Assembly: GCA_021770925.1 (NCBI GenBank)
Contig: JAETPY010000018.1
Span: 1-38,281 of the forward strand
DNA from: Erysipelotrichaceae bacterium
GTDB taxonomy: Bacteria > Bacillota_I > Bacilli_A > Erysipelotrichales > Coprobacillaceae
Direction of reading: 5' to 3'
DNA length: 38,281 nucleotides
This document shows positions 1 through 38,281 of the stretch, piece after piece. Made by a program: the position numbers and the translations under genes. Numbering within the stretch: position 1 is the first letter of the stretch; the number at the start of each line of letters is the position of its first letter. Under the pieces are notes generated by a model. It was not told where the DNA came from. It searched no databases and worked only from the letters and a program-made list of their open reading frames with translations.

Positions 1-101
1 AAGAGTTTTAACATAAAGATACAGTCAGGATCTAAGTCATCATGGAGTAAATATTTAAATAAGATATCATTTTTAAAATCATTATAAAATTCTTTTGTCA
101 T
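1..101 (-). CDS. Rpn-type PD-(D/E)XK nuclease/transposase-like protein, N-terminal fragment
   Basis: The gene runs off the left edge, so only about 33 N-terminal residues are visible. It starts at an ATG preceded by a GGAGG ribosome binding site (110-114 on the complementary strand, 8-base spacer). The motif KNDILFKYLLHDD, followed by an aliphatic stretch, resembles the start of the Rpn/COG5464 family ('recombination-promoting nuclease/putative transposase', PD-(D/E)XK fold). The catalytic residues would lie outside the window. The family assignment rests on this short motif and is tentative. The presence of a strong Shine-Dalgarno and an open frame to the edge supports a real gene. Confidence 0.6.
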   Translation of the reverse strand, partial: MTKEFYNDFKNDILFKYLLHDDLDPDCIFMLKL

Positions 102-168
102 AAAAAATACCTCCTACTAATATATACAAAAGAATTTTATATTTTACTTTATTTGAATTAATAAATAG

Positions 169-202
169 AAAAAGAAACAAGAAAGTTATTATTTCCTGCT
201 TC
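169..202 (-). terminator. Probable rho-independent terminator of the DUF1836 gene
   Basis: Read on the minus strand, an 11-bp stem (174-184 with 192-202, two G-U wobbles) encloses a 7-base loop and is followed by a U-rich run. It lies about 70 bases beyond the stop codon at 271. The wobbles make it usable only on the minus strand. Confidence 0.5.
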
Positions 203-270
203 TAGTATTTTAATTCAATAATATACTTATTTTATATCTGGCTTTAATAAAATCGGTTTATGTAGTTTTC

Positions 271-804
271 CTATTTGTAAAAGCTGTCAATGATTCCTTC
301 AATAATATTTGTTAATTGATTAGCCAAAGTAGATAAAACCATAATGGTAATCAAACGTTCATTTTTGTCATTAATATTAAGTTGATAAGAATCAACAATA
401 TTTTTGATTAAAGGCTCAAGCTGCAGAGTTTGTTTAGATTTAATATCAATAAAACGATTATAAATATCTTCTAGACTTTCATCGGTTTCATAAATAGGTG
501 CTAGGATTTCTTTTATTTCTTGAATTGTAATTGTATTTTTTAAATTATAAATCAGCAGCATTCCAATGATTTGTTCTTTAGTGTATTTTTTTCCTTTAAC
601 AGGTTTGATTACACCAGCTTTGGAATAATTATTGATCATTGTCTTAGTTAATAATTTATCATCATCATAGCGTTTATTATCCTTTAAATTACTTTCAAAT
701 AAAGTCATGATTTGATCCATATAAAGATCTAATGATGGAATATCCTGACTTTTTAAATCGGTTTTATTGGCTACTTTATTGACAATTCCAGTTAATTTGT
801 CCAT
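271..804 (-). CDS. DUF1836 domain protein, probable HTH regulator
   Basis: A 177-residue soluble protein. Residues about 50-75 (LTKTMINNYSKAGVIKP followed by GKKYTKEQI) match the MerR-like helix-turn-helix core that typifies the DUF1836 family of Firmicutes; the C-terminal half is helical. Family members are presumed DNA-binding regulators, but I know of no defined target. The start is an ATG with a GAGGTGATTTA Shine-Dalgarno region immediately upstream. It is transcribed divergently from the hemolysin III-type gene, and the two promoters lie within about 60 bases of each other. Function beyond 'probable regulator' cannot be read from the sequence. Confidence 0.75.
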   Translation of the reverse strand: MDKLTGIVNKVANKTDLKSQDIPSLDLYMDQIMTLFESNLKDNKRYDDDKLLTKTMINNYSKAGVIKPVKGKKYTKEQIIGMLLIYNLKNTITIQEIKEILAPIYETDESLEDIYNRFIDIKSKQTLQLEPLIKNIVDSYQLNINDKNERLITIMVLSTLANQLTNIIEGIIDSFYK

Positions 805-821
805 TAAATCACCTCAAAAAT

Positions 822-850
822 ATTTTAACTTATTTATATATTTATTTCAA
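822..850 (-). promoter_or_regulatory. Sigma-A-type promoter for the DUF1836 gene
   Basis: On the minus strand, TTGAAA (845-850) is followed by a 17-base spacer and TAAAAT (822-827), close to the vegetative consensus. The Shine-Dalgarno and start codon follow about 18 bases later. Confidence 0.55.
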
Positions 851-857
851 TATATAG

Positions 858-885
858 TTGACATATCTTATATTAGTGTTAATAT
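858..885 (+). promoter_or_regulatory. Sigma-A-type promoter for the hemolysin III-type gene
   Basis: Perfect -35 TTGACA (858-863) with TAATAT (880-885) 16 bases downstream. It is back to back with the DUF1836 promoter, so a regulator binding here could affect both genes. Confidence 0.6.
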
Positions 886-929
886 AAATACATAATATAG
901 TTATTGATACTACATAAGGAGGTTATTGT

Positions 930-1583
930 ATGAAAAAAATTGATAAAGCAATGGATCCAATTAGTTGTAAAACCCATTTCATTGGTGCTCTATTATCAGT
1001 ATTAATGTTAGTTTTGATGATGATAATGGCAATAATTGAAAAATCTGATAAAATAACAATGATTGGGATAACTGTATTTGGATTATCGTCAATTGCATTA
1101 TATAGTGCCAGTAGCATATATCATTATTATAATGCAGATGTTAATAATAAAGTAAAACGGTTTTTAAGGAAACTTGATCATTCAATGATCTATGTTTTAA
1201 TTGCAGGAACATATACACCAATATGTCTGGTATATTTAGATTATCCACATAGTTTGTACTTTTTAACTGTTATTTGGCTAATTGCACTATTAGGAATAAT
1301 GATTAAATTATTTTGGATGAATGCTCCAAGGTTTATTTCAACAATTTTTTATTTATTGATGGGCTGGGCATTAGTTTTTGATTTTTCTGCTTTTAGTAAT
1401 GTTCCGCTTGGATGCTTTATTTTAATTGCCTGTGGCGGAATTAGTTATACTCTAGGAGCTATTATTTATATACTGAAAAAACCAAATTGGTTTAAACAGT
1501 TTGGTTTTCATGAATTGTTTCATATTTTTGTAATGATTGGCTCTGCATTTCATTTTTTAGCTGTGATTGTTTATATTTTATAA
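930..1583 (+). CDS. Hemolysin III family (PAQR/YqfA-type) membrane protein
   Basis: A 217-residue protein with about seven hydrophobic segments, the usual size for bacterial PAQR/hemolysin III proteins. Conserved family residues are visible: His16 near the first membrane helix, SSIYH around 61-65, the LDHSMIYVLIAGTYTP block at 82-97 with Asp83-His84, and a C-terminal HELFH...H set (His194, His198, His208) typical of the metal site of the fold. Family members are inner-membrane proteins of largely unresolved function; 'hemolysin' is historical and does not show toxin activity. The ATG follows an AAGGAGG site. A terminator overlaps the stop codon, so this is a monocistronic unit. Confidence 0.85.
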   Translation: MKKIDKAMDPISCKTHFIGALLSVLMLVLMMIMAIIEKSDKITMIGITVFGLSSIALYSASSIYHYYNADVNNKVKRFLRKLDHSMIYVLIAGTYTPICLVYLDYPHSLYFLTVIWLIALLGIMIKLFWMNAPRFISTIFYLLMGWALVFDFSAFSNVPLGCFILIACGGISYTLGAIIYILKKPNWFKQFGFHELFHIFVMIGSAFHFLAVIVYIL

Positions 1584-1607
1584 AGAGCCTTGGCTCTTTA
1601 TTTTATT
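1582..1607 (+). terminator. Rho-independent terminator after the hemolysin III-type gene
   Basis: Stem AAAGAGCC (1582-1589) pairs with GGCTCTTT (1592-1599) across a 2-base loop and is followed by ATTTTATT. The TAA stop codon (1581-1583) overlaps the stem. Confidence 0.75.
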
Positions 1608-1634
1608 GTGGTTAAGTTAAGATTATTGTATAAT
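1606..1634 (+). promoter_or_regulatory. Promoter of the lspA operon
   Basis: TTGTGG (1606-1611), 17-base spacer, TATAAT (1629-1634). It directly follows the preceding terminator and precedes lspA, so it likely drives lspA, the pseudouridine synthase and the deaminase as one transcript. Confidence 0.65.
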
Positions 1635-1651
1635 GTCTGTGGGTGATAAAA

Positions 1652-2137
1652 ATGGATTTAACAAAAAAAAATAAATTATTGTATTTAATTACATTGATTG
1701 TAATAATTGGTGGTGATCAGTTTACTAAACATCTGGTGTCTTCATCAATGCAGTTAGGACAATCCCAAGAAATAATTGATAACTTTTTTTATTTTACATA
1801 TGCTCATAATACAGGAGTTGCTTGGGGAATGCTGGCTGGGCATCTATGGCTGTTCATTATAGTTGCTTTAGTATCTGCAGTTTTAATGATTGTCTTTTTT
1901 ATGAGAACTCGCAGTGATGAGGTATTAACACGTTTTGGTTTAGTGCTTACATTTGCGGGAATGGCTGGTAATTTAATTGACCGGATGGTATTTGGATATG
2001 TTCGGGATTTTATTGATGTAGTTATTTTTAATTACAATTTTCCGATTTTTAATGTTGCTGATATGGCGGTTGTAATTGGGGTAGCACTAATAATTATTGA
2101 GATTGTTTTTGAGGAGTATATACATGGAAAAGTATAA
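1652..2137 (+). CDS. lspA: Lipoprotein signal peptidase (signal peptidase II)
   Basis: A membrane aspartyl protease that removes the signal peptide from diacylglyceryl-modified prolipoproteins. The 161-residue protein has four hydrophobic segments. The two family signatures are present: GNLIDR with catalytic Asp110 and FNVADM with catalytic Asp137; the 27-residue spacing equals that of the B. subtilis Asp102/Asp129 pair. The start chosen is the ATG at 1652, because GGGTGAT just upstream is the ribosome binding site; the in-frame GTG at 1643 lies inside that site. The gene overlaps the downstream pseudouridine synthase by 14 bases, the classic lspA-rluD pairing. Confidence 0.95.
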   Translation: MDLTKKNKLLYLITLIVIIGGDQFTKHLVSSSMQLGQSQEIIDNFFYFTYAHNTGVAWGMLAGHLWLFIIVALVSAVLMIVFFMRTRSDEVLTRFGLVLTFAGMAGNLIDRMVFGYVRDFIDVVIFNYNFPIFNVADMAVVIGVALIIIEIVFEEYIHGKV

Positions 2138-3044
2138 TTTAATAATTGACAATGAAGATAATTATCGCTTGGATAAAGTGATTGCTTTAAATATGAAGGA
2201 TTTATCACGAACTCAAATTCAAGATATGATTGGTCGAGGAGCAGTTATTGTAAATGGTAAGATAGAAAAGTCCAGCTATAAAACTAAGCTTAATGATCAA
2301 ATTGAAATTATGATTGAAGATAATACTGATTTGGATATCGAACCTGAGGATATTCCTTTAAAAATTGTTTATGAAGATAAGGATGTAATTGTTGTAGATA
2401 AACCAACGGGGATGATCGTTCATCCTTCTTCAGGAATTACAAGGGGAACTTTAGTTAATGCGTTGTTATTTCATTGTAAAGATCTTTCAGGTATTAATGG
2501 AGTGAACCGACCAGGAATTGTACATCGAATTGATAAAGAAACAAGCGGTTTATTAATGGTTGCTAAAAACGATATGGCACATCGTTCTTTATCAAATCAG
2601 CTAAAGACTCATAGCGTAACAAGAAGATATGTGGCTCTTGTACATGGATTGATTCCACATATTAAAGGTAAGATCGATGCTCCGATTGGTCGTAATTCTA
2701 AAGATCGTCAAAGTATGAGTGTTACTAGAACTAATAGTAAAGATGCTGTAACTAATTTTACAGTTTTAAAACGTTATAAAAGTATGAGTTTGATTGAATG
2801 CAGACTTGAAACTGGACGAACTCATCAAATCAGGGTACATATGAGTTATATTGGTTATCCCGTATATGGTGATCCTAAATATGGAAGGCGTAAAGATGAC
2901 TTTACTCATGGACAGTTTTTGCATGCTAAAAAACTAGGTTTTATTCATCCAGCAACCCAAAAATATATGGAGTTTGAAAGTGAGTTGCCCGATTATTTTA
3001 AAGCTAAATTAGATGAATTAGAGGAGGAAATGAAAAATGAGTAA
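2124..3044 (+). CDS. RluD-family 23S rRNA pseudouridine synthase
   Basis: A 306-residue enzyme of the RluA/RluD family, which isomerises uridine to pseudouridine in rRNA. The N-terminal S4 RNA-binding domain covers about residues 10-75 (YRLDKVIA...VNGKI). The catalytic motif HRIDKETSG lies at about 134-142, with nucleophile Asp137. RTHQIRVHM in the C-terminal half is another family signature. The start is the ATG at 2124, with GAGGAG 7 bases upstream inside the end of lspA. The following deaminase begins 8 bases before this gene's stop, so the three are translationally coupled. Position next to lspA matches B. subtilis ylyB. The exact target uridines cannot be told from sequence. Confidence 0.9.
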   Translation: MEKYNLIIDNEDNYRLDKVIALNMKDLSRTQIQDMIGRGAVIVNGKIEKSSYKTKLNDQIEIMIEDNTDLDIEPEDIPLKIVYEDKDVIVVDKPTGMIVHPSSGITRGTLVNALLFHCKDLSGINGVNRPGIVHRIDKETSGLLMVAKNDMAHRSLSNQLKTHSVTRRYVALVHGLIPHIKGKIDAPIGRNSKDRQSMSVTRTNSKDAVTNFTVLKRYKSMSLIECRLETGRTHQIRVHMSYIGYPVYGDPKYGRRKDDFTHGQFLHAKKLGFIHPATQKYMEFESELPDYFKAKLDELEEEMKNE

Positions 3045-3504
3045 AGTAATTAATTGGACTCAATATTTTATGGGAGTAGCGAAACTATCTGCTTATCGTT
3101 CTAAAGATCCAAATACTCAAGTAGGAGCCTGCATTGTCAATAGTGATAATAAAATAGTTGGTGTTGGTTATAATGGTTTGCCCTGGGGATGTGAAGATAA
3201 GGAATTTCCCTGGCAGGTTAGAGAAGGCGAATTGTATGATACTAAATATCCTTATGTGGTTCATGCTGAATTGAATGCTATTTTAAATAGCACTGGAAAT
3301 CTAAAGGATTGTCGTATTTATGTTTCGTTATTTCCGTGTCATGAATGTGTTAAAGCAATCATTCAAAGTGGTATAGGTGAAATTATTTATGAAGATGATA
3401 AATATAATGGAACAGATAGTGATCGAGCTGCTAAAAGAATGCTAGATGCAGCAGGTGTTAAATACACTAAAGTAGCTCCGTTTACAATTGAAGTTAAAAA
3501 TTAA
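3037..3504 (+). CDS. dCMP/cytidine deaminase-family protein (ComEB/dCMP deaminase type)
   Basis: A 155-residue zinc deaminase. The active site is complete: His76-Ala-Glu78 (zinc ligand and proton shuttle) and Pro100-Cys101-X-X-Cys104 (two zinc ligands). The insertion between strand one and HAE, with several acidic and aromatic residues, fits deoxycytidylate deaminase (dCMP to dUMP, feeding thymidylate synthesis) rather than cytidine deaminase. It is the last gene of the lspA operon, with a strong GGAGGAAATGAAAA ribosome binding region. A terminator follows. Substrate assignment is by family resemblance. Confidence 0.85.
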   Translation: MSKVINWTQYFMGVAKLSAYRSKDPNTQVGACIVNSDNKIVGVGYNGLPWGCEDKEFPWQVREGELYDTKYPYVVHAELNAILNSTGNLKDCRIYVSLFPCHECVKAIIQSGIGEIIYEDDKYNGTDSDRAAKRMLDAAGVKYTKVAPFTIEVKN

Positions 3505-3508
3505 TTTT

Positions 3509-3531
3509 AAGAGGCCAATATGCCTCTTTTA
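3509..3531 (+). terminator. Terminator of the lspA operon
   Basis: Stem AAGAGGC (3509-3515) with GCCTCTT (3522-3528), 6-base loop, followed by U residues. It faces the rnhC terminator on the other strand. Confidence 0.65.
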
Positions 3532-3559
3532 AAGTATATTTTAAAATAAAAAAAGCATA

Positions 3560-3583
3560 ATAAAAAGGATAACAATGTTACCC
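3560..3583 (-). terminator. Terminator of the RNase HIII gene
   Basis: On the minus strand, GGGTAAC-ATT-GTTATCC (3567-3583, one G-U pair) is followed by a run of U residues. It begins at the rnhC stop codon. Confidence 0.7.
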
Positions 3584-4371
3584 TAAATTAAGTCTTTGAT
3601 TCGTTTGTAATTAGTCATGTTAGTTTTCGTAACTTTGTTTAACATCTTAGGTCCATACTTCTTTGCAATCTCAATTGCAGTAGAATCAACACTATTACTA
3701 TTACCGTGCGGCAGTTTCATTTTCAAACTACGTGACATATTAGTGAAATATTGTAAATAAGCATATTTCGATAATATCATTGAACAAACTATGGCTAAAT
3801 ACTTTTCCTCTCCTTTTTGGACAAAGGTCAAATCTTTTACAACAATTACTTCATTTTTTAAATAGTTATAATATGTTTTTGGGGAAACAAACTGATTGAC
3901 TAGTTTGTCTTTGATGGGCATACCTACTTTTTGCATAACATTAGTTACAGCTTGATTATATAGCTTTGCTTTGATATTGGCCAAATTGTTTCCTGCTTTT
4001 ACCATGGCATTATAATGCGAATTATCAAGAATCAATAAACTATAAATTAGCCGATCTTTTATTTCTCTAGCAATACGAACAAGTTCATGATTATCCATAT
4101 CTTTTGGATCACGAACTTCAAGGCTGACTAACCAATCAAAATCACGTTCATCTATGTAACAGGCAACAATGCATAATGGACCAAAGAAATCGCTAGATCC
4201 AGTCTCATCACAACCAATATGGCTAAGATTCACATAACTACTAGACACTTTTTGAACATCATTACTGTTGGCAGTACTAGAGTCGCTAAAAGCTACAAGT
4301 TTATCGTAAGCATGCATATTAATAACATTCATTCTTTTTGAACTATTATTTCTTACTACATTCATGTTCAT
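3583..4371 (-). CDS. rnhC: Ribonuclease HIII, divergent
   Basis: RNase HIII cleaves the RNA strand of RNA-DNA hybrids. The family core is visible: HIGCDETGSSDFFGP with Asp55-Glu56, and VRDPKDM (Asp88, in the place of the usual DSK motif). Oddities: the protein is 262 residues, shorter than the roughly 300 usual, because only about 50 residues precede the DE motif instead of about 90, so the N-terminal TBP-like substrate-binding domain is reduced or missing. The usual DExGxGD reads DETGSSD. The usual IDQF motif reads VNQF (Asn159 for Asp). The ATG follows a GGAGG site (4379-4383). The position beside cvpA-mutS2 matches B. subtilis, but here it is divergent. Catalytic competence is uncertain. 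Confidence 0.75.
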   Translation of the reverse strand: MNMNVVRNNSSKRMNVINMHAYDKLVAFSDSSTANSNDVQKVSSSYVNLSHIGCDETGSSDFFGPLCIVACYIDERDFDWLVSLEVRDPKDMDNHELVRIAREIKDRLIYSLLILDNSHYNAMVKAGNNLANIKAKLYNQAVTNVMQKVGMPIKDKLVNQFVSPKTYYNYLKNEVIVVKDLTFVQKGEEKYLAIVCSMILSKYAYLQYFTNMSRSLKMKLPHGNSNSVDSTAIEIAKKYGPKMLNKVTKTNMTNYKRIKDLI

Positions 4372-4421
4372 TACTTGTCCTCCTAGTCCTACTAACTTAG
4401 TATAACATATTTTTAAACTTT

Positions 4422-4450
4422 TTGACAGTATAAATTTGTTTTGCTACAAT
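4422..4450 (+). promoter_or_regulatory. Strong sigma-A promoter for cvpA-mutS2-uvrC
   Basis: Perfect TTGACA (4422-4427), 17-base spacer, extended -10 TGC-TACAAT (4445-4450). It lies in the 107-base gap between divergent rnhC and cvpA. No terminator is seen before uvrC ends, so it likely drives the three-gene operon. Confidence 0.8.
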
Positions 4451-4478
4451 GTATATTAAAAGAAATTGAGGTGTTTTC

Positions 4479-5288
4479 ATGGATTTTGTAATAAATTCGA
4501 TCTTTATTGACATGATAATTATTTTTATTTTGATATTAATGTTGATTTTTGGATATTTTAAGGGATTTATTTATCGAGCTTATGATCTTTTAGCGACTAT
4601 TGTTTCTTTATTAGCTGCTTTATATGCTTCTTCGCCACTATCGAACATTTATACTGTTTATGAAGTTGAGGGATTAGGTGAAAGTGTTGGAAAGGTAGTG
4701 AATCGGTTTATTATTTTTATTATTTTATTTATTATTTTAAAAATAATATTATTATTGATAGGAAAAATAATTAAACCATTATTGAAAAAAATTATTTATA
4801 CTTTTAGTATTTTTGAACAATTGGACCGATTATTAGGAATCGTTGTTAGTTTTATTGAAGGAATCATTGATATTTATTTAGCCTTGATTTTTATTATTAT
4901 GCCGGTTATTCCTGGAGGAAAAGAAAATGTTGAAAATACCATTCTTGCGAAAAGAATTTTAGAATTAGTGCCTGTAGTTACTGATGAAATTGAATCTTTA
5001 GATGTTGTTAGTCAAGTAATTAATAATGGAATCAATTATGATAGCTTTGATGCTAATAATATTTATAGTATTTCACTTTCATTAAATAATGCTTATGATA
5101 ATGGTCTGATCAGCCAAGAAGATTTAGAAAATACATTATTAAAATATTATCAGGATATTGATAGAATAGAAGATCCCATTAATTTAAATCAACAGCAGTA
5201 TGATGAAGTAACGAGATTGTTATCAAAAATAGATCGTAGTAAAATGGATGTAGATAAAATATTAAGTAAAATAATAGTGAGTGAATAA
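4479..5288 (+). CDS. CvpA family membrane protein
   Basis: A 269-residue protein with hydrophobic segments near residues 8-28, 35-53, 75-98 and 120-145, and an acidic soluble C-terminal tail of about 110 residues. The N-terminal membrane part (GYFKGFIYRAYDLLATIVSL) matches the CvpA/colicin V production family. Position directly before mutS2 equals B. subtilis yshB. In other bacteria CvpA homologues affect biofilm, envelope integrity or colicin V export; its role here is unknown. The start is supported by GAGGTG 7 bases upstream. It ends one base before the mutS2 ATG. Confidence 0.8.
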   Translation: MDFVINSIFIDMIIIFILILMLIFGYFKGFIYRAYDLLATIVSLLAALYASSPLSNIYTVYEVEGLGESVGKVVNRFIIFIILFIILKIILLLIGKIIKPLLKKIIYTFSIFEQLDRLLGIVVSFIEGIIDIYLALIFIIMPVIPGGKENVENTILAKRILELVPVVTDEIESLDVVSQVINNGINYDSFDANNIYSISLSLNNAYDNGLISQEDLENTLLKYYQDIDRIEDPINLNQQQYDEVTRLLSKIDRSKMDVDKILSKIIVSE

Positions 5289-5289
5289 G

Positions 5290-7602
5290 ATGAAAAATAT
5301 ATATGATACATTAGAATTTAATCAAATCAAAGATAAAGTTAAAGCTTTTGGGGTTAGTTTTTTAGCAAAAACTAAAATTGAGGCTTTGCAGCCTTATCAG
5401 GATTTAGAAGATTTAGAATTAGATCAAAAATATTTAGATCAAGCAATGCATTTGATTTATAAATATGGTCGTTTACCAATTGGTCATTATAATGATGTTG
5501 AACCATTATTATTAAAAGCAAGCAAAGATGGAACTTTGTTTGGTGAAGATTTTGTTCAAATCGTTTATTTATTAAACAATGTAAAAGAAATAACTAATTA
5601 TTTAGCAGAAAAAGAACTTGAAGAAAATGAATTGATTCAATTATGTAATCAATTTGTTTTACCAAAACAATTATTAAAAGAAATAAATCGCTGTATTGAT
5701 AGTAATGGTAATGTTTTAGACAGTGCTAGTAAAGAACTTAGAAGAATTAGACGCCAGATTTTATCAATTGAAGCAAATATTAGAACCAAAATCGAACAGG
5801 TAAAAACAGCTAATAAAGATTATTTATCTCAAGAAGCAATTTCAAGCCGAAATAACCATTTAGTACTGCCGGTTAAAGCTGGAAATAAGAATATAATCAA
5901 AGGAATTGTACATGCAGTTTCAGCGACAGGACAAACTATGTTTATTGAACCAGAAGTTATTGTTTCAATGAATAATCAGTTAGTTCATGCTCGTGATGAT
6001 GAACTAAGAGAAATCAGTCGAATTTTGATGGAATTATCAAAAATGGTTAAAGATAATTATGATCTTTTGCATGATGATCAAGAGTTATTAGTTGAAATAG
6101 ATGTGATTTTTGCTAAAGCAGGATATGGGGTTCAGATTGATGGAATTATCCCTGCTGTAAGTGAAGATTATCATTGTTTTAGTTTGATTAAAGCACGACA
6201 TCCTTTGATTGATAAGGATAAGGTAGTAGCTAATAGTATCGTTTTAAATGAGCCTAAACGAATGTTGTTAATTAGTGGGTCTAATACAGGTGGTAAAACA
6301 GTTGTTTTAAAAACTGCAGGACTGCTTAGTTTAATGGCTCTATGTGGTATGGCTGTACCTTGCAATCAGGCAGTTGTGCCGATGTTTGATCAGATTTGTG
6401 TGGATTTGGGTGATGAACAATCAATTGAACAGTCTTTATCAACTTTTTCCAGCCATATGAAACGTTTAGTAGAAATCACCAATGAAGTAAGTGAACGGTC
6501 TTTAGTACTGTTAGATGAAATTGGTTCAGGTACTGATCCTAAAGAAGGACAGAGTATCGCTGAAGCAATATTGCGTTATTTACACCAGATAAACCCTCTA
6601 ATTGTTGCTTCAACTCATTATTCAGGTCTAAAAGAATTTGCTAAAAATGAAGAATATATTTTAGTGGCTGCAGTTGAATTTGATCAGGAGAATATGTGTC
6701 CAACATATCGTTTAATTGAAGGCAGTGTTGGTAATTCTTATGCTATTGAAATTTCTTCACGTTTAGGTTTGAAAGAAGAAATCGTGGAATTAGCTTATCA
6801 AATCAAGGAAAGCAGTTTAACTGATAGTGATAAATTACTTGAAAAATTACAAAATGAATTAACCCAGGTACAGCTTGAAAGAGATCGTTTAGAAAATTTA
6901 GCTAGAGAAGCAGAAAATAAATTAAATAAGTATAATCGTTTAATTAATAATTTTGAAAAACAAAAAGATGATTTAATGGAAAAAGCTAAAAGGCAGGCTA
7001 ATCAGTTATTAGAAGATTCTAAACAAGAAATTGATTTAGTTGTTGAAGACTTAAAAAAACAGGCAGTTTTAAAACAGCATGTAGTAATTGATGCTAAAAG
7101 AAATCTGGATTTATTAAAGCATGAAGAAAAGAAGCTTATCAATGAAGAAAAACATGAATATCAGGTGGGGGATATTGTTAAAATATTGTCAGCTAATCGC
7201 CAGGGTGAGATCCTTTCAATTAATAAAAAAGGAATTTTGACAATTAATATGAGTGGTCTGAAATTAAATGCTAAACCTGAGGAGGTTTGTTTTATCTCTA
7301 AAAAGGTTAAGCCTAAAAAAGTTAAATCTAATCTGAAATCATTGCGTAAATCAACGAATCAAAGTTTTGAATTAAATATTATTGGTAAACGTTATGAAGA
7401 AGCAATGCTTTTAGTTGATAAATTTTTAGATGATGCACTGGTTAATAATTATTCAATGGTAAGAATTATTCATGGAATGGGTACAGGGGTGCTTAGAAAT
7501 GGAGTTAGAAAGATGCTGGAGAAAAATAAAAATGTTGTTAGTTACCGTGATGGAGGACCTAATGAAGGAGGACTAGGGGCAACCTTGGTTTATTTTGAAT
7601 AA
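5290..7602 (+). CDS. mutS2: MutS2 ATPase/endonuclease, ribosome rescue and recombination control
   Basis: A 770-residue MutS2 with ordered domains: N-terminal core and clamp helices, MutS-type ATPase with Walker A GSNTGGKT (330-337) and Walker B LLDEIGSGTD (Asp409-Glu410), a long coiled coil (about 520-630), a KOW-like linker and a C-terminal Smr domain (about 694-770) with HGMGTG. MutS2 lacks mismatch-recognition domain I and is known to act on recombination intermediates and on collided ribosomes. Oddity: the Smr motif normally LDLRGKRYEEAM reads LNIIGKRYEEAM, so the Asp and Arg of the LDLR nuclease motif are absent. The start is the ATG just after the cvpA stop; the in-frame GTG at 5281 overlapping cvpA is the alternative. 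It overlaps uvrC by one base. Confidence 0.93.
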   Translation: MKNIYDTLEFNQIKDKVKAFGVSFLAKTKIEALQPYQDLEDLELDQKYLDQAMHLIYKYGRLPIGHYNDVEPLLLKASKDGTLFGEDFVQIVYLLNNVKEITNYLAEKELEENELIQLCNQFVLPKQLLKEINRCIDSNGNVLDSASKELRRIRRQILSIEANIRTKIEQVKTANKDYLSQEAISSRNNHLVLPVKAGNKNIIKGIVHAVSATGQTMFIEPEVIVSMNNQLVHARDDELREISRILMELSKMVKDNYDLLHDDQELLVEIDVIFAKAGYGVQIDGIIPAVSEDYHCFSLIKARHPLIDKDKVVANSIVLNEPKRMLLISGSNTGGKTVVLKTAGLLSLMALCGMAVPCNQAVVPMFDQICVDLGDEQSIEQSLSTFSSHMKRLVEITNEVSERSLVLLDEIGSGTDPKEGQSIAEAILRYLHQINPLIVASTHYSGLKEFAKNEEYILVAAVEFDQENMCPTYRLIEGSVGNSYAIEISSRLGLKEEIVELAYQIKESSLTDSDKLLEKLQNELTQVQLERDRLENLAREAENKLNKYNRLINNFEKQKDDLMEKAKRQANQLLEDSKQEIDLVVEDLKKQAVLKQHVVIDAKRNLDLLKHEEKKLINEEKHEYQVGDIVKILSANRQGEILSINKKGILTINMSGLKLNAKPEEVCFISKKVKPKKVKSNLKSLRKSTNQSFELNIIGKRYEEAMLLVDKFLDDALVNNYSMVRIIHGMGTGVLRNGVRKMLEKNKNVVSYRDGGPNEGGLGATLVYFE

Positions 7603-9374
7603 TGGATCGTAAAATGATAAAAGACAAACTTTCTTTATTGCCGTTACAGCCAGGTTGTTATTTAATGAAAAATAAAGAAGGTACTGTTATTTATGTAGGA
7701 AAAGCAAAGAAATTGAAGAATCGTGTTTCTTCGTATTTTGTTGGTGCTCACAATTATAAAACAACGAAGTTAGTTCAAGAAATTGTTGATTTTGATTATA
7801 TTGTTACAGATTCTGAAAAAGAGGCATTATTATTAGAAATTAATTTAATTAAAGATTATTCTCCTAAATATAATATTTCGTTTATGGATAATAAATATTA
7901 TCCATATATCCAGTTAACTAAAGAAAAACACCCACGATTAAAAATTGTTAGAAATGCTCAAAATAAAAAACATAAACATTTTGGACCATTTCCTGATGGA
8001 ACAGCGGCTAGAGAAACATTCAAGCTTTTAAATCGTTTATATCCGCTTAGAAAATGTAATCATATACCCAAAAAACCATGTTTATATTATTCGTTAAATC
8101 AGTGTTTAGCGCCTTGTATTCAAGAAGTAGATGAAGATAAGTATAAGCAAATAACCTCTAGTATAACTAAATTTATTCAAGGTGATACTAAACAAATAAT
8201 TAACGAACTGCAAGAAAAAATGTTTAGTGCCAGTGAGGTACAAAATTATGAATTAGCTAAGGAATGTCGTGATTTAATTAATCATATCCAGCATGTTACA
8301 AGTAAACAGCATGTTCAGTTTAATGATTTAGTTGATCGAGATATTGTTGGATATTATCATGATAAAGGTTATTTATGTTTGCAATTATTTTTTATGCGTA
8401 ATGGTAAACTTTTAGCTAGGGATTTGAATTTAGTTCCTTTGCAGGATGATTTTCAAGAACAGATCATTTCTTTTTTGGTTCAGTTTTATCAGGAAAATAC
8501 CGAGCCTAAGGAATTATTAGTTCCAATTGAACTAGATACAACTTTATTGGAAGAAATTATCGGCTGTAAAATAATCAAGCCACAAAGAGGGAATAAAGCT
8601 AATCTTGTTAGTATGGCTAACGAAAATGCTAAAGAACAGTTAGAAAAGAAATTTTTATTGATTCAAAAAAATGAAGCAGCAACTATTGGAGCAATTAAAC
8701 AATTAGGTGAGCTATTAAGGATTGATCTGCCAAGAAGAATTGAATTATTTGATAATTCTAATATTCAGGGGGCTTATGCGGTAGCCGGGATGGTATGTTT
8801 TAAAGATGGGGTGCCATCTAAAAAGGATTATCGTAAGTTCAAGATTAAAACTGTTGAAGGACCTGATGATTATGCCAGTATGAAAGAAGTTATTTATCGC
8901 CGTTATTTTAGGGTTTTAATGGAAGGCTTAGAAAGGCCGGATTTAATTATTGTTGATGGGGGTAAAGGTCAGATAAAGGTGGCTAAAGAGGTTATCGATG
9001 GGTTGAATATGAATATTATGGTTTGTGGTCTGGCTAAAGATGATAGGCATTCTACTTCTGTATTATTAGATAGTAATGGGGAAATTATCGAAATTAATAA
9101 AAAAAGTGAATTATTTTTCTTACTTACTAGAATGCAGGATGAAGTGCATCGTTATGCAATTAGTTTTCATAAAAATGTTCGTTCAAAATCATTATTCCAA
9201 TCGATTTTAGATAATGTTGATGGAATAGGACCTAAACGTAAGAAAATGTTATTAAAAGAATTTGGCAGTGTAAAACAACTAAAAGGGGCTAATTTAGAAC
9301 AATTAGAGAAAGTTTTACCTAAAGAAATAGCATTAGATCTTTTTAATCATTTAAAAAATGACACCGAAAAATAA
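7602..9374 (+). CDS. uvrC: Excinuclease ABC subunit C
   Basis: UvrC makes the dual incisions during nucleotide excision repair once UvrA and UvrB have marked a lesion. All domains are present in 590 residues: GIY-YIG nuclease (about 15-95; GCYLMKN...VIYVGKAKKLKNRVSSYF), UVR helical hairpin (about 200-235, UvrB binding), RNase H-like C-terminal nuclease (about 370-530, with FDNSNIQG and IIVDGGKGQ), and a tandem helix-hairpin-helix at the end (GIGPKRKKMLLKEFGS). The start ATG overlaps the mutS2 stop, so translation is coupled. In Bacillus several genes separate mutS2 and uvrC; here they are fused into one operon. Confidence 0.96.
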   Translation: MDRKMIKDKLSLLPLQPGCYLMKNKEGTVIYVGKAKKLKNRVSSYFVGAHNYKTTKLVQEIVDFDYIVTDSEKEALLLEINLIKDYSPKYNISFMDNKYYPYIQLTKEKHPRLKIVRNAQNKKHKHFGPFPDGTAARETFKLLNRLYPLRKCNHIPKKPCLYYSLNQCLAPCIQEVDEDKYKQITSSITKFIQGDTKQIINELQEKMFSASEVQNYELAKECRDLINHIQHVTSKQHVQFNDLVDRDIVGYYHDKGYLCLQLFFMRNGKLLARDLNLVPLQDDFQEQIISFLVQFYQENTEPKELLVPIELDTTLLEEIIGCKIIKPQRGNKANLVSMANENAKEQLEKKFLLIQKNEAATIGAIKQLGELLRIDLPRRIELFDNSNIQGAYAVAGMVCFKDGVPSKKDYRKFKIKTVEGPDDYASMKEVIYRRYFRVLMEGLERPDLIIVDGGKGQIKVAKEVIDGLNMNIMVCGLAKDDRHSTSVLLDSNGEIIEINKKSELFFLLTRMQDEVHRYAISFHKNVRSKSLFQSILDNVDGIGPKRKKMLLKEFGSVKQLKGANLEQLEKVLPKEIALDLFNHLKNDTEK

Positions 9375-9390
9375 ATATTTACATATATTA
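9362..9390 (+). promoter_or_regulatory. Possible sigma-K-type promoter for the GerE-like gene
   Basis: CACC (9362-9365), 16-base spacer, CATATATTA (9382-9390). This fits the known sigma-K consensus (mACm, 16-17 bases, CATAnnnTA). B. subtilis gerE is itself sigma-K-dependent. The sequence is AT-rich, so chance matches are common, and the inferred leader before the Shine-Dalgarno is very short. Confidence 0.35.
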
Positions 9391-9414
9391 CAATATGAGG
9401 TGAGGTAAAAAAAG

Positions 9415-9618
9415 ATGAATATAATTCTAACTCCAAGAGAAAAAGAAATTTTTAATCTTTTAATTAAAAATCAATCAACCAAAGAAATTGCTAAGACATT
9501 AGGAATTAGTGAAAAAACAGTACGTAACCATATTTCAAATGTTATTCAAAAATTAGGGGTTGATTCCAGAATACAAGCAGTTTTTGAGTTGATTAAGTTT
9601 AAGGAATTAGAACTTTAA
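9415..9618 (+). CDS. GerE-type LuxR-family HTH regulator, single domain
   Basis: A 67-residue protein that is only a LuxR-type DNA-binding domain: LTPREKEIFNLLIKNQSTKEIAKTLGISEKTVRNHISNVIQKLGV contains the four-helix GerE fold with the family Glu (TPREKE), KEIA and the recognition helix SEKTVRNHI. GerE of B. subtilis is also a stand-alone domain (74 residues) that controls late mother-cell coat genes. Location between uvrC and racE/gerM matches Bacillus, where gerE is upstream of racE. This supports orthology, though a generic LuxR fragment cannot be excluded by sequence alone. GAGGTGAGGT provides the ribosome binding site. A long hairpin terminator follows. Confidence 0.8.
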   Translation: MNIILTPREKEIFNLLIKNQSTKEIAKTLGISEKTVRNHISNVIQKLGVDSRIQAVFELIKFKELEL

Positions 9619-9978
9619 TAATTTAAAATATGCTATTTAAAAAAAAGCTGAATCAAAATAATTCTTAATAATTATTTTGTTACAGCTTTTTTACTATAGA
9701 TTAGAATAATAGAAAAATATTTTTCAAATTATCAGTCTGATTATCAGATTGTTTTATGATTATAATTGTTATAAGTAATTAATCAGATGATTTTAACTAA
9801 TAGCTTTGTTCTTTTTTTATATAATTTGACTAGTATATATTATTGAATATGCTGTATAGATTTACTTTATTTTCATTTGAAAATTTTATGTTAATAAAAT
9901 CAAAAAGTTTATCAACATAAATGAGTAGTTAATGATGATAAAATAAGGTATAATGAAAAAACAGAAAGGGTGATAAAA
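9619..9978. other. 360-base gap: one terminator, otherwise featureless AT-rich DNA
   Basis: Apart from the hairpin at 9641-9692 I see no gene. A small imperfect dyad (TCTGATTATCAGA near 9731) and an extended -10-like TATAAT just before the pseudogene are the only other patterns. Confidence 0.5.
9641..9692 (+). terminator. Long terminator hairpin after the GerE-like gene
   Basis: Outer stem AAAAAAGCTG (9641-9650) with CAGCTTTTTT (9683-9692) and an inner stem CAAAATAATT (9654-9663) with AATTATTTTG (9670-9679). It has A and T tracts on both sides, so it could act on both strands. Confidence 0.8.
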
Positions 9979-10622
9979 GTGAAAAAGGCGATTCTACTGG
10001 GAGTAATGGAATATGGAGAATCAATATTATGTTGTAGATAAAACATTGATGATCAAAGAATTTCTTGAATGGAAAAGCAGTGTTACATTAATAACAAGAT
10101 CAAGAAGATTTGGAAAGACATTGAATATGTCAATGTTAGCTAATTTTTTGATATCACCAAAGATTCTAAAGAAATATTTAAAGATACAAAGATCATGAAA
10201 ACTAATTATGCTGATCAAATCAATCAGTATCCAACTATTTTTATCACTTTTGCTGGAGTTAAAAACAGTTTACAGGAAATTGTAAACTGTATTAAATTAC
10301 AGATACAAAATGAATACGATCGTTATGAATATGTATTTACAGATATGTCAAAATTTAAAACAATTAATTATGAAATAATCAGCAATCGAGAAGCAGGATC
10401 AGGAAGATGTGATATTATTTTAAAGGCGAAGAAGGCGTTACCGTCATATGTAATGGAATTCAAGTATAGAAAGGATAAGAAAGAATCAGAAAAAGCGACA
10501 GAAGGAGCAGTGAAGCATATTATTGAAAAGGGATATGATAAAAACCAGGAGAAATAGTATATATGGGATTAGCTCATTGTGGAAAAGAAATAGAAGTTAA
10601 ATGGATAGAAAAAGGGATTTAG
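9979..10622 (+). pseudogene. Decayed AAA-ATPase-like / PD-(D/E)XK nuclease gene
   Basis: Remnant of the AAA-ATPase-like plus C-terminal nuclease family common in gut Firmicutes. Reading begins at GTG 9979 (KKAILLGVMEYGE) after GGGTGAT, and shifts frame near 10013 to YYVVDKTLMIKEFLEWKSSVT...RSRRFGKTLNMSMLA (the family's Walker-A region). A one-base loss in a T run near 10145 breaks it again; restoring the frame gives FDITKDSKEIFKDTKIMKT, continuing into YADQINQYPTIFITFAGVK. At about residue 170 the text jumps straight to the C-terminal nuclease motif (GRCDIIL...YVMEFKYRK), so most of the centre is deleted. A last frameshift near 10545 leads to VYMGLAHCGKEIEVKWIEK and a stop. Three frameshifts plus a deletion mean no function. 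An intact relative starts at 37736. Confidence 0.85.
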
Positions 10623-10701
10623 ATATGCCTTTTTTGTAAATATATTTTATGTATGATATAAAGCAAATGTTTTTATTATGGTTTTTTGCTGGTAGTTAGT
10701 A

Positions 10702-10707
10702 TATAAT
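10702..10707 (+). promoter_or_regulatory. -10 element (TATAAT) before the VanY-like gene
   Basis: TATAAT at 10702-10707 without a clear -35. It overlaps an in-frame ATG at 10706, which therefore cannot be the translation start of the transcript made here. Confidence 0.4.
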
Positions 10708-10723
10708 GAGACAAGGTGATGTT

Positions 10724-11881
10724 ATGAAGCTAAAAAGATGGTATTTATATCTGGTTGTAACACTATGTTTTATAATTGCATTTGTTTCGATAAATCGTAA
10801 ATATGATCGTTTTTATCGGGTTAATGGGATTAATAATGATAATCGGGCATTGATTGAGATGTATCTAGATGATAAAGAACAGGAATATTTGATTGAAAAT
10901 GCAATTCCTGTAAATAAATTTATAAAATATATAGAGAATCCAGATTTTAATTTGATGTATTATGAATTTTATAATGCTTTAGATAAAACAGGTAAATATG
11001 TAGATTTAAATCATTTAGTTAGTACAGGAAATCAGCTTGCTAATAAACTGGAGGTTTCATTTGCCAGCAGGGCACTTACATATTGTAATACATTGATAAA
11101 AAATAATTTGGTTGAGGCATATATTAATCAGGAAGGTTTTGATTTTAATAATATTGATTTTTATCAAATGTTAAGATCAGTTTATGATGAAACTGATTAT
11201 ACATATATAGGCGATACAAATAATTATTTAAGCACGATGATGGAATATGATGATTTAGATAATAAAGAATTACATAATAGTTTTAAACAATTAAGTAATA
11301 ATTTTACTAAAACTTCGTTATCAACGCTTTTTAATCATGATTTACAGCCAAATGCGAAAAGGATTTATAATCCAAGTGAGTTATCATTAGTAGTGAATAA
11401 TGAAACTTTTATTGGTGGTTATGAACCCAAAAACTTAGTTGTTACTTCAGGAATTCCTAGAGTTAAGTATTCAATGTATTTACAAGAAGAAACATACAAC
11501 AATTTATTAGAAATGTATCGAGCATGTTATAATGAATGCAGTAAAGAGATTGTTTTAACTAAAACTTATATTAGTTATGATGTGGCTCTTTTAGAGAATA
11601 AAGGGATTGTTGCTGGATATAACGAATATCAATTAGGTAGTACGATTGATTTTCAAAAAATGGATATTAGTGTTGAAGATTTTGATCAGACAGATGTTTT
11701 TCAGTGGCTGGTCAATCATTGTTATGAGTATGGTTTTATTCTACGGTATCCTGCTGATAAAGTGCAGGTAACAGGGCATGAATATAGTCCTACAACGTTT
11801 AGATATGTTGGTAAAGATATCGCTTTTAAATTACATGAACAAAACTTGGCGTTAGAAGAATATAAAGTAGATAAGGAGTAA
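10724..11881 (+). CDS. VanY-like (peptidase M15B) protein lacking zinc-site residues
   Basis: A 385-residue protein with an N-terminal membrane anchor (about 5-22), a long unrecognised helical region (about 30-230) and a C-terminal domain that follows D-alanyl-D-alanine carboxypeptidase VanY. The order of motifs is family-like: NEYQLGSTIDF (300-310), WLVNHCYEYGFILRYP, then EYSPTTFRYVG (353-363). In active enzymes the first reads SxHxxGxAxD and the last ExxH (EPWH). Here His is Tyr302, Glu is Ser355 and His is Thr358; only Asp309 remains. It is therefore probably a non-catalytic peptidoglycan-binding relative. The start is the ATG at 10724 with AAGGTGATGTT upstream. It sits 4 bases before murI, so the two likely share a transcript, and the context is cell-wall related. 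Confidence 0.75.
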   Translation: MKLKRWYLYLVVTLCFIIAFVSINRKYDRFYRVNGINNDNRALIEMYLDDKEQEYLIENAIPVNKFIKYIENPDFNLMYYEFYNALDKTGKYVDLNHLVSTGNQLANKLEVSFASRALTYCNTLIKNNLVEAYINQEGFDFNNIDFYQMLRSVYDETDYTYIGDTNNYLSTMMEYDDLDNKELHNSFKQLSNNFTKTSLSTLFNHDLQPNAKRIYNPSELSLVVNNETFIGGYEPKNLVVTSGIPRVKYSMYLQEETYNNLLEMYRACYNECSKEIVLTKTYISYDVALLENKGIVAGYNEYQLGSTIDFQKMDISVEDFDQTDVFQWLVNHCYEYGFILRYPADKVQVTGHEYSPTTFRYVGKDIAFKLHEQNLALEEYKVDKE

Positions 11882-11885
11882 TTAA

Positions 11886-12671
11886 ATGGAAAGAGCAATA
11901 GGAATCTTTGACTCAGGTGTTGGAGGTTTGACAGTAGTAAATTCAATCAGGTCATTACTACCAAACGAAAATATTATCTATATTGGGGATAATTATCATT
12001 GCCCTTATGGTGATAAAACTCCTGAGCAGTTATTTAGTTATGCAAGCGGAATCGTTGAATATTTTATTGAACAAAATGTTAAATTGATTATTTTAGCTTG
12101 CAATACTACGAGTTCAACAGTATTAGAAAGACTGCAGACTGTATATTCAAATACAACAATAATTGGTGTAATTGATGCAACAGTTGAAGATTTTATTAAT
12201 CGTAATGTTGATAATACGTTAATTATTGCTACTACAGCGACAATTAAATCCAATAAATATCCTGATACTATTAAACAAAAAAATCCTAATATCAAGACTT
12301 ATTCTTTAGCAACCCCAAAACTGGTTCCTTTAGTTGAATCAGGAATGTATAAAGAAGGAATTTATGAGGTGTTACATGAATATTTTGATGATTATGCAGG
12401 TAAAATTAAATCAATTATTTTAGGATGCACTCATTATCCAATATTAAAGGAACAGATAAAACGAATATTGCCCAATATTGAATATATTTCTAGTAGTGAA
12501 GCAATTTGTAAGAATGTTAAAGAAATTTTAGAAAGCAAAAATTTACTAAATACTAATCTTAATAAATATATTAGAATTTATACTACTGGTGAAACTGAGG
12601 AATTCAGGTATTCATCTTCAGGATTCTTTGATTATACTGGTTTGAAAGTTGAACATATTATTATAAAATAA
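11886..12671 (+). CDS. murI: Glutamate racemase
   Basis: Interconverts L- and D-glutamate, supplying D-Glu for peptidoglycan. The 261-residue protein has all hallmarks: GIFDSGVGGLTVV with Asp9, the first catalytic cysteine in ACNTTSS (Cys72) and the second in LGCTHYP (Cys181). GGAGTAATTAA precedes the ATG. Location before a gerM gene matches B. subtilis racE. It follows the VanY-like gene by four bases. A terminator begins at the stop codon. Confidence 0.95.
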   Translation: MERAIGIFDSGVGGLTVVNSIRSLLPNENIIYIGDNYHCPYGDKTPEQLFSYASGIVEYFIEQNVKLIILACNTTSSTVLERLQTVYSNTTIIGVIDATVEDFINRNVDNTLIIATTATIKSNKYPDTIKQKNPNIKTYSLATPKLVPLVESGMYKEGIYEVLHEYFDDYAGKIKSIILGCTHYPILKEQIKRILPNIEYISSSEAICKNVKEILESKNLLNTNLNKYIRIYTTGETEEFRYSSSGFFDYTGLKVEHIIIK

Positions 12672-12704
12672 AGTTATTTACTTCTTGTAAATAGCTTTTA
12701 TTTT
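12671..12704 (+). terminator. Terminator after murI
   Basis: Stem AAGTTATTTAC (12671-12681) with GTAAATAGCTT (12687-12697, one wobble), 5-base loop, then a U-rich run. The stem begins at the last base of the murI stop. Confidence 0.7.
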
Positions 12705-12733
12705 GGTATTTTAAGATATTTATTTCATATTAT
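12704..12733 (+). promoter_or_regulatory. Possible sigma-E-type promoter for gerM
   Basis: TGGTATT (12704-12710), 15-base spacer, CATATTAT (12726-12733). The -10 matches 6 of 8 positions of the known sigma-E consensus CATACAMT; the -35 matches 5 of 7. B. subtilis gerM is sigma-E-dependent. Suggestive only. Confidence 0.35.
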
Positions 12734-12753
12734 ATTATTGAGGTGATTTAAAG

Positions 12754-13668
12754 ATGAAAAGGAAATTACTAACAGGAATTCTAATCTGTGCCTGTTTAGT
12801 TGTTTGTTTTATTTGTATTAAGCAGGATAATAATGAAAAAGAAACAGAACAAACACCAGTAAAAACTAATTATCAAACAGTTGTTTTCAAAGATGATAAT
12901 GATACATTAATACCAGTTGAAGTAGATTTAAAACAAGAATTGGAAGATGATGCTAAATATAGAAATATGATAGAAGTGATGAAGTCCAGGGATTATGAGT
13001 ATTTAGGGTTACATCCAATTTTAGATTCTAATTTGCAGATCAATGCTATGGCAATTAATGATAAATCATTAACATTTGATTTTAGCGATAATCTTTATGT
13101 TAATAATAATCAAGAGGCATTAGATATTTTTGAAATGTTATCTTATGTTTTTTGTGTCGGTGATATTGAAAAAGTGAATTTGAAGATAGATGGTAATGAT
13201 ATTAGTGAGCTTCCTAATAGTACAATACCAGTTAACTGTATAACAAACCGATTAGGAATTAACAATTTTGAATCTTCAACTAATTATTTATATAAAACAA
13301 CTCCTGTGGTAGTTTATAATACCCAAGCAATTAATAATCAAGAATATTATGTTCCAGTAACTAAACGAGTAGAAACAACGGAAAATGATATTGATACAAA
13401 AGTGGCAATAATGTTAAAACAAATGGAATATGAACAGCCTTTGTCTTTAGTAGAACAGTGTACTTTAAATGATGGTAACTTAGAAATTCATTTAGCCAGT
13501 AATATTTTAAATGATAATGAATCAATTGATAATACTTTATATAATCGAATAGTAAAATCTGCAAGCCATTTAGATGATGTAAAAAAAGTTTCTTTGTTTA
13601 TTGATGATCAGGAAATAGAACCAGTAGAAGACGTAAATGGAGAAGTAGATAATCGGATTAAAATATAA
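12754..13668 (+). CDS. GerM-type sporulation/germination protein
   Basis: A 304-residue exported protein. Residues 1-22 form a hydrophobic signal or anchor; Cys14 in ICAC could be a lipobox, but the match is weak. Two GerM-type repeats follow: about 95-175 (AINDKSLTFDFSDNLYVN...ALDIFEMLSYVF...VNLKIDG) and about 215-292 (DGNLEIHLASNIL...VKKVSLFIDD), the usual tandem GMN arrangement. In B. subtilis GerM is needed for septal peptidoglycan thinning, engulfment-complex stability and germination. It directly follows murI, as gerM follows racE in Bacillus. GAGGTGATTTAAAG precedes the ATG. Confidence 0.8.
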   Translation: MKRKLLTGILICACLVVCFICIKQDNNEKETEQTPVKTNYQTVVFKDDNDTLIPVEVDLKQELEDDAKYRNMIEVMKSRDYEYLGLHPILDSNLQINAMAINDKSLTFDFSDNLYVNNNQEALDIFEMLSYVFCVGDIEKVNLKIDGNDISELPNSTIPVNCITNRLGINNFESSTNYLYKTTPVVVYNTQAINNQEYYVPVTKRVETTENDIDTKVAIMLKQMEYEQPLSLVEQCTLNDGNLEIHLASNILNDNESIDNTLYNRIVKSASHLDDVKKVSLFIDDQEIEPVEDVNGEVDNRIKI

Positions 13669-13691
13669 TTTAAATTTAAGCAGTAATTGTG

Positions 13692-13697
13692 TATAAT
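13692..13697 (+). promoter_or_regulatory. -10 element for the phosphoesterase gene
   Basis: TATAAT at 13692-13697, 24 bases after the gerM stop; no convincing -35 is visible. Confidence 0.35.
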
Positions 13698-13714
13698 AGT
13701 TATTGGTGATAGAA

Positions 13715-14179
13715 ATGAAGAAAATAGTAGTAATGTCAGATAACCATGGACAAGATAAAATAATAGATAAAATAAGACATTTAGAATCTGATGGAGATTA
13801 TTATGTTCATTGTGGAGATAGTGAAGCTTTAGAAAACGATTTAAAAGGCTGGATATGTGTACGTGGTAATAATGACTGGATGGCAATATTGGAAGATGAA
13901 ATAGTTTTTGAAGTCGAAGGAATTAGTTTTTTAGTTACTCATGGTCATAGATACGGTTATTTTAATCGTGAGGAGCTGATGGTTGATGATTTATTGAGAC
14001 ATGGTTGTGATGTGTTATTATCTGGGCATACCCATGTTCCTCAATGTGAAGAAATTGATGGCTTTTATTTAATTAATCCAGGATCGACAACATTACCAAG
14101 ACGTGGTAGTGCTAAGTCGTATTGTGTTATTTGTGTTGATCAAGAAAAAATCAATGTTGAATTTAAGGAAATCATATAA
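13715..14179 (+). CDS. YfcE/YsnB-type metallophosphoesterase
   Basis: A 154-residue calcineurin-like phosphoesterase. The di-metal motifs are complete and in order: SDNHG (Asp9, His11), CGDSE, RGNND, VTHGH and LSGHTHVP. This is the single-domain MJ0936/YfcE family, which hydrolyses phosphodiesters in vitro; physiological substrates are poorly defined. The start is the ATG at 13715 with GGTGATAGAA upstream; an in-frame TTG at 13703 precedes that site and is unlikely. Position after gerM corresponds to B. subtilis ysnB, with rph and rdgB (ysnA) missing between. Confidence 0.88.
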   Translation: MKKIVVMSDNHGQDKIIDKIRHLESDGDYYVHCGDSEALENDLKGWICVRGNNDWMAILEDEIVFEVEGISFLVTHGHRYGYFNREELMVDDLLRHGCDVLLSGHTHVPQCEEIDGFYLINPGSTTLPRRGSAKSYCVICVDQEKINVEFKEII

Positions 14180-14185
14180 AAATAC

Positions 14186-14214
14186 TTGCACATCTCTTTT
14201 GGATATGTTATTCT
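14186..14214 (+). promoter_or_regulatory. Promoter of the first tRNA-Arg gene
   Basis: TTGCAC (14186-14191), 17-base spacer ending in TGT, TATTCT (14209-14214): an extended -10 promoter about 22 bases before the tRNA. Confidence 0.7.
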
Positions 14215-14235
14215 ATATTGGCAGTCAAGAGAGAG

Positions 14236-14312
14236 GTCTACGTAGCTCAGCTGGATAGAGCACACGCCTTCTAAGCGTGCGGTCAGGGGTTCGAATCCCT
14301 TCGTGGACGCCA
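14236..14312 (+). tRNA. tRNA-Arg(UCU), copy 1
   Basis: A 77-base cloverleaf. The acceptor GTCTACG pairs with CGTGGAC (one G-U), the D arm contains AGCTCAGCTGGATAGAGC, the anticodon stem CACGC/GCGTG encloses CTTCTAA with anticodon TCT, and the T arm is AGGGG-TTCGAAT-CCCTT. CCA is encoded. It reads AGA codons, which are abundant in this AT-rich genome. Its sequence is identical to the copy at 14567. Confidence 0.97.
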
Positions 14313-14327
14313 TTTAGATAATAAGAG

Positions 14328-14366
14328 GTCTAGACATGTTAATAAATATAGTGTTTAGACTTTTTT
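14328..14366 (+). terminator. Terminator after tRNA-Arg copy 1
   Basis: Stem GTCTAGAC (14328-14335) with GTTTAGAC (14353-14360, one wobble) followed by six U residues. Confidence 0.75.
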
Positions 14367-14514
14367 GTTTGCTGTAAAATTTAAGCCTGGGAATAACCTG
14401 GTTTTAATAGCTTCTTTGGGAATATCATGAAATTTGTGTGAGCTGTTATAAATTGTTTAGAATTATTTAATTGATAAATCTTGACAAATCTTTGGATTTT
14501 CAAAATTTTATATC

Positions 14515-14543
14515 TTGCAATTTAGTAAATTATATGTTAGAAT
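14515..14543 (+). promoter_or_regulatory. Promoter of the second tRNA-Arg gene
   Basis: TTGCAA (14515-14520), 17-base spacer ending in TGT, TAGAAT (14538-14543). It has the same architecture as the copy 1 promoter although the surrounding sequence differs. Confidence 0.7.
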
Positions 14544-14566
14544 GTTAGAGCAATTGAAAAGTGTTT

Positions 14567-14643
14567 GTCTACGTAGCTCAGCTGGATAGAGCACACGCCT
14601 TCTAAGCGTGCGGTCAGGGGTTCGAATCCCTTCGTGGACGCCA
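14567..14643 (+). tRNA. tRNA-Arg(UCU), copy 2
   Basis: A 77-base sequence identical to the tRNA at 14236, including the encoded CCA, starting 331 bases downstream of it. It has its own promoter and terminator. The flanks of the two copies are not alike beyond a few bases, so either the duplication is old or gene conversion keeps only the tRNA body identical. Confidence 0.97.
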
Positions 14644-14652
14644 TTAGAAATT

Positions 14653-14679
14653 AACCTTGGAATTATTCAAGGTTTTTTT
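14653..14679 (+). terminator. Terminator after tRNA-Arg copy 2
   Basis: Stem AACCTTG (14653-14659) with CAAGGTT (14668-14674) and a run of U residues. Confidence 0.8.
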
Positions 14680-15194
14680 ATTGCTTAATATTTCTAGATA
14701 ATGTAGACAATAAGATAAATAGCTGTTACAAAACAATGGATTTGGAAATTTATTACTTTGATTTGGATATGTGATTTTACTTAAATGGGTATTATTGTAT
14801 TTTAGATGAAATAATTGGAAAATGACAACTGTGTAATTAGGATACAATGCTTCTCATAACTTTATTGTTTAAATGATTTTTTATTATTTTAGTGTCTTAT
14901 AATCTTTTAAAATACACAAAAAAAGTGTTACAGGATATTGCTTTTTAAATCATTAGAGAACAAATAAGCAGTATTGAAAATATGAAATATATTTTATATA
15001 TCGATTACATGGATCGATTATCTGATAACAATGGTAAAAAAATAGTTTTAGAATATGACATTTGTTTTGAATTAAGATTGATTTTATAAGTAATTATTAT
15101 ATTCCGATCAAGAGACATATGATAATTAGAAACTTCATTATAAAATCTAACTTGGCAGCAGTTATTAATATTAGATAGATATAATATCAAATAT

Positions 15195-15229
15195 CACAAT
15201 TGTGAATAACTTGTGTATATTGTGAATAA
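15195..15229. repeat. Palindrome plus 20-bp-spaced direct repeat
   Basis: CACAATTGTG (15195-15204) is a perfect 10-bp palindrome. ATTGTGAATAA occurs at 15199-15209 and again at 15219-15229, exactly 20 bp apart, close to two helical turns. This resembles a protein-binding site, but no gene starts next to it. Confidence 0.4.
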
Positions 15230-15278
15230 ACATAGTTTATATTAGGAATTATTCATTAATTTAATATTGATATATAAT

Positions 15279-15305
15279 AAAAATGGCGATTATTCGCCAT
15301 TTTTG
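15279..15305 (-). terminator. Terminator of the AraC-family gene
   Basis: ATGGCGA (15283-15289) pairs with TCGCCAT (15294-15300), flanked by A and T tracts. The stop codon of the gene (15290-15292) lies in the hairpin loop. Confidence 0.85.
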
Positions 15306-16474
15306 TCTGATATAAGTTCCTGTTGATGATATACAAGTTTTGCGTATTCGCTAGGGGTTAGGTTAAACTTTCGCTTAAAAGCTCGTGAAAAATAATGAAT
15401 TGAACTAAATCCTAACATGTAAGCAATTTCTGTGATTGAATATTGGTTTTCTAATAAAAGTTCTTTACTTCGATTTAGTTTTAAATTAATAATATAATTT
15501 TTGGGAGCTTTGTTTATATTTGTTTTAAAGAGTGTTTGTAATGAGCTTCGGGAAATAGAAAAATTATAAGTGATTTGTTCAATCGTTAAAGGTTTGTTGA
15601 TGTTTTCGTTTATGTAGTTTAAAATTTGTTTAAATAAATTATTTTGATATTCTTGAACATTAGGAAGTTTTGAATGCTTTTTTTGTAATTGATCGTTTTG
15701 TAACAAGTGTATGATTATTTCTTGAAGGTAGCATAACATTAATGTTTTAGAATAAATATTTTGTTTATCACTCGCTAGTGTTAGTTTGTTCAATAAATTA
15801 TAAAGAGTATCATTAAGGTGGAAAACAGTATTTAATAATTTAGAGTCATCAATAATGGACATTTCAAAAAGAATTGTTAAATATGAACAGGTTTGACTGC
15901 TGTTAACTTTTTGCTTATGAAATTGATTAGGGCCATATATTATTAAATCATTTTTTTGTAATGTGTACCAGGTACCTTCAATATAACTATCTAGATTTCC
16001 ATGATCAATAAATGTAAGTTCATAAAAATTATGTTGCTCACCTTTAAAATAATATTTAGGTTTTTTTAAATTATAATAACAGCCAATGATTTGAGGAATT
16101 GATAATACAGGTACAATTGGTTGATAAATATATGGTTTCATAAGATTAAATGCAATAAATTTAGCCTTGCTGGGAATGATTAATTTGACTTTAATTTTTT
16201 TGTTTTTAGGAATGATATTAAAATATTGAAAAGGTTTAATGACTAAATTAAGATGAATCGTAAATAATTCAAATCTTTTTAAATCTTTACTGACTACTAT
16301 ATTTGCAAAGTCTGCTGATTCAATGCGTATGGGCTGATTGCAATAAAACATGGAAGTTAATATTTGACTGGATACGGAAATCTCTTTATAAATATATTTA
16401 TTTTTATTTTTAAATGGGTCGTTATATATCGATCCATATTTTTGAAATTGAATATTTGTGGTTTTACAAATCAT
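15290..16474 (-). CDS. AraC-family transcriptional regulator with cupin sensor
   Basis: A 394-residue regulator. The C-terminal 100 residues are a double helix-turn-helix AraC domain: PLTIEQITYNFSISRSSLQTLFK and the second repeat SITEIAYMLGFSSIHYFSRAFKRKFNLTPSEY. The middle (about 140-215) reads like an AraC-type cupin ligand-binding domain (EQHNFYELTFIDHG...LQKNDLIIYGPNQFHKQ). The first 140 residues are unrecognised. The ligand is unknown; this architecture is common in regulators of sugar utilisation. An AGGGGATAG site precedes the ATG. It lies downstream of and on the same strand as yeiH, but the yeiH terminator separates them, so it is probably its own unit. Confidence 0.85.
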   Translation of the reverse strand: MICKTTNIQFQKYGSIYNDPFKNKNKYIYKEISVSSQILTSMFYCNQPIRIESADFANIVVSKDLKRFELFTIHLNLVIKPFQYFNIIPKNKKIKVKLIIPSKAKFIAFNLMKPYIYQPIVPVLSIPQIIGCYYNLKKPKYYFKGEQHNFYELTFIDHGNLDSYIEGTWYTLQKNDLIIYGPNQFHKQKVNSSQTCSYLTILFEMSIIDDSKLLNTVFHLNDTLYNLLNKLTLASDKQNIYSKTLMLCYLQEIIIHLLQNDQLQKKHSKLPNVQEYQNNLFKQILNYINENINKPLTIEQITYNFSISRSSLQTLFKTNINKAPKNYIINLKLNRSKELLLENQYSITEIAYMLGFSSIHYFSRAFKRKFNLTPSEYAKLVYHQQELISDKNGE

Positions 16475-16559
16475 ATGTCTATCCCCTTAAATAATATATG
16501 GTTATTTTATAATAAATACTGATAAAAATAAAATAAAATAATAAAAAATATTAATTAAA

Positions 16560-16580
16560 AATGACGGGATAACCGTCATT
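16560..16580 (-). terminator. Terminator of yeiH
   Basis: AATGACGG (16560-16567) pairs with CCGTCATT (16573-16580), followed on the minus strand by U-rich sequence. The stem overlaps the yeiH stop codon (16579-16581). Confidence 0.8.
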
Positions 16581-17583
16581 AAAATAACCCAAGTAATGCC
16601 TGCATTGATAAACATACAACTGTAATAGCAACCCAGCAGCTAAACCCAAGTAAAATTGGTTTACCACCACTTTTTATTAATTTTACAATGTTTGTATTTA
16701 ACCCAATAGCAGCCATGGCCATAATAATAAAGAATTTACTTAAATCTTTAATTGGGGCAGTTATGTTATCTGACAGATTAAAAACAGTTGTGATAATAGA
16801 TGCTAAGACAAAGAATAAAATAAAGTAGGGGAAAATTTTTTTCAAATCTACTTTACTATTACTTTTTTCATTATCATGAGTACGTTTAAAAGCTAGAACT
16901 AAAGTGATTGGGATAATGGCAAGGGTTCGTGTAAGTTTGACGATAGTTGCTTGATCTAAGGTGTTGCTGCCATGAATACCATCCCAGGCACTAGCGGTAG
17001 CAGTAACTGAAGAAGTATCATTAACAGCACTACCTGCAAATAGTCCAAAACCATCATTTGAAAGTCCTAATAGTCCACCTAACGTAGGGAAAATTAAAGC
17101 TGCTAAAATATTAAAGAGAAAGATTACTGAAATTGCCTGAGCGATTTCTTCATCATCTGCTTCAATTACTGGAGCAGTAGCTGCAATGGCTGATCCGCCG
17201 CAAATTGAAGATCCAACACCAATTAATGTAGCTATTTTTGAAGGTATTTTTAAAAGTTTACATAAAACAAAAGCAACTATTAGTGATGTCGTAATTGTTG
17301 AAATAATAATTGGTAATGATGAACTGCCAATTTTTAAGATATCTTTTAAATTCATTCCAAACCCTAATAAAATGACTGCATATTGTAAGATCTTTTTAGA
17401 AGTAAAAGTAATTCCCTTTTGAACTTTACTTTTATCTTTTAAAAAGCAGGTAATGATCATTCCCATTAAAATTGCAAAAACCGGGCCTCCAACTAGTGGA
17501 AATTGTTTACCTAAATAATAAGCAGGTAACGAAATAATTAGACATAAAATTACACCTAACGCATTATTCTTTATTTTAATCAT
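16579..17583 (-). CDS. YeiH/UPF0324 family membrane transporter
   Basis: A 334-residue integral membrane protein with about ten hydrophobic helices. Characteristic segments of the YeiH family (COG2855) are present: [48 protein letters not shown] and [22 protein letters not shown]. Members are annotated as putative sulfate or sulfonate exporters; the substrate is not firmly known. The GGAGGATCTAC ribosome binding site fixes the start. It is divergent from a LysR-type regulator 109 bases away, the usual yeiH/yeiE-type pairing, which suggests that the regulator controls it. Confidence 0.88.
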
Positions 17584-17608
17584 GTAGATCCTCCTTTCAT
17601 TCGAGAAT

Positions 17609-17614
17609 ATTATA
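17609..17614 (-). promoter_or_regulatory. -10 element of the yeiH promoter
   Basis: TATAAT on the minus strand, 25 bases before the yeiH start; the -35 is poor (TTTTAT at 17632-17637), as expected for an activator-dependent LysR target. A near-palindrome of A and T (about 17638-17658) between the divergent genes could be the regulator's site. Confidence 0.4.
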
Positions 17615-17692
17615 CATGATTAAAATAATAAATAAAAATTATATATATTTATATAATAATAAAAATATGTTATGATTAATAAGGGCGATTAA

Positions 17693-18577
17693 ATGTTAGA
17701 TTTTAGAATTGATACTTTTTTAGCTGTTTGTAAGTTTATGAATTATACAAAAGCTAGTCAGTATTTAAATATTACTCAGCCGGCAGTATCGAGTCATATC
17801 CGTTATCTAGAAAATTATTATCATATTAAATTATTTTATTTTCTTGGTAAAAAGATACAATTAACCGATGAAGGAAAAATTTTATTGGAATATGCAAGAA
17901 CTTTAAAGCATGATGATATTTTTTTAAAAAGAAGATTTGATGATATGAAGATGAAACAGGAATTAATTTTTGGAGCAACATTAACAGTTGGTGAATATAT
18001 AATGCCGACTGTTATTGATCAGTTTTTAAATAGTCAAAACGATATGATAATTAAGATGAAAGTTGCTAATACTAAAGAATTATTAGATTACATAAATGAA
18101 GGCAAAATAGATTTTGCTTTAGTAGAAGGGTATTTTAATAAGCTTGAATATGATTATTTATTTTATTGTAAGGAATCGTATGTTTGTGTAGGTGCTAATA
18201 ATTTTGAGGTTGATGAGGTTAAAAATATAACGCAGTTATTTGGACATAATTTGATTATTCGTGAAGCAGGTTCTGGGTCAAGAGAAGTACTTGAACGTTA
18301 TTTAGGAGAGTGTAATTTAAGTATTAATGATTTTACTAATTTGATTGAGATCAATAATATTAATACAATTAAACAATTGGTTAGAAATAATCGCGGAATA
18401 ACTTTTATGTATCGTATTGCAGTTGAAGATGAGTTGCGAGCTGGTTTATTAAAGGAAATAAAGATATCAAAATTATCGATTAAACATGATATAAATTTTG
18501 TTTGGCGAAAAAATAGTGTTTTTGTTGATTACTATCGACAATTATCTAAACAGTTTTTAGAGTTTAGATATTCTTAA
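17693..18577 (+). CDS. LysR-family transcriptional regulator
   Basis: A 294-residue LysR-type regulator: winged HTH in residues 1-62 (FLAVCKFMNYTKASQYLNITQPAVSSHIRYLENYY) followed by the periplasmic-binding-like effector domain. It is divergent from yeiH, so it probably regulates that gene and itself. GGGCGAT precedes the ATG, a weak ribosome binding site. The effector is unknown; the related proteins YeiE and CysL respond to sulfur metabolism, but that is inference by family. Confidence 0.88.
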   Translation: MLDFRIDTFLAVCKFMNYTKASQYLNITQPAVSSHIRYLENYYHIKLFYFLGKKIQLTDEGKILLEYARTLKHDDIFLKRRFDDMKMKQELIFGATLTVGEYIMPTVIDQFLNSQNDMIIKMKVANTKELLDYINEGKIDFALVEGYFNKLEYDYLFYCKESYVCVGANNFEVDEVKNITQLFGHNLIIREAGSGSREVLERYLGECNLSINDFTNLIEINNINTIKQLVRNNRGITFMYRIAVEDELRAGLLKEIKISKLSIKHDINFVWRKNSVFVDYYRQLSKQFLEFRYS

Positions 18578-18595
18578 AAATAAATTTATTTTCAA

Positions 18596-18623
18596 TTGCA
18601 AAATATTAAAGGATTGCTATAAT
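18596..18623 (+). promoter_or_regulatory. Promoter of the small acidic ORF
   Basis: TTGCAA (18596-18601), 16-base spacer ending in TGC, TATAAT (18618-18623): an extended -10 promoter. Confidence 0.65.
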
Positions 18624-18645
18624 AGTGTCTTGAGGAGTGATGATT

Positions 18646-18780
18646 ATGCCTTTGACAGATGATGATTTTTTAAAAGATAGTAAACTTGAACTTTATAATG
18701 AAGTAATTAAAAGTTTACATGAGCAAGAAGATACTGCTGATGATCAAGAATATCAGTTTGATTTAGAAGACGAAGAATAA
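18646..18780 (+). CDS. Small acidic protein of unknown function (44 aa)
   Basis: A 44-residue protein starting MPLTDDDFLKDSKLELYNEV and ending DLEDEE, with about one third acidic residues. It has a dedicated extended -10 promoter, a good GAGGAGTGATGATT ribosome binding region and a strong terminator beginning in its stop codon, so it looks like a real small gene. I recognise no family. Its position just before the TPR protein could mean a functional link or an attenuator-type leader. Confidence 0.6.
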   Translation: MPLTDDDFLKDSKLELYNEVIKSLHEQEDTADDQEYQFDLEDEE

Positions 18781-18806
18781 TGATGTATCATTGATACATC
18801 ATTTTT
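18779..18806 (+). terminator. Terminator or attenuator before the TPR gene
   Basis: Stem AATGATGTATC (18779-18789) with GATACATCATT (18793-18803), 3-base loop, followed by U residues. The TPR gene starts only 12 bases later with no promoter of its own visible, so partial read-through is likely. Confidence 0.8.
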
Positions 18807-18817
18807 GAGGAGAAAGT

Positions 18818-19741
18818 ATGATTGAAGAATATATTGCTAACGGTCAGTTTCAAGATGCCCTGGATTTACTTACAAATACTGATGATGAGATGGTTCGTTA
18901 TCAAAGATTAGTTTGTTTATATGGTTTAGGTGAATATCAAAATGCTAAAGCAGAAGGAATGATAGCTAAAGCCAAGGCTGGTAATACATATTATGATGTT
19001 ATTAGTATTTATATAGCAGCATTAAAGGAATTAGAGGAATTTGAAGAGGCAATCGAAATTGTTGTTGAAGAATTATCAATGCCTTATATTCCTTATGAAT
19101 ATGAAATGGTTTTTAATGCGGCTCATGATGAGCTTTTATTAGCAAAAAGAGAAGCTAATGAAGGAATAGAACGTCATAATAATGCTTTCAGTTTAGAAGA
19201 TATGGAAGATATTTTAATGAAAGATATTCCTAATGAGGATCTTTTATATATGGCAATTGAACAAATGGAGGGAATGAATATTCGTCGTCTTCTGCCGGCA
19301 ATTAGAAATTTTTTAAAAGATGAACATAAACCTGGTTTTGCAAAAAGCCTGTTAATTGAATTGATGATTGATCAAGAAATCGATGAGGAAATGGTACTGG
19401 TAAAAAATGGAGTTGAATATGAAATTAATCCTAGTTATGCTCCGTTAGTGTTAAATCAGGAAGTTGGCGGAACGATCTTAGCTTTATTAAGTGAAGGAAT
19501 TGAAGATGAAAATCCATCCTTATTTAATTTATGTGAGCAATTTTTAAATTTTTATTTATATTTAATATATCCTAAATATATTGATGAGTGTGATTATCGA
19601 CCAATTGCTGGAGCAATTCATTATCATTTAGCTTCAATGCAGTATATTGACTTAGAACTAGATGATGTGGAGCTGCTTTATAATTGTGATAAGGAAGAAA
19701 TTTTGGAAAAATTAAATGAAATTAAACAAATTGAATATTAA
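18818..19741 (+). CDS. TPR-repeat protein, YsoA-like
   Basis: A 307-residue soluble helical protein. The N-terminal 100 residues have the spacing of TPR helices (FQDALDLLTNTDDEMVRYQRLVCLYGLGEYQNAKAEG, then EEFEEAIEIVVEEL). The C-terminal part is unrecognised. The position just before tig matches the B. subtilis TPR protein YsoA. TPR proteins are scaffolds; no enzymatic function can be inferred. GAGGAGAAAGT precedes the ATG. Confidence 0.7.
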   Translation: MIEEYIANGQFQDALDLLTNTDDEMVRYQRLVCLYGLGEYQNAKAEGMIAKAKAGNTYYDVISIYIAALKELEEFEEAIEIVVEELSMPYIPYEYEMVFNAAHDELLLAKREANEGIERHNNAFSLEDMEDILMKDIPNEDLLYMAIEQMEGMNIRRLLPAIRNFLKDEHKPGFAKSLLIELMIDQEIDEEMVLVKNGVEYEINPSYAPLVLNQEVGGTILALLSEGIEDENPSLFNLCEQFLNFYLYLIYPKYIDECDYRPIAGAIHYHLASMQYIDLELDDVELLYNCDKEEILEKLNEIKQIEY

Positions 19742-19776
19742 AGTCATAAAAATTGGGATATTAATGTTCAAAAAAG

Positions 19777-19805
19777 TTGAATTAATGAAATTGTTAGTAT
19801 ATAAT
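19777..19805 (+). promoter_or_regulatory. Sigma-A promoter of tig
   Basis: TTGAAT (19777-19782), 17-base spacer, TATAAT (19800-19805). Confidence 0.7.
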
Positions 19806-19834
19806 ACGTGATGAGACTAAAGAAGGAGAATTAT

Positions 19835-21118
19835 ATGAAAATCAATAATAAAAAATTAGAAAATGCTATTGTTGAATTAACAGTAGTGTTTGATGTAGAT
19901 GAATGGAAAGAAACTCAAAAAAAAGCATTAGACAAATTAGCTAAAAAAGTAAAAATTGATGGATTTAGACCAGGTAAAGCACCTGTCGCAATGGTTAAAG
20001 CTAGAGTATCTAAAGCTAGTATTTTAGAAGAAGCGACTGATATGATTTTACAAGCTAATTTTGTTAAGATTTTGGAAGAAGCTAAAGCTGAACCAATTGC
20101 ACAGCCAGCTTTAAATATTAATAAAGTAAATAAAGAAGAATTGGAAGTTAGAATTTTAGTACCAGTTAAACCAGAGGTTGAACTAGGTGAATATAAAGGG
20201 TTAGAAGTTAAGAAAACTCGTGTAACAGTAACTAAAAAAGAAATTGAAGAACAGTTATCAAATTATCAAAGTCAATTTGCTGAATTATCAGTAAAAGAAG
20301 ATGGTAAAGTTGCTAAAGGTGATACTGCAGTAATTGATTTTGAAGGATTTGTTGATGGAGCAGCTTTTGAAGGTGGAAAAGGTGAAAACTATCCATTAGA
20401 AATTGGAAGCGGAGCTTTTATTCCTGGGTTTGAAGATCAGTTAATTGGAATGGGTGTTGATAAAGAACAAGAAATTAAAGTAACTTTCCCTGAAGATTAT
20501 GGAGCTGTTGATTTGGCAGGCAAAGAAGCAGTATTTAAAGTAACTGTACATGAAATCAAGGAAAAACATTTACCAGAAATTGATGATGAATTGGCTAAAG
20601 ATGTTAATATTGATGGTGTAGAAACTCTAGATCAATTAAAAGATCATATTAAAGCCAGCATCAAAGCTCGTAAAGAAAATGAAAATGAACAAAAGTTCAT
20701 GGATGACATTTATAAAGCATTAATTGATAATTCAAAAGTTGAAACTAGTGAAGCTTTATTAAAACAAGAACAAGAAATGATGTTACAAGAAATTGAACAA
20801 AATTTACAAAGACAAGGTTTAAACTTTGAAGTATATGAACAATTTACAGGTAAAAATAAAGATGCTATTAAAGAAGATATTAAGCCTCAAGCTGAACAGC
20901 GTGTTAAAATAAATGCTATTCTTTCAGCTATTATTGAAGAAGAAAAACTAGTTGTTAGTGATGAAGAATTGGAAGCTGAATTACAAACAATTGCTGATTA
21001 TTATAAAAAGGAATTAGACGAAGTTAAAAAGATTTTTGAAGGAAATATGAGCCGAATTGAAAGTGATATTTTAACTCGTAAAGCTATTGATTTAGTAAAA
21101 GACAGCTTAAAGAAATAG
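19835..21118 (+). CDS. tig: Trigger factor, ribosome-associated chaperone and prolyl isomerase
   Basis: A 427-residue trigger factor. The N-terminal ribosome-binding domain carries GFRPGKAP (about 42-49, the L23-docking signature). An FKBP-type peptidyl-prolyl isomerase domain follows (about 150-240; AVIDFEGFVDGAAFEGG...FIPGFEDQLIGM). The rest is the helical C-terminal cradle. It binds nascent chains at the ribosomal exit tunnel. The ATG at 19835 is chosen because AAGGAG lies 6 bases upstream; a longer frame from 19808 would start inside the leader. In Bacillus clpX and lonB sit between tig and lonA; here Lon follows directly. Confidence 0.95.
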   Translation: MKINNKKLENAIVELTVVFDVDEWKETQKKALDKLAKKVKIDGFRPGKAPVAMVKARVSKASILEEATDMILQANFVKILEEAKAEPIAQPALNINKVNKEELEVRILVPVKPEVELGEYKGLEVKKTRVTVTKKEIEEQLSNYQSQFAELSVKEDGKVAKGDTAVIDFEGFVDGAAFEGGKGENYPLEIGSGAFIPGFEDQLIGMGVDKEQEIKVTFPEDYGAVDLAGKEAVFKVTVHEIKEKHLPEIDDELAKDVNIDGVETLDQLKDHIKASIKARKENENEQKFMDDIYKALIDNSKVETSEALLKQEQEMMLQEIEQNLQRQGLNFEVYEQFTGKNKDAIKEDIKPQAEQRVKINAILSAIIEEEKLVVSDEELEAELQTIADYYKKELDEVKKIFEGNMSRIESDILTRKAIDLVKDSLKK

Positions 21119-21121
21119 TGA

Positions 21122-21148
21122 AAAGAGACGCTCATGCGTCTCTTTAGT
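21122..21148 (+). terminator. Hairpin between tig and lon
   Basis: Stem AAAGAGACGC (21122-21131) with GCGTCTCTTT (21136-21145), tetraloop TCAT. The stem is strong but the U run is short (three), so it may only attenuate read-through into lon. Confidence 0.6.
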
Positions 21149-21173
21149 AAAATAAGAGATAGGAGGAAGTAAA

Positions 21174-23495
21174 GTGAACGAACAGACTGTATTGAATTTA
21201 CCGGTAGTTTGTACTCGAGGCATGGTTGTTTTTCCAGAAAACAAATTGACGTTAGATGTTGGACGTCCTATGAGTTTAAAAGCACTTGAATTAAGTACTA
21301 AAGAGCATGATAACAACATTATTTTTGTCTCTCAAATCAATCCTTTAGAGGATAATCCTTCTTTTGATGATGTGTATCATATTGGTACTGTTTGTAAAAT
21401 TGATCGTAAAGTACGTCGTGATAGCTCAGGAACAATTAAGTTAACTGTAATTGGTGCAAAAAGAATAAAGTTAGAAAATTTTATTGAAAAAGAAAGAACT
21501 ATTTATTCGTCTGCAACAATTCTTGAAGATGAATTTGGTGATCGAAATGAAGAAGTAGCCTTAGTTCGTAAAACTACTTCATATTTTGAACAAGCAAGAA
21601 GAAGTATGCCCAATATGCCGCTTGATTCAATCAATCGTTTAACTAGTGGTGTCTCTGCTAGTGTTTTAGCGGATACGATTGGACAGTATTTACCAATTGA
21701 TTTTAAACAGAAACAAAAAATATTAGAAACTGTTAATATTAATGAGCGATTATTATTAGTTGTAAGTTCAATTGAATCAGAAAAAGTAATTGGTGAAATT
21801 GAAGAAACAATTAATCGTAAAGTTCGTGAAAGTATTGATGAAAATCAGCGTGAATACTATTTACGTGAAAAATTAAGAGCAATTAAAGAAGAATTAGGGG
21901 ATAGTGTCCCTAAAGAAGATGATGCGGAATCAATTCGTGAAGAGCTGCAAAAGAATCCATATCCTCAATATGTTAAAGATAAGATTGAAGAGGAATTAAG
22001 AAGGTTTGAAACAATGCCGGCAGCTTCGTCAGAAGCTAATGTAGTAAGGACATATATTGACTGGATGTTAAAAGTGCCTTGGTATCAAGAAACTAAGGAT
22101 GTTGAAGATATCCAAAGAGTTGAAGCTGTTTTAAATGCTGACCACTATGGTTTAGAAAAAGTTAAAGAAAGAATCGTAGAACATTTAGCAGTTAAACAGA
22201 TGACACAAAATTTAAAAGCACCGATCATTTGTCTGGCAGGGCCACCAGGTGTAGGGAAAACATCGCTTGCTAAAAGTATCGCTCGAGCATTAGATCGAAA
22301 ATTTGTTAAAGCGTCTTTAGGTGGTGTTAAAGATGAAGCAGAGGTAAGAGGACATCGTCGAACTTATTTAGGATCGATGCCAGGAAGAATTATCCAAAGT
22401 ATGAAAAAAGCAGGTGTTGTAAATCCTGTCTTCCTGCTGGATGAAATTGATAAGATGTCTAGTGATTATAAAGGAGATCCAACTAGTGCGATGCTGGAGG
22501 TTCTTGATCCTGAACAGAATAGTCAATTTTCTGATAATTATTTAGAAGAACCTTATGATTTATCAAGAGTGTTGTTTATTGCAACTGCTAATGATTTAGG
22601 AAATATTCCGGCACCACTTCGTGATCGTTTGGAAATCATTGAACTGTCTTCTTATACAGAACAAGAAAAGTTAATGATTGCAAAAAACCATTTGATTAAA
22701 AAGCAATTAGAAATTCATGGTTTAAAAGATGAACAATTAACTTTTGAAGATGATGCTTTAATGGCAATCATACGTCATTATACTCGTGAAGCTGGAGTCC
22801 GTGATTTAGAAAGATTAATTGCAAAAGTATGTCGTAAAGCAGTTTTAATTATTTTAAAAGATAAAGAAAAGAAGATTACTGTTGTTGCAAGTGAACTTGA
22901 ACAATATCTTGGTAAAGCTCCATTTGAACATACTAAGAAGTTAGATCATAGTCAGGTTGGAGTTGTAACGGGAATGGCATATACTCAATTTGGTGGAGAC
23001 ATTCTACCAATTGAAGTCAATCATTTCCAGGGTTCTGGTAAATTTATTATTACTGGACAATTAGGTGACGTAATGAAAGAGTCTGCGTCAATTGCTTTAG
23101 ACTATATGAAAGCTAATAAAACTAAATATGGTCTTGAGGAAGTTGCTTTTGATAAAGAGGATATTCATATTCATGTACCAGAAGGTGCAGTGAAAAAAGA
23201 TGGGCCTAGTGCTGGTGTGACATTAACAACGGCAATTTATTCGGCATTTAAGAATAAACCGGTGCGTAATGATGTTGCAATGACTGGTGAGATTACTTTG
23301 AGAGGTAATGTTCTTCCAATTGGAGGATTAAAAGAAAAATCAATTTCAGCTCATCGTTCAGGTATCAGAAAGATTATTATTCCTAAAGATAATGCCAAAG
23401 ATATTGATGATATTCCTGAATCAGTTCAAAATGATTTAGAAATTGTTTTGGCTGATCATATTGATACGGTTTTAGAACATGCACTTGTTAAATAA
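21174..23495 (+). CDS. lon: ATP-dependent protease Lon
   Basis: A 773-residue LonA. N-terminal substrate-binding domain (about 1-205), coiled coil, AAA+ module with Walker A GPPGVGKT (356-363) and Walker B VFLLDEIDK, then the C-terminal protease with the Ser679-Lys722 dyad (DGPSAGVT and GGLKEK), the same numbering as E. coli Lon. It degrades damaged and selected regulatory proteins in the cytosol. The start is GTG with AGGAGG seven bases upstream; no ATG is nearby. No CIRCE or CtsR-type site is obvious upstream. Confidence 0.96.
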   Translation: MNEQTVLNLPVVCTRGMVVFPENKLTLDVGRPMSLKALELSTKEHDNNIIFVSQINPLEDNPSFDDVYHIGTVCKIDRKVRRDSSGTIKLTVIGAKRIKLENFIEKERTIYSSATILEDEFGDRNEEVALVRKTTSYFEQARRSMPNMPLDSINRLTSGVSASVLADTIGQYLPIDFKQKQKILETVNINERLLLVVSSIESEKVIGEIEETINRKVRESIDENQREYYLREKLRAIKEELGDSVPKEDDAESIREELQKNPYPQYVKDKIEEELRRFETMPAASSEANVVRTYIDWMLKVPWYQETKDVEDIQRVEAVLNADHYGLEKVKERIVEHLAVKQMTQNLKAPIICLAGPPGVGKTSLAKSIARALDRKFVKASLGGVKDEAEVRGHRRTYLGSMPGRIIQSMKKAGVVNPVFLLDEIDKMSSDYKGDPTSAMLEVLDPEQNSQFSDNYLEEPYDLSRVLFIATANDLGNIPAPLRDRLEIIELSSYTEQEKLMIAKNHLIKKQLEIHGLKDEQLTFEDDALMAIIRHYTREAGVRDLERLIAKVCRKAVLIILKDKEKKITVVASELEQYLGKAPFEHTKKLDHSQVGVVTGMAYTQFGGDILPIEVNHFQGSGKFIITGQLGDVMKESASIALDYMKANKTKYGLEEVAFDKEDIHIHVPEGAVKKDGPSAGVTLTTAIYSAFKNKPVRNDVAMTGEITLRGNVLPIGGLKEKSISAHRSGIRKIIIPKDNAKDIDDIPESVQNDLEIVLADHIDTVLEHALVK

Positions 23496-23525
23496 AAGGG
23501 TTAAAAAAATTAACCCTTTTTCTTA
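23494..23525 (+). terminator. Terminator after lon
   Basis: AAAAGGGTTAA (23494-23504) pairs with TTAACCCTTTT (23510-23520), then more U residues. It overlaps the lon stop codon. Confidence 0.85.
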
Positions 23526-23530
23526 TCTTG

Positions 23531-23539
23531 TGATACAAT
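23531..23539 (+). promoter_or_regulatory. Extended -10 promoter of engB
   Basis: TGA-TACAAT (TACAAT at 23534-23539) just after the lon terminator; the -35 is not recognisable. Confidence 0.4.
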
Positions 23540-23555
23540 AGAGAAGGTGATAGAA

Positions 23556-24155
23556 ATGGTAAAAATTAAAAAAGCACAATATGTTCTTTCAGCTGCCTGG
23601 AAGAGCCAATGGCCTCAGGAAGAATACCCAGAAATGTGTTTGGCAGGTCGTAGTAATGTAGGGAAAAGTAGTTTCATAAATGCGATGTTAAATCGTAATG
23701 GTTTGGCTAAAGTATCCAGTACGCCTGGGAAAACGAAAACATTAAATTTTTTTAATGTTAATGATGCCTTATATTTTGTTGATGTACCAGGTTATGGTTA
23801 TGCTAAAGTAAACGATAATGTTACTAAGCAGTTTGGTAAAACTATGGATGAGTATATTGCGATGAGATCAACTTTAAAGGGGTTTGTTTTATTAGTTGAC
23901 TATCGTCATAAACCAACAAAAGATGATATAACGATGTATGAGTTTGTTAAACATCATAATGTTCCAGTAGTAGTTGTAGCTACTAAAGAAGATAAACTTA
24001 AAAGAAATGATTTAAAGAAAAATGAAAAAATCATTAAAGAGACATTAGGTTTTCATCCTGAAGATAAATTTATTCGTTTTTCAAGTTTGAAGAAAAAAGG
24101 AATTGAGGAAGCTTGGAATGTTATTTATGAATTATGTGATATCGATTTTAATTAG
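23556..24155 (+). CDS. engB: Ribosome biogenesis GTPase EngB (YsxC)
   Basis: A 199-residue TRAFAC GTPase needed for late assembly of the 50S subunit. GTP-binding motifs are in place: G1 GRSNVGKS (31-38), G2 in STPGKTKT, G3 DVPGYG, G4 TKEDK and a G5-like SSLKKKG. The ATG at 23556 follows GAAGGTGAT. Lon-EngB adjacency equals B. subtilis lonA-ysxC. In Bacillus the hemAXCDBL genes follow; here SpoVID follows directly, consistent with the absence of haem synthesis genes at this locus. Confidence 0.94.
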   Translation: MVKIKKAQYVLSAAWKSQWPQEEYPEMCLAGRSNVGKSSFINAMLNRNGLAKVSSTPGKTKTLNFFNVNDALYFVDVPGYGYAKVNDNVTKQFGKTMDEYIAMRSTLKGFVLLVDYRHKPTKDDITMYEFVKHHNVPVVVVATKEDKLKRNDLKKNEKIIKETLGFHPEDKFIRFSSLKKKGIEEAWNVIYELCDIDFN

Positions 24156-24175
24156 ACAGTTTGACTGTCTTTTTT
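24154..24175 (+). terminator. Terminator after engB
   Basis: AGACAGT (24154-24160) pairs with ACTGTCT (24164-24170), followed by five U residues. It overlaps the engB stop codon. Confidence 0.85.
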
Positions 24176-24202
24176 CATATTCTAGATTTTTTTGCATATA
24201 GT
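24175..24202 (+). promoter_or_regulatory. Possible sigma-E-type promoter for spoVID-ysxE
   Basis: TCATATT (24175-24181) matches the known sigma-E -35 (KMATATT) at all positions. After a 13-base spacer, CATATAGT (24195-24202) matches 6 of 8 of CATACAMT. The spacing is one base short of the usual 14-15. B. subtilis spoVID is sigma-E-dependent. The same arrangement precedes the SPOR gene at 30029. Confidence 0.5.
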
Positions 24203-24218
24203 TTGGTGGGAGGTAAAT

Positions 24219-25088
24219 ATGCAAAAGATATATTTTGAAAAATGGGTTGATTTGAATCATCAGTTAAAAGAGCTGTTATCATTGTCGGTTGATGAATCAA
24301 TTAACTACAAGATTGAAAATGTTGGTGTTAGAGCAATCGGAAGTTTAATTGTAAAAGGAGAATATAACGACGAAAAGAAATTTGAAGAGAATATTGAAAT
24401 GGATGTTTTAGCTACTTTTGATAAGATTGTTGATCAACGGGATTTTAATATTAAAGTAGAAGATTTTGATTATTTTATTAAGGATGGGAATGTTCAAATT
24501 AAAATTGAGGTTGGAATTCATGGTGTAGTAGAAGGTGAGGATCGATATGTAAGAGATGAAAATTTTTTGAAGGAAGATACTTTAGAAGAAATTGAAAGTT
24601 TAATTCGTGATGAAAAACCAGTTGAGGCTCCAACTGTTACACCGATAAAAGAACCAGTTAGAGAAGTGACTAGGGAAAGCGAGCCGGTTGTAATGGAAGA
24701 AACGGTAAAAAGACCAGCAGCTGTTAAAAATGTTGAAAAGCTGGAGCCGGTTTATCAAAAAATGGAAGTTGAAGATACTGTTGAGATAATACCTGAAACT
24801 AAGGAAACGATGGTAACAAAAGAAGCGGTAGTGGCTAAAGAAGCAGCTATAGCCAAGGAAATCAGTGAACAATTACAGGAAAAAGTCTATCCAAGTAAGT
24901 CACGACCAATTTTTCAGGATACTAGTGACAGTGTGGGTACTTATTATTTGTATATTGTTAAAGAAAATGATAGTTATAGTGAAGTAGCTGCTCGTTATAG
25001 CGTTGATGAAAATGTAATTCGTGATTATAACCAGGATAAATCTTTAGAACCTGGTAGTGTTCTAATTATTCCTTATGTATGTCAATAA
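24219..25088 (+). CDS. SpoVID-like spore coat encasement protein with LysM domain
   Basis: A 289-residue protein. The N-terminal domain (about 1-120: FEKWVDLNHQL...SVDESINYKIENVGVRAIGSLIVKGEY) resembles the SpoVID N-terminal beta domain that builds the coat encasement layer. A low-complexity linker rich in Glu, Val, Lys and Pro follows (about 130-225), then a C-terminal LysM (about 242-288: YLYIVKENDSYSEVAARYSVDENVIRDYNQ...SVLIIPY). In B. subtilis SpoVID drives encasement by SpoIVA and its LysM region localises the protein. The ATG at 24219 is fixed by GGGAGG. The downstream CotS/YsxE-like gene overlaps by 14 bases, the same pair as in Bacillus. Confidence 0.82.
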   Translation: MQKIYFEKWVDLNHQLKELLSLSVDESINYKIENVGVRAIGSLIVKGEYNDEKKFEENIEMDVLATFDKIVDQRDFNIKVEDFDYFIKDGNVQIKIEVGIHGVVEGEDRYVRDENFLKEDTLEEIESLIRDEKPVEAPTVTPIKEPVREVTRESEPVVMEETVKRPAAVKNVEKLEPVYQKMEVEDTVEIIPETKETMVTKEAVVAKEAAIAKEISEQLQEKVYPSKSRPIFQDTSDSVGTYYLYIVKENDSYSEVAARYSVDENVIRDYNQDKSLEPGSVLIIPYVCQ

Positions 25089-25995
25089 GGTAATAAAAGA
25101 AGCCTATTCACTGGAAGTTATTGGTTTTATCAAAGTATCTAAAAAAGTATACAAAGTGAAATGTAGAGAAGGCTTTTTTTGTCTGAAATTTGTTGAAAAT
25201 AATAATTTGTCTGTAGTACTGGACCATATTGAAAGTTTACATTTAAAATGTTTTTTGCCAATAATCAAGAATTCTCACCATCAAGTATTAACAACATGTG
25301 AGGATAAGATATTTTATCTTAGCCCCTGGTTAGTAAATGACAATGCAATCATAAAGGAGTTAAAATTAAAGTTTTATTATGAATGTCTTGCTTATCTTCA
25401 CTCAAGTTCTTTTTTTAATTATAGTGTTTCGAAGAGCTTTTTTAAACGTCAGATTGAAGATATTCATAAAATTATTTGTGAACGGCAAATGTATTATGAT
25501 GAGTTGATGAATAATTTTGAAACTTTGTCATACCGTAGCCCTACTGGCTGGATGTTTGTTTTGAATTATCATCGAATTGAATGCTGCCTGCAGAATGCTT
25601 TAGAATTATTAGAAAGTTATGAAAACTATGTTTGTAATCTAGATACTCTCAGATTGTGTTTAACTTATAATAATTTTAGTTATAATCATATTATGATGAA
25701 AGAAAGTAAACTGATTTCAATTGATCATATTAAAATTAATTTATGTATTTATGATATTTATAATATGTATCAAAAAATACCCGAGCTCATTTTTGATTTT
25801 GATGTAATTTTAGATAGTTATTTTTGTAAATTAAAATTATTGAAGGAAGAAAGATTATTATTGCAATGTCTATTGCATGTAGTTCCAATCATTAAACTAG
25901 ATCATGATGAGATTAATAATATTATCATGATGTCGAGGTTGTTATATTATTTAGATTCGATTTCTTCATTAAATAAAAAGCTTTCAATTGACTAG
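25075..25995 (+). CDS. YsxE-like CotS-family spore coat protein
   Basis: A 306-residue protein with an aminoglycoside-phosphotransferase-like fold as in CotS, YutH and YsxE. The N-lobe reads VSKKVYKVKCREGFFCLKFVEN, with the ATP-site-like Lys of CLKF. In the C-lobe the place of the usual HGD catalytic motif reads LTYNNFSYNH, with ISIDHIKI where the second metal-binding Asp would sit, so kinase activity looks lost or altered. It overlaps spoVID by 14 bases (ATG 25075) and has no clear Shine-Dalgarno, so it relies on translational coupling. Identification rests mainly on context and overall pattern. Confidence 0.7.
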   Translation: MYVNKVIKEAYSLEVIGFIKVSKKVYKVKCREGFFCLKFVENNNLSVVLDHIESLHLKCFLPIIKNSHHQVLTTCEDKIFYLSPWLVNDNAIIKELKLKFYYECLAYLHSSSFFNYSVSKSFFKRQIEDIHKIICERQMYYDELMNNFETLSYRSPTGWMFVLNYHRIECCLQNALELLESYENYVCNLDTLRLCLTYNNFSYNHIMMKESKLISIDHIKINLCIYDIYNMYQKIPELIFDFDVILDSYFCKLKLLKEERLLLQCLLHVVPIIKLDHDEINNIIMMSRLLYYLDSISSLNKKLSID

Positions 25996-26016
25996 CAGGT
26001 AGGATTTTGTTAGAAT
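25988..26016 (+). promoter_or_regulatory. Promoter of the valine T-box operon
   Basis: TTGACT (25988-25993), 17-base spacer ending in TGT, TAGAAT (26011-26016). It overlaps the end of the YsxE-like gene and starts the T-box leader. Confidence 0.7.
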
Positions 26017-26022
26017 GATTTT

Positions 26023-26240
26023 AGCAATGATCAGGAGGAGTAAGTCTTGATGCTTTATAGAGAGTCTCTAGCTGGTGGAAATGGGATAAGATAAAAGATT
26101 GAAGGTAGCCTAGGAGCATGTTTATTGAAGACTAGTAGGTAAACACGTATAACTGCGTTAAGGTTTCGAGGCATAAAATTATTATGCAAAGTAAGGTGGT
26201 ACCACGAGCATTCGTCCTTATGACGATGCTTTTTTATTTT
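26023..26240 (+). promoter_or_regulatory. T-box riboswitch, valine-specific
   Basis: A tRNA-sensing leader. The diagnostic T-box AAGGTGGTACCACG (26193-26206) is exact. Stem I features are visible: the AGAGAGTCTCT hairpin near 26060, CTGGTGGAA (26072-26080) and a specifier region GAAGGTAGCC (26101-26110) that presents GTA, a valine codon. The intrinsic terminator is AGCATTCGTC (26207-26216) with GACGATGCT (26222-26230, one bulged U) and a U run. Uncharged tRNA-Val should stabilise the antiterminator and allow transcription of the two downstream genes, ending with valS. Confidence 0.93.
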
Positions 26241-26253
26241 TAGGAGGTAATTT

Positions 26254-26904
26254 ATGGAGCAGACAGCTGTTTGGGTATTGTTTGTTGCAGCTTGTATCTT
26301 TTTGTTGTATTTTTTTAGTAAAAGAATGTTACAGATTAAAAAAATACAGCAGGATCAGCGTAACGAATATGAAGAGAATCGGATCAAGTATCGTAATTTT
26401 ACAAGTGAGATGTTCGATAAAACTTCTGATGATCAGCTCATCCATGCGGTAATGTTTCATATTATGGCAAAAGAAGATAAATTATATGAAGGTGATGAAA
26501 TTAATGGTACTTTAAAAGATATTTTAACACATGGAGAATTATTGATTTACACAATTTATCAAGTTGAATCTTCAATGGCAGGGAAACATGGTTCAGTTCA
26601 CACTTTTTTTATTAAAGAACCTTATTGTACATACCGACCTTATGTAAAAGAGGCTTTTGAAGCAGTTGGCTGTCATGATATAGTTGAGCTAATGGGGTCT
26701 GCTGAAAAATTATCATTGATGATTGAAAATGATGAAGAAATTGAAATAAATGATGATAGTGATTATGGTGGATACAATTTTGCAGATTATACAAATGCGT
26801 TGATGTCAATGCTTAAATCTTCAGGAATTGTATCGAAAACCAGCAAATTTATTAGAGAAAACAAAAAAGATTTTATTGATATGGAGGTAGTAAGTGATGA
26901 GTAA
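26254..26904 (+). CDS. Membrane-anchored protein of unknown function in the valS operon
   Basis: A 216-residue protein. Residues 5-24 form one membrane helix, then a basic and charged coil (about 25-50) and a soluble helical domain. The segment [46 protein letters not shown] is reminiscent of the DMP19-like DUF4375 family, but this is tentative. Near 170-180 there is an acidic stretch ([18 protein letters not shown]). It lies between the T-box and valS, overlaps the valS start by eight bases and shares its valine control. GGAGGTAATTT precedes the ATG. Why it is coupled to valine supply is unknown. Confidence 0.6.
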
Positions 26905-29518
26905 ACAATTAGAACCAAAATATAATCATCGTAAAGTTGAAGAAGGGAAATATCGTCATTGGATTGATAAGAAATATTTTGAAGCTGGGGATACAAGTAA
27001 AAAACCGTATGCAATTGTAATTCCGCCACCAAATGTAACAGGGAAATTACATTTAGGACATGCCTGGGATACAACTTTACAAGATATGATCATTCGCTAT
27101 AAAAGAATGCAGGGATATGATGCTCTATGGCTTCCAGGAATGGATCATGCCGGGATTGCCACACAAGCAAAAGTTGAAGCTAGAATGCGTGAAGAAGGAG
27201 TATCTCGTTATGATTTAGGACGTGAAGGCTTTTTAGAAAAAGCCTGGTCGTGGAAAGAAGAATATGCATCAATTATTCGAGCTCAATGGGAAAAATTGGG
27301 TTTGTCTCTAGATTATTCAAAAGAACGTTTTACTTTAGATGATGGTTTAAGTGATGCTGTTAAAGAAGTATTTGTTAAGTTATACAACGAGGGTTTAATT
27401 TATCAAGGAAAAAGAATTATTAACTGGGATCCTGTTCAAAGAACAGCATTAAGTAATATTGAAGTAATCCATAAAGAAATTGAAGGGGCGATGTATTATT
27501 TTAAATATCAAATCGTTGATAGTGATGAACAATTAATTATAGCTACTACACGTCCAGAAACAATGTTTGCTGATCAAGCAATTTTTGTACATCCTGATGA
27601 TGAAAGATATACTCATCTAGTTGGTAAAAAAGCTATTAATCCTGCTAATGGTGAGGCTTTACCAATTATGGCAGACAGCTATATTGATATGTCATTTGGA
27701 ACAGCAGTAATGAAATGTACACCTGCTCATGATCCTAATGACTTTGCGCTAGCAAAAAAATATAATCTAGAAATGCCAGTTTGTATGAATGATGATGGAA
27801 CAATGAATGAACTGGCTGGTAAATACCAGGGGATGGATCGTTTTGAGTGTCGAAAAGCTCTAGTAGCTGATTTTAAGGCTGCTGGTGTTGTTGATCATAT
27901 TGAAAAACATATGCATCAAGTAGGACATTCAGAAAGAAGTAATGCTATAGTAGAGCCATATTTATCAAAACAGTGGTTTGTTAAAATGAAACCATTAGCT
28001 AAAGCTGCTTTAGAGAATCAATTAAAAGATTCTAAAGTAAATTTTGTACCTGAACGTTTTGAAAAAACCTTTAATCAATGGATGGAAAATATTGAAGACT
28101 GGTGCATTTCCCGTCAGCTATGGTGGGGACATCAGGTACCAGCCTGGTATCATAAAGAAACTGGTGAAGTATATGTTGGTAAAACAGCTCCTGAAGACAT
28201 AGAAAACTGGGTTCAGGATGAGGATGTTTTAGATACCTGGTTCTCTAGTGCTCTTTGGCCATTTTCAACTTTAGGCTGGCCAAATACTGATAGTGAGTTA
28301 TTTAAACGGTATTTTCCAACTAATACTTTGGTAACTGGTTATGATATTATTTTCTTCTGGGTAAGCAGAATGATTTTTCAATCGTTACATTTTACTGATC
28401 AAAGACCATTTGAGCATGTTTTGATTCATGGCTTAATTCGTGACGAACAAGGAAGAAAAATGTCTAAATCATTAGGTAATGGTGTGGATCCAATGGATGT
28501 TATTGATGAATATGGGGCTGATACATTACGCTTCTTCTTAACAACAAATTCTGCTCCAGGAATGGATTTACGCTATATTCCTGAAAAACTTGAAGCTTCA
28601 TGGAATTTTATTAATAAAATTTGGAATAGTGCAAGATTTGTTTTAATGAATATTGATGAATCAATGAAGTATGAAGATTTATCATTTGAGAATCTTAATT
28701 TATGTGATAGATGGATTTTAAATCGTTTGAATGAAGTGATTCATGAAGTTGATATAAATATGGATAAATTTGAATTTGTTAATGTTGGAAGTGAATTATA
28801 TAAATTTATCTGGGACGATTTTTGTTCATGGTATATTGAACTTACTAAAGTCCATTTAAATAGCGATAACGCTTTAGAAAAACAGGCTAGCTTAAATACT
28901 TTAGTTTATGTATTAAATGCAATTGTTAAGATGCTGCATCCATTCATGCCGTTTGTAACAGAAGAGATTTTTCAGGCTATTCCACATCTTGAAGAGTCTA
29001 TCTGTATTGCTTCATGGCCAGAAGTAAATGATGAATTTAATGATGAGACAATTAATGATCAATTTATGTATTTAATTGATATTGTTAAAGGTATTCGTGA
29101 AATTAGAACACAGTATACAATTAAAAATGCAATTGAAGTAGCTTATTCAATCACTACTAAAGATACTGCTTTAGAAGCATTAATGAATCAGTGTTTACCA
29201 TACATTAAGAAATTATGTAATGCAGTATGTCTTGGTTATAATCTTGATGCTAATGGTGAGGTAGCTAATATTACAATTAAAGGTGGTAATTCGCTATTGG
29301 TTGAATTAGGTGATTATATTGATAAAGATGCTGAAAAAGAAAAACTGATAACTCAGTTAAAGAAACTTGAAGGTGAAATCAAGCGTTGTCAAAACATGCT
29401 TTCAAATGAAAAGTTTATTTCTAAAGCACCTGAAGAAAAAGTAGAATTGGAAAGAAGTAAGTTAGCTGATTACCAATCTAAATATGATGCAGTTAAAGAA
29501 AAATTAGAAACAATGTAA
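26897..29518 (+). CDS. valS: Valyl-tRNA synthetase
   Basis: An 873-residue class Ia synthetase that charges tRNA-Val. HIGH-type motif HLGH (52-55, in [13 protein letters not shown]), the CP1 editing domain in the middle ([13 protein letters not shown]), KMSKS at 521-525, the anticodon-binding helical domain, and a C-terminal coiled-coil tRNA-binding arm (about 810-873), all at the usual length. The ATG at 26897 with GGAGG 9 bases upstream is preferred; a GTG one codon before is possible. Controlled by the T-box 870 bases upstream. In Bacillus folC follows; here a terminator and two small peptides follow. Confidence 0.97.
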
Positions 29519-29524
29519 ATGATT

Positions 29525-29556
29525 AAGCTGTTGATGATATTTCAACAGCTTTTTTG
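29525..29556 (+). terminator. Terminator after valS
   Basis: AAGCTGTTGA (29525-29534) pairs with TCAACAGCTT (29542-29551), followed by U residues. Confidence 0.88.
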
Positions 29557-29612
29557 TATAAAAATTATTTTTTTTGAAGTAAAATTAATAATTTAAGTGT
29601 AAATAATAATAA

Positions 29613-29638
29613 GAGGTTTAGTGGAAGTGTGAGGTTAA
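29613..29638 (+). promoter_or_regulatory. Direct repeat upstream of the peptide pair
   Basis: GAGGTTTA (29613-29620) and GAGGTTAA (29631-29638) repeat 18 bp apart in the short leader of the peptide operon. No standard promoter stands out in the 100 bases after the valS terminator, so control by a dedicated regulator is possible. Confidence 0.3.
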
Positions 29639-29659
29639 ATTATAAGGAGGAAATGAAAA

Positions 29660-29818
29660 ATGAACGAGTTACAATTATGTAGTCAGATGCAAATTTCTGG
29701 TGGTGGGTTTACTACTGTATTCTTTTGTGTGATCATGGGAACGGCAATTTATAAGATGGCAAAGTCAACGGCTGGAAGACTATCTATTCCTAAAATTATT
29801 TCAATTGAGTGGCGTTAA
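29660..29818 (+). CDS. Small peptide A with Gly-Gly leader-like N-terminus (52 aa)
   Basis: A 52-residue peptide with a strong AAGGAGG ribosome binding site. The N-terminus is MNELQLCSQMQISGG, followed by Gly-Phe-Thr-Thr, a hydrophobic stretch (FFCVIMGTAIY), and a basic tail ending SIEWR. The first 15 residues match peptide B at 10 positions (M, E, L, S, Q, M, Q, S, G, G) and I/V is conservative, while the rest differs. A conserved leader with a variable hydrophobic-basic core is the pattern of double-glycine bacteriocins and signalling peptides cleaved by C39 peptidases, though Met at -6 and no Leu at -7 make it atypical. No transporter or immunity gene is seen nearby. Alternative: an exported or membrane microprotein. 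Confidence 0.65.
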   Translation: MNELQLCSQMQISGGGFTTVFFCVIMGTAIYKMAKSTAGRLSIPKIISIEWR

Positions 29819-29819
29819 A

Positions 29820-29963
29820 ATGAAGGAATTGCCAGTTTCATCACAAATGCAGGTCAGTGGTGGATTTGTACTACCTTTTATTATTTCGTTGATTGCTGTT
29901 AGTAGTGCTGTTAATATTGCAAGAGTAGTAAGAAGTCATTATTCTATTACTAGAAGTCGTTAA
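29820..29963 (+). CDS. Small peptide B with Gly-Gly leader-like N-terminus (47 aa)
   Basis: A 47-residue partner of peptide A, starting one base after its stop. The N-terminus is MKELPVSSQMQVSGG, then FVLPFIISLIAVSSAVNIARV as a hydrophobic helix and a very basic tail (five Arg and one His in the last 16 residues). With peptide A it forms a tandem of similar-size precursors sharing one leader, as in two-peptide (class IIb) bacteriocins. GAGTGG upstream is a weak ribosome binding site, so translation is probably coupled to peptide A. A strong terminator follows directly. Confidence 0.65.
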   Translation: MKELPVSSQMQVSGGFVLPFIISLIAVSSAVNIARVVRSHYSITRSR

Positions 29964-29994
29964 TATGAAAGGCTAAAAAGCCTTTCATATTTTA
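29963..29994 (+). terminator. Terminator of the peptide operon
   Basis: ATATGAAAGGC (29963-29973) pairs with GCCTTTCATAT (29980-29990), 6-base loop, then U residues. Confidence 0.85.
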
Positions 29995-30012
29995 TAACTA
30001 TCTGCATATTCT
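29985..30012 (+). promoter_or_regulatory. Possible sigma-E-type promoter for the SPOR gene
   Basis: TCATATT (29985-29991), 13-base spacer, CATATTCT (30005-30012). It has the same -35, the same spacer length and the same 16-base gap to the ATG as the candidate before spoVID. Confidence 0.45.
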
Positions 30013-30028
30013 TTATTGGAGGTGGAAT

Positions 30029-30415
30029 ATGAAAATAGTTAGATTTGTTATCGTAGTATCTATAGCTTTATCGTTATTATTTAGTTGTTTTTATTTGAAA
30101 TTTTTTTCATCAATTGGAAGTAAAATTAATGCTTACATAGTACAGGTGGGAATTTATAAACAAGATGAAAATGCTAATGAAATGATTACTAAATTAACTG
30201 AACTGCAGCAGCCAAATTATAAGTATCAAAAAGACAATAATTTTGTTGTTATTACAGGAGTATTTTTAGATGAAGAGGAGGCTAAAAAAATGGGAAATAC
30301 AATTAGTGAACAAGGAATTACATGTGTAATTAAACAAGTTAAATTCACTAATAATTTTAAAGAGATTATTGAACAGCAAAACTATGAAGCAATTATTAAA
30401 GAGTTGGGATCATGA
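30029..30415 (+). CDS. SPOR-domain membrane protein, SpoIIB-like
   Basis: A 128-residue protein with an N-terminal membrane helix (about 4-25) and a single SPOR domain (about 37-110: AYIVQVGIYKQDENANEMITKL...VVITGVFLDEEEAKKMGNTISEQGITCVIKQVKF). SPOR domains bind denuded glycan at septa. The position before radC and mreC equals that of B. subtilis spoIIB, which helps septal thinning and localises engulfment proteins, but the protein is much shorter and lacks the long N-terminal region, so orthology is inferred from position and domain. GGAGGTGGAAT fixes the start. It overlaps radC by four bases. Confidence 0.72.
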   Translation: MKIVRFVIVVSIALSLLFSCFYLKFFSSIGSKINAYIVQVGIYKQDENANEMITKLTELQQPNYKYQKDNNFVVITGVFLDEEEAKKMGNTISEQGITCVIKQVKFTNNFKEIIEQQNYEAIIKELGS

Positions 30416-31089
30416 AAATAAAAAATTATCCTCAGGAAGAACGACCACGGGAAAAAGCTTATTACTATGGAATTGAAAGCTTAAATAATGTAGAACTGCT
30501 TGCATTGATTTTGAGAACAGGAAATAAACAAGAGTCAGTTTTAGAACTGGCACAACGAGTAATTAATGAAGTTGGTGGATTAGCATATTTAAAAGATGTT
30601 ACTTATCACCAGCTTGTTTTAATTAAGGGAATTAAAAAGGCAAAGGCAATTGAAATATTGGCAGTAGTAGAGCTTACAAAAAGATTAAAACAGCCTCAAA
30701 GTATTATGCCTGTCATTAAAGAGCCTAAAGATGGTTATAATCTAGTTAAAGATAAATTAATGTTTGAACAGCAGGAAAGAGTAATTATTTTATGCTTAAA
30801 TTCAAGATTAGAAGTAATGAAAGAAAAAACTGTATTTATTGGAAGTAATAATATTTCAATCATTAGTGGACGAGAGTTATTTAAAGAAGCATTGATTTGC
30901 GGCAGCAGTCGAATTATGGTGATACATAATCATCCTTCTGGTAACCCTGCTCCTTCACTACAGGATATTGAAACTACTAAACGTTTATATAAAATGGCTG
31001 AGGAATTAGAAATTGAAGTTATTGATCATTTAATAATTGGAAGAAAGAAATTTTATAGTTTTGCATCAAAAGAGATTATTGAAGCCTAA
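30412..31089 (+). CDS. radC: RadC/YsxA-type JAB domain protein
   Basis: A 225-residue RadC-family protein. The N-terminal region is helix-hairpin-helix-like (about 15-80; ...LIKGIKKAKAIEILAVVEL). The C-terminal JAMM/MPN metalloprotease-like domain carries HNHPSGNPAPSLQD, with the HxH...D metal ligands intact. Despite its name the family is not proven to repair DNA; a role in processing stalled forks has been suggested. It overlaps the SPOR gene, so it is co-transcribed. In Bacillus maf lies upstream and mreB downstream; both are missing here. Confidence 0.92.
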   Translation: MKIKNYPQEERPREKAYYYGIESLNNVELLALILRTGNKQESVLELAQRVINEVGGLAYLKDVTYHQLVLIKGIKKAKAIEILAVVELTKRLKQPQSIMPVIKEPKDGYNLVKDKLMFEQQERVIILCLNSRLEVMKEKTVFIGSNNISIISGRELFKEALICGSSRIMVIHNHPSGNPAPSLQDIETTKRLYKMAEELEIEVIDHLIIGRKKFYSFASKEIIEA

Positions 31090-31095
31090 AGTTAA

Positions 31096-31124
31096 TTGAT
31101 TATTTTATATTAATGCCTTATAAT
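31096..31124 (+). promoter_or_regulatory. Sigma-A promoter of the mreCD-minCD operon
   Basis: TTGATT (31096-31101), 17-base spacer, TATAAT (31119-31124), 24 bases before the mreC start codon. Confidence 0.7.
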
Positions 31125-31148
31125 GATATCAACGTGTGAGGTGATAGT

Positions 31149-32003
31149 TTGAATAATCGAAAGAAACAACGAAATAGAAGAATAATTTTAATAATTACGG
31201 TTGCAATTATTGTTTTTTCAAGTATCTCATTAATTTTTTCAAGAACTCAATGGGGAATTGAAAGAATGATTAGTGATTCCGTAGCGGTAGTAGAATATTA
31301 TGTGATAAAAAAACCAATTGAGTTTGTAAGCAGCTTGTTTAGTGAATATAATGAACTAAAAGATGTATATAATGAAAATAAGATTTTAAGAGCTAAGTTA
31401 GCGGCTTATGCAAGTGTTGAAGTTAATACTGATGTTTTATCAGGGGAAATAGATGATTTAAAGAAGGCGTTAGATCTCAGTCATCTGCCAACGGACTATA
31501 ATGTGAAAACAGCAACTGTAATTGCACGTGATGCCAGCAGCTGGACTAATGAAATTACAATTGATCTAGGAAGTATGGCAGGGGTAAGCAAGGATATGGT
31601 TGTTGTTGCTTCTAAAGGAATGGTAGGGAAAGTAACTTCAGTTACTGAAGTTAGTGCCACAGTTCAATTATTAACAACTGAAAAACCTGTTTCTGATTTG
31701 CCTGTTCAAATTATGAATGGTGATCAAAATATTTATGGTCTACTAAAACGTTATGATGTTGAAAGTAAGTGTTATGAGGTAACATTGTTAAGTAATGTAG
31801 ATAAACTGGAAGAAAATGCTAAAGTTATTACTTCTGGATTGGGTGGTGACCAAAAGGCACCAAAAGGAATTTACATAGGTACTGCTGAGGTTATTGATGT
31901 TTCTAGTGATGGAACAACTAAAACTCTTAAGGTTAAACCAGCAGAAGATTTTAGTGATTTAAGTTATGTTTCAGTAGTTTTTAGAGGAAATGATGATGAA
32001 TAA
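31149..32003 (+). CDS. mreC: Rod-shape protein MreC
   Basis: A 284-residue bitopic protein: membrane helix about 10-29, coiled coil about 60-105, and the beta-rich extracytoplasmic domain (IARDASSWTNEITIDLGSMAGVSKDMVVV...GMVGKV...VITSGLGG...PKGIYIG). It scaffolds the elongasome with MreD and the penicillin-binding proteins. The start is TTG with GAGGTGATAG upstream; no ATG fits. mreB is absent from its usual position just upstream, so it must be elsewhere or lost. Confidence 0.93.
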   Translation: MNNRKKQRNRRIILIITVAIIVFSSISLIFSRTQWGIERMISDSVAVVEYYVIKKPIEFVSSLFSEYNELKDVYNENKILRAKLAAYASVEVNTDVLSGEIDDLKKALDLSHLPTDYNVKTATVIARDASSWTNEITIDLGSMAGVSKDMVVVASKGMVGKVTSVTEVSATVQLLTTEKPVSDLPVQIMNGDQNIYGLLKRYDVESKCYEVTLLSNVDKLEENAKVITSGLGGDQKAPKGIYIGTAEVIDVSSDGTTKTLKVKPAEDFSDLSYVSVVFRGNDDE

Positions 32004-32529
32004 GAAATTATATCGTTATTATTTGGTGATGGCACTTAGTTTTATGATTGATAGTGTTATTAATTATTATATTCCATTTAATTTTGATAAATCTGGAATA
32101 ACAATTATACCTTGTATTGGATTAATGATGTTTACATTATTAAATAATACTATTGGAGATGAGCATCGATATATTTTTGCTACTGTAACTGGTTTATATT
32201 ATGCAGTTGTGTATGCTAATAGTTTGTTAATATATGTTTTATTGTATTGTTTGTATGCTTTTTTAGGAAAAAAATATACTAAATTAGCAGCTTTTACCCT
32301 TTTAGAAATGTTTATCGCTGTAATTGTGACAATAATCGCCCAAGAGATAGTGTTATACTGGTTAGTGTGGATAACAAATATTACACAGCTTTCGATAGTA
32401 ACATTTATGACTAATCGTTTGCTGCCAACGGTAGCAGTTAATTTATTTTTAATTGCGCCAGTATATTTTATCCATAAGAAATTAGGATTCGAGGGTAAGG
32501 TAAATGCATATCAAAGTAAAAGGGGTTAA
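31996..32529 (+). CDS. mreD: Rod-shape protein MreD
   Basis: A 177-residue protein with about five membrane helices; sequence conservation is low, as usual for MreD, and the identification rests on topology, size and its place between mreC and minC. Three in-frame ATGs (31990, 31993, 31996) follow GAGGAA; the third has the best spacing. It overlaps mreC by 8 bases and minC by 26 bases. Confidence 0.8.
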   Translation: MNKKLYRYYLVMALSFMIDSVINYYIPFNFDKSGITIIPCIGLMMFTLLNNTIGDEHRYIFATVTGLYYAVVYANSLLIYVLLYCLYAFLGKKYTKLAAFTLLEMFIAVIVTIIAQEIVLYWLVWITNITQLSIVTFMTNRLLPTVAVNLFLIAPVYFIHKKLGFEGKVNAYQSKRG

Positions 32530-33079
32530 TGGTCATCTGGTTTTTGTTTTTGATGATAGTCAGGAATTTAATAGTTTAATGAGTGAATTAGAAAGCCTTT
32601 TAGAGTCTCCGTTGCTTAAAAGTGATGGTTATTTTCCAAAGGCTTTTTTTGATTTTAAAAGTCGAATTTTGAGTGTTCATGAATTATCGAAATTACTAGA
32701 CTTATTATTTGAAAAACAAGTTTTATTATTTGATGGTATTAATATGATAAAAAAAGAATATAAAAATAATATTAAAATAATTGAAAAAACTATTCATTCA
32801 GGTGAAGTAATGGAAATAGAACAGGATACTTTAATTATTGGACAAATAAATCCAGGGGCAGTTGTACGGTTTAATGGAAAATTATATGTGATGGGAAAAG
32901 TAAGTGGTTTTGTTGAAGGCATAAGTGCCAAATCAAAAATTAGTGGACAGTGTTTTAAAAATGCTCATATTAGAATTAATGGAGTTTCTCGACAAAATTA
33001 TACAAGTTCTGAACTTACAATGCTTTATTATAAAGACAATGAAATATTCTTAGATAAGGGGGACATGATCTATGTCTAG
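32504..33079 (+). CDS. minC: Septum-site protein MinC
   Basis: A 191-residue MinC, which inhibits FtsZ assembly away from midcell. The N-terminal domain (about 1-85) is divergent. The C-terminal beta-helix domain (about 93-191) carries the family signature TIHSGEVMEIEQDTLIIGQINPGAVVRFNGKLYVMGKVSGFVEG. The C-domain binds MinD, encoded next. It starts inside mreD and overlaps minD by eight bases. Confidence 0.87.
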   Translation: MHIKVKGVNGHLVFVFDDSQEFNSLMSELESLLESPLLKSDGYFPKAFFDFKSRILSVHELSKLLDLLFEKQVLLFDGINMIKKEYKNNIKIIEKTIHSGEVMEIEQDTLIIGQINPGAVVRFNGKLYVMGKVSGFVEGISAKSKISGQCFKNAHIRINGVSRQNYTSSELTMLYYKDNEIFLDKGDMIYV

Positions 33080-33851
33080 AGTTATAGTAGTTACTTCTGG
33101 TAAAGGCGGGGTAGGTAAAAGCAGTATAAGTGTTAATTTAGCTAGTGCTTTGGCGTATTCTAAATTTAAAGTTTGTTTGATTGATGGTGATTTTGGTCTT
33201 AAAAATCTTGATGTTATGATGGGTTTAGAGAACAGGGTTGTTTATGATCTGAATGATGTGGTTGAAGGCCGTTGTACGATTGAGCAGGTTTTGGTAAAAG
33301 ATAAAAGAATAGCTGGATTAAGTTTATTACCGTCATGCAAATCATTATCATTTGAAAATTTAGATACCAAAATAATGAATTCTTTAATTGAAAGATTAGG
33401 TAAGGATTTTGATTTTATTATTGTAGATAGTCCTGCTGGAGTTGAAAAAGGATTTGAATATTCAGCTTCATTAGCTAGTGAGGCAATTGTAGTTGTAAAT
33501 CTTGATGTATCATCACTGCGTGATGCGGATCGTGTTGTTGGTCTATTGATGAAAAAAGGGATTAATACTATTAATATGGTAGTTAATAAGGTGAATATTG
33601 ATGATATTGAAAGTTCTCGTTCATTAACGATTGATGATGCTAAAGAAATATTATCATTACCGTTACTGGGAATTGTATATGACAGTCATGATATGATCGA
33701 GGCTAATAATCGTGGAGTGCCAATTTTTTTAGATCAGCAGAATTTGTTACATAATTGTTTTTTAAATATTTCAAAGCGTCTATTGGGACATCAGGTTCCA
33801 TATGTAAAATATAAAAAGAAAAGTTTAATTCGTCGATTTTTTTATTCATAA
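33072..33851 (+). CDS. minD: Septum-site ATPase MinD
   Basis: A 259-residue ParA/MinD ATPase. The deviant Walker A is SGKGGVGKSS (about 9-18), with the signature Lys; the Walker B region reads DFIIVDSPAG. The C-terminal end (HQVPYVKYKKKSLIRRFFYS) is an amphipathic membrane-targeting helix, as expected. It recruits MinC to the membrane. The topological partner DivIVA or MinE is not encoded in this window. Confidence 0.95.
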   Translation: MSRVIVVTSGKGGVGKSSISVNLASALAYSKFKVCLIDGDFGLKNLDVMMGLENRVVYDLNDVVEGRCTIEQVLVKDKRIAGLSLLPSCKSLSFENLDTKIMNSLIERLGKDFDFIIVDSPAGVEKGFEYSASLASEAIVVVNLDVSSLRDADRVVGLLMKKGINTINMVVNKVNIDDIESSRSLTIDDAKEILSLPLLGIVYDSHDMIEANNRGVPIFLDQQNLLHNCFLNISKRLLGHQVPYVKYKKKSLIRRFFYS

Positions 33852-33877
33852 TTCAAGTCTTTAATATAAATTGTTAT

Positions 33878-33885
33878 CATATAAT
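33878..33885 (+). promoter_or_regulatory. Candidate -10 for spoIVFAB, sigma-A or sigma-E
   Basis: CATATAAT (33878-33885) fits the sigma-E -10 at 7 of 8 positions and contains TATAAT. No good -35 of either class is visible. It lies 15 bases before the ATG, like the other candidate sporulation promoters. Confidence 0.35.
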
Positions 33886-33900
33886 GAATTAGGTGATATA

Positions 33901-34476
33901 ATGAATGATCTTGATGATGTAAGAAAGAGAATGCAAAAAAGACGTCAAACAAAAAAGCCTTTAAATGATGATAATTTTAAACGATTTTATAATTTTATGG
34001 TCAAATTTATGGTCGTTATTTTGGTGGCTTTGGTTTCGATGTCATATATTAAATTAAATCCTGATTCAAATTTAAAAAAAATGATTTTAAATGATACCAA
34101 TTATAAAATGTTTACAAGCTGGTTATCTGATACTATATTTTCATTTTTACCTTCAGATGAAATAACGGTATCAAGTGAGATAAGTTATCAGCATATAAAA
34201 GACGATTATTATAAAAATAATAGTAATGAGGTTTTAAGTATAGAAGAAGGCAGGGTTATTGAAACTGGAACAAATGAGAATTTAGGTGGATATGTTGTTA
34301 TTTTAGGTAAAAATAATGTGTCGATTACTTATAGTGAAATTGATAATGTAATGGTGGCGTTATATGATGAGGTTGATCAGGGGATGGTGCTAGGAAGTTA
34401 TAATGAAAAATTTATTTTACAGTTTGAATATCTTGGTAAAGAAATAAGCTATGAAGAGTATCAAAGGATGGAATAA
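33901..34476 (+). CDS. spoIVFA: SpoIVFA-like M23-family sporulation protein
   Basis: A 191-residue protein with one membrane helix (about 38-55) and a degenerate LytM/M23 domain at the C-terminus (GRVIETGTNENLGGYVVILGKNNVSITYSEID...GMVLGSYNEKFILQFEYLGKEISY). The HxH and other zinc ligands of active M23 enzymes are absent, as in SpoIVFA. In B. subtilis SpoIVFA anchors and restrains SpoIVFB in the outer forespore membrane. The ATG at 33901 with AGGTGATAT is preferred over a longer frame. It overlaps the SpoIVFB gene by 26 bases. Confidence 0.82.
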   Translation: MNDLDDVRKRMQKRRQTKKPLNDDNFKRFYNFMVKFMVVILVALVSMSYIKLNPDSNLKKMILNDTNYKMFTSWLSDTIFSFLPSDEITVSSEISYQHIKDDYYKNNSNEVLSIEEGRVIETGTNENLGGYVVILGKNNVSITYSEIDNVMVALYDEVDQGMVLGSYNEKFILQFEYLGKEISYEEYQRME

Positions 34477-35194
34477 TTGGTATATCCATCCTTTTACTGT
34501 AATGTATTTACTAATAAGTATTATAAATAATAATTTTTTTAATTATATTAGTGCTTTACTTATTGTTTGTATTCATGAATATGGCCACTATTATTTTGCT
34601 AAAAAGTTTAATTTTGAGATAGATAAAGTTGAAATATTTCCTTTTGGTGCTTTTTTGAGTGTAAATGATTACGGAGTTCATCATATATGTGAGGAATTGA
34701 TCATGTTGATGGCAGGTTTAGCGATGCATTTGCCTATTTATTTTATAATTGAAATATTTATTAAAAATCAGTATTTATTAGAAGTAAATCAATTAGTACT
34801 TGTCTTTAATCTTTTACCGATATATCCATTAGACGGGTCTAAAATTTTATTGCTTTTATTATCATTGTGTAAAGATTACTATCAGGCAATTAAATTACAA
34901 ATAAAAATATCCTTATTATCTTTATCGGTATTAATTGTTTTATATAATAAAATTGGTTATTTATTTGTATATTTTTATTTATTGTATGCTAATTATGAAT
35001 ATATTAGAGAATTTCGCTATATGATTATCCGTCTTTATTTAAAAAGAATGCAGCATAATCAATATAAGTATTGTAAGATTAATCATAATTTTAACTTTTA
35101 TCGACCATATTGCAATATTTATATAATTGATGGAAAAACATATAGTGAAAGACAAATGTTACAGTTTTTAATAAAAAAACTGAAAACCGATTGA
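34451..35194 (+). CDS. spoIVFB: SpoIVFB, intramembrane metalloprotease for pro-sigma-K processing
   Basis: A 247-residue site-2-protease-type enzyme (M50). The zinc motif HEYGH lies at 42-46 in a membrane helix and the third ligand motif is NLLPIYPLDGSK with Asp128. The N-terminus NWYIHPF aligns with the HVHPF of Bacillus SpoIVFB and supports the ATG at 34451, which overlaps spoIVFA and has no clear Shine-Dalgarno, so translation is coupled. SpoIVFB cleaves pro-sigma-K in the mother cell. The last 60 residues contain a short soluble tail. Confidence 0.9.
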   Translation: MKSIKGWNNWYIHPFTVMYLLISIINNNFFNYISALLIVCIHEYGHYYFAKKFNFEIDKVEIFPFGAFLSVNDYGVHHICEELIMLMAGLAMHLPIYFIIEIFIKNQYLLEVNQLVLVFNLLPIYPLDGSKILLLLLSLCKDYYQAIKLQIKISLLSLSVLIVLYNKIGYLFVYFYLLYANYEYIREFRYMIIRLYLKRMQHNQYKYCKINHNFNFYRPYCNIYIIDGKTYSERQMLQFLIKKLKTD

Positions 35195-35219
35195 CTTTAG
35201 AGGATAAATTTAATATAAT
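35191..35219 (+). promoter_or_regulatory. Strong promoter of rplU-prp-rpmA
   Basis: TTGACT (35191-35196), 17-base spacer, TATAAT (35214-35219), overlapping the spoIVFB stop. Confidence 0.8.
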
Positions 35220-35307
35220 GCTACTGTTGTAGACCTCTAGCTACAACCGCACATAAAAGGTATTAAAGCATTGCTGCCTTGGTTGGCGAGTCTTAGAATA
35301 TTTATAG
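35220..35307 (+). ncRNA. Ribosomal protein L21 leader
   Basis: A structured leader between the promoter and rplU. TGTTGTAG (35225-35232) pairs with CTACAACC (35241-35248), and a second helix involves AAGGTATTAAAGCATTGCTGCCTTGG (35258-35283). This layout matches the known Firmicute L21 leader, thought to bind L21 and repress its own operon. Confidence 0.75.
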
Positions 35308-35317
35308 GAGGTGCGAT

Positions 35318-35626
35318 ATGTACGCAATTATTGAAACAGGTGGAAAACAAATCAAAGTTGAAGCTGGAGATACTATTTTTGTAGAAAAATTAGATGTTGA
35401 AGCAGGAGAAAAAGTAGTTTTTGATAAAGTATTATTAGTTGGAGATAAAACTACTAAGTTAGGTGCTCCATATATTGAAGGAGCAACTGTAGAAGCTACT
35501 GTTGAAAAACAAGGTAAGGAAAAGAAAGTAGTTGTTTATAAATACAACCCTAAAAAACATTACCACAAAAAACAGGGTCATAGACAACCTTATACAAAAT
35601 TAGTAATTGATGCTATCAATGGATAA
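35318..35626 (+). CDS. rplU: 50S ribosomal protein L21
   Basis: A 102-residue L21 protein: [18 protein letters not shown] at the start and the [19 protein letters not shown] signature at the end, full length. GGAGGTGCGAT precedes the ATG. First gene of the L21-Prp-L27 operon, probably autoregulated through the leader. The stop overlaps the Prp start by one base. Confidence 0.97.
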
Positions 35627-35949
35627 TGATCAAAGTATTAATTAAAAAGAAACAAAATCAAATCATTAATCTTAAAATATCTGGTCATGCAAATAGTGAC
35701 GTTTATGGCAGAGATTTAATCTGTGCTGGTGTTTCTACTGCTAGTATAGGAACATTAAATATGCTGGTAAAAAAAGGTTTTTTAGATAATCATATAGGAA
35801 CGGTTGAGGTTAATGAAGGATATATAAACATAATCGTAGATCAGGTAGATGATATTTGCCAGGTGGTGCTAGAGACACTTGAGACAACTTTAGATACTAT
35901 GGTTGAAGATTATGGTCAGTTTATTGAAATATCTAAAGTGGAGGTGTAA
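35626..35949 (+). CDS. prp: Prp, cysteine protease for L27 processing
   Basis: A 107-residue YsxB/Prp protein. The catalytic pair is present: His21 in ISGHANSD and Cys33 in LICAGVST. Prp removes the N-terminal extension of L27 before or during 50S assembly in Firmicutes. The downstream L27 has exactly such an extension, so the enzyme-substrate pair is intact. The ATG overlaps the rplU stop. Confidence 0.93.
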   Translation: MIKVLIKKKQNQIINLKISGHANSDVYGRDLICAGVSTASIGTLNMLVKKGFLDNHIGTVEVNEGYINIIVDQVDDICQVVLETLETTLDTMVEDYGQFIEISKVEV

Positions 35950-35952
35950 CAT

Positions 35953-36237
35953 ATGATGTTCAAATTAGATTTACAATTATTCGCTTCTAAAAAAGGGGTT
36001 GGATCAACTAAAAACGGTCGTGATTCTAGATCAAAAAGATTAGGAGCTAAATTAGCTGATGGGCAATTTTGCACAGCAGGATCTATTATTTATAGACAAA
36101 GAGGAACTAAAATTCATCCAGGTACTAATGTAGGAAAAGGTGGAGATGACACTTTATTTGCTACAGTTGACGGAATTGTAAAATTCGAAAGACTTGGTAG
36201 AGATAGAAAAAAAGTTTCAGTTTATCCAGCTGCATAA
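35953..36237 (+). CDS. rpmA: 50S ribosomal protein L27 with Prp-cleaved extension
   Basis: A 94-residue L27. The N-terminus [25 protein letters not shown] carries the Firmicute extension ending LQLF before ASKKG, the Prp cleavage site. The mature N-terminal arm reaches towards the peptidyl transferase centre. The rest ([21 protein letters not shown]) is typical. GGAGG lies 8 bases before the first ATG; the second ATG at 35956 is the alternative. Confidence 0.97.
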
Positions 36238-36240
36238 TTT

Positions 36241-36263
36241 AATCCCTGAAAAGGGATTTTTTT
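36241..36263 (+). terminator. Terminator after rpmA
   Basis: AATCCCT (36241-36247), GAAA loop, AGGGATT (36252-36258), then U residues. Confidence 0.85.
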
Positions 36264-36300
36264 GTATCGATTGGAGAATAATAAGAAAAGAGGTGGATTT

Positions 36301-37587
36301 ATGCAATTTATTGATAAAGCAAAAATTAGAGTTGAAGCTGGAAAAGGCGGAGATGGAACAGTTGCTTTTAGACGCGAAGCTCATGTTCCTAAAGGAGGGC
36401 CTGCTGGTGGTGATGGTGGAAAAGGTGGTAGTGTTATTTTTGAGGCCACAACATCACTTTCGACTTTACTAGATTTAAAATATAATCGCTTATATAAAGC
36501 TCCTTCTGGACAAAATGGAATGGCTAAAAAGATGCATGGTAAAGATGCTGTTGATACATTGATTAAGGTTCCTGTAGGAACAGTGATAATTAATGAGGAA
36601 ACAAATAGAATCATGGCTGATTTGACAGAAGATAAGCAGCGAGTAGTAATTGCTAAAGGTGGACGTGGTGGACGTGGAAATGCTCGCTTTGCAACTTCGA
36701 GAAATCCTGCTCCACAAATTTGTGAACGTGGTGAACCAGGGGAAAAATTTGATTTACAGTGTGAATTAAAATTATTGGCTGATGTCGGACTAGTAGGGTT
36801 TCCTTCTGTTGGTAAATCAACTCTACTTTCAGTTGTTTCAAGAGCACGTCCTGAGATAGCTGATTATCATTTTACAACAATTGTACCAAATCTTGGAGTA
36901 GTACAGGTTAAAGATGGGCGCAGTTTTGTTATGGCCGATTTACCAGGTTTGATCGAAGGTGCTGCTCAGGGTAAAGGTTTAGGACATCAATTTTTAAGAC
37001 ATATTGAGCGTTGTCGAGTTATTGTTCATATTATTGATATGGGTGCTGTTGATGGACGTGATCCGTATGAAGATTATGTAACAATAAATAAAGAATTAGG
37101 TGAATATCAGTACCGTTTATTAGAACGTCCTCAAATTGTCGTTGCCAATAAAATGGACGAAGAAGGAGCAGAGAAAAATCTGACTCGTTTTAAAGAACTG
37201 GTTGGTGATGAAGTTAAAGTTTTTCCTATCAGTGCTATCATTCACGATGGTGTTGATCAGGTATTATATGCAATTGCGGACACTTTAGCTGTTGCCCCAT
37301 CGTATGTGTTAGAAGAAAATAATGAGAAAAATACAGTTCTTTATACAATGAAAGATGAAGAAGAAAAACCGTTTGAATTACATAATCTAGGTAATGGAAA
37401 CTGGAAGATTACTGGAAAGCGAATTGAAAGAATGGTAGCAATGACTTCATTAGTAAGTGACGATTCTTTAAAACGTTTATTAATTAAATTAAGAAATATG
37501 GGGGTAGATGAAGCCCTTAGAAATGCCGGAGCTAAAGATGGTGATAATGTAGCTATTGCTGATTTTGAATTTGATTATTATGAATAA
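36301..37587 (+). CDS. obg: GTPase Obg/CgtA
   Basis: A 428-residue Obg. The glycine-rich Obg fold spans 1-158 (GKGGDGTVAFRREAHVPKGGPAGGDGGKGG), followed by the G domain (GFPSVGKST, DLPGLIEGAAQGKGLGHQFL, NKMD) and the C-terminal OCT domain (about 345-428). It acts in 50S assembly and stress signalling and in Bacillus is needed for sporulation initiation. The ATG at 36301 follows AGAGGTGGATTT. In Bacillus spo0B lies between rpmA and obg; it is absent here. Confidence 0.96.
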   Translation: MQFIDKAKIRVEAGKGGDGTVAFRREAHVPKGGPAGGDGGKGGSVIFEATTSLSTLLDLKYNRLYKAPSGQNGMAKKMHGKDAVDTLIKVPVGTVIINEETNRIMADLTEDKQRVVIAKGGRGGRGNARFATSRNPAPQICERGEPGEKFDLQCELKLLADVGLVGFPSVGKSTLLSVVSRARPEIADYHFTTIVPNLGVVQVKDGRSFVMADLPGLIEGAAQGKGLGHQFLRHIERCRVIVHIIDMGAVDGRDPYEDYVTINKELGEYQYRLLERPQIVVANKMDEEGAEKNLTRFKELVGDEVKVFPISAIIHDGVDQVLYAIADTLAVAPSYVLEENNEKNTVLYTMKDEEEKPFELHNLGNGNWKITGKRIERMVAMTSLVSDDSLKRLLIKLRNMGVDEALRNAGAKDGDNVAIADFEFDYYE

Positions 37588-37706
37588 GCAAAATATAATT
37601 TTATGATAATAGAGGCTGGATAAAATAACTTGAAGTTTTTTGTCTGGTCTTTTTATTATGAATCGAAAAAGTTGGAAAAATAAAAGAAGTGTTTTAGATA
37701 TAAAGA

Positions 37707-37715
37707 TGGTATAAT
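37707..37715 (+). promoter_or_regulatory. Extended -10 promoter of the AAA-ATPase-like gene
   Basis: TGG-TATAAT (37707-37715) without a good -35, 20 bases before the start codon. The pseudogene at 9979 has a similarly placed GGTATAATG. Confidence 0.55.
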
Positions 37716-37735
37716 GGTATGGAAAGGATGATAAC

Positions 37736-38281
37736 ATGGGAATATATTTAAATCCAGGGAATAAAGCATTTGAGACGGCAATAAATAGTGAAATATATGT
37801 AGATAAATCATTATTGATAGAGTATACAAATAAGGTAATCAACACTAATATGCAATATGTCTGTGTATCAAGACCAAGAAGATTTGGAAAGAGCACCGAT
37901 GCTAATATGTTAGTAGCCTATTACTCTAAGGGATGTGATTCATCGAATATATTTGAAACATTAAAGATATCAAAAACAAATAATTATCAAAAACATTTAA
38001 ATAGACATAATGTGATTCACATAGATATTCAAAAATTTTTAAGTGCTAATGAATCTATTCAAGAAATGATTAAGGATATAAATGAATCGATTTTATTTGA
38101 ACTATTTGAAATATATTCAGAAATTAATTTTATAAGAAAAGATATATTATCAAGAGTATTATCACAAATTTTTGCTTATACAAATGAAAGTTTTATTTTT
38201 GTTATTGATGAATGGGACTGTATCTTTAGGGAATATAAAGAAGATAAAAAAGCTCAGGAGAAGTATCTGGATTATTTAAGA
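37736..38281 (+). CDS. AAA-ATPase-like / PD-(D/E)XK nuclease family protein, N-terminal part
   Basis: The gene runs off the right edge; 182 residues are visible and intact. Residues 1-30 (LNPGNKAFETAINSEIYVDKSLLI) are the usual N-terminal signature, followed by the atypical P-loop SRPRRFGKST (about 45-54) and Walker B FVIDEWD (about 161-167). The family (AAA-ATPase-like with a C-terminal PD-(D/E)XK domain) is abundant in gut Firmicutes and Bacteroidetes; its function is unresolved, with mobile-DNA or defence roles suggested. GGAAAGGATG precedes the ATG. It is in the same superfamily as the decayed copy at 9979-10622 but is not a close duplicate. Confidence 0.82.
   Translation, partial: MGIYLNPGNKAFETAINSEIYVDKSLLIEYTNKVINTNMQYVCVSRPRRFGKSTDANMLVAYYSKGCDSSNIFETLKISKTNNYQKHLNRHNVIHIDIQKFLSANESIQEMIKDINESILFELFEIYSEINFIRKDILSRVLSQIFAYTNESFIFVIDEWDCIFREYKEDKKAQEKYLDYLR

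Follow-up and report, generated by a model that had tools for sequence, protein, structure and literature searches.

A radC-linked double-glycine-leader micropeptide family in gut Bacilli, probably matured by a C39 protease encoded at a distant fixed locus

Main finding

Our analysis suggests that a 52-residue peptide, P1, encoded upstream of radC, is a conserved micropeptide of the membrane or cell envelope whose N-terminal leader is removed by a C39 protease encoded at a distant, fixed locus; we consider this reading probable. Judged from their sequences, P1 and the neighbouring P2 are double-glycine-leader peptides, and by its genomic context the P1 family is chromosomally fixed and syntenic in many gut Bacilli. 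We infer that this C39 protease cuts P1, and likewise the final location of the core and its structural or regulatory role in the envelope. The comparisons below indicate that the leader is mostly kept where the distant fixed C39 gene is present and missing where that gene is missing. The usual reading of GG-leader peptides is as bacteriocins or pheromones; the P1 family belongs to the core genome and is syntenic across families.

The window is the whole stretch of 38,281 nucleotides that was analysed (contig JAETPY010000018.1, positions 1 to 38,281). Below, G and L numbers denote genomes and loci, f1 is the window's own family (Coprobacillaceae), f2 is its sister family, i.e. the other family of the same order, and f5, f8, f11, f12, f16, f19, f24 and f25 are other families of the class.

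The locus

The features discussed are as follows, with positions in the window.

26894..29518, + strand: valS, the common upstream neighbour of P1 (open reading frame, synteny)
29644..29650, + strand: ribosome-binding site AAGGAGG of P1 (sequence)
29660..29818, + strand: P1, ATG to stop, 52 aa (open reading frame, family homologues, purifying selection)
29660..29704, + strand: P1 leader, residues 1-15 (MNELQLCSQMQISGG), with the predicted cut after G15
29705..29815, + strand: predicted mature core of P1, 37 aa (alignments and AlphaFold2 model)
29820..29963, + strand: P2, ATG to stop, 47 aa, a probable diverging tandem paralogue of P1
29962..29991, + strand: hairpin 3' of P2, probable terminator (fold z -6.2)
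30029..30415, + strand: SPOR-domain membrane protein (PF05036, 38.8 bits against a cut-off of 21)
30412..31089, + strand: radC, the neighbour that stays with the peptide (synteny)

P1 (52 aa) and P2 (47 aa) are real open reading frames on the same strand with one base between them, as the original prediction had it. Its further observations, namely a strong Shine-Dalgarno sequence before P1 (AAGGAGG at 29644-29650), 10 of 15 identical residues at the two N-termini with both ending in GG, and no processing gene adjoining the pair, were confirmed as well. The claim of a terminator after P2 held in part. There is a strong hairpin at 29962-29991, the 51-base stretch with it folding at -17.5 kcal/mol (z -6.2), but a simple terminator scan does not list it, probably because the T run behind the hairpin is short; we regard the hairpin as a likely terminator. 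No strong ribosome-binding site precedes P2, whose translation is probably coupled to that of P1. The SPOR-domain gene at 30029..30415 occupies what we take to be the position of spoIIB in B. subtilis.

Pairs of ATG-initiated reading frames of at least 40 aa each arose in 27 of 2000 dinucleotide shuffles of the valS-SPOR gap, and none of the 2000 gave paired frames with 10/15 identical starts (the best had 4). Chance reading frames are ruled out by these shuffles together with the purifying selection described below. An RNA element was also considered and rejected, the region 29400-30100 having no Rfam match at the gathering threshold.

Distribution and synteny of the family

A profile of f1 and f2 members was run over 315 genomes of the order and matched 105 of them, i.e. 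40 of 43 in f1 and 65 of 272 in f2 (64 without the spurious match of G311, a 304-aa frame). Besides this one, the f2 matches comprise 21 with a leader, 42 that start at the core and an ambiguous one (G268). The f2 forms were sorted into leader and leaderless by the start of the profile match, with G296 and G297 as exceptions that match early and are read as leaderless. The f2 loci actually read cover 14 of the 21 leader and 26 of the 42 leaderless ones, and seven of the 42 are weak matches from a single genus, g21 (E 1e-4 to 1e-3; one read).

Across the class 395 genomes were sampled, and the profile matches 89 of them: 27 in the order, 51 in f8 (41), f19 (8), f24 (1) and f25 (1), and 11 weaker ones in f5, f11, f12 and f16. 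All 17 sequences read among the 51 carry a leader. Five of the six f12 matches cover only positions 1 to 29-34, and the two read are a different GG peptide with its own C39-ABC transporter; the one f12 peptide scanned passes the lactobin/cerein cut-off (24.7 vs 21.5 bits). At L285 (G580) and L286 (G373) a GG peptide ending in ...IDGxVRPLxC.., lactobin/cerein-like in look, lies next to a C39-ABC. The peptide at L285 is near cdd and era, and the f12 peptide may itself be fixed in f12.

Named relatives of P1 (23 loci, from which the window's own record is possibly excluded) are found in Thomasclavelia saccharogumia (88%) and T. cocleata (92%), and further in Clostridium spiroforme, Faecalibacillus, Massilimicrobiota and Sharpea azabuensis; the NCBI taxonomy places Thomasclavelia and Sharpea in Coprobacillaceae, Erysipelotrichales. 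Thomasclavelia is the most likely genus for the window itself. Searches of an open-access library gave no description of the P1 family. A survey of small proteins in a bacterial community that includes C. ramosum gives, in the available part of PMC7903761, four new C. ramosum proteins of 20, 31, 44 and 58 aa, none having 52 or 45 aa.

The gene radC follows the peptide on the same strand in all 33 f1 loci whose sequence extends far enough (a further one, L022, is cut off by a contig edge). It is also downstream in all 20 f2 loci read (43 f2 genomes were matched in an earlier profile search) and in 16 of the 18 loci read from other families, L277 and L284 being the exceptions, which makes 69 of the 71 loci read with enough sequence. 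The link to radC persists where valS is no longer adjacent (e.g. L100, L273 and L274), and the SPOR gene lies between peptide and radC in most f1 and some f2 loci. Neither G017 nor G031 has a P1 match, which is no evidence on loss of P1 because radC was not found in either assembly. At L284 (G463, f16), a weak match with E 5.5e-6, a GG-leader peptide with a helix and no Trp tail lies upstream of rplU. Searches of phages gave no P1 match and those of plasmids a single one (E 6, Paracoccus, 60% cover), and the idea that the peptide is cargo of mobile elements was discarded on these grounds.

Leader and core

GG is found at residues 14-15 in 30 of the 30 f1 sequences compared, with a hydrophobic residue at -12 in 30/30 and at -4 in 29/30. 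Position -7 is hydrophobic in 4/30 f1 sequences vs 13/17 from other families of the class; the non-hydrophobic -7 of the other 26 f1 leaders makes them a weak fit to the LahT/ComA rule as given in the available part of PMC6363468. Fully canonical leaders (hydrophobic -12, -7 and -4 plus GG) nevertheless occur in 4/30 f1, 3/11 f2 and 5/17 other-family sequences, i.e. in 12 of 58 rows, so the leader is not the new type proposed originally. Outside f1 the leader end was placed by hand at a Gly (28 rows), so that the Gly at -1 is there by construction; a G at -2 is present in 6/11 f2 and 9/17 other-family leaders.

The N-terminus had been expected to be more conserved than the rest of the peptide. 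Over 30 distinct f1 sequences, tandem copies included, the mean column entropy is instead 1.39 bits for the leader, 1.50 for the hydrophobic part and 1.00 for the tail, so in P1 the tail is the best-conserved part and the N-terminus does not exceed it in conservation, an outcome that the original prediction had named as one that would refute it. Among the closest congeners the leader is also well kept.

In the alignments the P1 core consists of a hydrophobic helix followed by a basic GRxSIPxxxSIEWR tail. The AlphaFold2 model of P1 (mean pLDDT 76, pTM 0.40) has a helix at 17-35 and strands at 39-43 and 47-51, and the positions invariant across f1 and f2 (31 rows) are Lys32, Gly39 and Trp51. The dN/dS ratio of P1 ranges from 0.04 to 0.25 over nine finite pairs of five congeners (0.12 for G003 and 0.04 for G001), the three closest pairs giving 0.051/0.43, 0.034/0.91 and 0.051/0.81. 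For P2 it is 0.11 to 0.46 over six pairs of four congeners (0.078/0.70, 0.169/0.42 and 0.225/0.49 among them), i.e. purifying selection is weaker than on P1. This selection is independent support for both frames being coding. Neither peptide has a Pfam or NCBIfam match at E 10, and inspection of the two cores found no GxxxG.

The C39-ABC transporter in the window's family

A C39 peptidase ABC transporter, which the original prediction suggested looking for elsewhere in the genome, is encoded on contig C20 (8373-10448), unlinked to P1 and P2. It has 691 aa and is the single above-cut-off C39 protein in this genome, which is 89.4% complete; weaker matches are a 233-aa protein at C97 (19.8 bits, below the cut-off) and another at C176. 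Its PF03412 (121.2-124.8 bits), PF00664 (49.9 bits) and PF00005 (75.3 bits) domains are in the usual order, and the Q-C-H-D residues, Walker A and the signature LSSGQ are present. The gene lies between argD and ybeY-cdd-era, with a 1-kb reading frame intervening before ybeY. This frame (L004, 10524-11525, 333 aa) is presumably Rpn/transposase-like, and distant relatives of it precede the C39-ABC gene in L064 and L123.

The C39-ABC gene is directly before ybeY in all 17 other f1 loci that were read past the gene, a count that leaves out L113 and L123, which end too early, and the second C39-ABC of G028 (L121, 741 aa), which does not adjoin ybeY. Of 15 aligned f1 transporters, 14 keep the Walker motifs and the protease residues Gln, Cys, His and Asp, with a variable signature motif. 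The C39-ABC of G016 has a Thr in the Cys column, with two Cys shortly after it, and no Walker A or signature, while His and Asp are kept and the C39 domain still scores 37.9 bits, above the cut-off. The decayed frame (L180, 540 aa) is still located before ybeY. G016 is 98% complete, and both the profile and reading found no P1 in its valS-SPOR gap. P1 is present and no C39 match was found in G009, an f1 genome that is 69% complete.

Stand-alone C39 proteins and leaderless peptides in the sister family

In f2 a stand-alone C39 protein of 111-127 aa is encoded directly before ybeY in 15 of the 15 loci holding one, seven of which were fetched through a C39 match and eight through the position of era. 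The 15 f2 loci fetched through era have the stand-alone C39 in 8/8 leader and 0/7 leaderless cases. Counted genome-wide as C39 frames of 116-141 aa, it is found in 17 of the 21 leader genomes, 0 of the 42 leaderless ones and 1 of the 207 peptide-free ones (G280, 68% complete), and by genus in 6/6 with the leader vs 0/11 without. Fisher's test returns 6e-12 when genomes are counted and 8e-5 when genera are, values that overstate the association because the species are related.

The leader genomes with no detected C39 are G261, G278, G286 and G287 (79-89% complete), and the ambiguous G268, whose N-terminus ends in FGG, has no C39 match either. Several C39 matches fall outside the length rule: a 165-aa frame in the leaderless G211, where two full C39-ABCs are encoded as well, and one frame each in the peptide-free G084 (167 aa) and G158 (199 aa). 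The leaderless G199 has a large C39-ABC and the leaderless G251 a weak PF03412 match (1.4e-4).

Across the 17 aligned C39 rows (12 stand-alone, 5 fused), the Cys, His and Asp do not vary. PF03412 scores range from 56.3 bits for the stand-alone protein of L153 to 17.1 bits for that of L182, the latter below the cut-off of 22. The model of a stand-alone C39 (pLDDT 91) has the C39 domain of LahT as its best PDB match (6mpz, TM 0.75). These proteins start at or near the catalytic Cys and do not have the Gln six residues upstream of it. In LahT the distance from that Gln to the oxyanion-derived oxygen is 4.3 A, according to the available part of PMC6363468, so the stand-alone C39 could remain active without it. 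The stand-alone proteins group together in the C39 tree, which has long branches and includes rows from 6 of 24 other-transporter loci, two apparently cut at the wrong Cys. The tree does not show the fused and stand-alone proteases to be one lineage.

We read 20 further f2 loci, and 19 of them start at the core with a ribosome-binding site, the exception being G268. The Met of the leaderless forms is 16-21 residues before the conserved Lys (16 sequences; Arg in one). The predicted +1 residue of leader forms is 18-23 residues before it in f2 (10 of 11 measurable), 21-22 in other families (8 forms) and 16-17 in f1 (12 forms). The leaderless Met thus falls at about the predicted +1 position, suggesting a new start of the gene close to where the mature peptide is predicted to begin. 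As leaders are present in the sequences read from f8, f19, f24 and f25, having a leader was probably the ancestral state. The RadC tree requires four leader changes (three forced by supported branches) and the Era tree two (one forced), pointing to between 1 and 4 independent losses.

P2 and other tandem copies

P2 is present in 8 of 8 same-genus loci besides the window's own and in 0 of the 25 other f1 loci compared. The P1 profile matches the P2 of G008 (1.9e-7), G004 (3.9e-7) and the window (0.0067), and also those of G005 (with a stop in the matched range), G002 and G001; it gave no match to those of G003, G006 and G007. The call of P2 as a paralogue comes from these whole-length matches, because the core-only comparison of P1 with P2 is weak (hhalign probability 13.7). 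The second peptide of G005 has 45 aa.

Three P1 copies lie in tandem in genus g7, and G022 gave two matches. As tandem duplication recurs in this way, P2 is best read as a diverging copy rather than half of a toxin, and it is a probable young tandem copy of P1. Of the five loci L020-L022, L079 and L089 (g7 and relatives), four have a middle copy that resembles the window's P1 less than the other two copies do. Other GG peptides adjoin P1 in G020 and G010; those at L019 (G010) are two small GG-leader reading frames unlike P1 that overlap each other.

Proposed reading and alternatives

The working part of P1 would be a core of 37-44 residues, with one hydrophobic helix and a basic tail that ends close to a Trp. 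It would be synthesised behind a removable N-terminal double-glycine leader, which the C39 cysteine protease encoded upstream of ybeY-cdd-era would take off. In f1, where the protease is fused to an ABC exporter, cleavage of the leader would go together with transport of the core, either out of the membrane or into it. In f2 the C39 stands alone, so cutting there would not be tied to that exporter, and in species lacking the C39 the gene begins at the core itself. P2 probably shares leader and transporter with P1. By the positive-inside rule the basic tail suggests insertion with the tail inside; this would apply to species lacking such an exporter, and the ABC part in f1 may place the tail outside. 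The core is kept in all three settings, i.e. with a C39-ABC, with a C39 alone and with no leader. We would expect a structural or regulatory role in the cell envelope rather than killing. An envelope role would fit the position near the spoIIB-like, mre and min genes, and a role with RadC would fit the tightest linkage.

The original prediction offered P1 and P2 as a candidate two-peptide bacteriocin or signal. That they are a class IIb two-peptide bacteriocin, exported together by the C39-ABC and killing related strains, we now find very doubtful. The GG leaders, the paired layout, the hydrophobic-plus-basic cores and the presence of a C39-ABC in the genome are all as one would expect of such a system, P2 evolves faster, and two of six relatives scanned give sub-threshold matches to bacteriocin-leader models (TIGR01847/TIGR03949). 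The P1 core is, however, conserved, fixed and syntenic with no sign of mobility; its neighbours are valS, the SPOR gene and radC with no immunity-like gene among them, and the transporter is on another contig. Neither peptide matches a Pfam or NCBIfam model, whereas the f12 GG peptide passes the lactobin/cerein cut-off. The restriction of P2 to same-genus loci, the lack of GxxxG in both cores and the leaderless relatives that retain the core also disagree with a two-peptide toxin. It seems unlikely that P1 is a core-genome signal, secreted in mature form through the C39-ABC and detected by the producing cells or related ones. There is no receptor, kinase or regulator gene near P1 within the window, the conserved hydrophobic helix with its basic tail looks membrane-bound, and the f2 core is kept either together with an unfused C39 or entirely leaderless. 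In favour of a signal are the fixed place of the f1 exporter, the motifs of the protease and the Walker motifs of the ATPase, intact in 14 of 15 aligned proteins, and pneumococcal GG peptides, which reportedly include signals.

It is also conceivable, though quite unlikely, that P1 is an uncut membrane protein with the GG segment as a cytoplasmic tail of other function, the C39 near ybeY having other substrates. The cutting of P1 is a prediction, G268 and the four f2 leader genomes above have no detected C39, and the GG drifts outside f1, 5/11 f2 and 8/17 other-family leaders having no G at -2. An uncut protein would hardly account for the GG in 30/30 f1 sequences, for leader presence tracking C39 presence, for leaderless starts falling near the predicted cut, or for the loss of P1 in G016 together with the decay of its C39-ABC.

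As an extension of the preferred reading, a membrane or envelope peptide with a C39-cleaved leader, we tentatively suggest, while thinking it more doubtful than probable, that the C39 is a maturase for a membrane micropeptide, separable from export, and that the leader holds the core off the membrane until removed. Lineages losing the protease would then re-start the gene at the mature end, one lineage losing the peptide would have let the protease-transporter decay, and the core, radC-linked across the class, would be an ancient and uncharacterised part of the envelope in gut Bacilli. With a core that persists and a leader and protease that are for the most part present or absent together, the family offers a natural experiment on the purpose of the leader and the C39. 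P1 is also likely to be what an unlinked, core-genome C39 transporter acts on in Thomasclavelia, Faecalibacillus and other gut bacteria of this kind, and it would be a small, conserved peptide of the membrane, linked to radC.

Comparison with known systems

Like PCAT1/CtA, ComA/CSP and LahT, the P1 system has a GG-ended leader, hydrophobic residues at -12 and -4 and a C39-ABC of the usual domain order, and the stand-alone C39 model of f2 resembles the C39 domain of LahT. Unlike in those systems, the peptide and the transporter are in separate fixed core-genome loci, the tail is more conserved than the leader, leaderless orthologues exist and the protease can stand alone.

Two further systems for comparison are non-bacteriocin ones. 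For MAM of Faecalibacterium, also a GG-leader protein of a gut bacterium, the available part of PMC12184118 proposes cleavage and transfer to the envelope by a PCAT that strictly co-occurs with it. As described there, MAM differs from P1 in being larger, near its PCAT and tied to Faecalibacterium, with a surface lattice reported, and no leaderless orthologues of it are seen there, while the P1 family has them. The EbfG1-4/PteB system of Synechococcus elongatus has small GG proteins with a non-bacteriocin role, as in our reading of P1, and efficient secretion there needs the catalytic Cys of a C39 transporter (available part of PMC4997328). It differs in being needed for biofilm development (same source), and the likeness to P1 is one of description. 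Unlinked core-genome loci, leaderless orthologues and a stand-alone protease set the P1 family apart from both. FapD is, like the f2 C39, a protease unfused to an ABC transporter, with an essential Cys in FapD; in the available part of PMC5557850 it has a Sec signal and is periplasmic, whereas the f2 proteins have no signal sequence. The latter should be cytoplasmic, because they start near the catalytic Cys with no such sequence.

The best NCBIfam match of the C39-ABC in the window's genome is the Mbov_0121-type peptidase ABC transporter (NF045998, 295.6 bits), which is also the best match of one stand-alone C39 (30.3 bits), both well below the family cut-off of 500 bits. The likeness to the Mbov_0121 model hints at a related system in Mollicutes.
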